From an uncultured Desulfobacteraceae bacterium (GTDB taxonomy: Bacteria > Desulfobacterota > Desulfobacteria > Desulfobacterales > UBA5852): a stretch of 64,000 nt of DNA. Where the stretch lies: the NCBI GenBank assembly GCA_913060875.1, contig CAJXSL010000005.1:1-64000 (forward strand), given 5' to 3'. Numbering within the stretch: position 1 is the stretch's first letter; each line of letters starts with the position of its first letter. Made by a program: the position numbers and the translations under genes. A model generated the notes under the pieces. It was given only the letters and a program-made list of their open reading frames with translations. It was not told the origin of the DNA and did no database searches. This document shows positions 1-64,000 of the stretch, one piece after another.

Positions 1-77
1 GGCGTGCAAAGGAAGAGGAGTGAGGCGTACATCAGTACGCCGCAGCGACGATTCCTGCCGCACAACGCCGATATTGG
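1..77 (+). repeat. Structured intergenic repeat family A, copy 1 (partial, cut by window start)
   Basis: The first 77 bases are repeated almost exactly at 145-222. The copy contains the family's core hairpin, GGCGTAC-atca-GTACGCC, followed by a conserved stretch ending in CGCCGATATTGG. The flanking inverted arms are not visible here because the window starts inside the element. Related copies lie at 116-242, 20439-20558 and 48655-48799. Confidence 0.8.
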
Positions 78-115
78 TCTGGCGTTGAAAGGGATGGCTG
101 CTAAAAACACACCGC

Positions 116-242
116 AAGGCAACTTCGTAAAATGCCCAAGATCAAGGCGTGCAAAGGAAGAGGAGTGAGGCGTACATCAGTACGCCGCAGCGACGATTCC
201 TGCCGCACAACGCCGATATTGGGCATTTTACGAAGTTGCCTT
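116..242 (+). repeat. Structured intergenic repeat family A, copy 2
   Basis: A complete element with perfect 24-bp inverted arms at 116-139 and 219-242 (the arm contains ACTTCGTAAAATGCCC). The arms enclose the same core as copy 1, with the GGCGTAC/GTACGCC hairpin near 171-187. The right arm overlaps the last four codons and the TAA stop of the methyltransferase gene at 228-1349, so the gene's 3' end is part of the repeat. The element could act as a transcription terminator or an mRNA-end stabiliser; that role is inferred from position only. Confidence 0.85.
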
Positions 243-1349
243 CTTGCGGCAGAAGAAGTGGAGGTTAAACGCATCCTCCGGTATCTCCGCCACGTCCACA
301 TCTTCGAACCCGGCAGCCTGCAGCATGTCGACAGCCTTCTCCCGCCCCCACATCATGCCCAGCCCCGTGCCGCCGTCCACGAGGCCCACCGGCATGCAGT
401 GCATCAGGCTGACCGTGTAGAGAAAAGGGCCCATGGGGTGGTCGCGATTGTCCGCCAGGCGGCTGCCCGCGGCGATGTCCACCATGGAAAAACACCCGCC
501 CGGTTTTAACAGGGCGTATACGCCTTGAAGGGCTTCCATCGGCCTCGTCTGGTCATGAATGGCATCGAAGGCCGTCACATAATCAAAACGCTCCACAAGC
601 TCGGACCGGCTGTCGATCGCGCCCGCATCCTGATTGCGGAACGTGATGTTCGTGAGTCCCTGTGCCGATGCCTCGGCCCGGGCCACCTGCAGGGCCTCCT
701 CGGAGATGTCCAGCCCCACAAACGTACTGTTAGGAAAAGCGGCCGCCATGAGGGTCAGGGCCACCCCCTCGGCACACCCCAGATCGCATACCCGAATGCC
801 GGCTTCCATCCGGCGGACAACGGCACCCTTGTCCACGGACGGCAGGAAAGTTTCCACCAGAACCTCCCGGTGCTTGGCATCCGCCAGCTGCCCCATGAAC
901 TGCTGAAAGCGCGGGTAGTTGTCATAGGCAACCCCCTGGCCGGTACGGAACCCTTCCAGGACCTCGTCCATGACACAGCGGGTCAGCAGGGGAATTTCCT
1001 GGGTGTAGACCCCCAGGTTGCCGCTGCCGGCCCGCCGGGTGATCAGTTCGGCATGTTCCCGGGGCAGGAAATACCGGTCTTCACCGTCATCACCGTTGGC
1101 CAATTCCACCACGTCACCGCACACCATGACACCCAGCCATTCTTTCACATAGCGATGGCTCATACCGGACCGGGCGGCGATGTCGTCAATCGACGCCGGG
1201 CCGCCAAGGGCATCCATGACGTCGAACAGGCCGGCCCGATAGCCCAGGCCCATGGCCAGATTGAGAGCGCCGTAATTCAGCACGTCCGTCATCCGGGCGG
1301 CGAATCGACTGCGCTTTTCATCTGCTGTCACCCCATTATCGTCTGCCAT
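228..1349 (-). CDS. Winged-helix SAM-dependent methyltransferase
   Basis: Predicted cytosolic methyltransferase of 373 residues. The N-terminal ~100 residues look like the winged-helix dimerisation domain of O-methyltransferase/Rv2258c-type proteins (YGALNLAMGLGYRAGLFDVM, then SHRYVKEWLGVM). The C-terminal half is a Rossmann methyltransferase with the SAM motif VCDLGCAEG and a later LLKPGGCFSMVDI strand. The start chosen (ATG at 1349) has AGGAGG six bases upstream. The open frame extends 48 codons further upstream, but that extension is low-complexity and has no ribosome-binding site. The substrate cannot be read from sequence. The last codons and the stop lie inside the right arm of the repeat at 116-242. 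The DUF493 gene diverges on the other side. Confidence 0.85.
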   Translation of the reverse strand: MADDNGVTADEKRSRFAARMTDVLNYGALNLAMGLGYRAGLFDVMDALGGPASIDDIAARSGMSHRYVKEWLGVMVCGDVVELANGDDGEDRYFLPREHAELITRRAGSGNLGVYTQEIPLLTRCVMDEVLEGFRTGQGVAYDNYPRFQQFMGQLADAKHREVLVETFLPSVDKGAVVRRMEAGIRVCDLGCAEGVALTLMAAAFPNSTFVGLDISEEALQVARAEASAQGLTNITFRNQDAGAIDSRSELVERFDYVTAFDAIHDQTRPMEALQGVYALLKPGGCFSMVDIAAGSRLADNRDHPMGPFLYTVSLMHCMPVGLVDGGTGLGMMWGREKAVDMLQAAGFEDVDVAEIPEDAFNLHFFCRKKATS

Positions 1350-1542
1350 GGCAGGCCTCCTGTTTGTCGATGCATTCGTTTTGTCATCACGGGCGAAAAC
1401 CGGACGCATGCATATCACAAAGGCCCGCGGTGGGGGCAAGCGAAAAAATTTCCGCCGGCATTCAGGCGATCGTTGCCTGACGGCCTTTGACAACCCGCCA
1501 TGGGGCGGTTATGTTTCTGGATCGCAATTGAAGGATACGCAA

Positions 1543-1791
1543 ATGGACAAACCTACCGTAACCTATCCCTGCCGATGGTCGTTTACCCTCATCGGCACCG
1601 ACCCGCAGGCCGTCTGCGATTTCGTCGCCGATTGCCTGCCGTCGGACACCTATAGGCTGACCCCATCCAAAAAAAGCCGCAACGGCAAATACGTCTCCCT
1701 GCATCTCGAAGCCGAAGTCGCCAGCGAGGAAGCGCGCAATCGCCTTTTTGCCCGTCTGAAAGCAGCGCCGTCCGTCAAAATGATTCTGTAA
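1543..1791 (+). CDS. DUF493 (YbeD-like) domain protein
   Basis: Small 82-residue protein with the YbeD/DUF493 ferredoxin-like pattern: YPCRWSFTLIGTD at the N-terminus, then a SLHLEAEVASEEARNRLFARL segment and a terminal VKMIL strand. The family is widespread in Proteobacteria. E. coli YbeD sits beside lipoate genes and has no firmly established function; no lipoate gene is seen here. The start is the ATG at 1543, preceded by GAAGGA at a suitable distance. A longer upstream reading of the frame overlaps the divergent methyltransferase start and is probably not translated. Confidence 0.8.
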   Translation: MDKPTVTYPCRWSFTLIGTDPQAVCDFVADCLPSDTYRLTPSKKSRNGKYVSLHLEAEVASEEARNRLFARLKAAPSVKMIL

Positions 1792-1893
1792 ATTCCTGCC
1801 CGCGACAAACCCATTCTGCCACCGCGGCAATCGTGTTCAGGGTGCTTTCGAGAAAGCGGACAACGATATGCCAATCATTACCAGGAGGACATC

Positions 1894-2982
1894 ATGACCC
1901 AATATAAACTTTTCGAACCGCTGAGAATGGGCGACCTGGAACTAAAAAACAGAATCGTGCTGGCCCCCATGACCCGGGGAAGAGCCGGTGAATCACGCGT
2001 TCCCAACGCGTTAATGGCCGAATACTACCTTCAGCGCGCTTCGGCCGGTTTGCTCATCACCGAGGCCACGGTGGTTGCGGCCCGGGGCAACGGCTGGGTC
2101 GGCTCACCCGGCATCTACACCGACGAGATGGTCGCAGGCTGGCGCATCGTCACCCAGAAAGTAAACCCCACCGGCACACCCATCTTTCTGCAACTGTGGC
2201 ATTGCGGTCGGGCTTCCCACAGCGATTTTCACAATGGTGACCTGCCGGTTTCCGCCTCAGCCGTCAAACTGAATGGCGACCAGATTCGCACACCTTTCGG
2301 CAAGAAAGATTATGAAACCCCGCGGGCCCTTACCGTCGATGAAATCAGGGCCACCGTGAACGACTATCGCAAAGCAGCGTCAAATGCCAAAGAAGCCGGC
2401 TTCAGCGGTATCGAGGTCCACGCCGCCAACGGCTATCTGATCAATCAGTTTCTTGATTCCAAAACCAATCTCCGCAACGACCCATATGGCGGCAGCCTGG
2501 AAAACAAATACCGATTCCTGGGGGAAGTGCTGGCAGCCGTTCTGGAGGTGTGGCCATCCGATCGGGTCGGCGTCCGCCTTTCCCCCAATGGTGTCTTCAA
2601 CGATATGGGCAGCCTCGATTTCAGGGAAACTTTTCTCTACACCATAAAAGCGCTGAACCGGCTCAATCTGGCCTACGTCCACATCATGGACGGGCTGGCC
2701 TTCGGCTTTCATGAGCTGGGATCCCCCATGACCCTGGCGGAATTCCGGGCCGAATACGACGGTATCATGATGGGCAATTGCGGATACAGCCGGGAAGATG
2801 CCGAAGAACGACTGGCCAAAGGCCATGCTGACCTGGCCGCTTTCGGACGCCCTTTCATCTCAAACCCGGATCTGCCCGAGCGGTTTAAACATGATTGGCC
2901 GCTGGCACCTTTTGACGACATGTCCCTGTGGTACACCCCGGGTGCCGAAGGGTATATTGACTACAGCCCCTACCGGCCCTGA
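1894..2982 (+). CDS. Old Yellow Enzyme-family alkene reductase (NemA-like)
   Basis: FMN-dependent, NAD(P)H-using ene-reductase of 362 residues, the usual length for the classical NemA/XenB/OPR group. The pattern HAANGYLINQFLD supplies the substrate-binding His176 and Asn179 with Tyr181 just after. The neighbouring TNLRNDPYGGSLENKYRF and GRPFISNPDLPERF segments are family signatures for the barrel and phosphate-binding end. AGGAGG lies seven bases before the ATG. The substrate is probably an electrophilic alkene, quinone or nitro compound, by family. It appears to be a single-gene unit, convergent with the phosphatase gene downstream. Confidence 0.92.
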   Translation: MTQYKLFEPLRMGDLELKNRIVLAPMTRGRAGESRVPNALMAEYYLQRASAGLLITEATVVAARGNGWVGSPGIYTDEMVAGWRIVTQKVNPTGTPIFLQLWHCGRASHSDFHNGDLPVSASAVKLNGDQIRTPFGKKDYETPRALTVDEIRATVNDYRKAASNAKEAGFSGIEVHAANGYLINQFLDSKTNLRNDPYGGSLENKYRFLGEVLAAVLEVWPSDRVGVRLSPNGVFNDMGSLDFRETFLYTIKALNRLNLAYVHIMDGLAFGFHELGSPMTLAEFRAEYDGIMMGNCGYSREDAEERLAKGHADLAAFGRPFISNPDLPERFKHDWPLAPFDDMSLWYTPGAEGYIDYSPYRP

Positions 2983-3103
2983 CGTCTTGGAGGCAGCCCC
3001 GGATAAGCCTGTTGATGTCCGATCATGGAAACCGATCCCTAAACCGTTGCCAACGCTCCGGCTCGGACGCGACAAAAGCAGAAAGCAGCGCCGCACACGG
3101 CAC

Positions 3104-4315
3104 TCACGCCCGGTAGGCGATCCCGAACAGCGTCATATCGTCATCCGGCGGTCTGTTCCCCCGGAGGCGTTTGGCACGTGCAAACACCTGGGTAAGGAGT
3201 TGATCCAGGGACAGATGATGAAATTCTCCCAGGGCGTCATTAAAACGCGACCGCCCCTCTCTATCGCCATTTGGGTCAAAGTGTTCCGCCAACCCGTCCG
3301 TGTAAAGTAAGATCCGGTCCCCGGCCGACAGTTGGTACGCCTCCTGACCGCAAGGCGCATCCAAGCCCACGCCAATCACCGTACCATGGTGACGGAGGGT
3401 ATCGACACGGCCGTCCGCGCGAAGAATCAGCGGCGGCACGTGGCCGGCGTTGGCATAAACAAGACGGCCGGTTTTTACGTTGAGCGTCGCGTAGACGATG
3501 GTGAAAAAACAGTTGAAACGATCCAGAGGAAAGGCGGCTTCCAGCCGGTCGATGACGTCACCGGGCGAAAACATCCGGCCGGTAAGCCGCATGCGGTTGT
3601 TCAGGCTGTGCAGGAACTGGGAAACGGACATGGCCACCATTGCCGCAGAAACACCGTGCCCGCAGACGTCCACCACATAGAACCCGATCTCTTCGGGGCT
3701 GTTGGCATAGATTTGGAAAATGTCGCCCCCCACGAGGTGCCAGGGTTCGAACTGCCAGGCCGCTTGAACATGGGGCAAAGCGATATTCCGGTCCGGCAAC
3801 AGGCTCTTTTGAATCTTGTGGGCCGTGAGCAGGTCCTTTTCAATGGTTGCTTGTTTCTCTTCCAGTTCTTTCTTTTGTTGCTCACGGGCCGTGACATCAT
3901 GGATGATGACGAGAATCATGTGGCGCCCATTGAACTGGATGGGGCGGGCGTCGAATTCCAGGTTTTTGGGAATCGCCCGGCCGTCGATGTAAAACGTGCG
4001 GTCCAACCGCTGTCGCTTCACCGGTGCCCGTCCCGAAAAGGCCTGGAGCAGGGATTTCTTTAACAGGCAAAACCGGCATTGTGACGTCGATCCACAGGGC
4101 TGATTCTCGATAACCGAATTGACACAGCCGCTGATCTGACCGAAGGACGTCTCCGTCAGCTGATCCGCCGCGCGGTCGAATAAATCCAAGAAGCTGCGGT
4201 TGAACTGATGAATTTCAAGCTTTTCGTCCACCACTAGCACGGCCGCATCGATGTTATCCAGCAACAAATTCAGGAATTCACTGGACTCTTTAAGGCATTC
4301 AAATTCAGAGGACAT
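3104..4315 (-). CDS. PAS-PP2C (SpoIIE/RsbU-type) serine phosphatase
   Basis: A 403-residue signalling phosphatase. Residues ~10-150 form a PAS domain (AAVLVVDEKLEIHQFN...HMILVIIHDVT). It is followed by a coiled coil beginning EQQKKELEEKQATIEKDL and the SpoIIE/PP2C domain (AHKIQKSLLPDR, LVGGDIFQIY, VVDVCGHGVSAAMVAM, ILLYTDGLAEHFD). The Asp residues of GGDIF and the VDVCGHG motif are the expected Mn/Mg ligands. Within the PAS core there is a cysteine group (CVNSVIENQPCGSTSQCRFC) that could bind a metal or redox centre. Such phosphatases usually act on anti-sigma-antagonist proteins. No STAS or anti-sigma partner is visible nearby, so its target is unknown. Confidence 0.88.
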   Translation of the reverse strand: MSSEFECLKESSEFLNLLLDNIDAAVLVVDEKLEIHQFNRSFLDLFDRAADQLTETSFGQISGCVNSVIENQPCGSTSQCRFCLLKKSLLQAFSGRAPVKRQRLDRTFYIDGRAIPKNLEFDARPIQFNGRHMILVIIHDVTAREQQKKELEEKQATIEKDLLTAHKIQKSLLPDRNIALPHVQAAWQFEPWHLVGGDIFQIYANSPEEIGFYVVDVCGHGVSAAMVAMSVSQFLHSLNNRMRLTGRMFSPGDVIDRLEAAFPLDRFNCFFTIVYATLNVKTGRLVYANAGHVPPLILRADGRVDTLRHHGTVIGVGLDAPCGQEAYQLSAGDRILLYTDGLAEHFDPNGDREGRSRFNDALGEFHHLSLDQLLTQVFARAKRLRGNRPPDDDMTLFGIAYRA

Positions 4316-5011
4316 GCGTCGATCCCTTTCGATAAAACGGATCCTACCGCAATCAAGACGAACAAGGATTGATCTGGGTCAAACATTTTTTACGGGATCA
4401 TCAATCTTGTCACCTCCAAGCCGACTGTCAAACGCGAAAGGATCGATCCGTCGTGCCACGTTTAGCGATAGACCACCATGACCAGCCGGCATAAACCCGC
4501 GCGCCCTGGAGCGCACACATCTATATAAATTTTTTCCCGATATGAAAATATTTCCACACAAGCAAGGCCGCTGGTGTTCATTCTGCCATAATACAACACA
4601 ACATATAGTACCTAATTAGGCTCACTACCAACAGGTAGTATCGGCATATTTATTGCTTTTTCGAATTATCGGTCTTCCTTCCCTTACCGGATCTGTTCGC
4701 TGAAGTTGAAATTTCCAGTAGTTCTCAGTTCGTCGCTGATGCTCTTTCCGTAGCTGTATTGGCAACCATCAAACAAGACCCTTCCAGGCAGGCAACCGTT
4801 CAAAAGTCGTCCAAATAATCAATTGATTTCAGCTCATTCTCCGCACAGGTGGATTGCGGAAAATATCCGGAAGCGAAAGCCCGCCGCGTTTTTCGCAGAA
4901 AATTCGGGGTATGGGCGATGTCGGGGTATGGGATCGCCGTCTCTTCCGGCCGGCGCTGCCGGTTTGGGCGAGTTGACGTTAATCCGGCCTTCAATTCTCG
5001 CGGATTCGATC
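4316..5011. other. Geneless stretch between divergent genes
   Basis: About 700 bases separate the phosphatase start from the chosen transglycosylase start. I see no RNA gene, no convincing ORF and no copy of the repeat families. A TTGACG hexamer near 4973 could be a -35 element for the transglycosylase, but no good -10 follows. The open frame of the transglycosylase runs back to 4823 and its start might lie further upstream than I placed it. Confidence 0.4.
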
Positions 5012-6445
5012 ATGAAGATGTTCATTATCATTTTGCGCATACAGGACAAGCTGGCCATCGGTCTATTCCGATGGCGCCATATTGCGTTAATGATCGTGAT
5101 CGCGACATCCCTGGTAACCCACCTGCCAACGCCATCCCGGGCCGCCGAGCCTTTCAGGCTTTTGATCATGGTGCAAACCGGGTATGAATGGGGGCATTCC
5201 AGACGCCCTATTCCATTCTTTTGGGGACACAACGGAATATGGCGCCTCGGTTCCAAGCCGTGGGATCGGTACGGAGGGACCTTGGGGCAAGACCAAGCCC
5301 CGGGTTTAGAAAACTGCGGACTGCCCTATGAACTGGGTCGCATCCTTCCCGGAAACCCGCGCTGTGATCGCCTGCCGAACAGTTTTTACATTGGGTGGCG
5401 CCACTTGTTTTCCGGGGATTCCGAAACGCCTGATGAAACCATAAAAGACCGGGAATCCCCACTGCCGCGCAACGACCACTTCACGACCATTTCAGTCCGG
5501 CAGGACTTTCAGGTCTACCTCATACAGCGTAAGGACTCCCTGTGGAAAATCGCCCGGCAATTCGGCATGCAACCCCGCACGCTGGCCGAATTAAATAACC
5601 TGAGAACGGGTGAAATCCTGCAAATTGGACGCCCGCTCAAGGTAAAGGTATCGACGCCTCGAGAATTGACACTGACGGTAACCTCTCGGTCCATAACAAA
5701 AGATCCATCCTTTTTCGATCAGATACGTCTGACCGACGGCCACCCGGTACCCCGATGGATGCTGAAGGGTTTTGTTGTAGAGGTTGTTGATCGTCCATCT
5801 CCGGCAACGGGGAACGTGATAAGCGGTGGAACCCCAAACAAACCGACATTTGTTGTCAACTTCCAGCTGGAAGAAGATCATCTTGAAGCACAGGCGAAAC
5901 AATTCCGGCCCATCGTTTTTACACATGCCGAACGATACAACATTGATCCGGCGCTTATCACGGCTATGATTCACACCGAATCTTCTTTTAATCCCTATGC
6001 CCGATCGAGAAGCTCCGCCTATGGATTGATGCAATTGGTCCCTCACACGGCGGGCAAGGAAGCCTACACTACAATTTATGGGCAGGACCGTAAGTTGAGC
6101 CCGGAATACCTTTACGATCCGGCCAATAACATTGAATTGGGGGCGGCCTATCTCAATATCCTCAGAGATAAGTATATGAAATCGATTACAGATCCGGTCA
6201 GCCGCATCTACTGTACGGTCGCGGCCTATCACGCCGGCCCATCGAACGTCGGAAGGGCCTTCACACCCAAGCAATCGATCAAATTAGCAACCCCCATCAT
6301 CAACCAACTAACACCCACCGATGTCTATAACCGCCTCGTACAATCCTTACCTGCGCTGGAAAGCCGTAATTATGTTCGCACCGTTGTCGCCCGCCTCAAG
6401 AAGTATCGCGAGTGGTACGCCAAGGATCGGGATGAGCAGACGTAA
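5012..6445 (+). CDS. LysM-containing lytic murein transglycosylase (MltC/Slt-like)
   Basis: Exported peptidoglycan-cleaving enzyme, about 477 residues from the chosen ATG. An N-terminal hydrophobic segment (HIALMIVIATSLVTHLP then SRA) reads as a signal peptide with a rather long n-region. A LysM repeat follows (YLIQRKDSLWKIARQFGM...LAELNNL...ILQIGRPLKV). The SLT domain contains the catalytic Glu in IHTESSFNPYARS, the AYGLMQLVPHTAG motif and NIELGAAYLNIL. The SLT domain is closest in pattern to MltC. The region between signal peptide and LysM is unassigned. The start is uncertain: no strong ribosome-binding site precedes 5012, and the frame is open from 4823. Probably acts in the periplasm in wall turnover. 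Confidence 0.85.
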   Translation: MKMFIIILRIQDKLAIGLFRWRHIALMIVIATSLVTHLPTPSRAAEPFRLLIMVQTGYEWGHSRRPIPFFWGHNGIWRLGSKPWDRYGGTLGQDQAPGLENCGLPYELGRILPGNPRCDRLPNSFYIGWRHLFSGDSETPDETIKDRESPLPRNDHFTTISVRQDFQVYLIQRKDSLWKIARQFGMQPRTLAELNNLRTGEILQIGRPLKVKVSTPRELTLTVTSRSITKDPSFFDQIRLTDGHPVPRWMLKGFVVEVVDRPSPATGNVISGGTPNKPTFVVNFQLEEDHLEAQAKQFRPIVFTHAERYNIDPALITAMIHTESSFNPYARSRSSAYGLMQLVPHTAGKEAYTTIYGQDRKLSPEYLYDPANNIELGAAYLNILRDKYMKSITDPVSRIYCTVAAYHAGPSNVGRAFTPKQSIKLATPIINQLTPTDVYNRLVQSLPALESRNYVRTVVARLKKYREWYAKDRDEQT

Positions 6446-6720
6446 TCGCATGATCGCAAGGTAAACGCTGATCCGAGTCCCCGCCCGCACGACGACTCAA
6501 ATTCCCAAAAATATAAAATCACCGACGGCAAGACGGCCGCCACGGGATATCCCCCGTTTGCAGTCACGGAGATGGTTGGGAGGAATTACGCCGGTTGACG
6601 GTATGGATTGACCCGTAGAGCGGGGTTTGATAACGGATATATGTTTATGCTCGATCGATTGCGCCGATTCGAATGATTGCATAAACAGATATCTTAACCC
6701 GCTGTGCAACTCAGTGGCAT

Positions 6721-8055
6721 ATGCAAGCCGGCCATATGGTGGTATCAACGTCAATTGCCAAACGATTTATCGTGATCTTCGTGCCCATCGTTACGCTGAT
6801 CACGCTCGGAGCACTGTTTCTTTATCAAAAAGAAACCAGAGCCAATGCCGCTATCATCAAGGCACGTGAATCCGCCAGTATTGAAAGGCTTCAGGAAGTC
6901 ATCCGGAGTGATTTTCACACCATCGTGTCCGATCTCATGTTCCTTTCAACCCAGGCCGGCATTCACAGCTTTTCTAAAGAGAACAAATTGCAGGCATCAG
7001 ACGAACTTGCCATCGAATTTCGTGCCTTTGCCAAATACAAGGGCATCTACGACCAGGTTCGATTGCTTGATCGCCACGGCATGGAAGTCGTTCGGGTCAA
7101 CTATAACGATGGCGTATCGTCGGTTGTGCCGGCAGACCAGCTGCAACATAAGGGCAAGCGCTACTATTTCACCGACACGATCCAACTTGGCAAAGATGCC
7201 ATTTTTGTATCCCCGTTCGATCTCAACATCGAAAGGGGCCAGGTCGAAATCCCGTTCAAGCCCATGATTCGATTCGGGGCCCCCTTATTTTCTGCCGACG
7301 GTAATAAAAACGGCGTTATCATCCTTAATTTCCTGGGATCGGAACTCATCCGCAAACTCAAACGAATTTCAAGCCAGGGCGCCGGGCAGATCATGCTCCT
7401 CAATCGCGACAGTTACTGGCTTGCGGCCCCCGACAAAGCGGATGAATGGTCTTTTATGTTTAAAGACAAACCGAAACGCCATTTCCGCAATCGCTATCCT
7501 GAAATGTGGACCTATCTTGCCGCACGCAATGCCGGACAACACCAGACCCCAAACGGCCTTTTCACCTTCACGACGATCTTCCCCCTCGAGGAGGGTCTCA
7601 GATCCAGTACCGGATCCCCGGAAGCCTTCGCAGCAAGCGCCCAGACACTGTCGGCCCAAGAATATTACTGGAAACTTGTATCCCATGTTCCTCCGGAGCG
7701 GATACACGCCGAAATGACCATCTTTGTTACCCGGCTTGCGGGCACCTGCACATTTCTTATCATTGTGCTCGGTATCGGGGTCTGGTTCCTTGCCAAGGCA
7801 CAATTTAAACGGGATCAAGTGTCCATGGAAAAGGAACGTCTTATCCAGGAACTCCAGAATGCGCTGGGGGAAGTCAAAACCCTGAGCGGCCTCATCCCCA
7901 TCTGCGCGCATTGCAAAAAAATCCGCGACGACTCCGGCTACTGGAACCGACTTGAAACCTATATCGAAGCACGATCCGAAGCGGATTTCAGTCACGGCAT
8001 CTGCCCGGAGTGTGCTGAAAAACTCTACCCCGAATTCGATCTTTACAAACCATAG
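6721..8055 (+). CDS. CACHE-type membrane sensor with C-terminal CxxC zinc-ribbon
   Basis: A 444-residue membrane sensor with no catalytic domain. TM1 is IAKRFIVIFVPIVTLITLGAL. A large extracytoplasmic region with dCACHE character follows (VRLLDRHGMEVVRVNYNDG, YFTDTIQLGKDAIFVSPFDL). TM2 is near residues 335-360 and leads into a coiled coil. The last ~55 residues contain SGLIPICAHCKKIRDD and a second CPEC pair, two CxxC motifs ~34 residues apart that form a likely zinc ribbon. This tail occurs at the end of many sensor proteins of Desulfobacterota and its function is not established. The start could be ATG 6721 or 6736. No kinase or cyclase is fused, so output would need a partner. Confidence 0.8.
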   Translation: MQAGHMVVSTSIAKRFIVIFVPIVTLITLGALFLYQKETRANAAIIKARESASIERLQEVIRSDFHTIVSDLMFLSTQAGIHSFSKENKLQASDELAIEFRAFAKYKGIYDQVRLLDRHGMEVVRVNYNDGVSSVVPADQLQHKGKRYYFTDTIQLGKDAIFVSPFDLNIERGQVEIPFKPMIRFGAPLFSADGNKNGVIILNFLGSELIRKLKRISSQGAGQIMLLNRDSYWLAAPDKADEWSFMFKDKPKRHFRNRYPEMWTYLAARNAGQHQTPNGLFTFTTIFPLEEGLRSSTGSPEAFAASAQTLSAQEYYWKLVSHVPPERIHAEMTIFVTRLAGTCTFLIIVLGIGVWFLAKAQFKRDQVSMEKERLIQELQNALGEVKTLSGLIPICAHCKKIRDDSGYWNRLETYIEARSEADFSHGICPECAEKLYPEFDLYKP

Positions 8056-8107
8056 CTCAGGCAAACTTTTAACCGCCAGTCCGGTCCAGGAAGGAAATAA
8101 GGCATCC

Positions 8108-8539
8108 ATGCACAGCCGCCCGGCAATCATCCAGGATGCACCGCAGATCACGGCCCTCCTGAACCAGTTGGGCTATCGCGATGGCCAGGAAACAGTCGCA
8201 CGCCGACTGGGAGTACTTGGCCAATGTCACGATAGCATCGTTCTTGTAGCGGAAGACGAGAGCCAACGACTACTCGGCTGTATCCACGTCATGGTATCCA
8301 ATCGCCTGGCGGAAGGCACTTACGGGGAAATCGCCAGCTTGGTGATCGGCGAAGGACACAGGCAGGAAGGCATCGGCCGACAGTTGATCGAAAAGGCCGC
8401 CTGCTGGCTTCGTGAAAGGGGGATGTCACGAATGCGCGTCCGGTGTAACGTCATCCGCGAGGGAGCCCACCAGTTTTATGAACGTTTGGGCTTTGAAATA
8501 ACTAAATCGCACAAAGTGTATGATAAGGACCTCACTTGA
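8108..8539 (+). CDS. GNAT-family N-acetyltransferase
   Basis: Acetyl-CoA-dependent acyltransferase of about 143 residues. The acetyl-CoA loop is visible as IGEGHRQEGIGRQLIEKA (R/Q-x-x-G-x-G/A pattern), followed by the C-terminal NVIREGAHQFYERLGFE motif of the fold. The ATG at 8108 was chosen because the conserved fold begins directly after it (RPAIIQDAPQITALLNQLG). The longer open frame overlaps the previous gene. The acceptor is unknown. The stop overlaps the TTG start of the DUF2284 gene, so the two are probably cotranscribed and translationally linked. Confidence 0.85.
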   Translation: MHSRPAIIQDAPQITALLNQLGYRDGQETVARRLGVLGQCHDSIVLVAEDESQRLLGCIHVMVSNRLAEGTYGEIASLVIGEGHRQEGIGRQLIEKAACWLRERGMSRMRVRCNVIREGAHQFYERLGFEITKSHKVYDKDLT

Positions 8540-9162
8540 ACGGCAGAAGCCCCATGACGAATAAATCGGAAGAGGCCCTGCGGCAACTGGCTTTGGGTAT
8601 GGGCGTCAGTGATGCCCGCGTGATCGATTCCCGCCGCATCCGGGTGGAAAACGAACTGGCCCGAATATGTAAAGACCCCGGCTGCCCCGGCTACGGGCAG
8701 GGAGCCAACTGCCCGCCCCATGTGATGAAGCCGGAAACCTTCCGGCAGACGCTGGAGGCATACCCCCGGGCCCTGGTCTTCAAGTTCGATGTGCCCACCG
8801 AGGTCCTGCTGGGAGAAGAGCGTTTCGAGGTGTCCCGCCTCGTTCACGAAACCGCCGCCGCCCTCGAGCGCCATGCACTGAGTTGCGGGTTCACGGCCGC
8901 CCGGGGTCTGGCGGCCGGATCCTGTAAACGCATCTTCTGCCCGGACAAGCCCGCCTGCCGGGTACTGGCCGGCAACGGCGAATGCCGGCATCCGGACGCG
9001 GCTCGCCCCTCCATCTCCGGCCTGGGGATCCACTTTTTCGAACTATCCCAAACCGTAGGTTGGCCCATCCATAAAATCACCGGCGACAGCCAACCCGACG
9101 AGGTGCCCATGGGCCTCCTGGCCGGCATCGTCCTGCTGACACGGGAAACACCGGAAACATGA
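8536..9162 (+). CDS. DUF2284 cysteine-rich metal-binding protein
   Basis: A 208-residue member of DUF2284, a family predicted to bind metal or an iron-sulfur centre. The conserved cysteines are KDPGCPGYGQGANCPPH near the N-terminus and the later GSCKRIFC, KPAC and GNGECRHP group. The start used is TTG 8536, which has AAGGA seven bases upstream and overlaps the GNAT stop. An ATG at 8554 is the alternative but has no clear ribosome-binding site. Biochemical function is unknown for the family. Coupling to the acetyltransferase suggests a shared job, which is inference. Confidence 0.8.
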   Translation: MNGRSPMTNKSEEALRQLALGMGVSDARVIDSRRIRVENELARICKDPGCPGYGQGANCPPHVMKPETFRQTLEAYPRALVFKFDVPTEVLLGEERFEVSRLVHETAAALERHALSCGFTAARGLAAGSCKRIFCPDKPACRVLAGNGECRHPDAARPSISGLGIHFFELSQTVGWPIHKITGDSQPDEVPMGLLAGIVLLTRETPET

Positions 9163-9199
9163 TGAAAAGAACAGCTATTGCGAAAAGGAGCGGACTGGC

Positions 9200-10099
9200 A
9201 TGATTTTCGACACCCCCGGAAAAATAAGCGACCGTATATGGATGGTCGGACGCAAAGAAGCCTGCGCCTACATCGTGGGTGAAAAAGATGAGTACATTCT
9301 GTTGGGCGGGGCCATGGCCTATGTCGTGCCGGACGTCCTGGTCCAGCTGGACCAATTCGGCATCGCCCCCCGAAGCATTCGCCGCATGGTCATTCTCCAC
9401 AGCCACTTCGACCACTGCGGCATGGTGCCGGCCTTGAAACGCCTCTGGCCCTGGGCCACGGTGACGGCCTCCCTAAAAAGCCGGGAGCTGCTGCAAAAGC
9501 CCAAAGTCGTGGACAGCATCGCCATGCTCAACCAGGTTATGCTGGAGAAAAACGGAATGACCGAAGACCGCCCGCCCATGGATCTGTCTTTTTCAGCGAT
9601 CGACGTGGAATCTGTGGTGGACGAAGGGGACGTGCTGACATGCAGCGATCTGTCTCTGGAAGTCCTGGACGTCCCGGGGCATTCCTCATGTTCCATTGCG
9701 ATATACATCCCCGAAGAAAAAGCCCTGTTTGCCTCGGATGCCGGCGGCGTCCCCTTCGGTGACAAGATCTTCACGGCGGCCAATGCCAATTTCGATCTCT
9801 ACCAGCAGAGCCTGGAAAAAATGGCCGCCAAGGATGTTCATATCCACCTGGCCGAGCACTACGGCGCCCGTTCGGGTGTCGAGGGAAACCGCTTCCTTAG
9901 AGACGCTATCGCGGCAGCCGCTGAAACCCGCCGGGATTTGGAAGCAACCTATGCGGCCACCGGCGATGCGGCCCAAACCACCGCAGTGCTCACGGACAAG
10001 ATCATGGCCGAAGCCCCCCCGGATTTTCTTCCCCGGGAAGTGGTCGCCATAGTGGCCGGCCAGATGGTGAATTTTATCGCGAAATCCAGCACACCTTAG
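9200..10099 (+). CDS. Metallo-beta-lactamase-fold hydrolase
   Basis: A 299-residue MBL-fold enzyme with the di-metal motif HSHFDHCG (His67, His69, Asp71, His72). A second metal ligand set probably includes the His of VPGHSSCS and the Asp of LFASDAGG. AAAGGAG lies upstream of the ATG. The lower half (residues ~190-290) is helical and resembles the C-terminal region of stand-alone MBL hydrolases rather than of ribonucleases. Family members cleave thioesters, lactones or phosphodiesters, and the sequence does not discriminate. It follows the DUF2284 gene by 37 bases and may be in the same transcript. Confidence 0.85.
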   Translation: MIFDTPGKISDRIWMVGRKEACAYIVGEKDEYILLGGAMAYVVPDVLVQLDQFGIAPRSIRRMVILHSHFDHCGMVPALKRLWPWATVTASLKSRELLQKPKVVDSIAMLNQVMLEKNGMTEDRPPMDLSFSAIDVESVVDEGDVLTCSDLSLEVLDVPGHSSCSIAIYIPEEKALFASDAGGVPFGDKIFTAANANFDLYQQSLEKMAAKDVHIHLAEHYGARSGVEGNRFLRDAIAAAAETRRDLEATYAATGDAAQTTAVLTDKIMAEAPPDFLPREVVAIVAGQMVNFIAKSSTP

Positions 10100-10177
10100 C
10101 ACTAGGGGCGGCTGGGGAACCATATGTCGCCCCGGCGAAAGCCGGGATCGGGCGGCAACCGCCGTCGATGGACAACA

Positions 10178-10342
10178 GATGCCGATCGCTGGCAGGACGC
10201 CGCCAGTGCCCATGGCAAAATATTCGGCAAGATCCGCCCGGCCTGCACCTTTGTCGAGGTCAGCCGCCTGATCGACCCGGATTGGCTGGTGGAAATCGAA
10301 GCGGAATGCGTTGTGGTAAATGAGGATGCCTCAGATCCTTAG
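10178..10342 (+). pseudogene. C-terminal remnant of a RidA (YjgF) family gene
   Basis: This segment translates to a run matching only the C-terminal third of RidA proteins: a helix ending in IFGKIRP, then ACTFVEVSRL and WLVEIEAECVVV. These correspond to the family's PAR-x-x-VEV-x-x-L and VEIEA strands, including the substrate-binding Arg region. The N-terminal two thirds are absent. The sequence immediately upstream is GC-rich low-complexity DNA that reads through in frame from 10124 but does not resemble RidA. The most likely reading is a decayed or truncated 2-imino/enamine deaminase gene. It would be non-functional as a RidA trimer subunit. Confidence 0.6.
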
Positions 10343-10428
10343 AAAAACGCGTAGTTTCTCAAAAGGCATATAGTCGAAAATTAATAAAAAGCGCAGAGAC
10401 AGTCACTGCAAGATGTAATGACCGATAC

Positions 10429-10651
10429 CCTTTGTCACGCGGCCGAGCATCGGGGGTACGGCCGAAAAAGACGCGGCGACTGTCTGAGCCCCGCAAAATG
10501 CGGGGCGAGTTTCGGCGCGTCCGGCCGTGGCCCCGACGCGCAGGCGAACCCGAAGGGCGCGTGACACGGGCGTCTGAAGCCTGTCACGCCGTTTTTAGGA
10601 AAGGCGTGATTGGTTCGTTTTCTTCCACGTGGAAGAAAATGAACAACTCAT
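10429..10651 (+). repeat. Nested-palindrome repeat family C, copy 1
   Basis: Shares with 20902-21088 a long conserved core (GCGGCGACTGTCTGAGCCCC, then a small GC hairpin, then GCGAGTTTCGGCGCGTCC). The core is bracketed by inverted arms beginning TTTGTCACG and ending CGTGACA. It finishes with a perfect 22-bp palindrome at 10618-10639 centred on CCACGTGG. Spurious ORFs run through it on the plus strand. It fills the gap between the RidA remnant and the aldehyde dehydrogenase gene. Confidence 0.8.
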
Positions 10652-10720
10652 TTAAAAAGCAAATCTCCGAATAGGAGAATAGTCATGGTCATTCACTAAA
10701 TCTATGAGTTCCCATTTGGA

Positions 10721-12151
10721 TTAGCGAATCGAAAACCCGCCCAGCTTGGTCTCCAGGTATTCCGCGATCCCTTCCCTGCCCCCCTCACGCCCTAACCCGC
10801 TTTCCTTCATCCCGCCGAAGGGCGCGGCTGCGGCCGTGGGGTTGATGTCGTTGATGCCCACAATGCCGAAGCGCAGTTTTTCGAACACACGCAGGGCCCG
10901 GGCGATGTCCCGGGTGTAGATGTAGGACGCCAGGCCGTAGTGGGTGTCGTTGGCCATTTCCAGGACTTCCTCTTCGGTATCGAAAGGGATCACAGGGGCC
11001 ACCGGGCCGAAGGTCTCTTCGCGATAAATCCGCATGTCCGGCGTAATGCCGCTGAGGAGGGTCGGGGCGAAAAAATATCCCTTGGCCAGACCGTTCTCGG
11101 TCAGCCGTTTGCCGCCACAGACCAGGGTGGCGCCTTTGCTCAGGGCGTCTTCCACCTGCCGCTGGACTTTTTCCAGAGCCGCCGGCCCCACCAGGGGACC
11201 GATGCTGACGCCATCTTCCATTCCGTTGCCGGCCTGCATGCGGCGGATGCGACTTTCGGCTTCATGTAGAAAAGCCTCCACATGCTCTCGTTGTACAAAG
11301 ATCCGGTTGGGACTGATGCAGGCCTGGCCCGTGTTCAGGAATTTCACCAGCATGGCGCCGGTAGCGGCGTGCTTGGGATTGGCATCCCCGAAAACAATAA
11401 AAGGAGCATGCCCGCCCAGTTCCAGTGACACCCGCTTCAGCTGCTCGGCCGCGCCTTTGCCCAAAAGCTTACCCACCGCCGTGGATCCGGTGAAGGTCAG
11501 TTTGCGGACGCCCGGATTGGCAACGAATTCTTCGCCGACCGGGACCGGATCGAGAGCGGTGACCAGGTTGACCACCCCGGCCGGGATCCCGGCGTCATGA
11601 AAAACCTTGAAGATCTCCATGGCGCACAGGGGCGTGGCCTCGGCCGGCTTCAGCACGATCGTACAACCGGCAGCGATGGCGGGCGCCACCTTGCGGGTAA
11701 TCATGGAGATGGGATAGTTCCAGGGGGTCACGGCCCCCACGACGCCCACGGGTTCGTGGCGCACCAGGAACCGCTGGTCCGGCCGCGGCGCCGGTATCGT
11801 CTCCCCGTAAACCCGCTTGGCCTCCTCGGCGAACCACAGCAAGAAATCAGCCCCGTACTGAACCTCGTTGCGCGCCGCCTTGAGGGGCTTGCCCTGCTCC
11901 CGGGTCATGAGGCGGGCCAGATCTTCCTTGCGGTCCATCATGATGCGGTAAGCTTCATATAGATACCCGGATCGCTGGTAGGCGGTGGTACCGGACCAGA
12001 CTTTGAAGGCATCGCCGGCCGCCTGGATGGCCAGTGCTGCATCCGCCTGCCCACCGTCAGGCGCCTGTCCGATGGTTTCCCCATTGGCCGGGTTGAAGAC
12101 GTCGAACATTTTGCCGCTTTGTGCCGATCCCCATTGACCGTTGATATACAT
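10721..12151 (-). CDS. NAD(P)-dependent aldehyde dehydrogenase
   Basis: A 476-residue ALDH-superfamily enzyme of the succinate-semialdehyde/glutarate-semialdehyde dehydrogenase type. Visible motifs are the N-terminal MYINGQWG and FNPANGE start, GAVTPWNYPISM (cofactor binding), LTFTGSTAVGK, VSLELGGHAPFIVF (general-base Glu) and NTGQACISPNRIFV (catalytic Cys), ending in KESGLGREGGREGIAEYLETK. The start is the ATG before YINGQW, which has AAAGGA six bases upstream. A 31-codon upstream extension is probably untranslated. Substrate preference between semialdehydes and betaine aldehyde cannot be decided. It stands alone, with no transaminase or decarboxylase adjacent. Confidence 0.88.
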   Translation of the reverse strand: MYINGQWGSAQSGKMFDVFNPANGETIGQAPDGGQADAALAIQAAGDAFKVWSGTTAYQRSGYLYEAYRIMMDRKEDLARLMTREQGKPLKAARNEVQYGADFLLWFAEEAKRVYGETIPAPRPDQRFLVRHEPVGVVGAVTPWNYPISMITRKVAPAIAAGCTIVLKPAEATPLCAMEIFKVFHDAGIPAGVVNLVTALDPVPVGEEFVANPGVRKLTFTGSTAVGKLLGKGAAEQLKRVSLELGGHAPFIVFGDANPKHAATGAMLVKFLNTGQACISPNRIFVQREHVEAFLHEAESRIRRMQAGNGMEDGVSIGPLVGPAALEKVQRQVEDALSKGATLVCGGKRLTENGLAKGYFFAPTLLSGITPDMRIYREETFGPVAPVIPFDTEEEVLEMANDTHYGLASYIYTRDIARALRVFEKLRFGIVGINDINPTAAAAPFGGMKESGLGREGGREGIAEYLETKLGGFSIR

Positions 12152-12519
12152 TCGCGGTCCTTTCATTTCCTGAGTCGCTTGGCTTCGTCGAACAAACCTC
12201 GCCCCTGTCACCATTAACCGGTCAGGTGCCGAACCCCCTGCCATCGAAGCCCGGCCAGCCTATCATCCAACCGGCTTTCACCGGCAGGTTCACGCTTTCC
12301 GTTCAAACGTGGATATGGCCATGATAAGCGAAACGGCAACCATCGTCTACCGGAGAACGCCTATAGCGAACATTCAGGGGAGTTTTCCGTCCTAAAAGGC
12401 AAGCATCCCCACTATAGCCGACTTGATTATTAGCGCGTGGGCATGTAACCAGAAGGGACTAAGGTGTTTTTGTCGGCAGCCTTACTACATAATGGTGACG
12501 ATTAGGACCAAAGGTGACC
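12152..12519. other. Intergenic region between divergent genes
   Basis: About 370 bases between the aldehyde dehydrogenase start and the hybrid kinase start. Promoters for both genes are expected here, but I could not pick a convincing -35/-10 pair. No ORF, RNA gene or repeat copy was recognised. Confidence 0.4.
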
Positions 12520-14865
12520 ATGTCTGAAAAACCTACCTATGCAGAGTTGGCGCATCGCGTTCAGGAACTCGAGAACGCCGTGTTTGATCACCAACAAGCT
12601 CAAACCGCCCTTCAGGAAAAAATTATCTTTTGGGAAAATGTGCTGAAAACATTATCCGTGGGCGTCGCCTATGCCAAAGACCGCAAAATCATCTGGGCAA
12701 ACCGCGCAATGGAGCAGCTCTTCGGGTTTGACAACGAGGACGAATACACGGGCATTGACACCGCCCGGCTGTATGCCAACCAGGAAGAGTACACCCGGAT
12801 CGGAGAAATGCTCTACGATTCCAAAAGGGCCACGAAAGTCATCGATTGCGATACGCGTTTTGTCAGCAAAGACGGCACCATTTTCGATGGTTTCGTCCGA
12901 ATCAATCTCGTCGACAAAGAGGACGCGCATCAGGGAATCATCGTCAGTGTCGTCGACATCACGGACCGCAAAGAAGCGGAAGCGGCCTTGAGAAAAAGCG
13001 AGGCAAGATATCGCACCATTTATGAAAACTCCGGAACCGCCACGCTGACCATACAGGCGGACACCACAATCGCCATGGTCAACCGGGAATACGAGAAATG
13101 GAGCGGGCTGTCCCGTGAACAAATTGTCGGCAAAATGAGCTGGACCGAATTTGTGGTGCCGGAAGACCTCGAAAAGATGGTGCGGTACCACAAGGAGCGC
13201 AGACACAAGGGCGGTTCGCCCCCGCGGCAATATGAATTCAGGTTTGTCGACGAGGCTGGCAATATCAAGCATGTTCTCAATACGATGAGCCTCATTCCTG
13301 GAACCACGGACAGCATCTCTTCTTTGATGGATATCAGCCAACGCAAGGCCGCGGAGGAACGCCTGCGCGAAAGCGAGGAATTCTATACGCGGCTGATCGC
13401 CGCCATGCCTGACATCGTTATCCGCATGGATTTGGAGGGGAATATCCTCTTTGTCAGTGATGCGGCTTTGAGCATCAGTGGCTATTCGCGCCGGGAACTG
13501 GAGGGGCAGAACATGCTCGATTTTATTGCCCCGGAAGATCAGGAACGGGCGATTGAGAACAACGTGCGCATGATGGAAGGCCAACTGGGCCCCCAATCCT
13601 ACCACCTGCTAATGAAGGATGGGAGCAAACGTCTTTTCGAAGTCAACGGTGACGTCCTGCGTACCGATGACGGAGCCCCCTACGGTGTCGTCCATATCAT
13701 GCGGGACATCACCGAACAAAAAAAGCTGGAAAGACTGCTGATGCAGGCCCACAAGATGGAAGCCATCGGGACCCTGGCAGGCGGCATCGCCCACGATTTC
13801 AACAATCTGCTCATGGGAATCCAAGGCCGCGCATCGCTGGTTTCCGTTGAGTTGGATCGCACCCATCCCCACAAGGAACATATTGCGGCCATCGAAGAAT
13901 ATGTGCGTAGCGCGACGGATTTGACCAAACAGCTTCTGGGAATCGCCCGGGGCGGAAAATATGAAATCAAGCCCACGGATATAAACCACCTGGTGGCCAG
14001 CAGCGCCAACATGTTCGGGCGCACCAAAAAGGAAATCCGCATCCATGAAAAACTGCCAAAAGAGCCCATCATCGTCGCGGTCGATCGCAAGCAGATCGAA
14101 CAGGTCCTTTTGAATTTGTTCATCAATGCCTGGCAGGCAATGCCCGAAGGCGGGGATCTCTACTTGGAGACCCGCGTTGCCATGCTGGACGAGGCTTACT
14201 GCGAACCCTATCAGACCAAAGCCGGACCCTATGCCAAAATTGCCGTTACCGACAGCGGTATCGGCATGGCACCCGCGATTCGCCAGCAGATTTTCGACCC
14301 CTTTTTTACAACGAAAGACAAGGCCCGCGGAACAGGCCTGGGCTTGGCTTCGGCCTACGGCATCATCAAAAACCATGGCGGGATGATTACGGTCTACAGT
14401 GAAGTCGGCCATGGGACGACATTCAATATATACCTGCCGGTGTCGGATCAGGATGCCCATCAGGAAGAAACAACAGAGGAGGGAATGATCCAGGGCAATG
14501 AGACAATTCTCCTGATCGACGACGAGGCGATTATTTTGGACGTCGGGGCCGCCATGCTGCAAAAGCTGGGCTACCTGGTCATCAGCGCCGACAGCGGTAA
14601 AAAAGCCATTGAGCTGATCCGGCAGGCGGAGGGCCCTATTGATCTGATTATCCTGGATCTCATCATGCCGGAAATGGACGGAGGTCAAACATTCGACCGG
14701 ATTCGCGAACTGGCGCCGGAGCTGCCGGTGGTCATCTCCAGCGGCTATGCCATGGAAGGCAAAGCGGCCGGCATCATGGCCAGGGGGGGAAATGGGTTTA
14801 TTCAAAAGCCGTTCACGATTCAAGAGCTCTCCAAAAAGGTCCGCGCAATTATCGACGGGAGATAG
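12520..14865 (+). CDS. Cytosolic PAS-PAS-PAS hybrid histidine kinase with receiver domain
   Basis: A 781-residue soluble sensor kinase. A short coiled-coil start (YAELAHRVQELENAVFDHQQ) is followed by three PAS/PAC units near residues 30-155, 160-280 and 290-405. The HisKA H-box is LAGGIAHDFNNLLMG with phospho-acceptor His425. The HATPase has N (LFINAWQAM), G1 (VTDSGIGM) and G2 (RGTGLGLASAYGI) boxes, and a REC domain has its phospho-acceptor at Asp713 (ILDLIMPEMDG). No transmembrane segment is seen, so it senses an intracellular cue. The ATG at 12520 has AAAGGTG just upstream; a GTG two codons earlier is also possible. No DNA-binding response regulator lies beside it. Confidence 0.92.
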   Translation: MSEKPTYAELAHRVQELENAVFDHQQAQTALQEKIIFWENVLKTLSVGVAYAKDRKIIWANRAMEQLFGFDNEDEYTGIDTARLYANQEEYTRIGEMLYDSKRATKVIDCDTRFVSKDGTIFDGFVRINLVDKEDAHQGIIVSVVDITDRKEAEAALRKSEARYRTIYENSGTATLTIQADTTIAMVNREYEKWSGLSREQIVGKMSWTEFVVPEDLEKMVRYHKERRHKGGSPPRQYEFRFVDEAGNIKHVLNTMSLIPGTTDSISSLMDISQRKAAEERLRESEEFYTRLIAAMPDIVIRMDLEGNILFVSDAALSISGYSRRELEGQNMLDFIAPEDQERAIENNVRMMEGQLGPQSYHLLMKDGSKRLFEVNGDVLRTDDGAPYGVVHIMRDITEQKKLERLLMQAHKMEAIGTLAGGIAHDFNNLLMGIQGRASLVSVELDRTHPHKEHIAAIEEYVRSATDLTKQLLGIARGGKYEIKPTDINHLVASSANMFGRTKKEIRIHEKLPKEPIIVAVDRKQIEQVLLNLFINAWQAMPEGGDLYLETRVAMLDEAYCEPYQTKAGPYAKIAVTDSGIGMAPAIRQQIFDPFFTTKDKARGTGLGLASAYGIIKNHGGMITVYSEVGHGTTFNIYLPVSDQDAHQEETTEEGMIQGNETILLIDDEAIILDVGAAMLQKLGYLVISADSGKKAIELIRQAEGPIDLIILDLIMPEMDGGQTFDRIRELAPELPVVISSGYAMEGKAAGIMARGGNGFIQKPFTIQELSKKVRAIIDGR

Positions 14866-14898
14866 CGGGTGCAATCAGAAGTGGCCTTAACAACCGTT

Positions 14899-15810
14899 TT
14901 AGATGGCATCCACCAGCGCACGCAACTTTTCGATATGGGCCGGCCGGGTGCCGCAGCAACCACCGATTACCGTTGCGCCGGCCGCAAGCCAATCTGCCGC
15001 GTGGGCCGCGTAGCTTTCCGGGTCCAATTCGATCCGCAGGGTTAGCAAGCCATCGGTTTCCTTCTCGCCTCCCAGGGTCCAGTCTTGTGGGATCGGAGAA
15101 AAAGTGTTGGCGTATCCCCCAATCCACTCCCCGCCGGTGGCCGCCAGACCGGGCATGGCCCTGGTAATGCTCTCCGGGGCACAGCAATTGGCCAGATATC
15201 CGCTGACCGGCAGTCCTTTCAGGGCGGCCACCGCCTCTGCAACGGATTCGCCGCTGCGCAAATTGCCTGAACGGTCCTCGTGCAGCGTCCAGGCCACCCA
15301 GACCGGTTTGCCGGTGCCGCAGGCCGCCCGGGCGGCGGCCAACGCTTCGGCCGCACTGGACATGGTTTCGCATAGGAAGAGGTCAATGTACGGGGCCATC
15401 AGCTGCGCCTGCTCGTCATAAAGGCGCTCGATCTCCGCGCGCGGCCCCACCAGGTCCGGCCGATAGCTCCCCCGCAGGGGGGGCAGTGAACCGGCGATGG
15501 CGACCTTTCTGTCCGCTTGGTCGCGGGCCTCGAGCGCCAGATGGCAGGCCAGCGTCATGAGTTCCTCGAAACGGTCCTCCATGCCGACTTTGGCAAGATC
15601 GGCCCGAATGACACCGTAGGTATTGGTGGTAATGACGTCGGCCCCGGCGGCAATATAATCGGTGTGGATCTGGCGCACCACGTCGGGATCGGTCAGCAGA
15701 GCCCCAGCTGACCAGATGGTTTCCGGGACCTCAATACCCCGAAACCGAAGTTCACGCCCCATGCCGCCATCCAGTAAGATTGGTCTTTTAGGAAAAAGGG
15801 TGGTTGGCAT
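14899..15810 (-). CDS. Homocysteine S-methyltransferase family protein
   Basis: A 303-residue TIM-barrel methyltransferase of the MmuM/BHMT/MetH-N type. It transfers a methyl group to homocysteine to make methionine. The N-terminal LLDGGMGRELRFRG motif, TNTYGV, and the zinc-binding cysteines in YLANCCAPE and GGCCGTRPAHI are all present. The ATG at 15810 has GGAGGTG five bases upstream, and the seven-codon upstream extension lacks one. The methyl donor (S-methylmethionine, SAM, betaine or a methylated corrinoid/folate) is not determinable. A methylenetetrahydrofolate reductase gene lies 4 kb downstream (19615), consistent with but not proving a methionine-synthesis link. Confidence 0.87.
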   Translation of the reverse strand: MPTTLFPKRPILLDGGMGRELRFRGIEVPETIWSAGALLTDPDVVRQIHTDYIAAGADVITTNTYGVIRADLAKVGMEDRFEELMTLACHLALEARDQADRKVAIAGSLPPLRGSYRPDLVGPRAEIERLYDEQAQLMAPYIDLFLCETMSSAAEALAAARAACGTGKPVWVAWTLHEDRSGNLRSGESVAEAVAALKGLPVSGYLANCCAPESITRAMPGLAATGGEWIGGYANTFSPIPQDWTLGGEKETDGLLTLRIELDPESYAAHAADWLAAGATVIGGCCGTRPAHIEKLRALVDAI

Positions 15811-16020
15811 AAAGCACCTCCAAGGTTTCATGAAATAGTCGGGATAGCGACACGCAAATAGAAAAACGGCCTTAAATGATTGATGTCAAACCATGCTGCA
15901 TTATTGTTCTTAAAAGTAACTAAGGCAAGCCGGTATGGGCCTTCGCCGGCCGGTCATTTAAGCAGGGGCAAATCCACAAAGCCCCCGGCATCAATTACAA
16001 TATTTCAGAAAGACAGGTTT

Positions 16021-16656
16021 ATGGAAGCCACCCACCACCATACAGCGAAACATCGCTTGCAGGCATGGTTGCTGGATCAGGCCGAAGCTTACATGCACCG
16101 GAAATATGGTGCCCGCAAGCGGTCGATTTTCAGACAGCTGCCGCGATCGGTGGTGGAGATCGGGACCGGCCCCGGAGCAAATTTGCGGTATTATCCGCCC
16201 GAAACGGCCCTCACGGCCATCGAACCCAATCCGGCCATGCACGCCCCCCTGAGGGCCAATGCCGCCCGTTGGCGTATCGATCTCACCATCCGGGGCATTA
16301 AGGGTGAATCCCTTGATTTACCCAGCGCCAGCGTCGAGGCCGTGGTAGGAACCCTGGTCCTGTGTTCGGTGAACAACCCCCGACAGGTGGTGGCGGAAAT
16401 CATGCGAATTCTCAAGCCTGGCGGGCGTTTTTTCTTTCTGGAGCATGTCGCGGCCGTCACCGGGACGCGCTTGAACCGGCTGCAGACACTTTTGGCCCGT
16501 CCCTGGCGCTGGGCTTTCGATGGTTGCCATTTGCATCGCAACACCCATCTCGTGCTCGGACAGGCCGGGTTTGCGGCCCTCGATATGGACTGCTTTATGT
16601 TGTCGTCCCCCGCGGTCATGATCACGCCGCATATTTTCGGAGTGGCGGTTAAATGA
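16021..16656 (+). CDS. Class I SAM-dependent methyltransferase (METTL7/UbiE-like)
   Basis: A 211-residue methyltransferase. Motif I is VVEIGTGPGANLRYY, with an acidic ribose-binding residue in LTAIEPNP. Motif II/post-I is VGTLVLCSVNNPRQVVAEI, and LKPGGRFFFLEHV follows. The C-terminal DGCHLHRNTHLVLGQAGFAAL has the cysteine/arginine pattern of METTL7-like enzymes, some members of which are thiol methyltransferases. The ATG at 16021 was chosen because the fold begins just after it; the frame is open further upstream without a better start. The substrate is unknown. It is divergent from the homocysteine methyltransferase, and no operon partner follows. Confidence 0.82.
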   Translation: MEATHHHTAKHRLQAWLLDQAEAYMHRKYGARKRSIFRQLPRSVVEIGTGPGANLRYYPPETALTAIEPNPAMHAPLRANAARWRIDLTIRGIKGESLDLPSASVEAVVGTLVLCSVNNPRQVVAEIMRILKPGGRFFFLEHVAAVTGTRLNRLQTLLARPWRWAFDGCHLHRNTHLVLGQAGFAALDMDCFMLSSPAVMITPHIFGVAVK

Positions 16657-16911
16657 AAAACAACCAACCCCGGGTTGGCGATGTCAAAAGGCTATGCAAA
16701 ACGGACAGGATATGCCAACATGATTGACAAGGCCAAAAGATGGCCTCACCGGGCATCGGCCCCACTGCATTTGATATAACTTTATGAAATTCTATCGGAT
16801 CGGCACAAATTTCGACAACGATGGAAGCGACGCGTTAGGCTGGCATGCAATCTGCCTTAGTGTAAGGTCAACAACAGCACGAAGCACACCCATCAGGCAG
16901 GACGATACGAC

Positions 16912-17196
16912 ATGAAACCCACGACACCCCATAACCCGTTCGGGAAAGACCGGCGCGAAGCCGCCCGGATGCCCTACCAAACCTCGCTCCGCTATGCCAA
17001 TCGGGACGAGACCGGTATGGGGAAGGTCCGCGACATCAGTTGTGTCGGTTTGTTTTTCGAAACGCCGAGGGCGTTTGCTGTGGGCGATCAGCTGAATATG
17101 GATTTCCGTTTCCGCCATGGCCAGATGAATGTGGCCATCACGGGAAAAATAGCACGCATTGCGCCTTCCGGTGTGGGCGTCAAACTGATCTGGTAG
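16912..17196 (+). CDS. Single-domain PilZ protein (putative c-di-GMP receptor)
   Basis: A 94-residue protein consisting of one PilZ domain. It has the RxxxR motif (DRREAARMPY) and the DxSxxG motif (DISCVGLFFE), with the usual ~30-residue spacing, so cyclic-di-GMP binding is expected. A typical barrel end (GKIARIAPSGVGVKLIW) closes it. The ATG at 16912 fits the start of the domain. No diguanylate cyclase or motility gene is adjacent, so the process it controls is unknown. It converges on the PIN-PhoH gene. Confidence 0.85.
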   Translation: MKPTTPHNPFGKDRREAARMPYQTSLRYANRDETGMGKVRDISCVGLFFETPRAFAVGDQLNMDFRFRHGQMNVAITGKIARIAPSGVGVKLIW

Positions 17197-17213
17197 GGTC
17201 GCCTGACCGCGAG

Positions 17214-17292
17214 GATGATGCATTGCATCATCACTCCCGTTCCCATGCGACCCGCCGCGCCTTTGCCACCTTTGGCCCCTGCGGGTCGCATG
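17214..17292. terminator. Two stem-loops between convergent genes (possible bidirectional terminator)
   Basis: The 100-bp gap between PilZ and PIN-PhoH holds a 9-bp palindrome with 1-base loop at 17214-17232 (GATGATGCATTGCATCATC). A second structure has perfect 10-bp arms CATGCGACCC (17244-17253) and GGGTCGCATG (17283-17292). Neither has a clear U-run, so intrinsic termination is uncertain. Confidence 0.45.
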
Positions 17293-17298
17293 CGGCCC

Positions 17299-18627
17299 TT
17301 AAAGCAGCCGCGTGGCCAAGTCCGACAACTCCGATCGCTCGCCTTTCTCCAGATTGATATGGGCGTAAAGGCGCTCACCCTTCATTTTCTCGATCAGAAA
17401 ACTCAACCCGTTGGAATTGCTGTCCAGATAGGGATGATCGATCTGGAAAATGTCACCGGTAAACACGATCTTGGTGCCCTCCCCCGCCCGGGTAATGATG
17501 GTTTTAACCTCGTGGGGGGTCAGGTTCTGGGCTTCATCCACGATGAAATAGGCCTTCACGATACTGCGGCCGCGGATGTAGGACAGGGGCGTGATGACGA
17601 TCTTTTCCTCTTCGATCAACTCCTTGATGCGCTTGCTGCGGGCGTTGTCTGCCGACAACTGGTTCTGGATGACCGAAAGATTGTCATAGAGCGGCTGCAT
17701 GTAGGGATCGAGTTTGGAGTTCACATCCCCGGGAAGATAGCCCAGGTCCTTGTTGCTGAGAGGCACCACCGGCCGGGCCACGAAAATCTGCCGGAAATAG
17801 CGTTTGGTCTCCAATGCGGCCGCCAGCGCCAGCAGGGTCTTGCCGGTGCCGGCCTTGCCGCTCATGGTCACGAGGGGGATGTCCCGGTCGAGCAGCGCAC
17901 TGAGGGCGAAAGACTGTTCGGCATTGCGGGGACGGATGCCGAAGCAACTGTGATTTTCAATCCGTTGGACGGTTTCGGAGTTGCTGTCGTAAACCCCCAA
18001 GGCCGATTTGCGCCCATTGCGCAGGATCAAAAACTCGTTAGCCAGGGGCAGGGCCTCCAGATTCAGGGTGTCGATGGGAAATTCGTAAGGGTTCTGGTAA
18101 AGCTGGTCGATGAGGCTGCCGTCCACCCCTTCCAGGATGGAACGGCCCTTGTATAGTTCCGACGGATTCTGGACGTGGTCGGAGCGGTAGTTTTCCGCTG
18201 TGAGGCCGATGGATTTGGCCTTCATGCGCAGATTGACGTCTTTGGTGACGAGAACGGCCTGGTCGAAACCCTGGTCGACCGCGATGCGGTAAGCGGCATT
18301 CAGGATGCGATGGTCGGCCTGGGCCTGGCTGAAATTGGCCTTCAGCTTATCGTGAAACGCGGATTCCAGATGAACGGAAATCTTGCCTTTGCCCTCGCCG
18401 ATGGGCACCCCGCCATTGAAAATGTGGTGGCCGGTGAGGTCATCCAGTGAGCGCAGAAACTCCCGGGCATTGCAATTGAGAATATCCTTGCCTTTCTTGA
18501 AGCGATCCAGCTCTTCGATAACGGTAATGGGGACAACAATGTCGTGTTCGTCGAATTGATAAATGCAGGTGCTGTCATGCAGGATAACGTTGGTGTCTAA
18601 AACAAAGGTCTTCTTGATTTGGGGCAT
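17299..18627 (-). CDS. PIN-PhoH fusion ATPase (YlaK-like)
   Basis: A 442-residue protein with an N-terminal PIN nuclease-like domain (FVLDTNVILHD, with downstream acidic residues at DQAVLVTKDVNLR) fused to a PhoH ATPase. The ATPase has Walker A in MSGKAGTGKTLLALA, Walker B in YFIVDEAQNLTPHEVK and sensor TGDIFQID. PhoH2-type PIN-PhoH proteins have been described as RNA helicase/RNases. The active-site Asp residues of the PIN domain are visible, so nuclease activity is plausible. The ATG at 18627 has GAGGAG seven bases upstream; a six-codon longer start at 18645 is less likely. No antitoxin-like small gene precedes it. Confidence 0.9.
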   Translation of the reverse strand: MPQIKKTFVLDTNVILHDSTCIYQFDEHDIVVPITVIEELDRFKKGKDILNCNAREFLRSLDDLTGHHIFNGGVPIGEGKGKISVHLESAFHDKLKANFSQAQADHRILNAAYRIAVDQGFDQAVLVTKDVNLRMKAKSIGLTAENYRSDHVQNPSELYKGRSILEGVDGSLIDQLYQNPYEFPIDTLNLEALPLANEFLILRNGRKSALGVYDSNSETVQRIENHSCFGIRPRNAEQSFALSALLDRDIPLVTMSGKAGTGKTLLALAAALETKRYFRQIFVARPVVPLSNKDLGYLPGDVNSKLDPYMQPLYDNLSVIQNQLSADNARSKRIKELIEEEKIVITPLSYIRGRSIVKAYFIVDEAQNLTPHEVKTIITRAGEGTKIVFTGDIFQIDHPYLDSNSNGLSFLIEKMKGERLYAHINLEKGERSELSDLATRLL

Positions 18628-18927
18628 ACACAACTCCTCGTTCAATCCACAACATATGGTGCCTTCTTTTCATAGAACATACCATATCATGAAATCAACC
18701 TAAATCAAACCGCCGGTCTCAATTATTGCGGGAAACCAACCGGTAGTGCCGACAGTATACCAACAGCGCGTTAAGGAAGCGTTAGGAAGGGTAAATGATC
18801 GTTCCCAGGCTTGATTTCCACCTCATATCCGAATTAAATCAGGTCAGACAAAGCGTCGGCGCCACCAGGAACCGACCATAGGGTCGTGCCCGGCTCGATT
18901 CCCCACCCCCTGACCGCGAGGTGATCT

Positions 18928-19611
18928 TTGCGAGACGACAACGAATTGAATGTTTTTTTAAGGCCTTCCGAAACCATCGACAGCGACCATAAAACCATCC
19001 GGGACTTTGCCCATAACCATACGACCGGGGCGAAATCACCGGAGGCCAACGCGATGGCGCTATTTTATGCGGTCCGGGATGGTATCCGCTACGACCCCTA
19101 CGCCATCGATTTAAGCATCGAAGGCCTGCGGGCCAGCACCACCCTGTCCACAGGCCGGGGGTGGTGTGTTCCCAAAGCCGTCCTGCTGGCGGCCGCCTGC
19201 CGGGCGGTGAAAATCCCCGCGCGCCTGGGCTTTGCCGATGTCCGCAACCACCTGTCCACCGCCCGCATGCGGGAACAGATGCAGACCGACGTTTTTTTCT
19301 GGCACGGCTATACCGCCATCCACCTGAACGGCATCTGGCTCAAGGCCACCCCCGCTTTCAATATTGAACTCTGTGAAAAATTCCGGCTGAAACCCCTTGA
19401 GTTCGATGGCCAAACCGACGCGATCTATCATGCCTTCGACCTGGACGGAAACCGCCACATGGACTACCTCGGCTACCGCGGCGAGTTTGTGGATGTGCCC
19501 ATCGACAGCATCCGGGAAACGTTCCAGGAAAAATACACCATGATGGATCCTGGTCCACATGCGGATTTCGAAACGGATGTGGCCTTGGAGACCCCTAACC
19601 CGGGAGCATAA
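18928..19611 (+). CDS. Transglutaminase-like cysteine protease-fold protein
   Basis: A 227-residue stand-alone transglutaminase-like protein. The nucleophile Cys lies in GRGWCVPKAVLLAAACRA, which matches the usual GxCxxxA helix. The His lies in WHGYTAIHLNGIWLKATPAF. The Asp normally found in the following DPT motif is replaced by an ATP tripeptide, which seems characteristic of this subgroup. Start is TTG 18928, preceded by GAGGTGA. The gene ends three bases before the methylenetetrahydrofolate reductase start, so the two are almost certainly cotranscribed. Its substrate and its relation to folate metabolism are unknown. Confidence 0.8.
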   Translation: MRDDNELNVFLRPSETIDSDHKTIRDFAHNHTTGAKSPEANAMALFYAVRDGIRYDPYAIDLSIEGLRASTTLSTGRGWCVPKAVLLAAACRAVKIPARLGFADVRNHLSTARMREQMQTDVFFWHGYTAIHLNGIWLKATPAFNIELCEKFRLKPLEFDGQTDAIYHAFDLDGNRHMDYLGYRGEFVDVPIDSIRETFQEKYTMMDPGPHADFETDVALETPNPGA

Positions 19612-19614
19612 GCC

Positions 19615-20439
19615 ATGTCGAAATCCACCCTTTTCGAAAAAAACTTTTTCATTTCCATCGAGGTCGTACCGCCGGCCGGTGCCGACGCCGGGCCTCTGTT
19701 GGCCGAACTGGCAGCGCTGGAAGAGCTTGCCATCGATGCCTTCAGCGTGGCCACCAACCCCGTGGCCAAGCCGCGTATGAGCGCCATGGCCCTATGTGCC
19801 CTGATCCAGCAGCGCACAAGCCGTGCCGCCGTTCTTCACTGCACCACCCGCGATCACAACCGCCTGAGCCTGCAAGGGCTCTTGTGGGGGGCTCGCGCCC
19901 TGGGCATCGAAACCGTACTGGTCACCACCGGCGATTTCGTATCCCTGAGGGATCGAGCCACCACATCGGACGTGCGCGACATCGATCTTTTCGGGCTGCT
20001 GGCCATGGCGACCGAGGCCGGCATGCAGGCCGGCGTCGTCCTCGACCCCCGCCCTGAAGCCGACGGATTGCCGCACGCCGTGGAGCGTCTGGCCCGCAAG
20101 GTGGATGCCGGCGCCCGCTTCGTCGTTACCCAACCGGTCTATGACCAGGCATCGGCCGACGCCCTTGCCAATGCGGTGCAGAAAATTGACATCCCGCTCA
20201 TCATGGGCATCCTGCCCCTGCGAACACCGCGGCATGCGAATTTTCTGCACGACAAGGTGGCGGGCATTGCCGTGCCGAAGCCATTGCGCGACCGTATGCA
20301 CCGGGCCGAAGACCCGATTGCCGAAGGCATCGCCATCGCCCGGGAAAACCTGGCCCTGGCCCGCGAACGCTTTGCCGGAGCCTGCATCATGCCGCCCTTC
20401 GATCACTATGAGATCATGCCGGCCATCCTGGCCCCTTGA
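19615..20439 (+). CDS. Methylenetetrahydrofolate reductase family protein
   Basis: A 274-residue TIM-barrel flavoprotein of the MTHFR family, which reduces 5,10-methylene-THF to 5-methyl-THF. Visible patterns are the N-terminal FFISIEVVPPAGAD (catalytic Glu in EVVPP), LHCTTRDHNRLSLQ, VLVTTGDF, ARFVVTQPVYD, PLIMGILPL and the C-terminal FDHYEIMPAIL. It is slightly short for MetF (~295) and the central loop looks reduced. No MetV-type zinc-finger partner is seen. It supplies methyl groups for methionine synthesis or the Wood-Ljungdahl pathway. The TGA stop overlaps the left end of the repeat at 20439-20558. Confidence 0.86.
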   Translation: MSKSTLFEKNFFISIEVVPPAGADAGPLLAELAALEELAIDAFSVATNPVAKPRMSAMALCALIQQRTSRAAVLHCTTRDHNRLSLQGLLWGARALGIETVLVTTGDFVSLRDRATTSDVRDIDLFGLLAMATEAGMQAGVVLDPRPEADGLPHAVERLARKVDAGARFVVTQPVYDQASADALANAVQKIDIPLIMGILPLRTPRHANFLHDKVAGIAVPKPLRDRMHRAEDPIAEGIAIARENLALARERFAGACIMPPFDHYEIMPAILAP

Positions 20440-20558
20440 CGGTTTCGTGAATCGCCCAATATTGGCGTTATACGGCGCTCCTCGTCAGTACGGCGTACCG
20501 ATGTACGTCTCCCTCCTCGAAACGGGCACGTCGTATCTTAAACGATTCACGAAACCGT
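20439..20558 (-). repeat. Structured intergenic repeat family A, copy 3 (inverted orientation)
   Basis: Perfect 16-bp inverted arms ACGGTTTCGTGAATCG (20439-20454) and its complement (20543-20558) enclose a degenerate family A core in reverse orientation. It contains GGCGTAC-cgat-GTACGTC and the AATATTGGCGTTATACGGC end. The element begins within the stop codon of the MTHFR gene, as copy 2 does for its neighbour. Confidence 0.8.
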
Positions 20559-20583
20559 TGATGGGGTAACAAAGGAGAAGAAC

Positions 20584-20826
20584 ATGCCGCACGTTATTGT
20601 CAAATGGTATCCCGGAAGATCTCAGGACCAGAAGGAAGCGTTGGCCCGGGCCATCACGGATGATATTGTTGCCATCGGCGGTTGCGCCGAAAGATCGGTT
20701 TCTGTGGCCATTGAAGAGATCACACCTGAAGATTGGCCCGAAGCTGTATACAAACCCGATATTCTGGGGAAAGAAGATACATTGGTACGCAAGCCCGGCT
20801 ATAATCCTTTTGATGAAACCACCTAA
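20584..20826 (+). CDS. 4-oxalocrotonate tautomerase-family protein
   Basis: An 80-residue tautomerase. After removal of Met the N-terminal residue is Pro (MPHVIVKWYPGRS), the catalytic base of the 4-OT superfamily. The beta-alpha-beta unit ends VSVAIEEITPEDW. A strong AAAGGAG precedes the ATG. The C-terminal extension (DILGKEDTLVRKPGYNP) is typical of a longer 4-OT subgroup. The physiological substrate is unknown. It lies alone between repeats of families A and C. Confidence 0.85.
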   Translation: MPHVIVKWYPGRSQDQKEALARAITDDIVAIGGCAERSVSVAIEEITPEDWPEAVYKPDILGKEDTLVRKPGYNPFDETT

Positions 20827-20901
20827 TCGAATCGGATGCTGCATTCCTTGTTAAGACCAGCCGACGAAAGAGAAGGATAAACTTTTTGTCGGGTTTTGAT
20901 T

Positions 20902-21088
20902 CCCTTTGTCACGAGGCCAGCGCGTCGGAGCTGCGGCCGATAAAGACGCGGCGACTGTCTGAGCCCCGTGATAAGCGGGGCGAGTTTCGGCGCGTCCGAC
21001 CGCAGCTCCGACGCGCTGGCGGACCCGAAGGGCTCGTGACAGGGCGCCTTCTTTTGGTTACTTTTCTTCGGCGTTGAAGAAAAGTAAC
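20902..21088 (+). repeat. Nested-palindrome repeat family C, copy 2
   Basis: The clearest copy of the family. It has outer arms CCCTTTGTCACGAG/CTCGTGACAGGG, a perfect 21-bp arm pair at 20916-20936 and 21000-21020, the shared core GCGGCGACTGTCTGAGCCCC, and a small hairpin in GCCCCGTGATAAGCGGGGC. A separate hairpin follows at 21057-21088 with 13-bp arms GTTACTTTTCTTC/GAAGAAAAGTAAC. It accounts for nearly all of the 350-base gap between the tautomerase and aminotransferase genes. Confidence 0.85.
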
Positions 21089-21173
21089 ATTTCAAAAAAT
21101 CTCCTTAACAAAACGACAATATCTTCTCTACAGCCATTATAAGCATACCTAAAATTAATCTGAGGATAAAACG

Positions 21174-22364
21174 ATGCCAATCCCCCCCTTTGAACTGGAA
21201 CGCTACTTTGCCCGCTACGAATTCTCCGCCCGCTATCTTCTATCCAGTTCGGACTGCGAAGCCATGGCCATGCAGGACCTCCTGGACATGGCCGATGATA
21301 GCACCCGATCCTTATGGGAGGATTTGAAACTGGGCTACACCGAAAGTGCGGGGCATCCGCTCCTGCGGCAAGCCATTAGCGGAACTTACCCCGGCCTTCA
21401 TTCCGATGATACCCTGGTGGTGACACCCGAGGAAGGGATCTTCCTTGCCATGCACGCCCTGCTCAAACCGGGCGACCATGTTGTCGCCACCTTTCCCGGC
21501 TACCAGTCCCTGTATGAAATTCCCCGGACCATCGGCTGCCGGATGGATTTCTGGAAGCCCGCGGAGGGGCATGAATGGCAATTCGAACTGGACCGTCTGG
21601 AAGCACTTTTGCAACCGGACACCCGACTGGTGGTCGTCAATTTCCCCCACAACCCCACCGGCGCACTGCTGCCGCCGGACACATTTAGATCACTGGTCGA
21701 TCTGCTGCGTCACAGGGGCATTTATCTTTTCAGTGACGAAATGTACCGGCACCTCGAGATCGAGCCCGGCGCCATCCTGCCGGCCGCCTGTGAGGCCTAC
21801 GAAAAAGCGGTGACCCTCTCCGGTCTTTCCAAAGCCTATGGTTTGCCCGGGCTGCGCATCGGCTGGCTGGCCTCCCGGGACCGGGAATTCCTTGCAAGGA
21901 CGGCCCGTCTCAAAGACTACACCACCATCTGCAATAGTGCCCCGAGTGAAGTGTTGGGCATCATAGCCCTGGCCAATCGCCAAACCATCATCAACCGCCA
22001 GCAGGTGCGCATCCGGGCCAACCTGGACGTGCTGGAAACATTCATGGCCGCGCATGGAACGATTTTTCGCTGGAGAAGGCCGGCCGGGGGCTCGATCGGC
22101 TTCCCCGGATTCCTTCGGCCCGAGGGGGCCGAGGCCTTCTGTGAAAGATTGGTGGAACAAGCAGGCATCATGCTGCTGCCGTCAACCCCATTTCAATACG
22201 GCGACAAACACGTGCGCATCGGCTTCGGCCGGGACAACCTGCCGGAGGTGTTGCAGCGGCTGAGCGATTATCTGGCCGGGCTGTCTGGGTATATATCCGG
22301 GCCCGGAGGAACCGGCTTTGGGTTCCCCCTGGAAGGGGGATGCTCCAATCACGAGAAACAATAG
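21174..22364 (+). CDS. PLP-dependent aminotransferase, class I/II, with repeat-encoded C-terminus
   Basis: A 396-residue fold-type I aminotransferase. The PLP lysine is Lys220 in LSGLSKAYGLPGLRIGW. FPHNPTGALL (Asn160), FSDEMYRHLE (Asp188, Tyr191) and the Arg of HVRIGFGR complete the active site. The closest general pattern is that of class I/II enzymes including capreomycidine-synthase-like ones; the substrate is not assignable. Residues ~373-396 (beginning YISGPGG and ending SNHEKQ) are encoded by repeat family B, whose 82-bp unit recurs at 37605-37686. The native enzyme probably ended near SDYLAGLSG. The stop abuts the repeat's hairpin. Confidence 0.85.
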   Translation: MPIPPFELERYFARYEFSARYLLSSSDCEAMAMQDLLDMADDSTRSLWEDLKLGYTESAGHPLLRQAISGTYPGLHSDDTLVVTPEEGIFLAMHALLKPGDHVVATFPGYQSLYEIPRTIGCRMDFWKPAEGHEWQFELDRLEALLQPDTRLVVVNFPHNPTGALLPPDTFRSLVDLLRHRGIYLFSDEMYRHLEIEPGAILPAACEAYEKAVTLSGLSKAYGLPGLRIGWLASRDREFLARTARLKDYTTICNSAPSEVLGIIALANRQTIINRQQVRIRANLDVLETFMAAHGTIFRWRRPAGGSIGFPGFLRPEGAEAFCERLVEQAGIMLLPSTPFQYGDKHVRIGFGRDNLPEVLQRLSDYLAGLSGYISGPGGTGFGFPLEGGCSNHEKQ

Positions 22365-22560
22365 GCGTCAGAAGACAGAATTCAGGAGCCAGAAGGATTT
22401 TGATGTCGCTTCGCTCCGTCTTTTATAAAAGATCGACTGCGCCGAAGGCGAAAACCTTATTCTGAATTCTGGATTCTGACGCCTGAATTCCGATACGACG
22501 ATTACGGCGGAGCCAATTATCTCTGACCTGGCCCAGAGGACCAAGTTTTCTGGACCAAAT
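22289..22560 (+). repeat. Dispersed repeat family B, copy 1
   Basis: Bases 22289-22370 match 37605-37686 nearly base for base, and 22315-22560 match 35151-35347. The middle is an imperfect inverted repeat (22364-22483, arms starting GGCGTCAGAAGACAGAATTC). Relative to the 35.2 kb copy it carries an extra 52 bases (22397-22448) flanked by the direct repeat GAAGG. The element starts inside the aminotransferase coding region and ends 11 bases before the DUF885 start codon. Confidence 0.88.
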
Positions 22561-22571
22561 ACAAAGGGCTT

Positions 22572-24140
22572 ATGACACTGAAGCCATCACATTCATCCAT
22601 AGCCCCTCTGGCCGAAGCCGTTTTCCAGCGGCTGGCCCGGCAGTTTCCGGTGTGCATGGCCAGCGACGAATTCCATTTCTTCCCCCAGGTACGGGCTGAT
22701 CAGAGCGAAGCCGACGTTTGGGATGATTTCTCGCCGGACGCCCTCCAGGCCCTCGACCGCGAGTTGGCGCTGTGGCTCGGGCAACTGGACGATATGGAAA
22801 CCCAGCCGGTCACGCAAGATGACCGTATCGACGCCGATACGTTGAAAACCGCTCTCACTACCCTGCGCGAACAATTGACCGACGTGGGTATGCACCGCAC
22901 CCAGCCCACCTGGTATCTTACCATCCTCGGTATTGGTCTGGCGGAATCCGTGTCCGGGAAGCCGGGCGAGTTCGAGGACCGCCTGCGCAACCTGCCCCGC
23001 TTTCTGGATCAGGCCCGCCAAAACCTCCCGCGGATTCCAAGGCTTTACCGCGATCTCGGGTGCGAGATGGTCCGGGAACTGCTGCCCTGGCTGCAAAACC
23101 TGCCAACCGCTAAACGTCTTCGAACGGCATCCGCGGAAAGTTTGTCGGCCTTCGGCCGGCATCTGGAAACCATCCCCGTAACAGAAGATTTCCTCCCGGA
23201 GCGCGATCTTTACGAGCGCATCGCGCACCGCCACATGCGCTGTGCCATGAGCACCGACGATATCCGGCAGGCCCAGGCGGATGAAATCCAGGAAACCCGA
23301 TCCCGGCTGATCGACCTGAGCCGTCGCCTCGCCCCGGGTTCATCATGGCAGGAAGCCGTGGCAAGCCTGCCGACGGCCACACCATCCCCCGCCGGTATCA
23401 GCGTCTTGTATCAGGAGGCCATCACCGACCTGGCCGCTCATTGTGCCGACCTGGGGCTGGTCACCCCCGCTTTCCTTGAACGCTGTCCGGTGCGGGTCGA
23501 ACCGATCCCGGATTTTATGCAGCCGGTGCGCAGCAACGCCGCCTACAGCATGACGGCGGGCCATCCCCCCCGGGGCGGCACTTTCTACATCATGGAAGCC
23601 GCCCGCAAATCCGCTGCCCCGGTCGATTATCGCCTGCTGACCGCCCATGAAACCTTTCCGGGGCATCACCTGCTGGACAACCGGCGCTGGGAGCAGGCAC
23701 GACCGGTCCGCCGCCATGTGGAGTATCCTCTGTTTTACGAAGGCTGGGCCAGCTTCAGCGAAGAACTGCTGTTCGCGACCGGCTATTTCCACACTCCCAC
23801 CGATCACTTATTGATGGCCAAACGCCGTTTCTGGCGGGCCCTGCGCGGCCGGGTCGACCTGGAGATCCACACGCGCCGCCGCAGTCTGGATCAGGCCGCC
23901 GCGCTGATGACGGCCAACGGCCTGCCGGCCAAACAGGCCAATGCCATGGTCCGGCGTTACGTCCTCAAACCGGGCTATCAACTGGCGTACACCATGGGAC
24001 GGCGACGGTTTAAACGACTTTACGACCGCTGCGGGAAATCACCATCCTCGCCGGCAGAGTTCGCCGCCCGGATTCTATCGGTGGGCGAAATCCCGTTTCA
24101 TCATCTTGAAGCGGCCTTACCCCCCTCGGGGTTGTCTTGA
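22572..24140 (+). CDS. DUF885 family protein (putative metallopeptidase)
   Basis: A 522-residue protein of the DUF885 family, helical and predicted zinc-dependent. The signature HETFPGHHLLD gives His359, Glu360 and His365, and the downstream EGWASFSEELL gives Glu390, the probable third ligand. Length is usual for the family. No signal peptide is evident at the N-terminus, so a cytosolic location is likely. It precedes the ATP-grasp gene on the same strand with an 85-base gap; the possibility that it trims a peptide made by that enzyme is inference. The family B repeat lies directly upstream and must contain or replace its promoter. Confidence 0.82.
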   Translation: MTLKPSHSSIAPLAEAVFQRLARQFPVCMASDEFHFFPQVRADQSEADVWDDFSPDALQALDRELALWLGQLDDMETQPVTQDDRIDADTLKTALTTLREQLTDVGMHRTQPTWYLTILGIGLAESVSGKPGEFEDRLRNLPRFLDQARQNLPRIPRLYRDLGCEMVRELLPWLQNLPTAKRLRTASAESLSAFGRHLETIPVTEDFLPERDLYERIAHRHMRCAMSTDDIRQAQADEIQETRSRLIDLSRRLAPGSSWQEAVASLPTATPSPAGISVLYQEAITDLAAHCADLGLVTPAFLERCPVRVEPIPDFMQPVRSNAAYSMTAGHPPRGGTFYIMEAARKSAAPVDYRLLTAHETFPGHHLLDNRRWEQARPVRRHVEYPLFYEGWASFSEELLFATGYFHTPTDHLLMAKRRFWRALRGRVDLEIHTRRRSLDQAAALMTANGLPAKQANAMVRRYVLKPGYQLAYTMGRRRFKRLYDRCGKSPSSPAEFAARILSVGEIPFHHLEAALPPSGLS

Positions 24141-24225
24141 TACATTTTCAAGGGTAAACTGACGCCAGCAAGCCCGCTTGTGATTCCCAATGCCCTGTCA
24201 GGGCCCAGCCGGCAGGAGGTCATCC

Positions 24226-25617
24226 GTGTCCAGTTTCTTTGGTGCCCATTCGGAATGGAACCTTGGCAGTCCCGGAGGATGGGACTACCAGCGCACGACC
24301 CAGGAGATCGCCCGCGTCGTCTGGGATAAACTCGCTCGCCTAGCCCCCAGCGGTGTGGCCCTGGACTTCGACCACCCCCTCCTCTGTCCGGTGGCAGGGT
24401 TTGTCGACATGCTGGAGGGCGTCCTGCGCCATCGCAGCGGCAGCGATACCGGTCTTGTGGCCGTGGTGGCGGAAGAAGAAACCCTGGACAACGTCACGGA
24501 AAACATCAACCTGGCCCGCCGCCTGGATCGGCTGGAAGGTATTACCGGCATCCTGGCCGCCCCCCATGAATTCGAGCTGCACAAGGGCGTATGCTGCCAT
24601 CAGGGCCGTCCGGTGTCCCTGGTCTTCATGGATTTCAACAACGACGTCTTCCTGAAATTGCACCGCCAGAACGATCTCAGCCCGCTCATGCAGGCCATCC
24701 GGGAAAACCGGGTTCTCAATCCCAGGGGCACCGAGCCGATCAACGTCAAAAGCATGTTCGAAGTCATCACGGGCGAGCATGCCCATCGCTTCGATCCCGA
24801 AACGGTTCGCCGCACCCCCTGGACCCGTCGTTTCTTCCCCCGCAGGACCATTGGGCCGCAGGGGGAATCCATCCCGGATCTGGTGGAATGGGCCCGACAT
24901 AACTGGGACGACCTGGTGCTGAAACCCGAACGGGGCTATTCGGGTATCGGCGTCAAGGTCGGTGGCGTCAACCCCGATGCCGACGCCGCCATTGCCCAGG
25001 CCCTGGATAAGGGCGGCTATATCCTGCAAGCCAAGGTGCCCCTTCCCCTTTGGGCGGAAACCATGGTGGAAATCGACCATGCCGCCCAACAGGCGATTGC
25101 CGTCCCGCGCCAGACCGATTTCCGCTGTCTGGTGGGGCCGGACCGCACTTTCGGCTTCCTGTGCCGCTATGGCGATGTGCCCACCAATGTGGGCAGCGGC
25201 GGCGGGGTGCAGCCCCTGGCCGTCCTGCAATCCGACATGACCGTCAAAGAGGCCGTCGACCGGATCAACGACAGCATCATGGGCATCGATTATGCCGATC
25301 TGGCCGAAGTGGAAGCACAGCAGCACGCCCTGGCCCTGGCGGAAAAATTCACCTATCTGCTGGGCCCCATCAAAATCGCCCTGCGCCCGCGCATCGTCAC
25401 CCGGGAACAAATCCATGACCTGAAACGCTATGGCACGGCCATGTGGAACGACAGCCGGCAACTGGAGAACATGTGGATGGCCGGCGAAATCGACGACTAC
25501 ATCACCATCGAACCCGAGGAGCTGGCCATCGCCCGCCTGCAGCCCTGGAAAGGCGGCCCCGCCATATTTGCAGCGGATGGTTTGTTCAGCTTCGGCGCGC
25601 ACCCGGAGGCGTCATGA
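24226..25617 (+). CDS. Circularly permuted ATP-grasp-like ligase
   Basis: A 463-residue protein not assignable to a characterised family. The second half carries the ATP-grasp-like motif DLVLKPERGYSGIGVKVGG (nucleotide-binding Lys plus glycine loop). Before it, INVKSMFEVITGEHAHRF and RTPWTRRFF resemble the KxLF and PWT elements of circularly permuted ATP-grasp enzymes (peptide and glutathionylspermidine synthetase-like). VGSGGGVQPLAVL near residue 325 is a likely active-site loop. Start is GTG 24226, with GGAGG six bases upstream. Its stop overlaps the methyltransferase start as ATGA, so the two proteins are translationally coupled and probably work on one product. An ATP-dependent amide- or peptide-bond ligase is the best guess. 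Confidence 0.6.
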   Translation: MSSFFGAHSEWNLGSPGGWDYQRTTQEIARVVWDKLARLAPSGVALDFDHPLLCPVAGFVDMLEGVLRHRSGSDTGLVAVVAEEETLDNVTENINLARRLDRLEGITGILAAPHEFELHKGVCCHQGRPVSLVFMDFNNDVFLKLHRQNDLSPLMQAIRENRVLNPRGTEPINVKSMFEVITGEHAHRFDPETVRRTPWTRRFFPRRTIGPQGESIPDLVEWARHNWDDLVLKPERGYSGIGVKVGGVNPDADAAIAQALDKGGYILQAKVPLPLWAETMVEIDHAAQQAIAVPRQTDFRCLVGPDRTFGFLCRYGDVPTNVGSGGGVQPLAVLQSDMTVKEAVDRINDSIMGIDYADLAEVEAQQHALALAEKFTYLLGPIKIALRPRIVTREQIHDLKRYGTAMWNDSRQLENMWMAGEIDDYITIEPEELAIARLQPWKGGPAIFAADGLFSFGAHPEAS

Positions 25618-26396
25618 CAATAGCCGTGGAACCCGACTGGTGGAAAACCCTCTTTGACGACATCTATCTTGTCACGGATGCCCGCACCGTGCGGGATGAT
25701 GCCCGCACCCGCCGTGAGATCGATCTCTTCAGCCGCCTGGTTCCGGTGGAAGCCGTGCATCGGGTCCTCGACCTTTGCGGGGGCCACGGGCGCCATACCC
25801 TCGAGTTGAAGCGCAGGGGCTGCGGCCCCTGCACTGTTCTGGATTACAGCCGGGTGCTCCTGGCGGAAGGCCATCAAACCGCCACCGAGGAAAACCTGCC
25901 CGTCGCCTTCATCCAGGGCGATGCCCGCTTCACCCCCCTGGCATCGGGCGCCTTCGACATCGTCCTGATTCTGGGCAACTCCCTGGGCTATCTGGCCGAT
26001 GAGGATGCTGACCTGCACATCCTCCAGGAAAGCCGGCGCCTGTTGGCCCCGGGCGGCCGCCTTTTGGTGGACGTCATGAATGGTGCCGCCGTACGACAAA
26101 ACCTGGCTCCCAACGCCTGGCATGAAATCGGCCCTGATGTGGTGGTCTGCCGCCAGCGGGAAATCCGGGGAAACCGGGTCTGCGCCCGGGAACTGGTCAT
26201 CAGCAAAGCCCGTGGCACCATCCGGGACGAAACCTACGGTATCCGCCTGTACGAACCCCGCCAATTGAGCGATCTGGTACACCGTGCCGGCTTTGCCGAT
26301 ATCCGGATCACCACCGATCAATCCGACCTTCATTCCCGGGAAGACCGCGGCTGCATGAATCACCGTCTGGTCGTCGATGCCCGCAAACCGGCTTGA
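25614..26396 (+). CDS. Class I SAM-dependent methyltransferase coupled to ATP-grasp protein
   Basis: A 260-residue methyltransferase. Motif I is VLDLCGGHGRHTLELK, with a ribose-binding Asp in VLDYSRVLLAEG. IQGDARFTPL, FDIVLILGNSLGYL and LLAPGGRLLVDVM follow in order. The C-terminal half (IRLYEPRQLSDLVHRAGFADI) is the usual substrate-side cap. The ATG overlaps the stop of the preceding ATP-grasp gene (ATGA), strong evidence for coordinated translation. It may methylate the ATP-grasp product, or the ATP-grasp enzyme may ligate a methylated acid; the order cannot be told. It ends the pair, and a separate promoter candidate lies before the next gene. Confidence 0.82.
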   Translation: MTIAVEPDWWKTLFDDIYLVTDARTVRDDARTRREIDLFSRLVPVEAVHRVLDLCGGHGRHTLELKRRGCGPCTVLDYSRVLLAEGHQTATEENLPVAFIQGDARFTPLASGAFDIVLILGNSLGYLADEDADLHILQESRRLLAPGGRLLVDVMNGAAVRQNLAPNAWHEIGPDVVVCRQREIRGNRVCARELVISKARGTIRDETYGIRLYEPRQLSDLVHRAGFADIRITTDQSDLHSREDRGCMNHRLVVDARKPA

Positions 26397-26464
26397 TCGT
26401 CGCCCATAGCTTTGGCCGAAGCCCTCCCAAGCCTCTTTTTTCAACCTTCCCTTCCATCTGCCGC

Positions 26465-26492
26465 TTGGCAAATTTATTCAGTGTGATATAGA
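26465..26492 (+). promoter_or_regulatory. Candidate sigma-70 promoter for the SBF-like carrier
   Basis: TTGGCA (26465-26470) and TATAGA (26487-26492) are separated by 16 bases, within the sigma-70 range, and lie 44 bases before the start codon at 26536. This would separate the carrier from the ATP-grasp/methyltransferase transcript, although read-through is possible. Confidence 0.5.
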
Positions 26493-26535
26493 AACTTTTT
26501 GGTCAATTTCCCATTGAATCGCAGGAGAACGTGCT

Positions 26536-27534
26536 GTGGCAGCTTATCTGAAAAAATACTGGTTCTTCGTCGGTATTGCCGTTGTGGTGACCATCGCCTT
26601 TGCCTTCCCGGCGGTGGGGGTCTTCGTCAAAACCCATCACATTTTAACGGTGGTCATCTTTGTGGGGTTCCTCATCACCGGACTGACCCTGGATACGGCC
26701 AGTATCGGCGAGCAGTTAAAAAATATCCGCGTACTGTCGGCCGCCCTGATATCGTCCCTGGTCCTCTTTCCGGTCATCGCCTATTACCTGGCCAACATGA
26801 TCTTCGACACCCCCCCGGACCTGGCCATTGGTGTCCTGATCATCGGGGTGGCGCCGGTGACCATTGCCTCCGGCACGGTGATGACCGCCATTGCCCTGGG
26901 CAATGTCCCCCTGAGCCTTTTCATCTGCGTTCTGGGCAACTTGGCGTCCATCGTCACGATCCCGTTTCTGCTCAATTTGTTTCTCCAATTCGGCGACGCG
27001 CCCATCACCCTGCCGGTGGTCCAGATGCTGACCGGCCTGACCATCAAGGTGCTCGTGCCCACCGCCATCGGCCAGGTATTGCGTCCCTTCTTGAAGGATG
27101 CCATTGCGCCCTACAAAAAGATCTTTTCCATTTTCAATCAACTCATCGTGCTGATGATCGTTCTCAATGCCGTGTCCAGCTCGACGGCCCGCATCATCGA
27201 GGCCGGCAGCGCCATCATCGGGGTTTTCGTTTTCATGATCTTTCTGCACGTCCTGATCCTGGCCCTGAATTTCGGTCTTTCCCGCCTGATTCGACTCGAC
27301 CGGGCCGCCACTTCGGCGTTCACGATCCACACATCCCAGAAAACCCTGACCATTTCCTACATCGTATGGGCCGGCCACTTTGCCGCCCTCTACCCCATGG
27401 CCTTGGTTCCGGGCATCGCCTATCATATTACCCAGAGCATCATGGATACCCTGGTGGCCCATCGTTTCCGTGAGCGGATGGAACGTCATCACCATTCGGG
27501 AGCCGATGCCGGTTCCCCGGTCAAGTCATCGTAG
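26536..27534 (+). CDS. SBF-like (bile acid:sodium symporter family) membrane carrier
   Basis: A 332-residue inner-membrane protein with about ten hydrophobic segments and the SBF-like/YfeH pattern. FVGFLITGLTLDTASIGEQLKN at the first repeat, IGVAPVTIASGTVMTAIALGN in the crossing region and HTSQKTLTISYIVWAG near the end are the family landmarks. GTG 26536 is the start, with AGGAG upstream; GTG 26530 in the same frame is equally near. Substrates of YfeH-type carriers are not established. Its place after the ATP-grasp/methyltransferase pair makes it a candidate exporter or importer for that product, an inference only. Confidence 0.8.
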   Translation: MAAYLKKYWFFVGIAVVVTIAFAFPAVGVFVKTHHILTVVIFVGFLITGLTLDTASIGEQLKNIRVLSAALISSLVLFPVIAYYLANMIFDTPPDLAIGVLIIGVAPVTIASGTVMTAIALGNVPLSLFICVLGNLASIVTIPFLLNLFLQFGDAPITLPVVQMLTGLTIKVLVPTAIGQVLRPFLKDAIAPYKKIFSIFNQLIVLMIVLNAVSSSTARIIEAGSAIIGVFVFMIFLHVLILALNFGLSRLIRLDRAATSAFTIHTSQKTLTISYIVWAGHFAALYPMALVPGIAYHITQSIMDTLVAHRFRERMERHHHSGADAGSPVKSS

Positions 27535-27600
27535 GCATGGGCGAATGAGCAAGAATACATTCGCCCCTCCCCCTAACCGTAACAAAGGAGTGGCCCCACC

Positions 27601-27939
27601 ATGCCCAAGTCATCGATCGGACTTTCCGAAAATATCGCCGGAATGTTGTGCTACATCCTGGGATGGGTCAGCGGCCTGGTGCTCTACCTCATCGAAAAGG
27701 ACAGTGACTTCGTCCGCTTCCACGCCACCCAATCCATCATTGTTTTCGGGACGCTGACCCTGGCCAGCATCGCCCTGGGGGTTGTTCCTTTTATCGGTGG
27801 CCTGCTGGCCCCACTTCTGTCGCTGCTGGCCTTCGTTCTATGGATCATCCTCATGATCAAGGCCTTTCAGCATACACGTTACAAACTGCCCTGGGCCGGC
27901 GACCTGGCCGAAAAATATGCGCGCAAGGACCTGATTTAG
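27601..27939 (+). CDS. DUF4870-like small membrane protein
   Basis: A 112-residue protein with three hydrophobic helices: GMLCYILGWVSGLVLYLIE, IVFGTLTLASIALGVVPFIG and a third ending LWIILMIKAFQ. The FVRFHATQSII motif between the first two is characteristic of the DUF4870/Tic20-like family. AAAGGAG precedes the ATG at ten bases. Function is unknown in bacteria. It follows the SBF-like carrier by 66 bases and could share its transcript. Confidence 0.8.
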   Translation: MPKSSIGLSENIAGMLCYILGWVSGLVLYLIEKDSDFVRFHATQSIIVFGTLTLASIALGVVPFIGGLLAPLLSLLAFVLWIILMIKAFQHTRYKLPWAGDLAEKYARKDLI

Positions 27940-28136
27940 AAGCGCCCTTCCCGGCAATCGCCTTTCATCACGGCGGGCCCACCCGGGGTTTACCGAAAGA
28001 ATTCAAGGAATCAGGGGGATGGTTGCAATTTCATTTTCTCGCACCCTTACCCATAGAAACGATGTCTCACCCGATTCCCAGTCGCCACCTGAACCGGAAA
28101 TCATCCCATTGACACCAACTTTTTCAAGGAGGTCCC

Positions 28137-28661
28137 ATGCTCTATCGCTTCGATGGTCGGAAACCCGTTGTCGGTCAGGGAACCTATGTCAGTGAACTGG
28201 CAACCGTTATCGGTGATGTCGTCATCGGCGACCAATGTTATATCGGCCACGGCGCCATCATACGCGGTGACTACGGCCGGATTGAAATCGGCAGCGGCAC
28301 GGCCGTCGAGGAGGGGGTGGTCATTCACTGCCCGCCCGGGGACGTGCATCGCATCGGCGAGCGGGTAACCTTAGGGCACGGCGCGATCCTGCACGGTCGC
28401 GTCATCGGGGACCTTGCCGTGATCGGCATGGGGGCCATTCTCAGCATCTGGACCACGGTGGGCGACCGTGCCATCGTGGCGGAAGGCAGCGTTGTGAAGG
28501 CCAACCAGACCGTTGCCGCCGGGATGGTGGTGGCCGGCAACCCGGCCCAGGAAGTGCGGGAAGTCAACGACAAAGACACGGAACTGTGGGCTTTCGGCAA
28601 GCAGGTCTATATCGACCTGGCGGCCAAATACCTGGCCCAAGGCATGGAACCGGTGTCGTGA
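28137..28661 (+). CDS. Gamma-class carbonic anhydrase family protein (YrdA/CaiE-like)
   Basis: A 174-residue left-handed beta-helix protein built of hexapeptide repeats (VIGDVVIGDQCYIG, VIGDLAVIGMGAIL). Three histidines match the gamma-carbonic-anhydrase zinc ligands: His64 in VVIHCPP, and His81 and His86 in LGHGAILHG. CO2 hydration is therefore possible, although many YrdA-type members show low or no activity. A strong AAGGAGG lies five bases upstream of the ATG. It stands as a single gene. Confidence 0.88.
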   Translation: MLYRFDGRKPVVGQGTYVSELATVIGDVVIGDQCYIGHGAIIRGDYGRIEIGSGTAVEEGVVIHCPPGDVHRIGERVTLGHGAILHGRVIGDLAVIGMGAILSIWTTVGDRAIVAEGSVVKANQTVAAGMVVAGNPAQEVREVNDKDTELWAFGKQVYIDLAAKYLAQGMEPVS

Positions 28662-28828
28662 AAGGGCGCGGCCCTTCGGCGGTATGCCCGGCAGCGCCGG
28701 CCATCGCATTGTATTCTTCTGTTTTTTGTCGTATTATCGTAAGTATGCCGCACGCTTAGAAGCCATCCGAAATTCCTGATTCGGGGACGGCTTCCATCAA
28801 CGATAATTTTCAAAAGGACGCACGAGCG

Positions 28829-31420
28829 ATGGCCATGCAAACGCGCCGCATGAGACAAGACCGACGTCATGGTTGGCTGCACCTGTTGGGGCAAACGGTT
28901 CTGCTGGGTTCTCTTATCCTGGGTTGGACGACCAGCGTCACCGCCGAAAACTGGTTCGAAAAAGGGCTGGCGGACCTCAAAGCCAAAAACTATCCGGCCG
29001 CCGTCGATAAATTTACACTGGCCATAGAGGCCGTCCCCAATGACTTCGAAGCCCTCAACAACCGGGGCTTCGCCCGGATTTATACCGGAGACTACGAAGG
29101 GGCCATCGAAGACTGCACGCGTTCCATCGACATCAACCCCGGTTCGGCCAAAGCGTATAACAACCGGGGTTTTGCCCGCCTTTTCACCGGCGCCTATGAC
29201 GCCGCTATCACTGATTTCAACAAGGCCCTCAGTATCAACCCCCGCTATGTCGATGCCTACAGCAACCGCTGTCTGGCCTGGACGCGCAAGGAGGACTATA
29301 CCCGGGCCATCGCCGATGCCACCGAAGCCCTGCACCTCAATCCCCGATCGGCCAAAGCGCTCTACAACCGCGGCTATGCCCGGGACCGCCAGGGGGACCC
29401 CGGCGGTGCCATGAGGGACTACATCCAGGCCCTGGAAGTCAATCCGGACTATATCGAAGTCTTCAACAACATGGCCTGGATCATGGCGACATCGCCGGAT
29501 GAGCGCCTCCGTGACGGCCGTCGTGCCGTGGCATATGCCCAAAAAGCTGTCGGCACCACCCCCGACATCAATTTCCTGGACACCCTGGCGGCCGCCCATG
29601 CCGAATCCGGACACTTCGACGAAGCTATCGCTATTGAAAACCGCATTATTTCCCTGCTGGCCTCCGCCCGGCAGACCGACCAAATCGCCATGCATGTGAA
29701 ACGGATGAACCGCTATGAAGAGGGGCGCCCCTATCGGGAGCCCATCGCCATTCATTCCGTGAGCGCCGTCACCGATCTCCAGAGCGCACTGGAGGTCCTG
29801 GACAAACAGGTCTTTACGCAGAAAATAGCAACCCCCACGGCATTTGACGCCGAAAAAGTTGTCCCGGACTTCCCGGCCGCCACGCCCCCCGCAAATCAAG
29901 CGCCCCGGCGCATCCTGACAGCCCAAAGCGATCCGGCCCCCGCCCCATCATTGCCGGAAGCCTACAACCAGTCTCTCCAGACCCCCCCCGGCTTCCCGGT
30001 GGAGATTATCCTCGCCGCCGAACCGGAAACGGATCCCTCGATCACTTTTGAAATCGAATCTGTGCCCTACCATGGCGCCCTGCAAGGGACCCTGCCCCAT
30101 CTGTTGTACACGCCCCGGCCGGGTTTTACGGGGATGGACCGGTTCACCTTCCGGGCCCGCAACACGGTCGGGCTTTCGAATCTGGCCACCGTCACCATCA
30201 CGGTGGCAACGCCTCCAGTAAAAGAACCGGAAGCGGAACCACCGGCGGCAACCAGTGAGACGACGAAAGTAAAAGAAGCCCCTGAACCCGCGACAGCACC
30301 CGGACCGGACGTCGCTCCATCCGAATCGGAAACCGCAAAGGCCCCGGAACCGGACGCGTCATCCAGCCCCGAGGTTGCCGAAACGCAACCGGAGACGGAA
30401 ACACCGTCCCCGGCGACCGCGGAACAAAAGCCGGAAAAGGCCGCTACGCCTCCCGCAGAGAAGACACCCGAAGAAACGCCTCATCCGGAAACCGCTAAAA
30501 CCGCCAGCGCCCAGCCAGCGGCTGTTGCAACGGAAACCCCAGCCACGGCGCCACAGCCGATGGCCAATCTTCCTGCCGCCGCCGCTTATACCATCCAGGT
30601 CCGTGCCGTTAAGTCGGCCAGCGATGCAACCCGTATGGTTGCCCAACTCAGGGAAGAGGGCTATAGCGCGTTCAGTCATGCCGTCGATGTCCCGAACAAG
30701 GGCCAATGGCATCGTGTTTTCATTAACGGCTACCCCTCGGTAGCAGCGGCCAAGGAAGCCATAGAAAGACTCGATCCGAAACGTTTCAAGGGGGCCTATG
30801 TGCGACGGATACCGACCGGCACAGCCTTTACGCCGGCTCCTGCCGCCGCGCCGCCGGCCAAAGCGCCTGCGGCTCCGGAAACGGTTATTCCGCCGGAGGA
30901 AACCCCGCCGGCCGCGTCCGAAGCCAATACAGGCGACGAGCGCCAGGCCATTGACGTTGACGGCCGCTATCCCTATGCCTATCAGGTCAAGTCCTATCAA
31001 CAAAAAGAAGACGCCTTTCAGCTGGGTGTCGAACTGGCCTCCCAGGGCCATACCACGTTTATCGGCCGGGGAACCATGGGGTCCACCGGGGTGTGGTACC
31101 GCGTCTATATCGGATGCTATGCGTCACCCGAGGAGGCGGAACAAAATCGCGAGGACATTGCCAGAAACGGCTTCCCCGAGGCCTTCCTGACCCCCATTGG
31201 TTATGCCATCACCGTTAAACCGGATGCCAGCGATCCGGCCGGCGAATTGCTGGAGAACCGGCTCATCGCGTCCGGCTTCCTTCCCTACCGATTGCCGCAA
31301 GCCAGTGAAACAACGCCTGCGACCATTCTGGTGGGCGGATTTCGCCATGCCGACGACGCCGCCCAGGTACTGGCCGCCCTGGAGCAATCCGGGTTCAAGG
31401 GAAAACTCAGGCCACGCTGA
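28829..31420 (+). CDS. Exported TPR protein with proline-rich linker and SPOR repeats
   Basis: An 863-residue envelope protein. A signal peptide (LLGQTVLLGSLILGWTTSVTA) leads to about five tandem TPR units at residues ~40-220 (ALNNRGFARIYTGDYEGAIED and similar). A beta-rich domain near 385-455 ends in FRARNTVGLSNLATVTI, resembling a cadherin/Ig-like tandem. A Pro/Glu/Thr-rich linker (~455-585) follows. Two SPOR-like repeats come next (AYTIQVRAVKSASDATRM... and YAYQVKSYQQKEDAFQLG...), and a third degenerate unit may form the end. SPOR domains bind denuded peptidoglycan glycan strands, so a role at the cell wall or septum is likely. AAAGGA precedes the ATG loosely. The 4Fe-4S protein follows by 19 bases. 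Confidence 0.82.
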   Translation: MAMQTRRMRQDRRHGWLHLLGQTVLLGSLILGWTTSVTAENWFEKGLADLKAKNYPAAVDKFTLAIEAVPNDFEALNNRGFARIYTGDYEGAIEDCTRSIDINPGSAKAYNNRGFARLFTGAYDAAITDFNKALSINPRYVDAYSNRCLAWTRKEDYTRAIADATEALHLNPRSAKALYNRGYARDRQGDPGGAMRDYIQALEVNPDYIEVFNNMAWIMATSPDERLRDGRRAVAYAQKAVGTTPDINFLDTLAAAHAESGHFDEAIAIENRIISLLASARQTDQIAMHVKRMNRYEEGRPYREPIAIHSVSAVTDLQSALEVLDKQVFTQKIATPTAFDAEKVVPDFPAATPPANQAPRRILTAQSDPAPAPSLPEAYNQSLQTPPGFPVEIILAAEPETDPSITFEIESVPYHGALQGTLPHLLYTPRPGFTGMDRFTFRARNTVGLSNLATVTITVATPPVKEPEAEPPAATSETTKVKEAPEPATAPGPDVAPSESETAKAPEPDASSSPEVAETQPETETPSPATAEQKPEKAATPPAEKTPEETPHPETAKTASAQPAAVATETPATAPQPMANLPAAAAYTIQVRAVKSASDATRMVAQLREEGYSAFSHAVDVPNKGQWHRVFINGYPSVAAAKEAIERLDPKRFKGAYVRRIPTGTAFTPAPAAAPPAKAPAAPETVIPPEETPPAASEANTGDERQAIDVDGRYPYAYQVKSYQQKEDAFQLGVELASQGHTTFIGRGTMGSTGVWYRVYIGCYASPEEAEQNREDIARNGFPEAFLTPIGYAITVKPDASDPAGELLENRLIASGFLPYRLPQASETTPATILVGGFRHADDAAQVLAALEQSGFKGKLRPR

Positions 31421-31439
31421 CCGCAGAGTGAAGACAGAC

Positions 31440-32132
31440 ATGGAACAATTTGAAAAGGAGCTTGCCCCGATCGCCGCTTCCCACAGGTGCACGCTCTATG
31501 GTTTCGCCGATCTGGAAGGCCTTACGCCGGGCGAGTTGGGGCGTTTTCACCGGGGCATCGCCTTTATCTTTCAGATGGTGCCGTGGGTCATGGACCAGTT
31601 ATCCGATGGCCCCACCCAGGCCTATGCGGTCCTATACGACCAGGTAAACCAACGTATCGATGCCCTGTCCGCCGAGGTGGTGCGTGCTCTCGAACGCGCC
31701 GGGCACCAGGCCTGGGCCGTACCGGCCTCGGTTCGCAGCGATCCGGAGAACATTCGAGGCGCTTTCCAGCACAAAACCGCGGCCACGCGAGCTGGTTTGG
31801 GCTGGGTGGGGAAAAATTGCCAACTACTGACCAAGTATTGGGGGCCCTGGGTACGCCTGGGCACGGTGCTCACCAATGCCCCTTTAAAACCGGCTGTGCC
31901 CGTCACCAAAAGCCGATGCGGAAAATGCACCCGTTGCATCGAAGCCTGTCCGGCCAAAGCCCTCCAAGGGGGTAGCTGGACCCCGGGAGTAGACCGGGAT
32001 GTGATGCTTGATGCCCGTGCCTGCGACCATTACAAGAAAACGCATTTCCGGCAGTTTCACGGCGGTCACAACTGCGGGATCTGCACCCAGGCCTGTCCGG
32101 TGGGGCAGAAGGTGGTTCGCCGCAAGAGCTGA
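31440..32132 (+). CDS. 4Fe-4S double-cluster protein, epoxyqueuosine-reductase-like
   Basis: A 230-residue protein with two C-terminal ferredoxin-like cluster motifs: CGKCTRCIEACPAKAL and CGICTQACPVGQ. The N-terminal part (GRFHRGIAFIFQMVP, HKTAATRAGLGWVGKN) matches the cobalamin-dependent QueG-like group. It is shorter than true QueG (~350-380), lacks the C-terminal HEAT-like domain, and is better called a QueG-like 4Fe-4S protein. Many anaerobes carry several such paralogues of unknown role. The ATG at 31440 was chosen because homology starts at once after it; longer readings overlap the SPOR gene in another frame. Confidence 0.83.
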   Translation: MEQFEKELAPIAASHRCTLYGFADLEGLTPGELGRFHRGIAFIFQMVPWVMDQLSDGPTQAYAVLYDQVNQRIDALSAEVVRALERAGHQAWAVPASVRSDPENIRGAFQHKTAATRAGLGWVGKNCQLLTKYWGPWVRLGTVLTNAPLKPAVPVTKSRCGKCTRCIEACPAKALQGGSWTPGVDRDVMLDARACDHYKKTHFRQFHGGHNCGICTQACPVGQKVVRRKS

Positions 32133-32331
32133 CGGAAGACTCCGCTGGAGACCCGTACAGGGACTTACGGTCCGGCAGCACATCGGCCGAACCATCCGCC
32201 GTCAAGATCATCGCCATTTCTTGAAGCCGGCCCCCACCTGTCAAGTCGATCATGCCAGCCTGAGAATACCGGGTCATAATCGCCCCCAATTCCCCCATGC
32301 GGTTGCCCTTGCCACAGGATTGAAATCAAAC

Positions 32332-32376
32332 TTGACAATAAATCAAACCGCTGTTAAATAATAATTATTATCATTT
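32332..32376 (+). promoter_or_regulatory. Strong sigma-70 promoter overlapped by a Fur/PerR-type box
   Basis: TTGACA (32332-32337) and TAAATA (32355-32360) are separated by 17 bases. An AT-rich palindromic site, TAATAATTATTATCATTT, overlaps the -10 and start region up to 32376. The site shares ATTATCATT with the katG box and resembles the Fur consensus (GATAATGATAATCATTATC) and the PerR consensus. Binding over the -10 would repress. No recognised gene follows directly. Confidence 0.65.
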
Positions 32377-32669
32377 GATATGGGATCCTTTCAGAAGATG
32401 GGAAAGGACATTCCGATCGGGGGCTTGCCACTGTGCGCAGTGGAATTATATTGATGGGATGATTTGGCGGAGCGCTTGCGTCGAGATTCCGGACAGAACG
32501 ACCGTTATGATGGAAACATGCTTCCCCCATCCGCACATCATTCGTATCAAATGCAAAAAATAGTCTCTCCAGACCTGAATGGCCTGGATGCAATGACACC
32601 ATAAGTCGCCTCAGCGACTTCTACAAAATCCTTAGCTATTAATCGCAACTTATCGGTATGGCCGTTATC

Positions 32670-32703
32670 GGCTGGCAAAAATAGAATAAAATTTTTGCCA
32701 GCC
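32670..32703. terminator. 13-bp stem-loop upstream of katG
   Basis: Perfect arms GGCTGGCAAAAAT (32670-32682) and ATTTTTGCCAGCC (32691-32703) enclose an 8-base loop. The stem is G+C-rich at its base and A/T-rich near the loop. There is no U-run after it on the plus strand, so it may be a terminator-like or mRNA-end structure for a transcript starting near 32367. Confidence 0.55.
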
Positions 32704-32708
32704 ATCTA

Positions 32709-32737
32709 TTGATAGTCATTATCATTTAATATTGTAT
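32709..32737 (+). promoter_or_regulatory. katG promoter region with Fur/PerR-type operator
   Basis: GATAGTCATTATCATTT (32711-32727) is a good match to Fur-family operators. It overlaps TTGATA (32709-32714), a possible -35 element whose -10 would be TTGTAT at 32732-32737. Catalase-peroxidase genes are commonly controlled by PerR or Fur, so repression relieved by peroxide or iron loss is expected. Confidence 0.6.
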
Positions 32738-32842
32738 TTCTGTAACTTAACGGCCCTTGAGAACTTGGTGCCCCGGTTGCTGTGCATCAGTATGTCATGA
32801 CCGCCAGCCCCGGAATGGGTGCTTAAAAAATGTTCGGGTTAG

Positions 32843-35125
<2,283 letters not shown>

Positions 35126-35150
35126 TCCCTGTCGCGGCAAAGGTTGAAAT

Positions 35151-35347
35151 GCTTTGGGTTCCCCCTGGAAGGGGGGATGCTCCAATCACGAGAGACAATA
35201 GGCGTCAGAAGACAGAATTCAGGAGCCAGAAGGCGAAAACCTTATTCTGACTTCTGGATTCTGACGCCTGAATTTCTATACGATGATTACGGCGGAGCCA
35301 ATTATCTCTGACCTGGCCCAGAGGACCAGGTTTTCTGGACCAAATAA
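35151..35347 (+). repeat. Dispersed repeat family B, copy 2
   Basis: Matches 22315-22560 except that it lacks the 52-base internal insert. The central inverted repeat lies at 35201-35268 (GGCGTCAGAAGACAG... to ...TGGATTCTGACGCC). The right portion (GATTACGGCGGAGCCAATTA through CTGGACCAAAT) is nearly identical to copy 1. It begins 25 bases after the katG stop and may serve as its 3'-end structure. Confidence 0.88.
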
Positions 35348-35423
35348 ATGGTTTGCCCTTTTGAGTTTTGATTTTCCCATTGCCCCGCGCCGAGCATCAG
35401 CGTGGCGGACGGATCAAAACGCG

Positions 35424-35458
35424 CAAGACCAACCCCCACTTGCTGGAGGTTGGTCTTG
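35424..35458. terminator. Stem-loop between katG and the coiled-coil gene
   Basis: Perfect 11-bp arms CAAGACCAACC (35424-35434) and GGTTGGTCTTG (35448-35458) with a 13-base loop. It lies between the convergent katG and the coiled-coil gene. There is only a weak T-rich stretch after it, so termination is possible rather than certain. The rest of the interval 35348-35549 shows nothing else recognisable. Confidence 0.5.
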
Positions 35459-35549
35459 TTCATCGGGCTACGAATTATAACTTGCTTACCGAATCGGGGC
35501 ATCAGACCGCCGGGCTGCGGTCCATTGCGATCAAGTACAAGCCCCTATC

Positions 35550-36515
35550 CTATCCCTCCGCATTTTTCTCGAGTTCATCCAGCTTGTCAGGCTCCGATAC
35601 GGCGATGTCCACCAGGGCCTTGGGGATGGCGCTCTGTTCACACATCACCCGGATTTCTTTCTCCTGATCGCTGAACTCCATGATTTCACGGATGGATTCG
35701 ATAAAATAGAGCATCTGGTCCGACGGGATATCGTCCAGAGACGGTCCTTCCGCCTCAGCCTTTTTGCGGGCGGCTTCTTCTTCAGCCAGGCGTTGCTTTT
35801 CCTTGATCTCTTCTTCCATGGCCTTTTTGGCGGCATCGATGTCCCCCTGGTCGACACCGGCCATTTCGAGCATCAACGCCTCGGCAACTTCTTTTTCAAA
35901 AAGGAAACGAACTTTTTCTTCGTTGGATTTATCGGCCACCTTCTCGAGAAGCTCTGCGACACGGGCCCTTTCGGCGCGCTCCTTTTTGATCTGCTCATGC
36001 ACCTCATTGAGTTTCTCATCGGTGATCTCCAGGGCACTGACGATCACGGCAAAATCCACCTCTTCCTCGATAAGCAGGCGGATGCCCTCATCCCCTGCGA
36101 GCCCCTTGGCCTTGGCAATCAACAGATCGAGTTTGGTCTGTTCGACAATCGCGACCACGTCCGGTCGGCGCTCGGAAGTTTGCAGCTCCGGCCAGGTCGC
36201 CCCCAATTTATCAAGAAGACGGTTCGTGGCCGCATAGGGATCATCCACATCTTCCAGGGTAAAGGCCGAAATCGCTGCGTTGAAATCCTTCAACAGGGGG
36301 CTGCCGGCCTGGCGGGCTTTGTCCAGCGCAAAGCGCAATTTCATCAAATTACCGCCATGGCGCGACACATTGTATCCCGCATCATCCAGCTCACCGGCAA
36401 TCTGCTTCACGGCGGCTTCACGATCCCCGGACAAAGCCGACGGATCAAGCTGTACAATCCTCTCCTCAATTAACAACCAGAGCGCTTTTTTCCCTTCTGC
36501 GTCGCTTGTCGCCAT
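35550..36515 (-). CDS. Acidic coiled-coil protein of unknown function
   Basis: A 321-residue soluble protein that I do not recognise. The N-terminal third is a helical domain (LWLLIEERIVQLDPSALSGD...). Residues ~185-255 are a highly charged coiled coil (EKVRFLFEKEVAEAL, KKAMEEEIKEKQRLAEEEAARKK), and a short C-terminal helical part ends in ELEKNAEG. No signal peptide, membrane segment, metal motif or catalytic signature is visible. The ATG at 36515 has AAAGGAGAG upstream. It has no operon partner, being convergent with katG and separated from lgt by 210 bases. Confidence 0.7.
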   Translation of the reverse strand: MATSDAEGKKALWLLIEERIVQLDPSALSGDREAAVKQIAGELDDAGYNVSRHGGNLMKLRFALDKARQAGSPLLKDFNAAISAFTLEDVDDPYAATNRLLDKLGATWPELQTSERRPDVVAIVEQTKLDLLIAKAKGLAGDEGIRLLIEEEVDFAVIVSALEITDEKLNEVHEQIKKERAERARVAELLEKVADKSNEEKVRFLFEKEVAEALMLEMAGVDQGDIDAAKKAMEEEIKEKQRLAEEEAARKKAEAEGPSLDDIPSDQMLYFIESIREIMEFSDQEKEIRVMCEQSAIPKALVDIAVSEPDKLDELEKNAEG

Positions 36516-36725
36516 TTCTCACTCTCCTTTTTCTAATGGTGTAAACCGCGTATTGGCAAAATTCCAATATTATATTCGTATTTATTGTCGCCGGGATCAC
36601 GCACTATTCCCGAATTTGATGAAAAATGGAATCTGTACCGCCTATCAAAAAATGGCGAATTTATCAAATATCCGCGTGTTCCACGGTAAAGGCGACCCGG
36701 ATAGATCCGACTGTCCCGCCCCTAT

Positions 36726-37583
36726 TCATTGCGATGCCACCCGGCCGGCCATCCGATAGCCGATGACATAAGCCCCGACACCCACCAGTATCATGGTGCC
36801 GCACAGCACCTGCCCCATGGTGAAGGGCCCCAGAACGAACATGAGGTGCGGATCCGGCTCCCGAAAAAATTCAATGCCGAAACGCACCAGGCCGTAGCCG
36901 ATGAGATAGAGACCCAAAAGACCTCCCCGGCAGCGCGGCTGGTTGCGCACCGTCCACAACACCAGGAAGAGAAAAATCCCTTCGAAAAAAGCCTCGTACA
37001 ACTGAGACGGGTGCCGCAGCTGCCCCGTGGGATCCAACGGGAAAAACATGCCCCAGGGAACCGTGGTGGCCCGCCCATAGAGTTCCCCGTTGATGAAGTT
37101 GCCCAGGCGCCCGAAGGTGTAGCCCAGGGGCGCGGCCGGGGCCACGAAATCGATCATTTTTACAAACGAAACCTTGCGCCGGCGACTGAACAGATAGCCG
37201 GCCGTAACCACGCCGATCACCCCGCCGTGATAGGACATGCCGGAAATGCCGGTAAAACGGAACCCGTTGGCAAATTCGAAGGGCAAAACGATCTTAAGGG
37301 GATGGGCGGCAAAATAGGCCAAATCGTAAAAGATCACGTAGCCCAGGCGCCCCCCCAAAATCGTCCCGACAATGAACCAGACCATCAGGTCCTGGATTCG
37401 TTCGGGGGTATAATCATCAAATCCGTCTTTGCGCGCCCGGTAAACCAGAAGAATGTAGGTGAGCGCAAAGGCAACGATATACATCAAACCATAGTAACGG
37501 AGTTGAAAAGAGCCGATGGAAAAAAGATTCGGATCGATGCTGCGGGGCAGATGCTGCCACCAGTCCCAAAAAGCGTGTGTCAT
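36726..37583 (-). CDS. lgt: Prolipoprotein diacylglyceryl transferase
   Basis: A 285-residue inner-membrane enzyme that adds diacylglycerol from phosphatidylglycerol to the lipobox Cys of prelipoproteins. Seven membrane segments are visible. The Lgt signature GRLGNFINGELYGR is exact, and ISGMSYHGGVIGV supplies the conserved His-Gly loop. The start at ATG 37583 (before THAFWDWW) has AGGAAGGA upstream. The open frame continues 27 codons into the family B repeat at 37605-37686, which is probably not translated. No lspA gene is near. Confidence 0.94.
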   Translation of the reverse strand: MTHAFWDWWQHLPRSIDPNLFSIGSFQLRYYGLMYIVAFALTYILLVYRARKDGFDDYTPERIQDLMVWFIVGTILGGRLGYVIFYDLAYFAAHPLKIVLPFEFANGFRFTGISGMSYHGGVIGVVTAGYLFSRRRKVSFVKMIDFVAPAAPLGYTFGRLGNFINGELYGRATTVPWGMFFPLDPTGQLRHPSQLYEAFFEGIFLFLVLWTVRNQPRCRGGLLGLYLIGYGLVRFGIEFFREPDPHLMFVLGPFTMGQVLCGTMILVGVGAYVIGYRMAGRVASQ

Positions 37584-37604
37584 GCGTCCTTCCTGTGTTG
37601 CGGA

Positions 37605-37686
37605 GTATATATCCGGGCCCGGAGGACCCAGCTTTGGGTTCCCCCTGGAAGGGGGATGCTCCAATCACGAGAAACAATAGGCGTCA
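37605..37686 (+). repeat. Dispersed repeat family B, copy 3 (left part only)
   Basis: An 82-base unit (GTATATATCCGGGCCCGGAG... to ...AATAGGCGTCA) that matches 22289-22370 with only a few changes. It lacks the right two thirds present in the other two copies. It sits just upstream of the lgt start, where an lgt promoter would be expected. Confidence 0.85.
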
Positions 37687-37784
37687 AGGTTTATCAAGAA
37701 AAGGCGCCTCTCCTCAAGCCTCTCTTGCGGTGACATCTTCAACATCACTCCAATGAGAATTGCCTCATCCACCCTTATTGACAC

Positions 37785-38786
37785 CTATTCAGAGGCAAAT
37801 CCCGGCATCAGAACCGTTCGGACATTCACCCGTTTGACGATCTGTTTCTGGTCGTACATGATCTGTTCGGTCTGGGCCCAGGCATCGGCGTCGATGGTGC
37901 CAATGGATAGACCCGGCTGCGGTTTGACCAGAGTGCGCGTGATCGCGAGCTGCTCTGCCAGTAGCGGGCGCGGCGTATCCTTGTCGAATTCCTGCAGCAT
38001 CTGGACAACCAGGTCACTCTTGGCCGGATCGAGGGCCGTTTCCCAGCCCTTGAGCAGGGCCTTGATAAACCGCTTGACCGTGTCCGGGCGCTGCTGGACC
38101 ATCTGGCGGGAGGTCACCACGGAGTTGGCCACAAACTTAACGCCGAATCGCGACGGGATCAAAAACCGCACCGGATCCCCGTTCGCGGCCATCTTTCGGC
38201 CGATGACGATGCCCTGGGTATTGCGATACACCGGCCAGATGTCCACTTTTTTCTGATAGAAAGGCGTGTAGTCGTAACGCACGCTGAAAAGGCGGACCTC
38301 TTTTTCGGTCAGGCCGGCTTTGGCCAGCAGGGTGCGCATGATGGTTTCGTCGTTGCCGCCATAGGTGATGCCGATGGTGCGGCCCCGCAGATCCTCCAGC
38401 CCTTCGATGGGGGGATCGGCCTGGCGATAGATCCATTGCAGCGGGTTGACCTGGAAGAGCTGCGCAATCACCACCACCGGCGCCCCTTTGGCCATGGCGC
38501 GAATCACCTGGTCGGCGGATGCGACCCCGAACTGGGCCTGCCCCAGTTCGAGTTCCTTGATGGCGTCCCGCTCGGGCCCACCGGCCTTGACGGTAACATC
38601 CAGGCCGGCAGCCGCGAAATCGCCCCGCACATCGGCGTAGAGATCCCCCACCACGCTGGTGTTGAAAAGCCACTTCAGGCGATAGTTGAGTTTTTCGGCC
38701 CCCATCACCCCCGGGGCACTTGCCGCAACGATCACCAGACTCACGACGACGCTCCACACCATCGTCATTACGCGATAGTGACGCAT
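37785..38786 (-). CDS. NitT/TauT-type ABC transporter substrate-binding protein
   Basis: A 333-residue periplasmic binding protein with a signal peptide (MVWSVVVSLVIVAASAPGVMGA, cleavage expected after MGA). It belongs to the NMT1/SsuA/ThiY-like superfamily, with RLKWLFNTSVVGDLYADVRGDFAAAG at the start, ELGQAQFGVASADQVIRA, and LEDLRGRTIGITYGGNDE. These proteins bind nitrate, sulfonates, pyrimidine precursors or flavins; the substrate is not assignable. GGAGGA lies upstream of the ATG. It is last in a three-gene operon after the ATPase and permease (all minus strand). Confidence 0.85.
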   Translation of the reverse strand: MRHYRVMTMVWSVVVSLVIVAASAPGVMGAEKLNYRLKWLFNTSVVGDLYADVRGDFAAAGLDVTVKAGGPERDAIKELELGQAQFGVASADQVIRAMAKGAPVVVIAQLFQVNPLQWIYRQADPPIEGLEDLRGRTIGITYGGNDETIMRTLLAKAGLTEKEVRLFSVRYDYTPFYQKKVDIWPVYRNTQGIVIGRKMAANGDPVRFLIPSRFGVKFVANSVVTSRQMVQQRPDTVKRFIKALLKGWETALDPAKSDLVVQMLQEFDKDTPRPLLAEQLAITRTLVKPQPGLSIGTIDADAWAQTEQIMYDQKQIVKRVNVRTVLMPGFASE

Positions 38787-38832
38787 ATCATCCTCCTCCC
38801 GGCCCGTTTCGATTCAAGGCGTTCCATTGACC

Positions 38833-39582
38833 TCACTTGCTCTCCCAGGCTTTGCGGACAGCCATCCCCAGCCATTCGAGAAGCCCCTGGTAGACGGATA
38901 GCGATATCCCGATCAAGAACAACGCCACCAGGATTTTTCCCAGATCGCTCTGGTAAAGGGCAATCCGAATACTGTAGCCGATGCCGGCGTTGGCCGCGAT
39001 AAACTCCGCCACGATCGTGCCGGCCATGGCCAGGGTGGCGCTGCCGGCGATCACGGTGGTCAATTTACCGATATTCTCAAAAGCGCGGATCTTGACTTCC
39101 AATTGCCAGCGCATCCGACCGGTCATGCGATAGAAGTGCTCGATGTCGCTTACCGGTTCGGACATGATGCCCAGAACGGAAAGCAACAGCGGGAAATAAC
39201 AAATCATGGCGGCGATCAGTAATCGGGAAAGGAACCCGTCGCCCAGCAGAATAAAAATAATGGGGGCCAGGGCCACAATGGGGTAGGCCTGGACATTATA
39301 GGCGGCCACCTTGACAAAGGATCCCAGCCAGGTGGTCTGGCGGCCGACAATACCGATAAAACCGGCCATACAGATCGACAGGACCTGCCCGATAATGGCC
39401 ACGGACATGGTATCCATGACATCGGACAGGTAGCGCCGGGTTACCTCCCGGCAAGTCTCCCAGATCTCCAGCGGACCGGGGATGACATAATTGGACAGAT
39501 TCAGTGCATATTTGATGATGAGCAGCAGGGAAAGACCCAGCGCGTAAATGATGAGAAACTGGTAGACCCGTCTAGGCAGCAT
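38833..39582 (-). CDS. NitT/TauT-type ABC transporter permease
   Basis: A 249-residue inner-membrane permease with five to six hydrophobic segments. The cytoplasmic EAA-like loop is visible around FYRMTGRMRWQLEVKIRAFENI. AGTIVAEFIAANAGIGYSIRIA and ALFLIGISLSVYQGLLEWLG are typical of the SsuC/TauC group. Its start overlaps the ATPase gene end by 11 bases, so the two are translationally coupled. The substrate-binding gene follows after 46 bases. Confidence 0.87.
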   Translation of the reverse strand: MLPRRVYQFLIIYALGLSLLLIIKYALNLSNYVIPGPLEIWETCREVTRRYLSDVMDTMSVAIIGQVLSICMAGFIGIVGRQTTWLGSFVKVAAYNVQAYPIVALAPIIFILLGDGFLSRLLIAAMICYFPLLLSVLGIMSEPVSDIEHFYRMTGRMRWQLEVKIRAFENIGKLTTVIAGSATLAMAGTIVAEFIAANAGIGYSIRIALYQSDLGKILVALFLIGISLSVYQGLLEWLGMAVRKAWESK

Positions 39583-40264
39583 TCATGATCTCCAGCATGG
39601 TGGTTTCCAGATGCTGCTTCTCCAGCGGCTGTCCGAGGTGCTGGTCCTGCCCGTGCACGATGGTGGCCGGACGTTTATTACCGGGGCCTGCCAGCACCAG
39701 GATTTCCCGGCAGAACTTGGAGACTTCGATAATGTTGTGGGAGATGTAGACAAAGAATTTGTCGGGAAAGAGCGCTTTCATGTGGAGAATGATTTTTTCG
39801 CGGGTCAGTTCATCCACGTTGGCCAGGCTCTCGTCCATGATCAGCATGTGGAAATCCTGCAGAAGATAGCGGATCAGGTTGATGCGGTTCTTCTGGCCCA
39901 AGGAAAGCTGCGAAAAACGCGCCCCCAGAAAGGGGGTCATGCCGAACAGGTCGACCAGTTGTTCTTTTTTCGCCTGCCGGTCCGGTGTGGAAATGCGCGC
40001 GAGGTGTTTGCCGATGGCCGACCAGCCGGGAAGCCGTTCGAGATTGTAGGAATAGAGGATACGATCGATGCCGCGGGCCCGCAAATGGCCGGAAAAGTTA
40101 TCCAGGTCGCCGGTCAGCATGCGGGCAATGGAGGTTTTGCCGACCCCCGACGGTCCGAAGAGGGCATTGAATCCCGGACCGGACATTTGAAAGGTGAGGT
40201 CATCGAAGACGTCCGCGTCCGCCCCGGGATAACGAAAACTGATATTCCGGCACTCAAGCTGCAT
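39572..40264 (-). CDS. NitT/TauT-type ABC transporter ATP-binding protein
   Basis: A 230-residue ABC ATPase. Walker A is LFGPSGVGKTSIARMLTG, the signature is variant (LSLGQKNRINLIRYLL in place of LSGGQ) and Walker B is MLIMDESLANVDE with the expected Glu. The D-loop and the switch His region (FFVYISHNIIEV) follow. The Q-loop region is shorter than in SsuB/TauB. It is the first gene of the operon and is coupled to the permease. Confidence 0.88.
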   Translation of the reverse strand: MQLECRNISFRYPGADADVFDDLTFQMSGPGFNALFGPSGVGKTSIARMLTGDLDNFSGHLRARGIDRILYSYNLERLPGWSAIGKHLARISTPDRQAKKEQLVDLFGMTPFLGARFSQLSLGQKNRINLIRYLLQDFHMLIMDESLANVDELTREKIILHMKALFPDKFFVYISHNIIEVSKFCREILVLAGPGNKRPATIVHGQDQHLGQPLEKQHLETTMLEIMNAA

Positions 40265-40410
40265 GGATAGATCGATCAGGCCCCTGTAGGATGGTCATTA
40301 CGGCCGCACAACGCGCGGCGCCTTGATGGTAGAGCGTTGTCAATGCGACGCCAACAACCTAACCCCATTTAGTGGGCATTGCAACCACCGGATATCGCCG
40401 TTCTTTGTTG

Positions 40411-41370
40411 TCAGCCGTCACCCGTTGCCGCGCTGAGGATGCGGGTCATGGTCGGGCCGTCGATGTTGCCCCCGCTCAATAGGACGCCGACACGGCCTTC
40501 CGGTTGCACAGCCTTGCTCAGCAGGGCCGCCACCCCCAGCGCACCTGAAGGTTCGACAACCAGTTTCATGCGGTAAAAAAGAAACCGGACAGCCGCCATG
40601 ATGGCCTCTTCGGAAACGGTCTGCATGTCGCTGACGTATTCGCGGACCAGGGGAAAGGTGTGCTCGCCCAGGGACGGCGTTCGCGTCCCGTCGGCAATGG
40701 TGCGGGGATTGTCCACCCGATGGAGAATACCGGTCCGAAAGGAGCGCGTGGCATCGTCGGCCAGCTCCGGCTCGATGCCCACCACCCGGCAACCCGGCAT
40801 GACGCCGTGCGCCGCCACCGCCGAACCGCTCAGCAGACCTCCGCCGCCGCACGGCACCAGCAGCATGTCCAGCGGCCCCGCCTGTTCGTGCAGCTCCAGC
40901 GTCGCTGTCCCCTGGCCGGCAATGATGTCCGGGTGATCATAAGGGGGAATCAGGATGCCGCCCCGTTCTTCCTGGAGCCCGCGGGCCAGTTCATCCCGGG
41001 AGGCCTTGCCCGGATCGTAGAGGATCACTTCGGCCCCGTAGCCTTTCGTAGCCTCCCGTTTGGTGGCGGGAGCATCCTCGGGCATGACCACGGTGACGGG
41101 AATGTTCATCAGACGCCCCACGAGGGCCACCGCCTGGGCATGATTACCGGAAGAAAAGGTAATCACGCCCTTTTGCCGGTCCTCTTCCGGCAGACAGGAC
41201 ACGGCATTGAAGGCACCGCGGAATTTAAAGGCACCGATGCGCTGAAAATTTTCGCATTTACAGAAGACGTTGGCCCCGACCCGGCCGTCGAGTGTCGCGG
41301 ACGTCATGACGGGCGTCAAATGCGCCTGGCCTTCCAGGCGCCGTCGTGCCGCCGTAACCTTTTCGAACAT
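40411..41370 (-). CDS. Threonine/serine dehydratase (fold-type II PLP enzyme)
   Basis: A 319-residue catabolic-type threonine ammonia-lyase (TdcB/serine-racemase group). It is predicted to deaminate L-threonine or L-serine to the 2-oxoacid. Lys49 in RIGAFKFRGAFNA binds PLP. SSGNHAQAVAL and the PCGGGGLLSGSAVA phosphate loop complete the cofactor site. There is no C-terminal ACT regulatory domain, which separates it from biosynthetic IlvA. GGGAGGA lies upstream of the ATG. It is separate from the ABC operon. Confidence 0.88.
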   Translation of the reverse strand: MFEKVTAARRRLEGQAHLTPVMTSATLDGRVGANVFCKCENFQRIGAFKFRGAFNAVSCLPEEDRQKGVITFSSGNHAQAVALVGRLMNIPVTVVMPEDAPATKREATKGYGAEVILYDPGKASRDELARGLQEERGGILIPPYDHPDIIAGQGTATLELHEQAGPLDMLLVPCGGGGLLSGSAVAAHGVMPGCRVVGIEPELADDATRSFRTGILHRVDNPRTIADGTRTPSLGEHTFPLVREYVSDMQTVSEEAIMAAVRFLFYRMKLVVEPSGALGVAALLSKAVQPEGRVGVLLSGGNIDGPTMTRILSAATGDG

Positions 41371-41451
41371 ACGCTATCCTCCCTTCCAACTGGTCGAAGT
41401 GGCTCTCCGAAGGCCTGACCTTGCCGCCGGTCCTGGCTGACCGACTGACCG

Positions 41452-42330
41452 TCATCCGACCCGGGCGATCAGGTAGACCCCGATGAAAATCATGACGGAC
41501 GATATCACCCGTTGCCGGCCGTGGCGTTCTTTGAGAAGCACCACCCCCAAGAGCACTGAAAAAACAATGCTGATCTGGCGCAACCCGACCACATAACTGA
41601 TACGCTCGAAGGACAGCGCCGTCAGGATCAGAAAATATCCGAAAATACCCAACACCCCGCAAATCAGGATGGCAAGACGGTTTGTCCGCCACTCACGGCG
41701 CAGGGCATCGCCCTTTTTGGCCAGGGCCATGTAGCCCGACAACAGCGCCATGCTGAACCAGGGATAAATAAACGCGAAGGCCACAGGGTGAAACCGCATG
41801 ACCGCCTGTTTGTCCACGATGGAATAACCGGTCACGGCAATCAGGGTCAAAAAAGCATAGCGCGTGGCGGCATCGCTTCGCAAATTCCGCAGAGGCTGGG
41901 CCAAAGCCCCAAAGGTGAGCCGCTCCAGACTGATGCTGTAAACCCCCAGCCCCGCGAGAAGAATACCGACCGCCCCTGGCCAGCTGACATCCTCCCCCAT
42001 GAAGGCCACCGCAATTAAAAAGACCAGGGCCGGCGCCGATCGAGAGATGGGATAGACGTGCGACAAGTCGCCGGCCTGCAGGGAATGGGACAGCCACAAC
42101 CAGTAAAGAAAGTGAAACAGGCCGGAAAGGATGGCGATGGGCCAGATATGATGCAGGGTAAACACTTGCTGCCAGAGGCCATAGGCAAAAAGCGGGGCAA
42201 AAAAGGCCAGCCCCAGCAATTCATACCACCACACGAAAGCCTGTTTGTCTTGCGCCGTCTTGGTCAAATAATTCCGGACGGCGTGCATGGCGGCCGATAT
42301 CAGCACCAGGAAGACCGCCGTCGTATTCAC
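41452..42330 (-). CDS. EamA-family drug/metabolite transporter
   Basis: A membrane protein of about 292 residues with ten hydrophobic helices arranged as two EamA repeats. The first begins FLVLISAAMHAVRNYLTKTA, and the second begins near YAFLTLIAVTGYSIVDKQAV. The end is VVLLKERHGRQRVISSVMIFIGVYLIA, the usual DMT motif. The start is placed at GTG 42330, with AAAGGA upstream. An ATG eleven codons earlier is possible but lacks a ribosome-binding site. The substrate is unknown. Confidence 0.82.
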   Translation of the reverse strand: MNTTAVFLVLISAAMHAVRNYLTKTAQDKQAFVWWYELLGLAFFAPLFAYGLWQQVFTLHHIWPIAILSGLFHFLYWLWLSHSLQAGDLSHVYPISRSAPALVFLIAVAFMGEDVSWPGAVGILLAGLGVYSISLERLTFGALAQPLRNLRSDAATRYAFLTLIAVTGYSIVDKQAVMRFHPVAFAFIYPWFSMALLSGYMALAKKGDALRREWRTNRLAILICGVLGIFGYFLILTALSFERISYVVGLRQISIVFSVLLGVVLLKERHGRQRVISSVMIFIGVYLIARVG

Positions 42331-42390
42331 AACGGACCCGTCCTTTCCTTTTCCGGACAGCATGAAAATGCCATACCGGCAAGTCGACCA

Positions 42391-43371
42391 TCAGGCCAAA
42401 GATAAATGAGCATCCATCGCAAGGTACCGGCGAACATAATCATCTACCGCGTCTTCCAGGGACCGGCAGGGCTGCGACCACCCGGCCGCCTGCAATTTGC
42501 TCAGATCGGCACAGGTGTAATACTGGTATTTTCCCTGCAGGTGCTCCGGCATGGGAATGTAATCGATATGCAGCGGACGGCCGGCCGCTTTGAAGAGGGC
42601 GGCGGCCACGTCGTTCCAGGACTGGGCCCGGCCGGTGCCGATGTTGTAGATCCCGCCGATGTCAGGATGGTCCAGGAAAAACAGGGTCATGGCAATCGCA
42701 TCTTTGACATAGATGAAATCGCGGAGCTGCTCGCCGTCGGCATAATCCGGGCGATGGGATTTGAAAAGGCGGATCCGCCCCTCGTCACGCACCTGGGGAT
42801 AAGCCTTGTTGATCACACTGCGCATGTCGTCCTTGTGGTATTCGTTGGGTCCGAAAACATTGAAGTATTTCAGCCCGACGATGTCCTTCAACCACCCTTT
42901 GCGCAAGGCCAGCAGGTCGAACAAATGTTTGGAATAGCCGTACATGTTGAGGGGGCGCAGGTTCGGCAAAGCCGTTTCATCGTCCGCATAGCCCTGGGCG
43001 CCATCGCCGTAGGTGGCGGCACTGGAAGCATAGATCAGACGGCAGCGGGGTCGGCTTTCACGCCAGGCCGCAATACGCGCCGTGTAGCGGTAGTTGTTCT
43101 CGATCAGATAATCGGCATCCTTTTCCGTGGTGGCCGAACAGGCGCCCAGATGCAGGATGGCCCGCAGGCGATCACCGAAATGATCCCGGGTGAGCCGGTC
43201 GATGAAAACGGATTTATCCAGGTAATCGTTGAACCGCAGTCCCACCAGATTTTTCCATTTTTCCGTTTCACCCAAATGGTCGACGACAAGGATATCGTCC
43301 TCACCGCGCCGGTTGAGTTCCCAGACCAGCGCACTGCCGATAAACCCGGCGCCACCCGTCACAACGATCAT
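42391..43371 (-). CDS. hldD: ADP-L-glycero-D-manno-heptose 6-epimerase
   Basis: A 326-residue extended SDR epimerase that makes ADP-L-glycero-beta-D-manno-heptose for LPS inner core. NADP-binding motif is TGGAGFIGS (residues 5-13). The catalytic YxxxK is Tyr144-Lys148 in MYGYSKH, with Ser at IYASSAATYG. KYFNVFGPNEYHK and RDFIYVKDAI are family signatures. GGGGAG precedes the ATG. No other heptose gene (hldE, gmhA) is in the window. It supports an LPS-bearing Gram-negative host. Confidence 0.93.
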   Translation of the reverse strand: MIVVTGGAGFIGSALVWELNRRGEDDILVVDHLGETEKWKNLVGLRFNDYLDKSVFIDRLTRDHFGDRLRAILHLGACSATTEKDADYLIENNYRYTARIAAWRESRPRCRLIYASSAATYGDGAQGYADDETALPNLRPLNMYGYSKHLFDLLALRKGWLKDIVGLKYFNVFGPNEYHKDDMRSVINKAYPQVRDEGRIRLFKSHRPDYADGEQLRDFIYVKDAIAMTLFFLDHPDIGGIYNIGTGRAQSWNDVAAALFKAAGRPLHIDYIPMPEHLQGKYQYYTCADLSKLQAAGWSQPCRSLEDAVDDYVRRYLAMDAHLSLA

Positions 43372-43542
43372 GGCCGTATTCTCCCCTTATGGTATGGTTC
43401 TTCGCCAATTCATTGATGATGCTTCCCTGCAGCGGCCGTCCCTGTCAAACAGGTCTGCCGCCAATGGCATGCCGCCCCTTGTCGTCCAAACCGGCCGGGG
43501 TGTCAAGGCCGGCGGCCAAACCAACGGCCAGGGTTACCCTGT

Positions 43543-44277
43543 TCAATGGGTTGCGGCCAGTTCATCATCCCCGGTTCGCTCGTAGCGCCACCCGCTGTCC
43601 CGCACCCACAGACGATGCCGCGGTCCCGGCTGATCGATGGGGCCATGGTCGTAGGCCGCGTCACCGCCGTAGAGAAAACACATATCCGCACCCTCTCGCT
43701 CCACCCGGGGGGCATAGTGAAAGGGCGACCGGGCAGCGGCCGCCGCAAAGGCCGCATCGCAGCCGTGAAACGCACTCAAATGGTGCAGGGTGACCCAGGT
43801 CGGCGGGAAAAAAGACATGCGGCCGGCCCGATGGTGTTCCAGGGCTTTGCCGGGGGGCATCCAGCGATGATCGTGGATTTCCCCCTGATCGACCCTTACC
43901 GGTGAAGCCGACGCCCGGGCCAGGAAAAACCAGGTGTCGAACCGTTTGGGCATGATTACGGGCGCTGTCCAGCGCGACAGCGGTACGAGGGCGGCGGGGT
44001 CGGTGTCCAATCCGGTTTCCTCTTTCAACTCCCGGACGGCCGTAAACCGCGCGGTCGCCTGCATCGAGAGTGCATCAGGATCGCGGCGGTCGCCCGGTTC
44101 CATGACACCGCCGGGAAACACCCAGGCACCCGCAAAGGCGGACAGTTGCTCCCCCCGTCGCAGCAGCAGCACCTCCAGATCATCCGTGCCCTCCCTCAGC
44201 AGGACCAGTGTTGCGGATGGCCGTGCCGGCGCTGCCGCGTCATCACGAGGAAGGGTTTCGTAGGCATTATTGTCCAT
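43543..44277 (-). CDS. NUDIX hydrolase (NUDT19-like)
   Basis: A 244-residue NUDIX hydrolase. The NUDIX box is split by an insertion: GAWVFPGGVMEPGD, then a loop, then AVRELKEETGLD (the REx2EE motif). That layout is found in the RP2/NUDT19-like CoA-diphosphatase subgroup. The start was placed at ATG 44277 (before DNNAYETL), with AGAAGGAAG upstream; the longer frame overlaps the preceding gene. It follows the DSD1-like gene by 23 bases and is probably cotranscribed. Confidence 0.87.
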   Translation of the reverse strand: MDNNAYETLPRDDAAAPARPSATLVLLREGTDDLEVLLLRRGEQLSAFAGAWVFPGGVMEPGDRRDPDALSMQATARFTAVRELKEETGLDTDPAALVPLSRWTAPVIMPKRFDTWFFLARASASPVRVDQGEIHDHRWMPPGKALEHHRAGRMSFFPPTWVTLHHLSAFHGCDAAFAAAAARSPFHYAPRVEREGADMCFLYGGDAAYDHGPIDQPGPRHRLWVRDSGWRYERTGDDELAATH

Positions 44278-44300
44278 GAGCTTCCTTCTGCCGGATTGGC

Positions 44301-45428
44301 TCAGCGCACGCATGCACGGGCTTCCACCGGCCATTCGTAAACGGTTTCCCGGTCCAGAACCACCAAGGTCCGGGCAAGATTGACCACCGGGCAGGCGTGG
44401 TTCGGAATGACCTGCAGGCAGGTGCCCAGAGGGATATCGCGATCGTCCCGGGCAAAGAACCCGTGTTCTTCCGACAACCGCACCAGGGACAGGGCCGGGG
44501 ACGCCTCGCCAAATGATTCCAGCGGCCAGCCCGCGCCGAATCCTGCAACCCCTTCTGAGCCGTGGGCCCCTCGATCCGAGCTGAAGGTTTTGGATCCGGC
44601 ATCGGTGATCAGGTAATCCGCATTCCGGCTGATCACCGTGGTCAAAACCGTCAGGGCGATTTGGGAGCGCGATACCAACCCAAGGCGCCAGGGGGTCTGG
44701 TCCATGACCACATAATTGCCCGGCCGAATTTCGGTGATGCCGTCAAATCGGTCAGCGGCCAGCACGGTAGGCGTCGCCCCGACAGATATTTCCGGAACCG
44801 GCACACCGGCTTTCTCCAGGCGGTGGGCCACGGCCAGCATGATGCGCCGTTCCTCCTCGGCGATGGCCGCAACTTTCCGGCCATCCTCGGCGCCATAGGC
44901 ATGGCCGGCATGGGACAGCAAACCGACAAAGCGCAGTGCCGGGTGACGATGGAGCGCCTGGGCCAGGGCCACAATAGCCGGATCATCGGGCAGCAGGCCG
45001 CAGCGGTGCAGGCCCACATCAATTTTGATGGAGACCCCCGGCGCGCAACCAAGTTCGGCGGCCCGTGCGGCCAGGAGATCGAGCCCGGCCTGACTGTCCA
45101 CGATCAACCGTAGATCGCAATGGTACGCTTTGGCCGCGGCCATAATGCGATCCAGTTTGGCCGCGATCATCTGGGGTTGCGCCAGGGTCACCGAAGCAAT
45201 GCCGTCGCGGATAAACGGCAGGGCTTCATCTACCTTGGCCGCCGTAATGCCGCAGGCCCCGGCCGCCATCTGCAACCGGGCGATGGCCAGACATTTGTGG
45301 GTTTTGATATGGGGTCTCAGCCTGAGGCCGTGCGTTCGGGCGCGCGCCTGCATCTGCCGGATGTTGTCGTCGAGAGCTGGCCTGTCGACGACCACAGCCG
45401 GCGTTTCAATTTTTAATAGAGGCGTCAT
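44301..45428 (-). CDS. DSD1/D-threonine aldolase-like PLP enzyme (fold-type III)
   Basis: A 375-residue alanine-racemase-fold enzyme. The PLP lysine lies in RPHIKTHKCLAIARLQ, followed by the barrel elements IKIDVGLHRCGL and LLSHAGHAYG. The C-terminal beta domain ends with IPNHACPVVNLA, whose His and Cys are the metal-binding pair of D-serine dehydratase/D-threonine aldolase. It is likely to be metal-dependent and to act on D-threonine, D-serine or a beta-hydroxy-D-amino acid. The start is ATG 45428; the open frame continues upstream through the family D repeat but has no homology there. Confidence 0.86.
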   Translation of the reverse strand: MTPLLKIETPAVVVDRPALDDNIRQMQARARTHGLRLRPHIKTHKCLAIARLQMAAGACGITAAKVDEALPFIRDGIASVTLAQPQMIAAKLDRIMAAAKAYHCDLRLIVDSQAGLDLLAARAAELGCAPGVSIKIDVGLHRCGLLPDDPAIVALAQALHRHPALRFVGLLSHAGHAYGAEDGRKVAAIAEEERRIMLAVAHRLEKAGVPVPEISVGATPTVLAADRFDGITEIRPGNYVVMDQTPWRLGLVSRSQIALTVLTTVISRNADYLITDAGSKTFSSDRGAHGSEGVAGFGAGWPLESFGEASPALSLVRLSEEHGFFARDDRDIPLGTCLQVIPNHACPVVNLARTLVVLDRETVYEWPVEARACVR

Positions 45429-45457
45429 AAGCGCTATTCGAGGTTTGATTTTTCGGT

Positions 45458-45592
45458 AACTGTTTGTAACCTGCGCTGCTTTCCAAAAAGGCAGAAAAAA
45501 TTTCACCCTGCGGGCGCGTCCGAGATGCCCCCCGGCGGCGTTATCAGGGGCTTGCCAATGAACATCTCGAAACCGTGACATATCCGGGTTCG
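45458..45592 (-). repeat. Dispersed repeat family D, copy 1
   Basis: Read on the minus strand, this segment matches 62667-62846. It starts CCCGGATAT-tcac, goes through TTCGAGAT-TTCATTGGCAAG, CTGATAACG and GCATCTCGG-CGCGCCCG, and ends AGGGTGAAATTTTTTCT then GGTTACAAA. It occupies the leader of the DSD1-like gene. The rest of 45593-45840 shows nothing recognisable beyond the ribosome-binding site of the SLC13 gene. Confidence 0.8.
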
Positions 45593-45840
45593 CTTTGAAT
45601 GCATCTTCTCTCGTTACGGATTCCATATACCCATCATGCCTCCGGGGCAACCCCGGGCAATGACCCGCCGCACCAGGATTGAATAAATTCGCTTGCCGAT
45701 TGCCCCTCGGATGGTCATTATGGACAATCATATCCCTTAACCGCTTTTCCATGGCCGGGCCTTGGTTGCCGGTTAGGAAGCCCGCCGGAGCGACGCGCAA
45801 TCGTGATATCTTCAGACATCCATGTTGAGGAGGCAGTCCC

Positions 45841-47613
45841 ATGGCAATCTGGCTGGTAACGGCAATCCTGCTGATTACCCTGGTGCTCCTGATCACGGAC
45901 AAAGCTCCGGTGGATCTGGTGGCCGTGGGCATCATGGTGGCCCTGGCCGTGACGGGCATTCTGGAGCCGAGCGAGGCCGTGGCCGGGTTCGCCAGCCCGG
46001 CCGTCATTACAGTGGGGGCCATGTTCCTCATGAGCCGGGGCATGATCCGGACCGGCGCCGTGGGCTTTATCGGTCAACGGGTCATTGCCCTATCCCGGGG
46101 CAACCACCGTCTGGCCCTTTTCATGAGCCTGGTGATCGTGGCGGCCGCGTCGGCCTTCATCAACAACACGCCGGTGGTGGTGCTTTTTATCCCCATCATG
46201 ATGGCGCTCAGCTGCGAATACGGGATGAGCCCCTCCAAGTTTCTGATCCCGGTCTCGTATGCCTCCATCCTGGCGGGCACCTGCACACTGGTGGGGACCT
46301 CCACCAACATTATCGTCAGCGACCTCAGTGTCCAGGCCGGCTATGCGCCCATCGGGATGTTCGAACTGGCCTGGGTGGGGCTGCCGGTCGCCGTCGTGGG
46401 AATTATTTTTCTGACCCTGACATCCACACGCTTCATGCCCGGCCATGCCGCCGCCACCTGTCACATCGACGACGGGGAAAACCAGACCTATCTGGCGGAG
46501 CTTCTCGTTACGGAAAACAGCTCCCTGATCGGCCAGTCCCCCGGCGCCCTGACCGCCCCCTATGCGTCCCTGGAGATCATCGAGGTCGTGCGGCAGTCCG
46601 ACATCCATTATCCGGATGAAAGCTGGCTGCAGTTTGAGGCCGATGACCTGCTGCTGGTGAAGAGCTCGGCTACCGACCTGGTGGCCGTTCTGGCGGAAGG
46701 CCTGGCCGAGCTGCCCCACGAAGATGCCGATTTGACGAACAGGGGCACCGACGCTGAGCACCTGATCGTGGAGCTCGTCGTGCCGCCCCAGTCCGGTCTG
46801 CTGGGGGTCAAAGTGCCGGACACATACCTGTTCGACGATGAAACCTTCCAGATTCTGGCCATGAAACGTCGCAGCCATCACTATGCCGGCTTAAAAATCC
46901 ACCAACGGCATCTGCGCGTGGGGGACATCCTGCTGGTGCGTGCACCGATAACACAGCTGGAACGCCTGCGCAGCGAAGGCAACTTCATCGTCATCGAAGA
47001 TGTCCATCACGAAATTATCCACAAACGCCTGGCCAGCCGGGCCCTGATGATCTTCGGCGGTGTGGTGACCGCCGCCGCCACGGGCCTGCTCTCCATCATG
47101 GTGGCGGCCCTGGCCGGTGTACTCTTGATGATTCTGACAGGATGCCTGCAGCTGCGAACCGCTTATCGGGAGTTGCGGGCCGACGTTCTGCTGTTGATTA
47201 TCGGCACCATTGCGCTGGGGCAGGCCATGCAGAAAACAGGCGCCACGGATTTTTATGCCCACGCTTTTCTGCAGTTTTTCACCGGTGCCGGGCCCTCCAT
47301 CGTCCTGGCAGGCTTTCTGCTGCTGACCAGTGTCGGCACCCAGATCCTGAGCAACAATGCCACCGCGGTCCTGCTGCTGCCCGTAGCTATTTCCACGGCC
47401 CTGTCGCTGGGGGTCGATCCGCGCCCATTTGTGATGGCCGTGTGCTTCGGGGCCAGCGCCTGTTTTGCCTCACCCATCGGCTACCAGACCAATCTCATGG
47501 TCTACGGTCCGGGCAACTATCGTTTTGCAGACTACCTCAAGCTGGGCCTTCCGCTCAATCTCCTGGTCCTCACCGGAGGCGCTATCCTGATTCCCCGGAT
47601 TTGGCCTTTCTGA
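45841..47613 (+). CDS. SLC13/DASS-family permease with two RCK_C (TrkA_C) domains
   Basis: A 590-residue inner-membrane carrier. N-terminal and C-terminal transmembrane halves contain the SLC13 SNT-type motifs INNTPVVVLFIP and ILSNNATAVLLLP, with TSTNIIVSD and SPIGYQTNLMVYGPG. Between them a cytoplasmic region of about 200 residues holds two RCK_C units (LAELLVTENSSLIGQSPG and IVELVVPPQSGLLGVKVPD). Such proteins transport sulfate, dicarboxylates or other anions with sodium; the substrate is open, though sulfate would be natural in a sulfate reducer. GAGGAGG precedes the ATG. Confidence 0.88.
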   Translation: MAIWLVTAILLITLVLLITDKAPVDLVAVGIMVALAVTGILEPSEAVAGFASPAVITVGAMFLMSRGMIRTGAVGFIGQRVIALSRGNHRLALFMSLVIVAAASAFINNTPVVVLFIPIMMALSCEYGMSPSKFLIPVSYASILAGTCTLVGTSTNIIVSDLSVQAGYAPIGMFELAWVGLPVAVVGIIFLTLTSTRFMPGHAAATCHIDDGENQTYLAELLVTENSSLIGQSPGALTAPYASLEIIEVVRQSDIHYPDESWLQFEADDLLLVKSSATDLVAVLAEGLAELPHEDADLTNRGTDAEHLIVELVVPPQSGLLGVKVPDTYLFDDETFQILAMKRRSHHYAGLKIHQRHLRVGDILLVRAPITQLERLRSEGNFIVIEDVHHEIIHKRLASRALMIFGGVVTAAATGLLSIMVAALAGVLLMILTGCLQLRTAYRELRADVLLLIIGTIALGQAMQKTGATDFYAHAFLQFFTGAGPSIVLAGFLLLTSVGTQILSNNATAVLLLPVAISTALSLGVDPRPFVMAVCFGASACFASPIGYQTNLMVYGPGNYRFADYLKLGLPLNLLVLTGGAILIPRIWPF

Positions 47614-47637
47614 AAAAATGGGACATGATGGAACGCA

Positions 47638-48477
47638 TCATCTTCCGGAGGAATCGTCAGACAAAGCGGCATTCAGGCTCCCCTGGCGATAGCCCTCCAT
47701 ATCGAGCGCCACATAACGGAAACCAATGGATTGCAACCCCTCGACCAGTCGGCGCCGATGGTGATCGGCAAGGGCCCGCGCCATATCGTCGGGACCCGCC
47801 AGCTCGATGCGGGCCACGTCCCCATGGCATCGGACACGCCCGCCCAGGAAACCCATGTCGGCCACAAGATTCTCGGCCGCTTCCACCCGGGCCAGCAGCA
47901 ACGGGCTGAGTTCGGTGCCATAGGGGATGCGGGACGCCAGGCAGGCCATGGCCGGCCGGTTCCAGTTTGGCAGGCCCCGCTCCCTGGCCAGCAGGCGTAT
48001 TTCGGCCTTGGTCAGCCGGGCATCCGCCAGCGGGGCAAGAATTTCCATTTCCGAGGCGGCACGCAATCCGGGCCGGTAGTCGTCGAAATCATCCATGTTG
48101 ACACCGTGGGCCATACGGTCGATCCCCATCGCGACAGCCTCGGACATGAGGCGGCTGAAGATCATCTTTTTGCAGATGTAGCAGCGATCGCGGGTATTGG
48201 CCCGAAAATCGGGATCGTCCATTTCGTCCGTTCGAATGATGCGCTGGCGAACGTTCAGGCGGCCGGCAATTGCCACCGCCGCCTGGATTTCCCGGGACGG
48301 GTGCAGAACGGAATCCGCCGTCAGGGCAACGACCCGCTGGCCCAGCACGTCGACGGCGGCGGCCAGCAGAAGGGAACTGTCCACCCCTCCGGAAAAGGCC
48401 ACCGCCAGGGCCGGAAGCCCTCCCAACTGGCGTTTTAACTGGTCATACTTATCTGATATTGCTTGATTAATTCCCAT
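47638..48477 (-). CDS. larE: ATP-dependent sacrificial sulfur transferase LarE
   Basis: A 279-residue PP-loop enzyme that adds sulfur during synthesis of the nickel-pincer nucleotide cofactor of lactate racemase-type enzymes. The PP-loop is SGGVDS (residues 29-34). Cysteines are at 99 and 102 (DRCYICKK) and 179 (MACLASRIPYGT, the position of the sacrificial Cys176 of L. plantarum LarE). Three such cysteines mark the LarE subgroup proposed to use a [4Fe-4S] cluster as a renewable sulfur carrier. larA, larB and larC are not in the window. It converges on the SLC13 gene. Confidence 0.9.
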   Translation of the reverse strand: MGINQAISDKYDQLKRQLGGLPALAVAFSGGVDSSLLLAAAVDVLGQRVVALTADSVLHPSREIQAAVAIAGRLNVRQRIIRTDEMDDPDFRANTRDRCYICKKMIFSRLMSEAVAMGIDRMAHGVNMDDFDDYRPGLRAASEMEILAPLADARLTKAEIRLLARERGLPNWNRPAMACLASRIPYGTELSPLLLARVEAAENLVADMGFLGGRVRCHGDVARIELAGPDDMARALADHHRRRLVEGLQSIGFRYVALDMEGYRQGSLNAALSDDSSGR

Positions 48478-48654
48478 TGAAGCTTTTCCCCTGCAAAGAC
48501 GGCGGATTTTACCCGAACCGCGCTGTGACCATAGCGGATTTTGCTTTTTCCGGCAAATTAATCATTGCCAATTCAGGATCAAATCTTGTATGGAACATAG
48601 TTTAATAAGCCTTCCTTTTTCTGGCTGCATCACGGATGGGCCTGCACTATTGAT

Positions 48655-48799
48655 GGTCTCGTAAAAAGTCAAATTTGGGACGGTTTCGTAAAACGTTCGA
48701 GATCAAGGCTTGCGAATCCCGAGGAATGAGGCGTACTTAGCGTACGCCGCAGTGACGAGGGTTGAAGCGTAACGCCGATATCGGACTTTTTACGAGACC
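48655..48799 (+). repeat. Structured intergenic repeat family A, copy 4
   Basis: Perfect 16-bp arms GGTCTCGTAAAAAGTC (48655-48670) and complement (48784-48799) enclose the family core, with GGCGTAC-ttag-CGTACGCC and ending AACGCCGATATCGG. A second left-arm-like segment, GACGGTTTCGTAAAACG, sits inside near 48680, suggesting one element nested within another. It lies in the 513-base gap between larE and the H1-like gene; the remainder of that gap (48800-48970) shows nothing recognisable. Confidence 0.85.
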
Positions 48800-48990
48800 G
48801 TCAATATTGCGTCAAAATCAAAGCGGGGCTGGCCACATGCCGCTACGCATGTGGACGCATGCCAAGCGAGCCGGGGATGAGACAGAATCAATTCTGCTAA
48901 CCACCCCCCGGCATACGCAACCGTGATCGTTGGAACAACACGGAACTCGTTTTCTTACGGCGGCATCAACAATTATTAAGAGGGGTTTCT

Positions 48991-50529
48991 ATGGGAAAAG
49001 ACAGCTTACTCGAATCCACTTCCAAGAAAAAAGCGGCGGCTAAAGCGGACAAAGAGAAGCCGGCCAAAAAGAAAACGGCTGCGAAAAAAACCACCAGCAA
49101 AAAAGCCTCGGCCAAAAAAACCACGGCGGCCAAGAAGACGACCGCGACCAAAACGAAAAAAGCCACCGCCGCCAAGAAAACCACGGCCAAAAAAGCAGCA
49201 ACGCCATCCAAAGCCGCCACTGCCAAAAAAGCGGCTCCCGCCAAAGCCAAGAAGACGGCTAAAAAGGCTCCGGCCAAAAAGAAACCGGTTGCCAAGAAGC
49301 TGACCCGTAAAGAGCTGCTCTGGAAAAAAATTGAAACCTACCCGGTGACCGACGTTTATAAGCCACCGGCGGTTACCCGCAAGGGCTCCGATTATGAAGC
49401 CCCGTCTTTTTTCGCCGGCATGAGCGATGCGGAGGCCAAGATAGCCAAAGAATCCCTGCAACGCAAATTCGACTGGGCCGAAATAAAGGCGGCCGGCGAG
49501 AAATACGCGGCTGAACTTGCCGCCGAGGCTGAAGCGGAAGCCAAGCGGAAAGCCGATGAAGAGGCCAAACGCAAGGCCGAAGAGGAAGCCAAACGCAAGG
49601 CCGAAGAGGAAGCCAAGCGCAAGGCCGAGGAAGAGGCCAAACGCAAGGCCGAAGAGGAAGCCAAGCGCAAGGCCGAGGAGGACGCCAAGCGCAAGGCCGA
49701 GGAAGACGCCAAGCGCAAGGCCGAAGAGGAAGCCAAGCGCAAGGCCGAAGAGGAAGCCAAGCGGAAAGCCGAGGAAGAAGCCAAACGCAAAGCCGCCGAA
49801 CAAATGCCGCCGCCACCGGCGGAAACGGAAGCCGGCATGGGCAGCGGCTTCAACCCCATCAAAATCGGAATTGTCGGCTTTTGTGCCATCATCCTGCTGT
49901 TGGTTTTTTCCAGCTATACCAACACCAAGAAATATTATATCGAAGATAAAGACGGCGCTGTGGAAATCTGGCGCGGCACATTTACCCCCATGGGGAAGAC
50001 CCGCCTGATGATCATGCCGGGCATCCAGATGCCCGCCGAGCAGAAAGACGTCTATGGCTGGCAGGATGCCTATCGGCTGATGTACCAGTATTACATCGAA
50101 AAAGCCGATGCCATCCTGGAGGTGCCGGGTGTACCCGATACGGCCGGTTTGACCGCCAACCTGGAAAAAGCCATCGCCTATGCGCCCGATCGTGAGCTGC
50201 GCGATGCGGCCCGCGCCCGCATGATGGGCATCCGCATGCAGACCCTGGTCCACAAAGCCCAGGCCGCCCTTAACCGCGGAACCATTGAAAGTGCTATGGC
50301 CGCCATCGGATTCCTCAAGGAAGCCGCCCAATATGACTTGAGTGCCGCGGAAACCGAAATGGTCCAGCGCAAAATCGAAGAAGCCGAAGCCATTTTGGCT
50401 GATCGCGAGCAGGCCAAGGCCGAAGCGGAAAGGGCCGCGGCCGAACAGGCGGCGTTGGATGCAGAAGCCCAAAAACTCCAGGAAGCTTCCGAGAATCCGG
50501 CCCCGGCCGTTGAAGAGGAAAGCCACTGA
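48991..50529 (+). CDS. Histone H1-like tail fused to a charged single alpha helix and a membrane-anchored domain
   Basis: A 512-residue protein of unusual architecture. Residues ~12-105 are almost entirely Lys, Ala, Thr and Pro (AKKTTAAKKTTATKTKK and similar), like bacterial histone-H1 tails. A short ordered part follows (ELLWKKIETYPVTDVYKPP). Eleven 8-residue repeats of EAKRKAEE (49537-49800) then form a predicted single alpha helix of ~88 residues. A Pro-rich hinge and one transmembrane helix (IGIVGFCAIILLLVFSSY) come next. A C-terminal domain of ~200 residues contains TPR-like helices and a second charged coil. The positive-inside rule puts the K-rich tail in the cytosol, where it could touch DNA or polyphosphate. 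AGAGGGG precedes the ATG. Function is not known. Confidence 0.85.
   Translation: MGKDSLLESTSKKKAAAKADKEKPAKKKTAAKKTTSKKASAKKTTAAKKTTATKTKKATAAKKTTAKKAATPSKAATAKKAAPAKAKKTAKKAPAKKKPVAKKLTRKELLWKKIETYPVTDVYKPPAVTRKGSDYEAPSFFAGMSDAEAKIAKESLQRKFDWAEIKAAGEKYAAELAAEAEAEAKRKADEEAKRKAEEEAKRKAEEEAKRKAEEEAKRKAEEEAKRKAEEDAKRKAEEDAKRKAEEEAKRKAEEEAKRKAEEEAKRKAAEQMPPPPAETEAGMGSGFNPIKIGIVGFCAIILLLVFSSYTNTKKYYIEDKDGAVEIWRGTFTPMGKTRLMIMPGIQMPAEQKDVYGWQDAYRLMYQYYIEKADAILEVPGVPDTAGLTANLEKAIAYAPDRELRDAARARMMGIRMQTLVHKAQAALNRGTIESAMAAIGFLKEAAQYDLSAAETEMVQRKIEEAEAILADREQAKAEAERAAAEQAALDAEAQKLQEASENPAPAVEEESH
49537..49800 (+). repeat. Eleven 24-bp tandem repeats inside the H1-like gene
   Basis: Eleven consecutive 24-base units encode (E/D)AKRKA(E/D/A)E, e.g. 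GAAGCCAAGCGCAAGGCCGA followed by a Glu codon. Units differ mainly in third-position bases and in Glu/Asp swaps, so selection on the helix is likely. Copy number is expected to vary between strains. Confidence 0.95.
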
Positions 50530-50627
50530 GGGTAACCATCGAAGAAAACGGATCCCCAAAGCGGGTGGCGGTGTGAACCGCCCCCGCTTTTTTGGTGAAT
50601 TGCCGCTCCCGGAAAAAGGAGGCGCTT

Positions 50628-51287
50628 TTGTCAGCCCACATGCAGTCCCCGGTCACCCTGATCATCATCCGCCATGGCGAAACCGTCTGGAATCATGAAA
50701 TGCGCTTTCAGGGACACGGCGACAGTCCTTTGACCGCCTTCGGAAGGTCCCAGGCCCACGCCGTGGGGCAGCGCCTGCAGCGCATGGCCATCGACCAGCT
50801 GATCAGCAGCGATTTGGGGCGGGCCCGTGAAACAGCGGACATTATCGCCGGTTATACGGGCCAAACCATCCAATGGGATGCGCGTCTCAGAGAACGGCAC
50901 TATGGTGTTCTCGAAGGGTTGAACGCCAGGGAAATCCAAGCGGAATACCCCGAGGTCTACCGCCAGTTGATTACCGAAGATCCCGATTTTGAAATTCCAG
51001 GGGGCGAATCCCACCGCCAGCACTATGCCAAAAACCGGGCCGTCATTGAGGAATGGACCCAGGTAGCGCCTGGAACCACTGCCGCCCTCGTGGCCCACGG
51101 GGGTGTCCTGGAAAATATCTTCCGCTACGTGACCGGCCTCGACCTGGACCGCCCCCGTTCCGTTCTGCCGGCCAACGCCAGCCTCAGCATCATCCAGCAC
51201 GGCATGTTTTACGGCTCGACCCGCTGGATCATCAAAACCTGGGGGGATGCCGCCCATCTGGAGTTGCTCGAGCAGCAAGGCAATTGA
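50628..51287 (+). CDS. Histidine phosphatase superfamily protein (phosphoglycerate-mutase-like)
   Basis: A 219-residue protein from the chosen TTG start. The catalytic RHG motif is in IIIRHGETVWNHEMRFQGHGD. SSDLGRARETADIIA, LRERHYGVLEGL (the phosphate-pocket Glu) and the second catalytic His in ALVAHGGVLENIFR all follow. The family includes GpmB-like phosphatases, CobC-like alpha-ribazole phosphatase and others, and the sequence does not select one. AAGGAGG lies five bases before TTG 50628; an ATG four codons on (50640) is the alternative. It follows the H1-like gene by 98 bases. Confidence 0.85.
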   Translation: MSAHMQSPVTLIIIRHGETVWNHEMRFQGHGDSPLTAFGRSQAHAVGQRLQRMAIDQLISSDLGRARETADIIAGYTGQTIQWDARLRERHYGVLEGLNAREIQAEYPEVYRQLITEDPDFEIPGGESHRQHYAKNRAVIEEWTQVAPGTTAALVAHGGVLENIFRYVTGLDLDRPRSVLPANASLSIIQHGMFYGSTRWIIKTWGDAAHLELLEQQGN

Positions 51288-51553
51288 TTTTCGCCGCAAA
51301 AGCCTCCCTTTCGACACCATCCCCTTCCACCCAAGCCATCTTGAATGGATTAAAGGCATATACCCAAACGACCGATAAAACGGGATATCGGCAACATTTC
51401 CCTGGTTGACGTTGGTGGCTGCAACGTGTATTCGAACATGGACGTACCTGTATTCCTGACCGCACTGGCGTGTATTTCCCGGTCGAACTGCGGCGGCACA
51501 CCGATGGATCACCCATCCCTCCAAAGACGACGATATGGATCGACGTGACCGCT

Positions 51554-53776
51554 ATGAAACCGAGTTATGAAGAACTTGAAGCACGCGTCGCTGAGTTGGA
51601 ACACGAACTCGGGCACCGTCATCCTTCGGCCGCCGGATCAAGAGGTGACACGGCTGGCATTGTTCCGCAAACCAACCAAATCCACTCTAACGATCTGACC
51701 TTTCTGTCGGCCGCAACAACAGACTTTTTTAACACCGCTCAGGATCAGAATCTTTTCCGCGTCATCGGCCGCCGTCTCCAGGCAATTACCGGCGATGCTA
51801 TTGTGGCCATCAATTCCTACAATCATCGAACCAACCTGTTTCAGGCCGAATTCGTGGAGGGCATCGGCCGATACGCCGACAAAGTTTTACGTCTCTTGAA
51901 CCGGGATCCGGTCGGCATGACGGTGGAATTGAACGATCCTCGGGCCATCGAAGCCCTCCGGACCGGCAAAATGGAAGTGGGCCCCAGGGATATCTATGAA
52001 CTTTGTTTTGGCGCCATCCCCCGCAGTGTCTGCCACGCCATCGAAAAGCTGTTGAACATCGGTCCCATCTATGTACTGGGATTCGTCTACCGGGAACGGC
52101 TTTTCGGCGATGTCATCATCATAACCCGCCGGGGCAGGAACGAACAAAAAATTGCCGCCAACAAGCTGTTGATCGAAACCTTTACGCTCCAGGCGGCCAT
52201 CGCTCTGCAGCGGAAGCAGTTCGAAGATGCGCTCCGGGAAAGCGAAGCCAAGTACAAAAATATTGTCCAGTACGCCCCCGCCGGTATCTATGAGTTCGAT
52301 ATCCCCGCCATGCGGTTTACCAGCGTCAACGACGTCATGTGCCAATACACGGGCTACAGCCAAAGCGAATTTCTTGACCTGGATCCCTTCACCATCTTAA
52401 GTGAAAACAGTAAAAAGATCTTAACCCAAAACATCGAACGTGTTTTTAAAAACCAGCTCCCGGAAATCGCCATCGAAGTCAAGATCACGGGAAAGAACAG
52501 TCAAGAGATCCGGGTTTTAACTAACGCGAAAATTTTTTATGAAAATGATGTTCCCGTGCGGGCCATGGTGGTGGCCCACGACCTGACGGAGATCCGTCGG
52601 GCCGAACAAGAACGCCGCGACCTGGAGATTCAATTGCAGAATGCCAGGAAGCTGGAATCCCTGGGCACGCTGGCAGGCGGCGTGGCCCATGATCTCAACA
52701 ATATCCTGAGCGGCATCGTCAGTTATCCGGACCTGCTGCTGCTGGATATCGAAGATGACAGTCCCCTGCGGGAGCCCCTCCTGGCCATAAAAAAATCCGG
52801 AGAACGGGCGGCCGAGATCGTTCAGGACCTTCTGACCCTGGCCCGCCGGAACGTGGCCGTCAAAAAAACGGTCAGCCTTAACCAGATCATTAAAGATTTC
52901 ATCCTCTCGCCGGAGTATCACCAAATTATCGGAGACCGTTCCGATCTCACCCTTGAAATGAAGCTGTCGGACGATCTGCTGAATATTGCCGGCTCCGGTA
53001 CGCACCTATCCAAAACGGTCATGAATCTGGTGGCCAACGCCGTTGACGCCATGCCGGCCGGCGGCAACCTCACCGTGGCCTCTCGGAACTGCTATTTCGA
53101 CCAACCCTACAAGGGCTTCGAACGGATTCCCCAGGGCGAATACGCCGCCATCGACATTTCGGACGGCGGTATCGGCATGCCGATGTCGGATCTGGAGAAA
53201 ATCTTCGATCCGTTCTATACCAAAAAAGTCCTGGGGCGAAGCGGCACGGGGCTGGGCATGGCGGTGGTATGGGGAACGATCAAGGACCATGAGGGGTTTA
53301 TCGATATCATCACGGCGGAGGGATCCGGCACAACGTTCAAGCTGTATTTCCCGGTTTCACGTGAGGAAATTGACGCCTCGCCCACCGTCTATATCGACGA
53401 ATATCTGGCCCGGGGCGAATCCATTCTGATCGTCGACGATGCCCGCGAGCAACGCGATCTGGCAAGCCGGATGATGCAACGCCTGGGGTATGACATCACC
53501 ACCGCGGCCAGCGGTAAAGAGGCCCTGGCGTTGATCCGGGAAAAATCCTTCGATATCCTGATCCTCGACATGGTCATGCCGCCGGGGATGGACGGTCTGG
53601 AAACCTACCGGCAGATCCGGGAACTGGTCCCGGATCAAAAGGCCGTCATTGCCAGCGGATACGCCGCCACCGACCGGGTCCAGGAAGCCCAGCGCATCGG
53701 TGCCGGGGCCTATGTCCGAAAGCCCTTCACCCTCGAGAAAATAGGTCTGGCCGTACGCGGTGAGTTGAACAAATAA
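51554..53776 (+). CDS. GAF-PAS hybrid histidine kinase with receiver domain
   Basis: A 740-residue cytosolic sensor kinase starting with the coiled coil KPSYEELEARVAELEHEL. It continues with a GAF-like sensor (residues ~50-225) and a PAS/PAC unit (~235-350, YEFDIPAMRFTSVNDVMCQY). A HisKA with His379 (GGVAHDLNNILSGI) and an HATPase follow (LVANAVDAMPAG, ISDGGIGM, RSGTGLGMAVVWGTI), then a REC domain with Asp672 (LILDMVMPPGMDG). No transmembrane helix is seen. The start ATG has no clear ribosome-binding site, but the YEELE opening is typical of this kinase group. It resembles the kinase at 12520 in the catalytic half. Confidence 0.92.
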   Translation: MKPSYEELEARVAELEHELGHRHPSAAGSRGDTAGIVPQTNQIHSNDLTFLSAATTDFFNTAQDQNLFRVIGRRLQAITGDAIVAINSYNHRTNLFQAEFVEGIGRYADKVLRLLNRDPVGMTVELNDPRAIEALRTGKMEVGPRDIYELCFGAIPRSVCHAIEKLLNIGPIYVLGFVYRERLFGDVIIITRRGRNEQKIAANKLLIETFTLQAAIALQRKQFEDALRESEAKYKNIVQYAPAGIYEFDIPAMRFTSVNDVMCQYTGYSQSEFLDLDPFTILSENSKKILTQNIERVFKNQLPEIAIEVKITGKNSQEIRVLTNAKIFYENDVPVRAMVVAHDLTEIRRAEQERRDLEIQLQNARKLESLGTLAGGVAHDLNNILSGIVSYPDLLLLDIEDDSPLREPLLAIKKSGERAAEIVQDLLTLARRNVAVKKTVSLNQIIKDFILSPEYHQIIGDRSDLTLEMKLSDDLLNIAGSGTHLSKTVMNLVANAVDAMPAGGNLTVASRNCYFDQPYKGFERIPQGEYAAIDISDGGIGMPMSDLEKIFDPFYTKKVLGRSGTGLGMAVVWGTIKDHEGFIDIITAEGSGTTFKLYFPVSREEIDASPTVYIDEYLARGESILIVDDAREQRDLASRMMQRLGYDITTAASGKEALALIREKSFDILILDMVMPPGMDGLETYRQIRELVPDQKAVIASGYAATDRVQEAQRIGAGAYVRKPFTLEKIGLAVRGELNK

Positions 53777-53831
53777 CCGGCCCCTATTGGGGTACGGTCT
53801 TTTTTACACCCCTCCAGCCACGCCGTTTTTT

Positions 53832-54479
53832 TTAATTCATGGTTTTCAATGACACCAGTTCCAGCTGATCGGCTGAATTCTCGGCGCGATCCGACACGCT
53901 GGCGATGTTGTCCAGGCAGCGACGGAGATGGACCTTGTGCCCGTAGGACAGTTCCGAGGAAAAAATCAACTTGGTCAGATCCCATTCCAAGCTGTCGACT
54001 TTCGACTCCGCCATGCCAACTTCCCTGGCGTGTTGGCGGGACACTTCCACCGGGCATATGCCTTGGAGATAGCAAAGGACCGCATGTTTCAGCGGCGCAC
54101 CGATTCCCAGAGATGCCCTGACGATCTTCAAAAAGTGCGGTTTCAGTTCCGAAGGTACTTCCGGCCGCTGGTTCAAAAAGGTATCACAGCATTTTTCGGC
54201 GGCATTGGCCACGCGGTCCAGGCTTTCCACGAGCTTGTAAATATCCTCGCGCAACACGGGCATATAGGCACCGGAGTATAGCCGGTCCCGGACCTGGTGG
54301 CGGATCATATCCGCCTCGGATTCAAGGGCGTCGGTCTGCCGGGCCAGGGTCTTGGCCCGGGCAATATCGTCCTCGAGATAGGCCTGGAGGGTATCCATGG
54401 CGGTCTCGAGGCATGCTTCCATTTTGTCGACATGCTGTTCGATGAGATCGATGACTTCTTTTTCCTTTTTGAATAGCAT
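53832..54479 (-). CDS. DUF47 family PhoU-like protein
   Basis: A 215-residue helical protein of the DUF47/TIGR00153 family, PhoU-related and commonly paired with Pit-type phosphate transporters. The acidic metal-cluster-binding type motif ALESEADMIRHQVRDRL, LVESLDRVANAAEKC and the terminal RRCLDNIASVSDRAENSADQLEL are typical. It probably regulates or gates the transporter encoded divergently at 54689, which is inference from the usual pairing. GGAGATG precedes the ATG. Confidence 0.88.
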   Translation of the reverse strand: MLFKKEKEVIDLIEQHVDKMEACLETAMDTLQAYLEDDIARAKTLARQTDALESEADMIRHQVRDRLYSGAYMPVLREDIYKLVESLDRVANAAEKCCDTFLNQRPEVPSELKPHFLKIVRASLGIGAPLKHAVLCYLQGICPVEVSRQHAREVGMAESKVDSLEWDLTKLIFSSELSYGHKVHLRRCLDNIASVSDRAENSADQLELVSLKTMN

Positions 54480-54688
54480 CTTTCATCTCCCCCTGAATTC
54501 GGCACATTTGCCATCCTCCATCCTTATCATAGAGGTTGGACCGCAACAATAGGACCGCGGGGCACACCCGAAAAGCAATTGTAAGTTGCCCATGGATGTG
54601 CCATCTTTATTTATTCAGGCCATGGTGCGCGATGCGTTCCAAACCGCCTGGATCATGTACCCGGTAAGCAACTGCCCTGGAGGCCGCC

Positions 54689-55651
54689 ATCGAACCCGAG
54701 CTGTTGATCCTGCTGGCCGCCGGCGCATATGTCGGCTGGAATATCGGCGCCAACGATACGGCCAACTGCATCGGAACGACCGTAGGCGCCGGATTGCTGC
54801 CGTTCCGGCGCGCCGCCCTGATCGTGGGGATATTTGCCATTGCGGGTGCGATGCTTCAGGGCCAGCACGTTATGGACACCATCGGGAAAGGCATCGTACA
54901 CCGCGAGCTTGATTATATGGCCGTCGGCATCGCGTTGATCAGCGGAGGCGTTTTCGTAAGCCTGGCCACGTTCAAGCGCATCCCCACCTCCACCTCCCAG
55001 GCCATCGTAGGGGGGGTGGTCGGGATCGGACTGGCCGTGCATGCGCCCATCAACGCGGCCAAATTCTGGGCTATAGCCGGCAGTTGGATCGTCTGCCCGG
55101 TGTTGGTCATGGCCCTGGCCTATGGCCTTTCCAAGGTCGTAGGCATTATTCTCAACCGGATAGCCGCGAGCATCCTCATTGTCCAGCAGGTCATGGGATG
55201 GCTGGCCATCCTTTCGGGTTGCTACGTGGCCTATTCCATGGGGGCCAACAACGCCGGCAACGCCGTGGGCCCCATTGCCAGCCTGGGCGCCTTCCCGCCC
55301 TTGCTTCTCCTGGCACTGGGCGGCGGCGCCATCGCCGGCGGTGCCATCACTTATGGACGCAGAGTTGCGGAAACGGTGGGTAAAGGCATCACACCGCTGG
55401 ATGTGCGCGGGGCTTTTGTGGCGCAAACCGCTTCAGCCGCCGGCATGCACCTTTTTTCCATATGGGGCATACCCGTGTCGACCTCTTCGGCCATCGTGGG
55501 CGCCGTGGTCGGTGTCGGGCTTGTCAAAGGCGCCCGCACCATCCGGACAAAAACCATATGGGTCATTCTGGCCGGTTGGGTGCTGACCCCTGGCCTGGCC
55601 GCCCTCACATCGTTTTCCATCTACCATATGCTGTCCAGGATGATGTCATGA
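54689..55651 (+). CDS. PiT-family inorganic phosphate transporter, probable ATC start
   Basis: An inner-membrane phosphate carrier of about 321 residues with two PiT repeats: VGWNIGANDTANCIGTTVGAG and YSMGANNAGNAVGPIA. The two ends are joined by about nine hydrophobic helices, with VSTSSAIVGAVVGVGL near the C-terminus. In-frame stop TAA lies at 54665. After it there is no ATG, GTG or TTG until TTG 54704, which would remove part of the first helix and has no ribosome-binding site. A GGAGG at 54679-54683 lies five bases before ATC 54689, giving (M)EPELLILLAAG as in homologues. I therefore place the start at ATC, with TTG 54704 as the alternative. It is divergent from the DUF47 gene. Confidence 0.8.
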   Translation: MEPELLILLAAGAYVGWNIGANDTANCIGTTVGAGLLPFRRAALIVGIFAIAGAMLQGQHVMDTIGKGIVHRELDYMAVGIALISGGVFVSLATFKRIPTSTSQAIVGGVVGIGLAVHAPINAAKFWAIAGSWIVCPVLVMALAYGLSKVVGIILNRIAASILIVQQVMGWLAILSGCYVAYSMGANNAGNAVGPIASLGAFPPLLLLALGGGAIAGGAITYGRRVAETVGKGITPLDVRGAFVAQTASAAGMHLFSIWGIPVSTSSAIVGAVVGVGLVKGARTIRTKTIWVILAGWVLTPGLAALTSFSIYHMLSRMMS

Positions 55652-55828
55652 TTGGTGCATCACGATTTCCGCTTGGCATTTATAGGGCGTGGCAACCATG
55701 CCCGGCCGACCACCTGAGATGGATTTGACCCGCAATCGACACGGTAAAAAAGCCGGCGTGCATTGTCCCGGCATTTGCGCAAACCATGAAACATCATGGC
55801 AAACAGGATCTACCGAAAGGAGTCCATC

Positions 55829-56851
55829 ATGAAACGATTGGGTATGCTTTGTATCGTAATGTTCATTTTCCTTTCAGCAACCACCGTCCTGGCGGGGGGA
55901 CGCCTTGTCGTCTATTGCTCCAACGAGCCCTTTGCCTGCCAGGCCGTGGCCGACGCCTTTGCTGAAAAATACGACGTCAAGGTGCAGATGACACGCTCGG
56001 GGTCAGGCTCCACCTACGCGAAAATCCTGGCGGAAAAAGACAACCCCAAAGGGGATGTATGGTATGCCGGCACACTGGATCCCCACTCCCAGGCCGGCGT
56101 CAACGGCCTGCTGGAGCCCTATGAATCCCCCATGCTCGAGGAAATCGGCGCGGAATTCCGCAACCCCGCCACCAGCAAACAGCACCACAGTGCCGGCGTG
56201 TACGCGGGGGTGCTCGGCTACTCGGTGAATACGGATGTTCTCAAGGAAAAGAACCTTCCCATGCCACGGTCCTGGGAAGATCTGACCAAACCCGCGTACA
56301 AAGGCCTGGTCCAGGTGGCAAGCCCCCAAAGTTCCGGTACGGCCTATACGGTTCTGGCCACCATGGTACAGCTCAAAGGGGAAGAAGAGGCCTTCGAATA
56401 CCTGGCCAAGCTGCACCAGAACGTCAACCAGTACACCAAATCAGGTTCCGCCCCCGGTAAAGCCGCCGCCCGCGGTGAAACCATGATCGGTATCGGGTTC
56501 CTGCACGACCATGCGCTCCAGAAAGCCAACGGATTCCCATTGGAACTGGTCGTCCCCTCCGAAGGTACGGGTTATGAAATCGGCGGATTGAGCATCATCA
56601 AAGGCGCCCGCAACATGGAAAACGCCAAAAAATTTGTGGACTTCATGCTGAGCGCCGAAGGCCAGGAAGTGCCCCAACGGGTCAAGATGTTCCAGGTGCC
56701 GACCAACATCAACGCCAATGTCCCCAAAGAAGCCATTCGCCTTGATCAGGTCAAGCTCATCGACTATGACTTCGTTACATATGGATCGGAAAAGATGCGC
56801 TCCCATTTGATCGACCGGTGGGCCAAGGAGATCAAGCCGATTGAACGGTAA
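55829..56851 (+). CDS. Ferric-iron-type ABC transporter substrate-binding protein (FbpA/AfuA-like)
   Basis: A 340-residue periplasmic binding protein with a signal peptide (MLCIVMFIFLSATTVLAGG). The pattern LVVYCSNEPFACQAVADAF, DVWYAGTLDPHSQAG, ASPQSSGTAYTVLATMVQL, GIGFLHDHALQKANGFPLELV and GLSIIKGARNMENAKKFVDF is that of the FbpA/IdiA/phosphonate-type group. Ferric iron is the first guess; 2-aminoethylphosphonate or another oxyanion cannot be excluded. AAGGAG lies seven bases before the ATG at 55829. It is first in an operon with the permease (23 bases) and ATPase. Confidence 0.85.
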   Translation: MKRLGMLCIVMFIFLSATTVLAGGRLVVYCSNEPFACQAVADAFAEKYDVKVQMTRSGSGSTYAKILAEKDNPKGDVWYAGTLDPHSQAGVNGLLEPYESPMLEEIGAEFRNPATSKQHHSAGVYAGVLGYSVNTDVLKEKNLPMPRSWEDLTKPAYKGLVQVASPQSSGTAYTVLATMVQLKGEEEAFEYLAKLHQNVNQYTKSGSAPGKAAARGETMIGIGFLHDHALQKANGFPLELVVPSEGTGYEIGGLSIIKGARNMENAKKFVDFMLSAEGQEVPQRVKMFQVPTNINANVPKEAIRLDQVKLIDYDFVTYGSEKMRSHLIDRWAKEIKPIER

Positions 56852-56874
56852 CAACCCAGCATCTCAACTCATCA

Positions 56875-58983
56875 ATGATACGAACTAAAACCGACAGAGC
56901 ACCAGGAGAGATCGGCCCCTGGGCCCTTCTCTCCTGGCTGTTGATTGCCTTGGCGGCCTATGCCCTGCTGCCGTGGACCGCACTCGAGTACGGTCTGGGC
57001 GATTTTACCCCGGACGAATGGATGGATGCCCTCGGCTGGCGCCATAATCTCACCACCCTGGTATTCCCCGGCCTGCTGGTCATGCTGGTTCCGTTTGTCT
57101 GGATCCGGTTCCCCGCCAGGGGCTACGCCTGGTGTTTCACGGTCGTCACCGGTCTGGCCATCGGTATCCTGCTGGCCGGATTTATAACCACCCGGACCTC
57201 CATGGGCCTCGGGGCGGGTGTCGTTGTCATGTGTCTGGCCGCGCTGTTTGCCATCGGTATCGCCGAGCTCGGTTTCCAGCGGGGCGATACGTTTATCGCC
57301 GGAGCCGTCATCTTTGTCGTCTTCATGGTATGCCTGTTTATTTTTTTCCCGGTTTGGGAAATTTTTCGCAATGTCCTGTTTGACAAAGCCCAAACCTTTG
57401 TACCCCTCCAGTTTTTTGATATCGTCACATCCTTCGGTGTCGGACGGGTCATTGGAAACACGCTGCTTCTCGCCTTTAGTGTGGGGATCGCCACCACGGT
57501 ATTCGGTCTCATTTTCGCGCTCTATGCCGTAAGAGCCACCACCCGACTGCGCTACCTGATAAGGGTTTTTTACATCCTGCCCATCATTACCCCGCCTTTT
57601 GTGGTGGGTATGTCGCTGATTTTGATTTTCGGACGGGCGGGAATGATCAACGATGGGCTTATGTTTCTCATCGGGCCCAACGGCCTGCTGACACCGGAGG
57701 GCAGTCCGGGGCTTTTCGAACGCTCCGGATATATTTACGGCTTTACCGGCATCTTCCTGGCCCAGACCCTTTCGCTGACCCCCATCAGTTACATGGTCAT
57801 CAGCGGCATGCTGGCATCGATCAATCCGGCCATGGAAGAGGCCTCCCTGACCATGCGGGCCGGGCGGTGGGAAACGCTTTGGAAAGTAACGTTTCCTTTG
57901 ATCCGGCCCGGGATCGCCAATGCCTTCCTGCTCGGCATGATTTCTTCCGCAGCGGATTTCGGCAATCCGCTCGTTCTCGGGGGGGAATATGATGTGCTCT
58001 CCACCGAGATCTATTTTTCCATCGCCGGTGCCCAGCTCGATTTTGCCAGGGCGGCCGCCCTGGGCCTGATACTTCTTTTTCTGTCCCTGACCATCTATTT
58101 CATCCAGAATAAATGGATCGGGAAAAAGTCTTACGTCACGGTCACCGGCATTGAGACATCCGGGAATGTCACGCCGCTGCCGGCAGGCCTGCAACGGGCC
58201 ATGACCATTTTTATTACCTTCTGGTTCCTCCTCATCGGGGCGGTCTATCTCAGCATCTTTTTGGGCGGATTCGTCAAGCAATGGGGCGCCGATTACACCC
58301 TGACATTGTCCCACCATCTGGAATTGTGGTCCAAGGGCTTTGATTCCGGTGCCTGGCCATCCTTCAAACACTCCCTGCTCTTCGCCCTTATCGCCGCGCC
58401 CCTGACGACCCTCGCGGGGGTGCTCATCGCCTACATCCTCACACGCAAACAATTTTGGGGTCGGGGCATTATCGATTTCGGCACGGTGCTGATCTTCGCC
58501 ATCCCCGGAACCGTGATCGGTGTCGCCTACATCCTGGCATTCAACACCGCGCCGATTGAATTGACGGGAACGGCCATCATCCTGATCATTACCATGGCCA
58601 TCCGGGCCATGCCGGTGGGCATCCGGGGCGGCATGTCGGCCTTGGGCCAAATTTCCACCAGCCTCGAGGAAGCGTCGTTGCTGCAGCGTGCCGGCAGTCT
58701 GAAAACCATTCGCGCGGTTCTTCTGCCCCTGTTGAAGTCCACTATCGTCTCTTCCATGGCCTACAGTTTCATCCGGGCCATGACCACCGTATCGGCGGTC
58801 ATTTTCCTGGCAACGGCGGGCACAGACGTCGCCACGACCTACATTCTGTCACGTGTCGAAAGCGGCGACACCGGTGTCGCCGTCGCTTACGGATCCGTGC
58901 TGATCTTTACCATGCTCGTTTTTACGCTGCTGGTTCAGTTCGCTACCGGGCGTTCCCGAACCGAGAAACAGGTCAACCTCTAA
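56875..58983 (+). CDS. Iron-type ABC transporter permease, two fused domains (FbpB-like)
   Basis: A 702-residue permease of about 16 transmembrane segments, with two complete BPD_transp domains in one chain as in FbpB/SfuB. EAA loops are visible in each half: EEASLTMRAGRWETLWKVTFPL and EEASLLQRAGSLKTIRAVLLP. An extra N-terminal hydrophobic region of ~200 residues precedes the first domain. The ATG at 56875 lies 23 bases after the binding-protein stop. The downstream ATPase starts 10 bases after its stop. Confidence 0.9.
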   Translation: MIRTKTDRAPGEIGPWALLSWLLIALAAYALLPWTALEYGLGDFTPDEWMDALGWRHNLTTLVFPGLLVMLVPFVWIRFPARGYAWCFTVVTGLAIGILLAGFITTRTSMGLGAGVVVMCLAALFAIGIAELGFQRGDTFIAGAVIFVVFMVCLFIFFPVWEIFRNVLFDKAQTFVPLQFFDIVTSFGVGRVIGNTLLLAFSVGIATTVFGLIFALYAVRATTRLRYLIRVFYILPIITPPFVVGMSLILIFGRAGMINDGLMFLIGPNGLLTPEGSPGLFERSGYIYGFTGIFLAQTLSLTPISYMVISGMLASINPAMEEASLTMRAGRWETLWKVTFPLIRPGIANAFLLGMISSAADFGNPLVLGGEYDVLSTEIYFSIAGAQLDFARAAALGLILLFLSLTIYFIQNKWIGKKSYVTVTGIETSGNVTPLPAGLQRAMTIFITFWFLLIGAVYLSIFLGGFVKQWGADYTLTLSHHLELWSKGFDSGAWPSFKHSLLFALIAAPLTTLAGVLIAYILTRKQFWGRGIIDFGTVLIFAIPGTVIGVAYILAFNTAPIELTGTAIILIITMAIRAMPVGIRGGMSALGQISTSLEEASLLQRAGSLKTIRAVLLPLLKSTIVSSMAYSFIRAMTTVSAVIFLATAGTDVATTYILSRVESGDTGVAVAYGSVLIFTMLVFTLLVQFATGRSRTEKQVNL

Positions 58984-58993
58984 TGAGGCCATT

Positions 58994-60085
58994 ATGAGTG
59001 ATTCGTCCATCAGGATTATCCTTAAAAATGTCTCCAAACATTTTGGGAAAGTGCGGGCGCTGGACGCCGTCGAAATCGAATTTGCACCAGGTTCGCTGAC
59101 AACGCTGCTGGGACCGTCCGGCTGCGGCAAGACCACCCTGCTCCGTCTGGTTTCCGGTCTCGAAGAAGTTTCCTCCGGGGAAATCTGGTTCGGCGACGAA
59201 AACGTTACCCATCTGTCGGCCACACGCCGCGATATCGGCATGGTGTTCCAGTCCTACGCCCTGTTCCCGCACATGACGGTGGAACAGAATGTCGGTTACG
59301 GATTGGGCGTGCTCAAGACCGCCCCCGGCGAAATCCGCGACCGGGTGCGGGAGGTCCTCGACATGGTGGCCATGGACGGCTACCAGCAACGTTATCCGAA
59401 CGAACTTTCGGGGGGCCAGCAGCAGCGCGTTGCCGTGGCCCGCGCCATGGTGCTGCGGCCCAAAGTGCTGTTGTTCGACGAGCCGTTGAGCAATATCGAC
59501 AGCAAACTGCGCCGGAGCATGCGCGACGATATCCGGAGACTGCAGCAGGCGTCAGGGATTACCGCCATTTATGTCACCCACGACCAGGCCGAAGCCTTGG
59601 CTGTATCCGATGAAATTATCATCATGCGCAATGGGATGATCGAACAGAAAGGCCCGCCCCAGGACCTCTATCATCGACCTGAAACCTCTTTCGTGGCCAA
59701 TTTTATCGGTGAATCCAACGTGGTATCCGGGGAATTGAAAGGCACGGGGGAAAACCGGAAAATCATTTTCGGGGATGCTGCCATCGCCGTCAACGACAGC
59801 ATGCCGGTTCGGGATGAAAATGGCCCGATAAAACTCTCCCTGCGGCCGGAAGTCCTTGAAATAACCCAGCGAGAGGAAACATCACCCCCTAACGGCCTCT
59901 CAGGCATCATCGTCCAGAGTGCCTATATGGGCCCGGTCATCGAGTATTCCATCGAAACCCAGGCTGGCGTGCTCTTTACGCGGGCGCCCGTCTATGCCGG
60001 GCAATTCAAAGCCAATGATGAAGTCTGTGTACGCATCCGGCCCGAAGAAATTATCCTCATCCCGGAAAATGGTCAGGACATTTAA
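58994..60085 (+). CDS. Iron-type ABC transporter ATP-binding protein (FbpC/PotA-like)
   Basis: A 363-residue ABC ATPase. Walker A is LLGPSGCGKTTLLRLVSG, the Q-loop is VFQSYALFPHMTV, the signature is LSGGQQQRVAVARAM, and Walker B is VLLFDEPLSNID, with the switch His in VTHDQAEA. The C-terminal third is a TOBE-type domain (ANFIGESNVVSGEL, IKLSLRPEVLEI). It energises uptake by the two preceding genes. A short stem-loop at 60084-60119 overlaps the stop. Confidence 0.92.
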   Translation: MSDSSIRIILKNVSKHFGKVRALDAVEIEFAPGSLTTLLGPSGCGKTTLLRLVSGLEEVSSGEIWFGDENVTHLSATRRDIGMVFQSYALFPHMTVEQNVGYGLGVLKTAPGEIRDRVREVLDMVAMDGYQQRYPNELSGGQQQRVAVARAMVLRPKVLLFDEPLSNIDSKLRRSMRDDIRRLQQASGITAIYVTHDQAEALAVSDEIIIMRNGMIEQKGPPQDLYHRPETSFVANFIGESNVVSGELKGTGENRKIIFGDAAIAVNDSMPVRDENGPIKLSLRPEVLEITQREETSPPNGLSGIIVQSAYMGPVIEYSIETQAGVLFTRAPVYAGQFKANDEVCVRIRPEEIILIPENGQDI

Positions 60086-60119
60086 CCCGAATATTGCACG
60101 CGTTCGAGATGTTCGGGTT
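60084..60119 (+). terminator. Stem-loop at end of iron ABC operon, related to repeat family D
   Basis: Arms AACCCGAA (60084-60091) and TTCGGGTT (60112-60119) enclose a loop reading ATTGCACGCGTTCGAGATG. The left arm and loop match the left end of repeat family D (CCCGGATAT-TCACGCGTTCGAGAT at 62667). It overlaps the ATPase stop codon and lies where a terminator is expected, but no U-run follows. Confidence 0.5.
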
Positions 60120-60316
60120 AAGGACCGGTACCAAGCCTCATCGGGCAGACGCACGGATGACCTCGATCAGAAATGCCACCGCTTCCTCCCGCTGCCTCTC
60201 TGGATCAACCCCAGGATCCCGTAGACCCAATTCTCGGCTTGACCCGCGGGATCAATACATGGGACAACGCCGCCCACCTTGCGAACCCTGACGACATGCA
60301 CCAGTGAAAATACCGG

Positions 60317-61555
60317 ATGCCGATTCCCTTTAAATTGAAGCGACACGCGCCGAATGCCTGGCAGGGCACCTTGGTGATCATGTGCTTTGCCCAGATGGTC
60401 TCCATGATCGGCTTCTCCAGTATTTTCCCATTTCTACCGCTCTATGTAGAAAATCTCGGAACGGTCACCGCTATCAGCACCGATCTTTGCGCCGGTCTGG
60501 TATTTTCGGGCCAGGCGTTCAGCATGATGATCGCCTCGCCCATCTGGGGCGCCCTTGCGGATCGATGGGGACGTAAACTCATGGTGGAAAGGGCCATGTT
60601 CGGCGGCGCCATCATCATGGCCCTGATGGCCTTTGCACGGTCGGCCGAGGAACTGGTGGCCCTGCGCATGATCCAGGGCTTGATCTCAGGGGTCATGGGG
60701 GCCTCCAATGCCCTCGTGGCCGCCACGGTGCCACGAGGGCGCGCCGGATATGCCATGGGACTCATGCAGGTGTCCATGGGCCTGGGACTTGGATTGGGTC
60801 CCGTTTTGGGCGGCGTGGTGGCCGACGCCTTCGGCTATCGGGCGGCTTTTTACATTACAGCCGCCCTTCTGGCACTGGCTGGCATCGTTGTCTTCTTCGG
60901 CGTGGACGAACATTTCGTCGCCCGGGAAACAGCCGACCCGAAGGGCTTTCAGTTCTATGCCGCCTGGAAGCGCGTGCTCTCCACACGCGGCGTTCAGTTG
61001 GCCTATGCCCTGCGCTTCATCAACCAGATGGGGCGCATTATCTTCATTCCCATTCTGCCGCTATTCATCCTTCAGATGATCGACACCCCGAACAGGATCA
61101 ACAGTTTTACCGGTATCGTCATCGGATCCTCTTCCGCGGCCACCGCCATTTTTTCGGTTTACCTGGGACGCCTCGGTGACCGCTCCGGTTATCGCCGGAT
61201 CGTGGTCATCGGGTTGATGATGACATCGATGCTCTTTTTCCTGCAGGCGTTAGTCACCGCAGGCTGGCAGCTGCTGAGCTTGCAGGTCCTCTACGGCATT
61301 GCGCTGGGGGGCATCGTGCCGGGCATCAGCGCCCTGTTGGCCGTCTTTTCCCGGGAAGGGGACGAGGGGGCCGTCTACGGCCTGGACAACGCCATCACCT
61401 CCAGCGCCCGTATGATCGGCCCGTTGCTGGGCGTCGGCCTGGCGGCCTGGCTCGGTGTCCGCATGGTCTTCGGTGCCGCCGCCCTCTTCTATCTCACCGC
61501 CGGCCTGCTGGCCGCCTGGAAACTGCCGAAAGACAACCGTAGAATCCGTGCCTGA
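60317..61555 (+). CDS. Major facilitator superfamily transporter
   Basis: A 412-residue inner-membrane carrier with twelve hydrophobic helices. The MFS A-motif lies between TM2 and TM3 (WGALADRWGRKLMVERA) and a second copy between TM8 and TM9 (YLGRLGDRSGYRRIVVIG). MGLMQVSMGLGLGLGPVLGGVVAD is the TM5 motif C, typical of drug:proton antiporters. The substrate is unknown. The ATG at 60317 has no strong ribosome-binding site. It is not clearly part of the iron operon, being 231 bases downstream. Confidence 0.88.
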   Translation: MPIPFKLKRHAPNAWQGTLVIMCFAQMVSMIGFSSIFPFLPLYVENLGTVTAISTDLCAGLVFSGQAFSMMIASPIWGALADRWGRKLMVERAMFGGAIIMALMAFARSAEELVALRMIQGLISGVMGASNALVAATVPRGRAGYAMGLMQVSMGLGLGLGPVLGGVVADAFGYRAAFYITAALLALAGIVVFFGVDEHFVARETADPKGFQFYAAWKRVLSTRGVQLAYALRFINQMGRIIFIPILPLFILQMIDTPNRINSFTGIVIGSSSAATAIFSVYLGRLGDRSGYRRIVVIGLMMTSMLFFLQALVTAGWQLLSLQVLYGIALGGIVPGISALLAVFSREGDEGAVYGLDNAITSSARMIGPLLGVGLAAWLGVRMVFGAAALFYLTAGLLAAWKLPKDNRRIRA

Positions 61556-61632
61556 TACCAAGCCGTCGCGCCCCTGTCCAAATGGTCGTCATCATGCGCG
61601 TGATGCGAAGTGGGGTTGCGCAGGGGCGGGGC

Positions 61633-61645
61633 GATAATTATCATT
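61633..61645 (+). promoter_or_regulatory. Fur-like half-palindrome upstream of MoSto-like gene
   Basis: GATAATTATCATT shares ATTATCATT with the two sites before katG (32367-32375 and 32718-32726). It lies about 90 bases before the start codon of the MoSto-like gene. No -35/-10 pair is obvious around it, so a regulatory role is only a suggestion. Confidence 0.35.
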
Positions 61646-61736
61646 CCCAAGTTTACGATTTTTCGTTGCCATCCGAAGGGCACCCGCCCTTTGTTTCCGA
61701 TAAAACAATCTAATCCAAATGAAAAAGAGGATATCC

Positions 61737-62594
61737 ATGGGAAAACTTATCAAGGAAGACGGGGAAACCGGCCGACTGCACATCGACACGCCTTTGATGG
61801 GCGAATCACTGGTAAGCAAGGCGTTGCTCAAGACAACCGAGGCGAACGAATACTTCCGGATGCACCCGGACGTCAACGTTCTCAAGATCGGCGGCCAGAG
61901 TATCATGGACCGGGGGGGACAGGCCCTGTTCCCGATCCTGGAAGCCCTGATCAAAGCCAAGGACGCCTACAAAATCCTCCTGATGACCGGCGGCGGTACG
62001 CGGGCGCGCCACGTCTACAATATCGGGGTGGACCTGGGCATGCCGACCGGGGTGCTCTCCAAGCTGGGGGACAAGGTTTCCTGGCAGAATGCCGAGATGC
62101 TTTCGGTTCTGCTGGCCAAACACGGCGGGGTGAAAATCGGGCACGGCGACAACCTGGAACAGCTGACCATGTTCTGCCGCCTGGGCTATATTCCCATCAC
62201 CTATGGGATTCCGCCCTACGGCTTTTTCGAACACCCGGCCGAACACGGTTCAATTCCGCCCCATCGCACCGACAGCGGCGCATTTCTCCTGGCGGAGAAC
62301 ATCGGCGCCCGCTCCCTCATCTTCCTGAAGGACGAACGGGGACTTTTCGAAAAAGATCCCAAGAAAGTGCCGGAAGCCGAGCGGGACCAGCTGGAATACT
62401 ACAGCCGCATCTCAGCCCGTGAACTGCTGGAGCTGGATCTGGACGACCTCATCATCGAGCGGCCCATCCTCAAGCTGCTGCAAAGGGCCAAATGCCTCAA
62501 GGAATTCCAGATCATCGACGCCATCCGTCATCCCGAACACATCGAGGCGGCGTTGAAGGGGGAGCATGTGGGGACGATCATCACCAAAGATTAG
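61737..62594 (+). CDS. Molybdenum storage protein (MosB/MosA-like) subunit
   Basis: A 285-residue amino-acid-kinase-fold protein resembling the Azotobacter molybdenum storage protein subunits, especially MosB. Shared segments include VLKIGGQSIMDRGGQALFP, TGGGTRARHVYNIG, the QNAEMLSVLLAKHGG helix, IPPHRTDSGAFLLAENIGA and the exact C-terminal GEHVGTIIT. In Azotobacter, MosA3B3 packs polyoxomolybdate/tungstate clusters using ATP. Only one subunit gene is present here, so a homohexamer or another function in nucleotide metabolism is possible. The ATG at 61737 has AGAGGA upstream; a six-codon earlier start is unlikely. A Fur-like site lies upstream. Confidence 0.85.
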   Translation: MGKLIKEDGETGRLHIDTPLMGESLVSKALLKTTEANEYFRMHPDVNVLKIGGQSIMDRGGQALFPILEALIKAKDAYKILLMTGGGTRARHVYNIGVDLGMPTGVLSKLGDKVSWQNAEMLSVLLAKHGGVKIGHGDNLEQLTMFCRLGYIPITYGIPPYGFFEHPAEHGSIPPHRTDSGAFLLAENIGARSLIFLKDERGLFEKDPKKVPEAERDQLEYYSRISARELLELDLDDLIIERPILKLLQRAKCLKEFQIIDAIRHPEHIEAALKGEHVGTIITKD

Positions 62595-63358
62595 TGCCCG
62601 TCCAGAAATGGTCTTTTTGGCCCTGCTCTTCGTTCTCCGCGCGTTTCAGGCTGCGGCGTACATTGGCCCGGATATTTCACGCGTTCGAGATATTCATTGG
62701 CAAGACATCAGGGGTGCCGCTGTACGAATGCTACCGCAAGCCACTGATAACGCAGCCAATGAGCATCTCGGGCGCGCCCGGAGGGTGAAATTTTTTCTAT
62801 GGGTTTGGGAATCGGCGAAGGTTACAAAGTGTCACCTGAAAATTATATCCCGGATAGTTTCGATACCCCTGAATATTTGAATAAAATTTATTGTGTAGAA
62901 GAAATTTCATGCAATGTTCGGGATAGTACGCCTCACCGGAAACCCTTGTGCGGCCTCGATCAGAACCAAAAATCCTCATTTCTGGCCTGGGCACGTTTCT
63001 TATGGCTGCCCGTCGACAGAAAGCCAAAGCTCTCTTTTTCAATACCTTGAACGCGATCTGAGGTTTGGAACCTACTTCTCAATCTGATAATAACCAGGTT
63101 GATAAATCAGCAACGGGATCGAAATCGGTAGGCGATGACGCGGGGCCGCCCTAACGCAAAACCTTCAATTTCCAACGGCGCCATTGAATGGGCCAAACAG
63201 CTCGCCCGCCAACAGCGCGCGTCGCCCTCCTGAAGGCACGATCCCGATTTCGATCCCGATACCGACAACAACGCAGGAATAGTGGACTATTTCGAGGATT
63301 TACAAAGAGCGAAAACGCCGCTCGGGATTAAAAGATGCCGTTTCTGGACGGATACCCG
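62595..63358. other. Geneless stretch holding repeat family D copy 2
   Basis: About 760 bases without a supported gene. Repeat family D fills 62667-62846. Two short open frames (near 62799-63050) have no ribosome-binding site or recognisable product, and I do not call them. From 63060 to 63340 I see nothing identifiable. Confidence 0.5.
62667..62846 (+). repeat. Dispersed repeat family D, copy 2
   Basis: Direct match to the minus-strand copy at 45458-45592: CCCGGATATTTCAC, TTCGAGATATTCATTGGCAAG, CTGATAACG, GCATCTCGGGCGCGCCCG, AGGGTGAAATTTTTTCT and GGTTACAAA in the same order. Relative to that copy it carries about 36 extra bases after the first GGCAAG, and those extra bases end in GCAAG as well, so the insert is bracketed by a 5-base direct repeat. 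Confidence 0.8.
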
Positions 63359-63577
63359 TCAGGTGCTCTGCCCCCCACCGTCCTTCTTCCCCTGGCCCGC
63401 ATCCAGGTAAACGGTATCAGCGCCGCTTTCCCGGCAGATCTGGTCAAGCTCCTTCTTACGGATGTGCTTTACATAAAGTTTGATATCGGGGCCGCTCACG
63501 CCCACCACGCGGAACCGCGGCTTTTTCTCACCCTTCTCGACCTTGCGTCTTTCACGCACGAATATTTTACTGGCCAT
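63359..63577 (-). CDS. Small basic conserved-looking protein of unknown function
   Basis: A 72-residue protein rich in Lys and Arg (MASKIFVRERRKVEKGEKKPRF at the start, then FRVVGVSGPDIKLYVKHIRKKELDQI). The layout beta-beta-alpha-beta suggests a small folded domain with a basic N-terminus. GGAGG lies five bases before the ATG at 63577, strong support for translation. I do not recognise the family. It is divergent from the PadR-type regulator across an 80-base gap containing an inverted repeat, so it is a likely target of that regulator. Confidence 0.7.
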   Translation of the reverse strand: MASKIFVRERRKVEKGEKKPRFRVVGVSGPDIKLYVKHIRKKELDQICRESGADTVYLDAGQGKKDGGGQST

Positions 63578-63612
63578 CGGTGCCTCCATAGGTTATCAAG
63601 GTTATAGGTTAG

Positions 63613-63630
63613 TGAATATAAATATATTCA
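63613..63630. promoter_or_regulatory. Inverted repeat operator candidate between divergent genes
   Basis: TGAATATA-aa-TATATTCA is a perfect 8+2+8 palindrome midway between the small basic gene (start 63577) and the PadR gene (start 63658). PadR proteins bind palindromes in their own promoter regions. This is the best operator candidate for autoregulation and for control of the divergent gene. Confidence 0.6.
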
Positions 63631-63657
63631 ATTTATAGATATGTCCTTGGAGGATAT

Positions 63658-64000
63658 ATGTCAAGCAAGAAACCTAAAACCACCCCCAAGAGCCGCCAAC
63701 CCGGTTCAGGCAAGGCCGAGCGCTATATCCAACCCTCCCTGCTGCTGGCCCTGAAGCGCAAGCCCTCCTATGGCTACGAGTTGATCCAGGAGATTTCCAC
63801 GTTTGGTTTCGTGGAGGGGCAGGCCCCGCCGGGCATGATCTACCGTCATCTGCGGGACATGGAGGAAAACGGCTGGGTGCAGTCGGAATGGCACACCGAG
63901 GAGGCCGGCCCGGCCAAACGCATCTACCAACTGACCGACGAGGGGCGGGAAATCCTATCCTTCTGGATTGCCTACATGGATCAGCAGGCCCGGAAGCTGG
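63658..64000 (+). CDS. PadR-family transcriptional regulator (partial, runs off window)
   Basis: At least 114 residues; the C-terminal part is beyond the window. After a basic tail (SSKKPKTTPKSRQPGSGK) comes the PadR winged helix: YIQPSLLLALKRKPSYGYEL, PPGMIYRHLRDMEENGWV and KRIYQLTDEGREIL, which are the family's helix 1, recognition helix and wing. GGAGG lies five bases before the ATG. PadR regulators are dimers that usually repress efflux or stress genes upon ligand release. The palindrome at 63613-63630 lies directly upstream. Confidence 0.9.
   Translation, partial: MSSKKPKTTPKSRQPGSGKAERYIQPSLLLALKRKPSYGYELIQEISTFGFVEGQAPPGMIYRHLRDMEENGWVQSEWHTEEAGPAKRIYQLTDEGREILSFWIAYMDQQARKL

Follow-up and report, generated by a model that had tools for sequence, protein, structure and literature searches.

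Genes surrounding the ATP-grasp ligase

The 64,000-nucleotide stretch of DNA analyzed here (the window; coordinates are positions on its forward strand) carries a predicted ATP-grasp ligase gene that overlaps a methyltransferase gene. The locus raises the question of which neighboring genes belong with this pair, and what the encoded proteins produce together. Five genes, from an aminotransferase to an SBF-like carrier, share the forward strand within 6.4 kb. The outer two are the aminotransferase gene (21174-22364) and the SBF_like carrier gene (26536-27534). Between them lie the genes of a 522-residue DUF885 metallopeptidase-like protein (22572-24140; PF05960, E 1.1e-52), a 463-residue circularly permuted ATP-grasp ligase (24226-25617; assigned from its model, fold, profile and invariant residues), and a 260-residue class I SAM methyltransferase related to NmbA, abbreviated MT (25614-26396, ATG start; Methyltransf_25, E 9.4e-17). 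The aminotransferase and DUF885 genes are separated by 207 bp, the DUF885 and ligase genes by 85 bp, and the MT and SBF_like genes by 139 bp.

The longest open reading frame of the ligase spans positions 24190-25617 of the forward strand. The GTG codon at 24226, the start given in the initial annotation, is better than the one at 24190, because it is closely preceded by an AGGAGG ribosome-binding site (24214-24219) and yields a protein of 463 residues, the commonest length among the listed relatives. The stop codon of the ligase and the start codon of the MT share the bases ATGA (25614-25617), and GGAGG is positioned ahead of the MT start (25605-25609). The overlap supports the proposed translational coupling of the MT. 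A four-base overlap is present in 17 of 58 related loci when the longest start is used for each reading frame, a count that depends on the choice of starts. Promoter and terminator counts in the region 22350-26560 are at chance level, and a search of the window plus 12 related loci for a riboswitch or other RNA that might hint at the product yielded nothing but two tRNAs.

Conserved three-gene unit

The conserved unit consists of three genes, DUF885, ligase, and MT, and not of five. Among non-redundant loci with room for the neighbor, which were selected by ligase similarity, DUF885 adjoins the ligase upstream in 68 of 72 and MT adjoins it downstream in 68 of 71. Both are in place in 56 of the 61 loci with room on both sides. 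The linkage of ligase and MT thus extends to relatives, DUF885 is part of the set, and the order DUF885-ligase-MT is kept. The proposed four-gene order fails at the SBF-like carrier, which has no tblastn match (E 1e-8) in 68 related loci, many of them short. The same search with the aminotransferase returned two weak partial matches (27% over 145 residues in one locus, 25% over 247 in the other). On these results, the aminotransferase and carrier, both placed in the pathway by the initial annotation, were rejected as conserved parts. The genes flanking the three-gene core vary between loci and include no further conserved partner. Because the carrier is unmatched and the neighbors of the core vary, the suggested transport of the product across the membrane is left without comparative support.

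The ligase proper is carried by 20 of 395 genomes (24 matches minus four distant ones), and its hosts are sulfate-reducing and related bacteria, with Desulfospira joergensenii as an example of an operon-positive isolate. DUF885 is rare in the phylum and tracks the ligase, as seven of the nine genomes with a match, among 118 from the phylum, are ligase-positive. The remaining two of the nine contain a stand-alone copy (G061) and a sub-threshold match (G093). The four distant permuted ATP-grasps (L108-L111) have neither MT nor DUF885 within the surrounding 14-15 kb, and a plasmid search gave no match to the ligase. The literature searched contained no description of a set of DUF885, permuted ATP-grasp, and MT, in agreement with the earlier remark that no named system has these genes.

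DUF885 diverges faster than its partners. The median pairwise identity across 58 loci is 62% for the ligase, 50% for MT, and 31% for DUF885. Furthermore, DUF885 is detached from the core in two loci and was not found adjacent in two more. Therefore, DUF885 is perhaps less tightly bound to the pathway. Divergence of the ligase correlates with that of MT (Pearson 0.73) and of DUF885 (0.54), values that include no control for shared descent and are not counted as evidence. The identity classes raised the suspicion that different DUF885s had been recruited repeatedly, but this receives no support from an unrooted tree, in which a 100/100 branch separates the 58 operon DUF885s from ten outside DUF885s. 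The operon MTs likewise form one group (98/91) in an unrooted tree, and each of the two families thus has an operon lineage separate from its other members.

Structure of the three proteins

The ligase represents a conserved family, and our searches of Pfam, NCBIfam, and PDB sequences yielded no relative of it. The window protein matches no Pfam or NCBIfam model and does not reach the cut-offs of CP_ATPgrasp_1 and CP_ATPgrasp_2 (PF04174 and PF14403); PF14403 is matched by 2 of 46 ligase relatives, with a best E of 0.0015. The PDB sequence search gave nothing better than E 0.47, so that no characterized synthetase emerged from these three sources as the family of the ligase. The AF2 model of the ligase (pLDDT 88, pTM 0.87) most closely resembles, in VIA comparisons, (homo)glutathione synthetases (Z 15; for glutathione synthetase, Z 15.2 and rmsd 3.9 over 293 residues), YgiC (14.3), glutathionylspermidine synthetase (12.9), and Cp1B (10.9); the absence of a family from the VIA lists is not counted against that family. 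The profile of the ligase matches that of the distant permuted ATP-grasps with a probability of 99.8% (E 8e-28). The predicted fold and the profile match place the ligase in the circularly permuted ATP-grasp group, as the word "permuted" in the initial annotation had implied, and the protein probably forms amide bonds. About 125 C-terminal residues are located outside the glutathione-synthetase alignments, and could change the chemistry of the enzyme.

The previously noted motif LKPERGYSGIGVKVGG is present in the ligase. All 58 loci examined keep its residues K, G, Y, G, and G (A1 positions 232, 236, 237, 239, and 241), whereas its E is kept in only 44. E9, N11, K174, K232, R299, and N320 are also invariant in all 58. 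The profile alignment pairs N11 and the following GG with N and GG of the distant permuted ATP-grasps, while E9 is gap-shifted. We take the E9-x-N11 segment near the N terminus to be the Mg-binding ExN strand of permuted ATP-grasps, which in this group precedes the substrate domain and the glycine-rich loop; the pairing of E9 and the role in Mg binding are our reading.

The nearest solved relative of MT is NmbA (profile A2 against 9ri2, E 1.3e-29, 106 bits; the next relative scores 64 bits). Glycine/sarcosine N-methyltransferases rank third among the PDB relatives, and others methylate O or C. The named relatives are mostly small-molecule enzymes, with some acting on peptides, RNA, or other substrates. 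We infer from this neighborhood that MT N-methylates an amine. The remoteness of the relatives from which N-methylation is deduced is a counterpoint to the cycle proposed below, as is the position of the ligase C terminus outside the alignments.

The DUF885 protein of the window scores 180.8 bits against PF05960, for which the cut-off is 32.4. It contains the motifs H359-E-x-x-P-G-H365 and Y-E390-G-W-A, of which H359, E360, G364, H365, and E390 are kept throughout the 58 loci. The two histidines are six residues apart, compared to four in HExxH, with E390 as a candidate for the downstream glutamate. The predicted fold is that of M3/M32/ACE zinc peptidases, with Z scores near 30 for known DUF885 structures and near 15 for M3/M32 peptidases (M3 oligoendopeptidase 15.7, M32 15.3), and 13.7 for ACE. 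The N terminus, judged by eye, has no apparent signal peptide, and the protein is probably cytosolic. Three DUF885 crystal structures are titled as being of unknown function or as putative lipoproteins. The operon provides this family without an assigned function with defined partners and a candidate substrate, the product of the ligase.

Proposed make-methylate-cleave cycle

We hypothesize, with about even chances of being right, that the three genes are one inherited cassette for a make-methylate-cleave cycle acting on a small amide, likeliest a dipeptide or amino-acid conjugate. The permuted ATP-grasp would use Mg-ATP to activate a carboxylate as an acyl phosphate, and couple this to an amine on another small molecule. 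MT would N-methylate the conjugate, or one half of it, at an amine. The DUF885 hydrolase would cleave the amide, whether to turn over or recycle the product or to remove one that is unmethylated or wrong. What the analysis shows is the three-gene unit, the separate operon lineages of DUF885 and MT, the predicted folds, and the conservation of active-site motifs; that the proteins act as ligase and N-methyltransferase, in this order, and that the hydrolase works in this direction, we infer. The product may be a buffer or scavenger, a compatible solute, a redox compound, or a signal. Should the cycle exist, these bacteria, which live in sediments, symbioses, and further anoxic habitats, would produce a methylated metabolite that is as yet undescribed.

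A second arrangement couples the same MT subfamily to an ATP-grasp, a recurrence that we count in favor of the cycle. In 9 of 395 genomes, MT is fused to a Ddl-like ATP-grasp (for example L168:8471-10582, and eight more loci, from other genomes in the phylum; ATP-grasp part PF07478, E 3.7e-27), which, unlike the operon ligase, is of the non-permuted D-Ala-D-Ala-ligase type. The gene directly downstream of the fusion in two of the nine loci encodes an M32 carboxypeptidase, a protein of the same fold class as the operon DUF885. Both loci belong to family f68, and the link between M32 and the fusion may therefore be a single event. The unrooted tree does not show operon and fusion MTs as sisters, which also counts against the proposed cycle. 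None of the 395 genomes has both the operon (24 genomes) and the fusion (nine genomes), which is uninformative because chance predicts an overlap of under one; mutual exclusion was therefore discarded. No plasmid record covers 80% of the fusion, and the best 15 of 679 plasmid matches to it are confined to the part from residue 349 onward. Provided that the cycle exists, the fusion suggests that the pathway has another version, built with a different ligase. It is a tentative idea, which we regard as rather doubtful, that in anaerobes of this phylum a cycle on a small dipeptide, analogous to that of carnosine/anserine, was assembled at least twice around one MT subfamily, with the permuted ATP-grasp and DUF885, and as the MT-Ddl fusion, beside which M32 is found in one family. 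Its product would then found a class of methylated metabolites of its own.

Alternative functions

The cassette might instead modify a protein or peptide, with the ATP-grasp extending a protein tail by an amino acid, MT capping this residue, and DUF885 removing it. RimK and tubulin tyrosine ligase add residues in this manner, carboxypeptidases remove the tubulin tyrosine, and a ligase with a trimming peptidase is a known pattern of tail modification. Structural matches of the ligase include RimK, MdnC, and tubulin tyrosine ligase, RimK-type alignments reach the C terminus of the model while those of glutathione synthetases do not, and a carboxypeptidase role would be in keeping with the M32/ACE-like fold of DUF885. 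RimK also occupies the first rows of the Foldseek search, unlike in VIA, where the best matches are permuted small-molecule ligases. The predominance of small-molecule enzymes among the named MT relatives and the lack of a further conserved partner gene also speak against a protein substrate. Reading frames of 20-120 codons within 1 kb on either side of the operon in 58 loci include no widely shared candidate for a ribosomal precursor; the largest similarity groups, among the best six listed per flank, comprise three loci upstream and four downstream, in a comparison that would miss fast-changing or distant precursors of the graspetide/RiPP type. We consider tail modification unlikely.

A somewhat smaller likelihood is assigned to a low-molecular-weight thiol pathway, producing an N-methylated cysteine peptide in anaerobes that lack glutathione or bacillithiol. 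The ligase fold is closest to eukaryotic glutathione synthetase, and MT has its nearest solved relative in NmbA, whose methylation target is the cysteine nitrogen of bacillithiol. However, the operon has no obvious step for making a cysteine conjugate, and presence in only 20 of 395 genomes is sparse for a housekeeping thiol. GCS2 (gamma-glutamylcysteine ligase) was found in 12 of 118 phylum genomes, including two of the eight ligase-positive ones (G058 and G133), and is absent from the genome of the window, which disfavors gamma-Glu-Cys and glycine as substrates. BshC, the marker used here for bacillithiol synthesis, is present in one of the 118 genomes, the ligase-negative G075. The co-occurrence of GCS2 and BshC thus gives no support to a branch of glutathione or bacillithiol metabolism.

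It is improbable that the product is a compatible solute, an N-methylated dipeptide osmolyte that DUF885 degrades upon osmotic downshift. Peptide osmolyte systems provide a precedent, and among the relatives of MT are glycine/sarcosine N-methyltransferases, which function in the synthesis of glycine betaine. Several records of related loci are marine or soda-lake by title, but one record (L074) is from a bog, uneven sampling may explain the marine lean, and no salt-linked neighbor gene is conserved. That all five genes make and export a small molecule is highly improbable and, despite their compact arrangement on one strand, largely refuted by the tblastn results for the carrier and aminotransferase, with the 207 and 139 bp gaps and the differing flanking genes also opposing it.

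Comparison with known systems

The ligase shares with (homo)glutathione synthetases the permuted ATP-grasp fold (approximately 300 residues aligned by VIA, with Z about 15), but differs from them in its C-terminal region, the lack of a Pfam match, and an identity of approximately 9-15% in structural alignments. We know of no DUF885 or MT partner of eukaryotic glutathione synthetase. NmbA, the closest solved relative of MT (9ri2), is an N-methyl-bacillithiol synthase that functions in a different setting, since none of the ligase-positive genomes among the 118 contains BshC, which bacillithiol synthesis requires.

Glutathionylspermidine synthetase/amidase and YgiC/YjfC (PF03738) have the permuted ATP-grasp fold in common with the ligase. 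The former unites an amide ligase and an amidase (title of 2io8 and others), functions that the operon may split between genes; its amidase is, to our knowledge, not a DUF885. The YgiC-type identity of the ligase was rejected, as the genome of the window contains no match to PF03738 (GSP_synth), and hhalign against seven members gave a probability of 0.1%. According to PMC12568646, YgiC/YjfC are peptidylpolyamine synthetases, and Cp1B, an ATP-grasp from the E-64 pathway of fungi, forms a pseudodipeptide. Cp1B, compared by fold alone, resembles the ligase as an ATP-grasp without a Pfam match from the same fold group (9cjn, Z 10.9); however, it is fungal and has different partner genes.

In vertebrates, an ATP-grasp dipeptide ligase, a SAM N-methyltransferase, and a metal-dependent dipeptidase act on one dipeptide in carnosine/anserine metabolism, according to PMC3660329 and PMC6271292. 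The carnosine/anserine genes, unlike the cassette, are not one operon, and carnosinases are M20 peptidases, whereas the peptidase of the cassette is a DUF885. The substrates of the vertebrate system, beta-alanine and histidine, are not implied for the cassette. The predicted folds and the linkage of the operon nevertheless appear to fit such a set of ligase, N-methyltransferase, and dipeptidase, and the proposed cycle would be a bacterial counterpart, in its logic, of carnosine synthase, carnosine N-methyltransferase, and carnosinase.

Organization and conservation of the three-gene operon

The operon lies on the forward strand of contig C5 in a 5.88 Mb genome (G000). It is composed of a DUF885 gene (22572–24140), an ATP-grasp ligase gene with a GTG start codon and an AGGAGG element (24226–25617), and a methyltransferase gene (25614–26396) that overlaps the ligase gene by ATGA. 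An aminotransferase gene (21174–22364) is located 207 bp upstream of the unit, and an SBF-like carrier gene (26536–27534) 139 bp downstream. The best named relatives of the aminotransferase are PRK07324, the capreomycidine synthase VioD, and the guanitoxin enzyme GntC, all well under cut-offs.

A single pattern scan of genome_contigs, a set in which 84,980 species each have one genome, identified 68 loci with ligase relatives; such a scan detects close relatives. Their host names, as recorded and mostly of metagenome bins, include Desulfo- (34 loci), Deltaproteobacteria only (18), Aquificota (2), Aminicenantes (1), and Spirochaetota (1). Sixteen further strong ligase loci from additional genomes of the phylum Desulfobacterota brought the set, with the window, to 85, of which 83 remained after removal of two duplicates.

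The methyltransferase gene immediately follows the ligase gene in 68 of the 71 loci with room for it. The exceptions are a locus with the methyltransferase broken across two ORFs (L067) and two without it (L080 and L124), the ligase match of L080 spanning just 237 residues. The DUF885 gene immediately precedes the ligase gene in 68 of the 72 loci with room upstream; it is displaced by 1.8 kb in L049 and 3.7 kb in L126, and missing from L045 and L081 despite room. Both genes adjoin the ligase gene in 56 of the 61 loci with room on both sides. The loci were picked by ligase similarity, and these figures therefore describe the context of the ligase.

ORF clustering of 69 loci revealed no conserved gene beyond the three families. 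Shadow ORFs aside, the three largest other groups reached no more than 10, 7, and 6 loci. Members of the two larger groups are scattered in position and on both strands, and the third group is a downstream ketoacyl synthase III, named by reading the sequence. The next neighbor has the same direction in 30 of 60 loci downstream and 30 of 56 upstream. The initial annotation had combined the operon, aminotransferase, and carrier into a five-gene pathway. Its core is retained, and its flanks are not: tblastn of 68 loci at E 1e-8 gave no match to the carrier and two weak partial matches to the aminotransferase. Because the flanking genes are not conserved, we reduce the pathway to three genes, which form a real and conserved operon.

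The ligase profile matched 24 of 395 genomes drawn evenly from the phylum. Four of these matches are distant (E 7e-27 to 2.5e-20), with neither a methyltransferase nor a DUF885 gene in the surrounding stretch fetched. When the 118-genome draws are taken as one set, eight genomes are strongly ligase-positive. DUF885 occurs in nine of the 118, seven of them ligase-positive; the other two are G061, with a stand-alone gene, and G093, with a match under the cut-off. In the eighth ligase-positive genome, G172, the ligase is cut by the contig end. Genome G033 carries, besides an intact ligase (L010), two broken-looking copies on another contig (L012, L013), one with three in-frame stops and the other frame-split with DUF885 upstream.

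Structure of the ligase

The ligase belongs to a family without a model in Pfam or NCBIfam: the window protein matches no family in either, and PF14403 was matched by two of 46 relatives (best E 0.0015). Searches of PDB sequences returned only three MotB chains (E 0.47–0.68), and the ligase profile matched none. The predicted structure (AF2; pLDDT 88, pTM 0.87) aligned best to circularly permuted ATP-grasps, namely (homo)glutathione synthetases (Z 15.2), YgiC (14.3), Mfla_0391 (13.1), and glutathionylspermidine synthetase (12.9), followed by RimK, bacterial glutathione synthetase, Ddl, and tubulin tyrosine ligase (Z 11.6 down to 10). Foldseek alone placed RimK first and homoglutathione synthetase third. 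The ligase profile matched four distant permuted ATP-grasps (E 8e-28) and no YgiC-type proteins. Loci L108–L111 encode distant permuted ATP-grasps of about 475–490 residues with ExN-GG motifs, which reach no Pfam cut-off and have no methyltransferase or DUF885 gene nearby.

Residues E9, N11, R166, K174, K232, G236, Y237, G239, G241, R299, and N320 are invariant in all 58 loci aligned (alignment A1, residue 1 being the codon at 24229). We take E9-W-N11 to occupy the place of the Mg-binding ExN of permuted enzymes. Residues 335–462, which contain many invariant positions, extend beyond the glutathione-synthetase alignments; RimK-type alignments reach residue 456.

Structure and phylogeny of the DUF885 protein

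The DUF885 protein matches PF05960 with 180.8 bits. Its model (pLDDT 92.5) aligned to three DUF885 crystal structures at Z 30–31, and next to M3 oligoendopeptidases, M32 carboxypeptidases, ACE, and ACE2 at Z 11–16. All 58 loci share H359, E360, G364, H365, and E390, with a spacing of six residues between the two histidines in place of the four of HExxH. DUF885 has been assigned to the zinc-peptidase clan, with a zinc site predicted in one member (PMC12572635). No signal peptide was seen on reading the N terminus, and the protein seems to be cytosolic.

DUF885 is the fastest-changing of the three proteins, with a median identity of 31%, compared with 62% for the ligase and 50% for the methyltransferase. 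A tree was built from the 58 operon copies and 10 copies from elsewhere, of which nine came from plasmid records and one from G061. All operon copies lie on one side of a branch with 100/100 support, which fits a single origin of the operon's DUF885. One outside copy, L152, has a very long branch.

The methyltransferase and related fusions to a Ddl-like ATP-grasp

The methyltransferase profile best matched PDB entry 9ri2 (106 bits), followed by an unnamed methyltransferase (64 bits) and glycine/sarcosine N-methyltransferases (63 bits). 9RI2 is the N-methyl-bacillithiol synthase CtNmbA, described as methylating the nitrogen of bacillithiol's cysteine (PMC12719100). Bacillithiol is nevertheless an unlikely substrate of the operon enzyme, since BshC occurs in one of the 118 genomes, a ligase-negative one, and is missing from the ligase-positive genomes.

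Three ligase-negative genomes of the 118 have strong methyltransferase matches. In G125, the gene is at the contig start, and its upstream gene is therefore cut off. In G105 (282 bits), the match lies within a 705-codon frame in which the methyltransferase is fused with an ATP-grasp resembling Ddl (PF07478, E 3.7e-27). G153 scored 245 bits and the next best genome, G155, 96 bits. In G153 (L169:6939–8639), two SET-domain genes directly precede the methyltransferase gene, with no ATP-grasp beside them.

Full-length fusions occur in nine of the 395 genomes (L168:8471–10582 and L192–L199). All match the operon methyltransferase profile at E 1.2e-81 or better, and by profile score their methyltransferases belong with those of the operon. 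In the methyltransferase tree, the 58 operon enzymes form one group (98/91) and the nine fusion enzymes another (98/95), with that of G153 alongside. The fusion side also takes in, with weak support (80/31) and on long branches, the NmbA fragment and another outgroup sequence, so the tree gives no sister pairing of the two groups.

An M32 carboxypeptidase gene (PF02074, E ~1e-165) lies directly downstream of the fusion in L193, after about 200 bp, and in L194, with an overlap if the longest ORF is used. Both hosts are of family f68, and we therefore count the link as one event; the stretches fetched for the remaining seven fusion loci contain no M32 gene. The combination of methyltransferase, ATP-grasp, and M3/M32-fold peptidase recurs with another ligase type and another peptidase family. 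Elsewhere, L200:2880–9780 encodes a deoxyhypusine synthase and a pyruvoyl-dependent arginine decarboxylase (both by Pfam), Ddl-like ATP-grasps, and a small methyltransferase. By reading of the sequence, L203:5628–9486 resembles it, and both clusters may represent a polyamine-conjugate pathway.

Proposed function and comparison with known systems

Searches of the open-licence literature found no description of a DUF885–ATP-grasp pairing, and among the titles listed on permuted ATP-grasps, on amidoligases or glutathionylspermidine, and on ATP-grasps together with methyltransferases or M32, none concerned the set. Older surveys of ATP-grasp amidoligases may mention the ligase family. Permuted and Ddl-type ATP-grasps make an acyl phosphate that is then passed to an amine. 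One report describes YgiC and YjfC as peptidylpolyamine synthetases and states that Cp1B forms a pseudodipeptide (PMC12568646).

In the simplest reading, suggested by ATP-grasp chemistry, an amine-type methyltransferase, and a seemingly cytosolic peptidase, the operon would make a small amide, N-methylate it, and cleave it. The closest functional parallel, by analogy and not homology, is the carnosine system, with its ATP-grasp synthase, N-methyltransferase, and metal-dependent dipeptidases. Both carnosinases cleave carnosine far better than methylated anserine (PMC3660329). By analogy with carnosine and anserine, methylation could shield the operon product.
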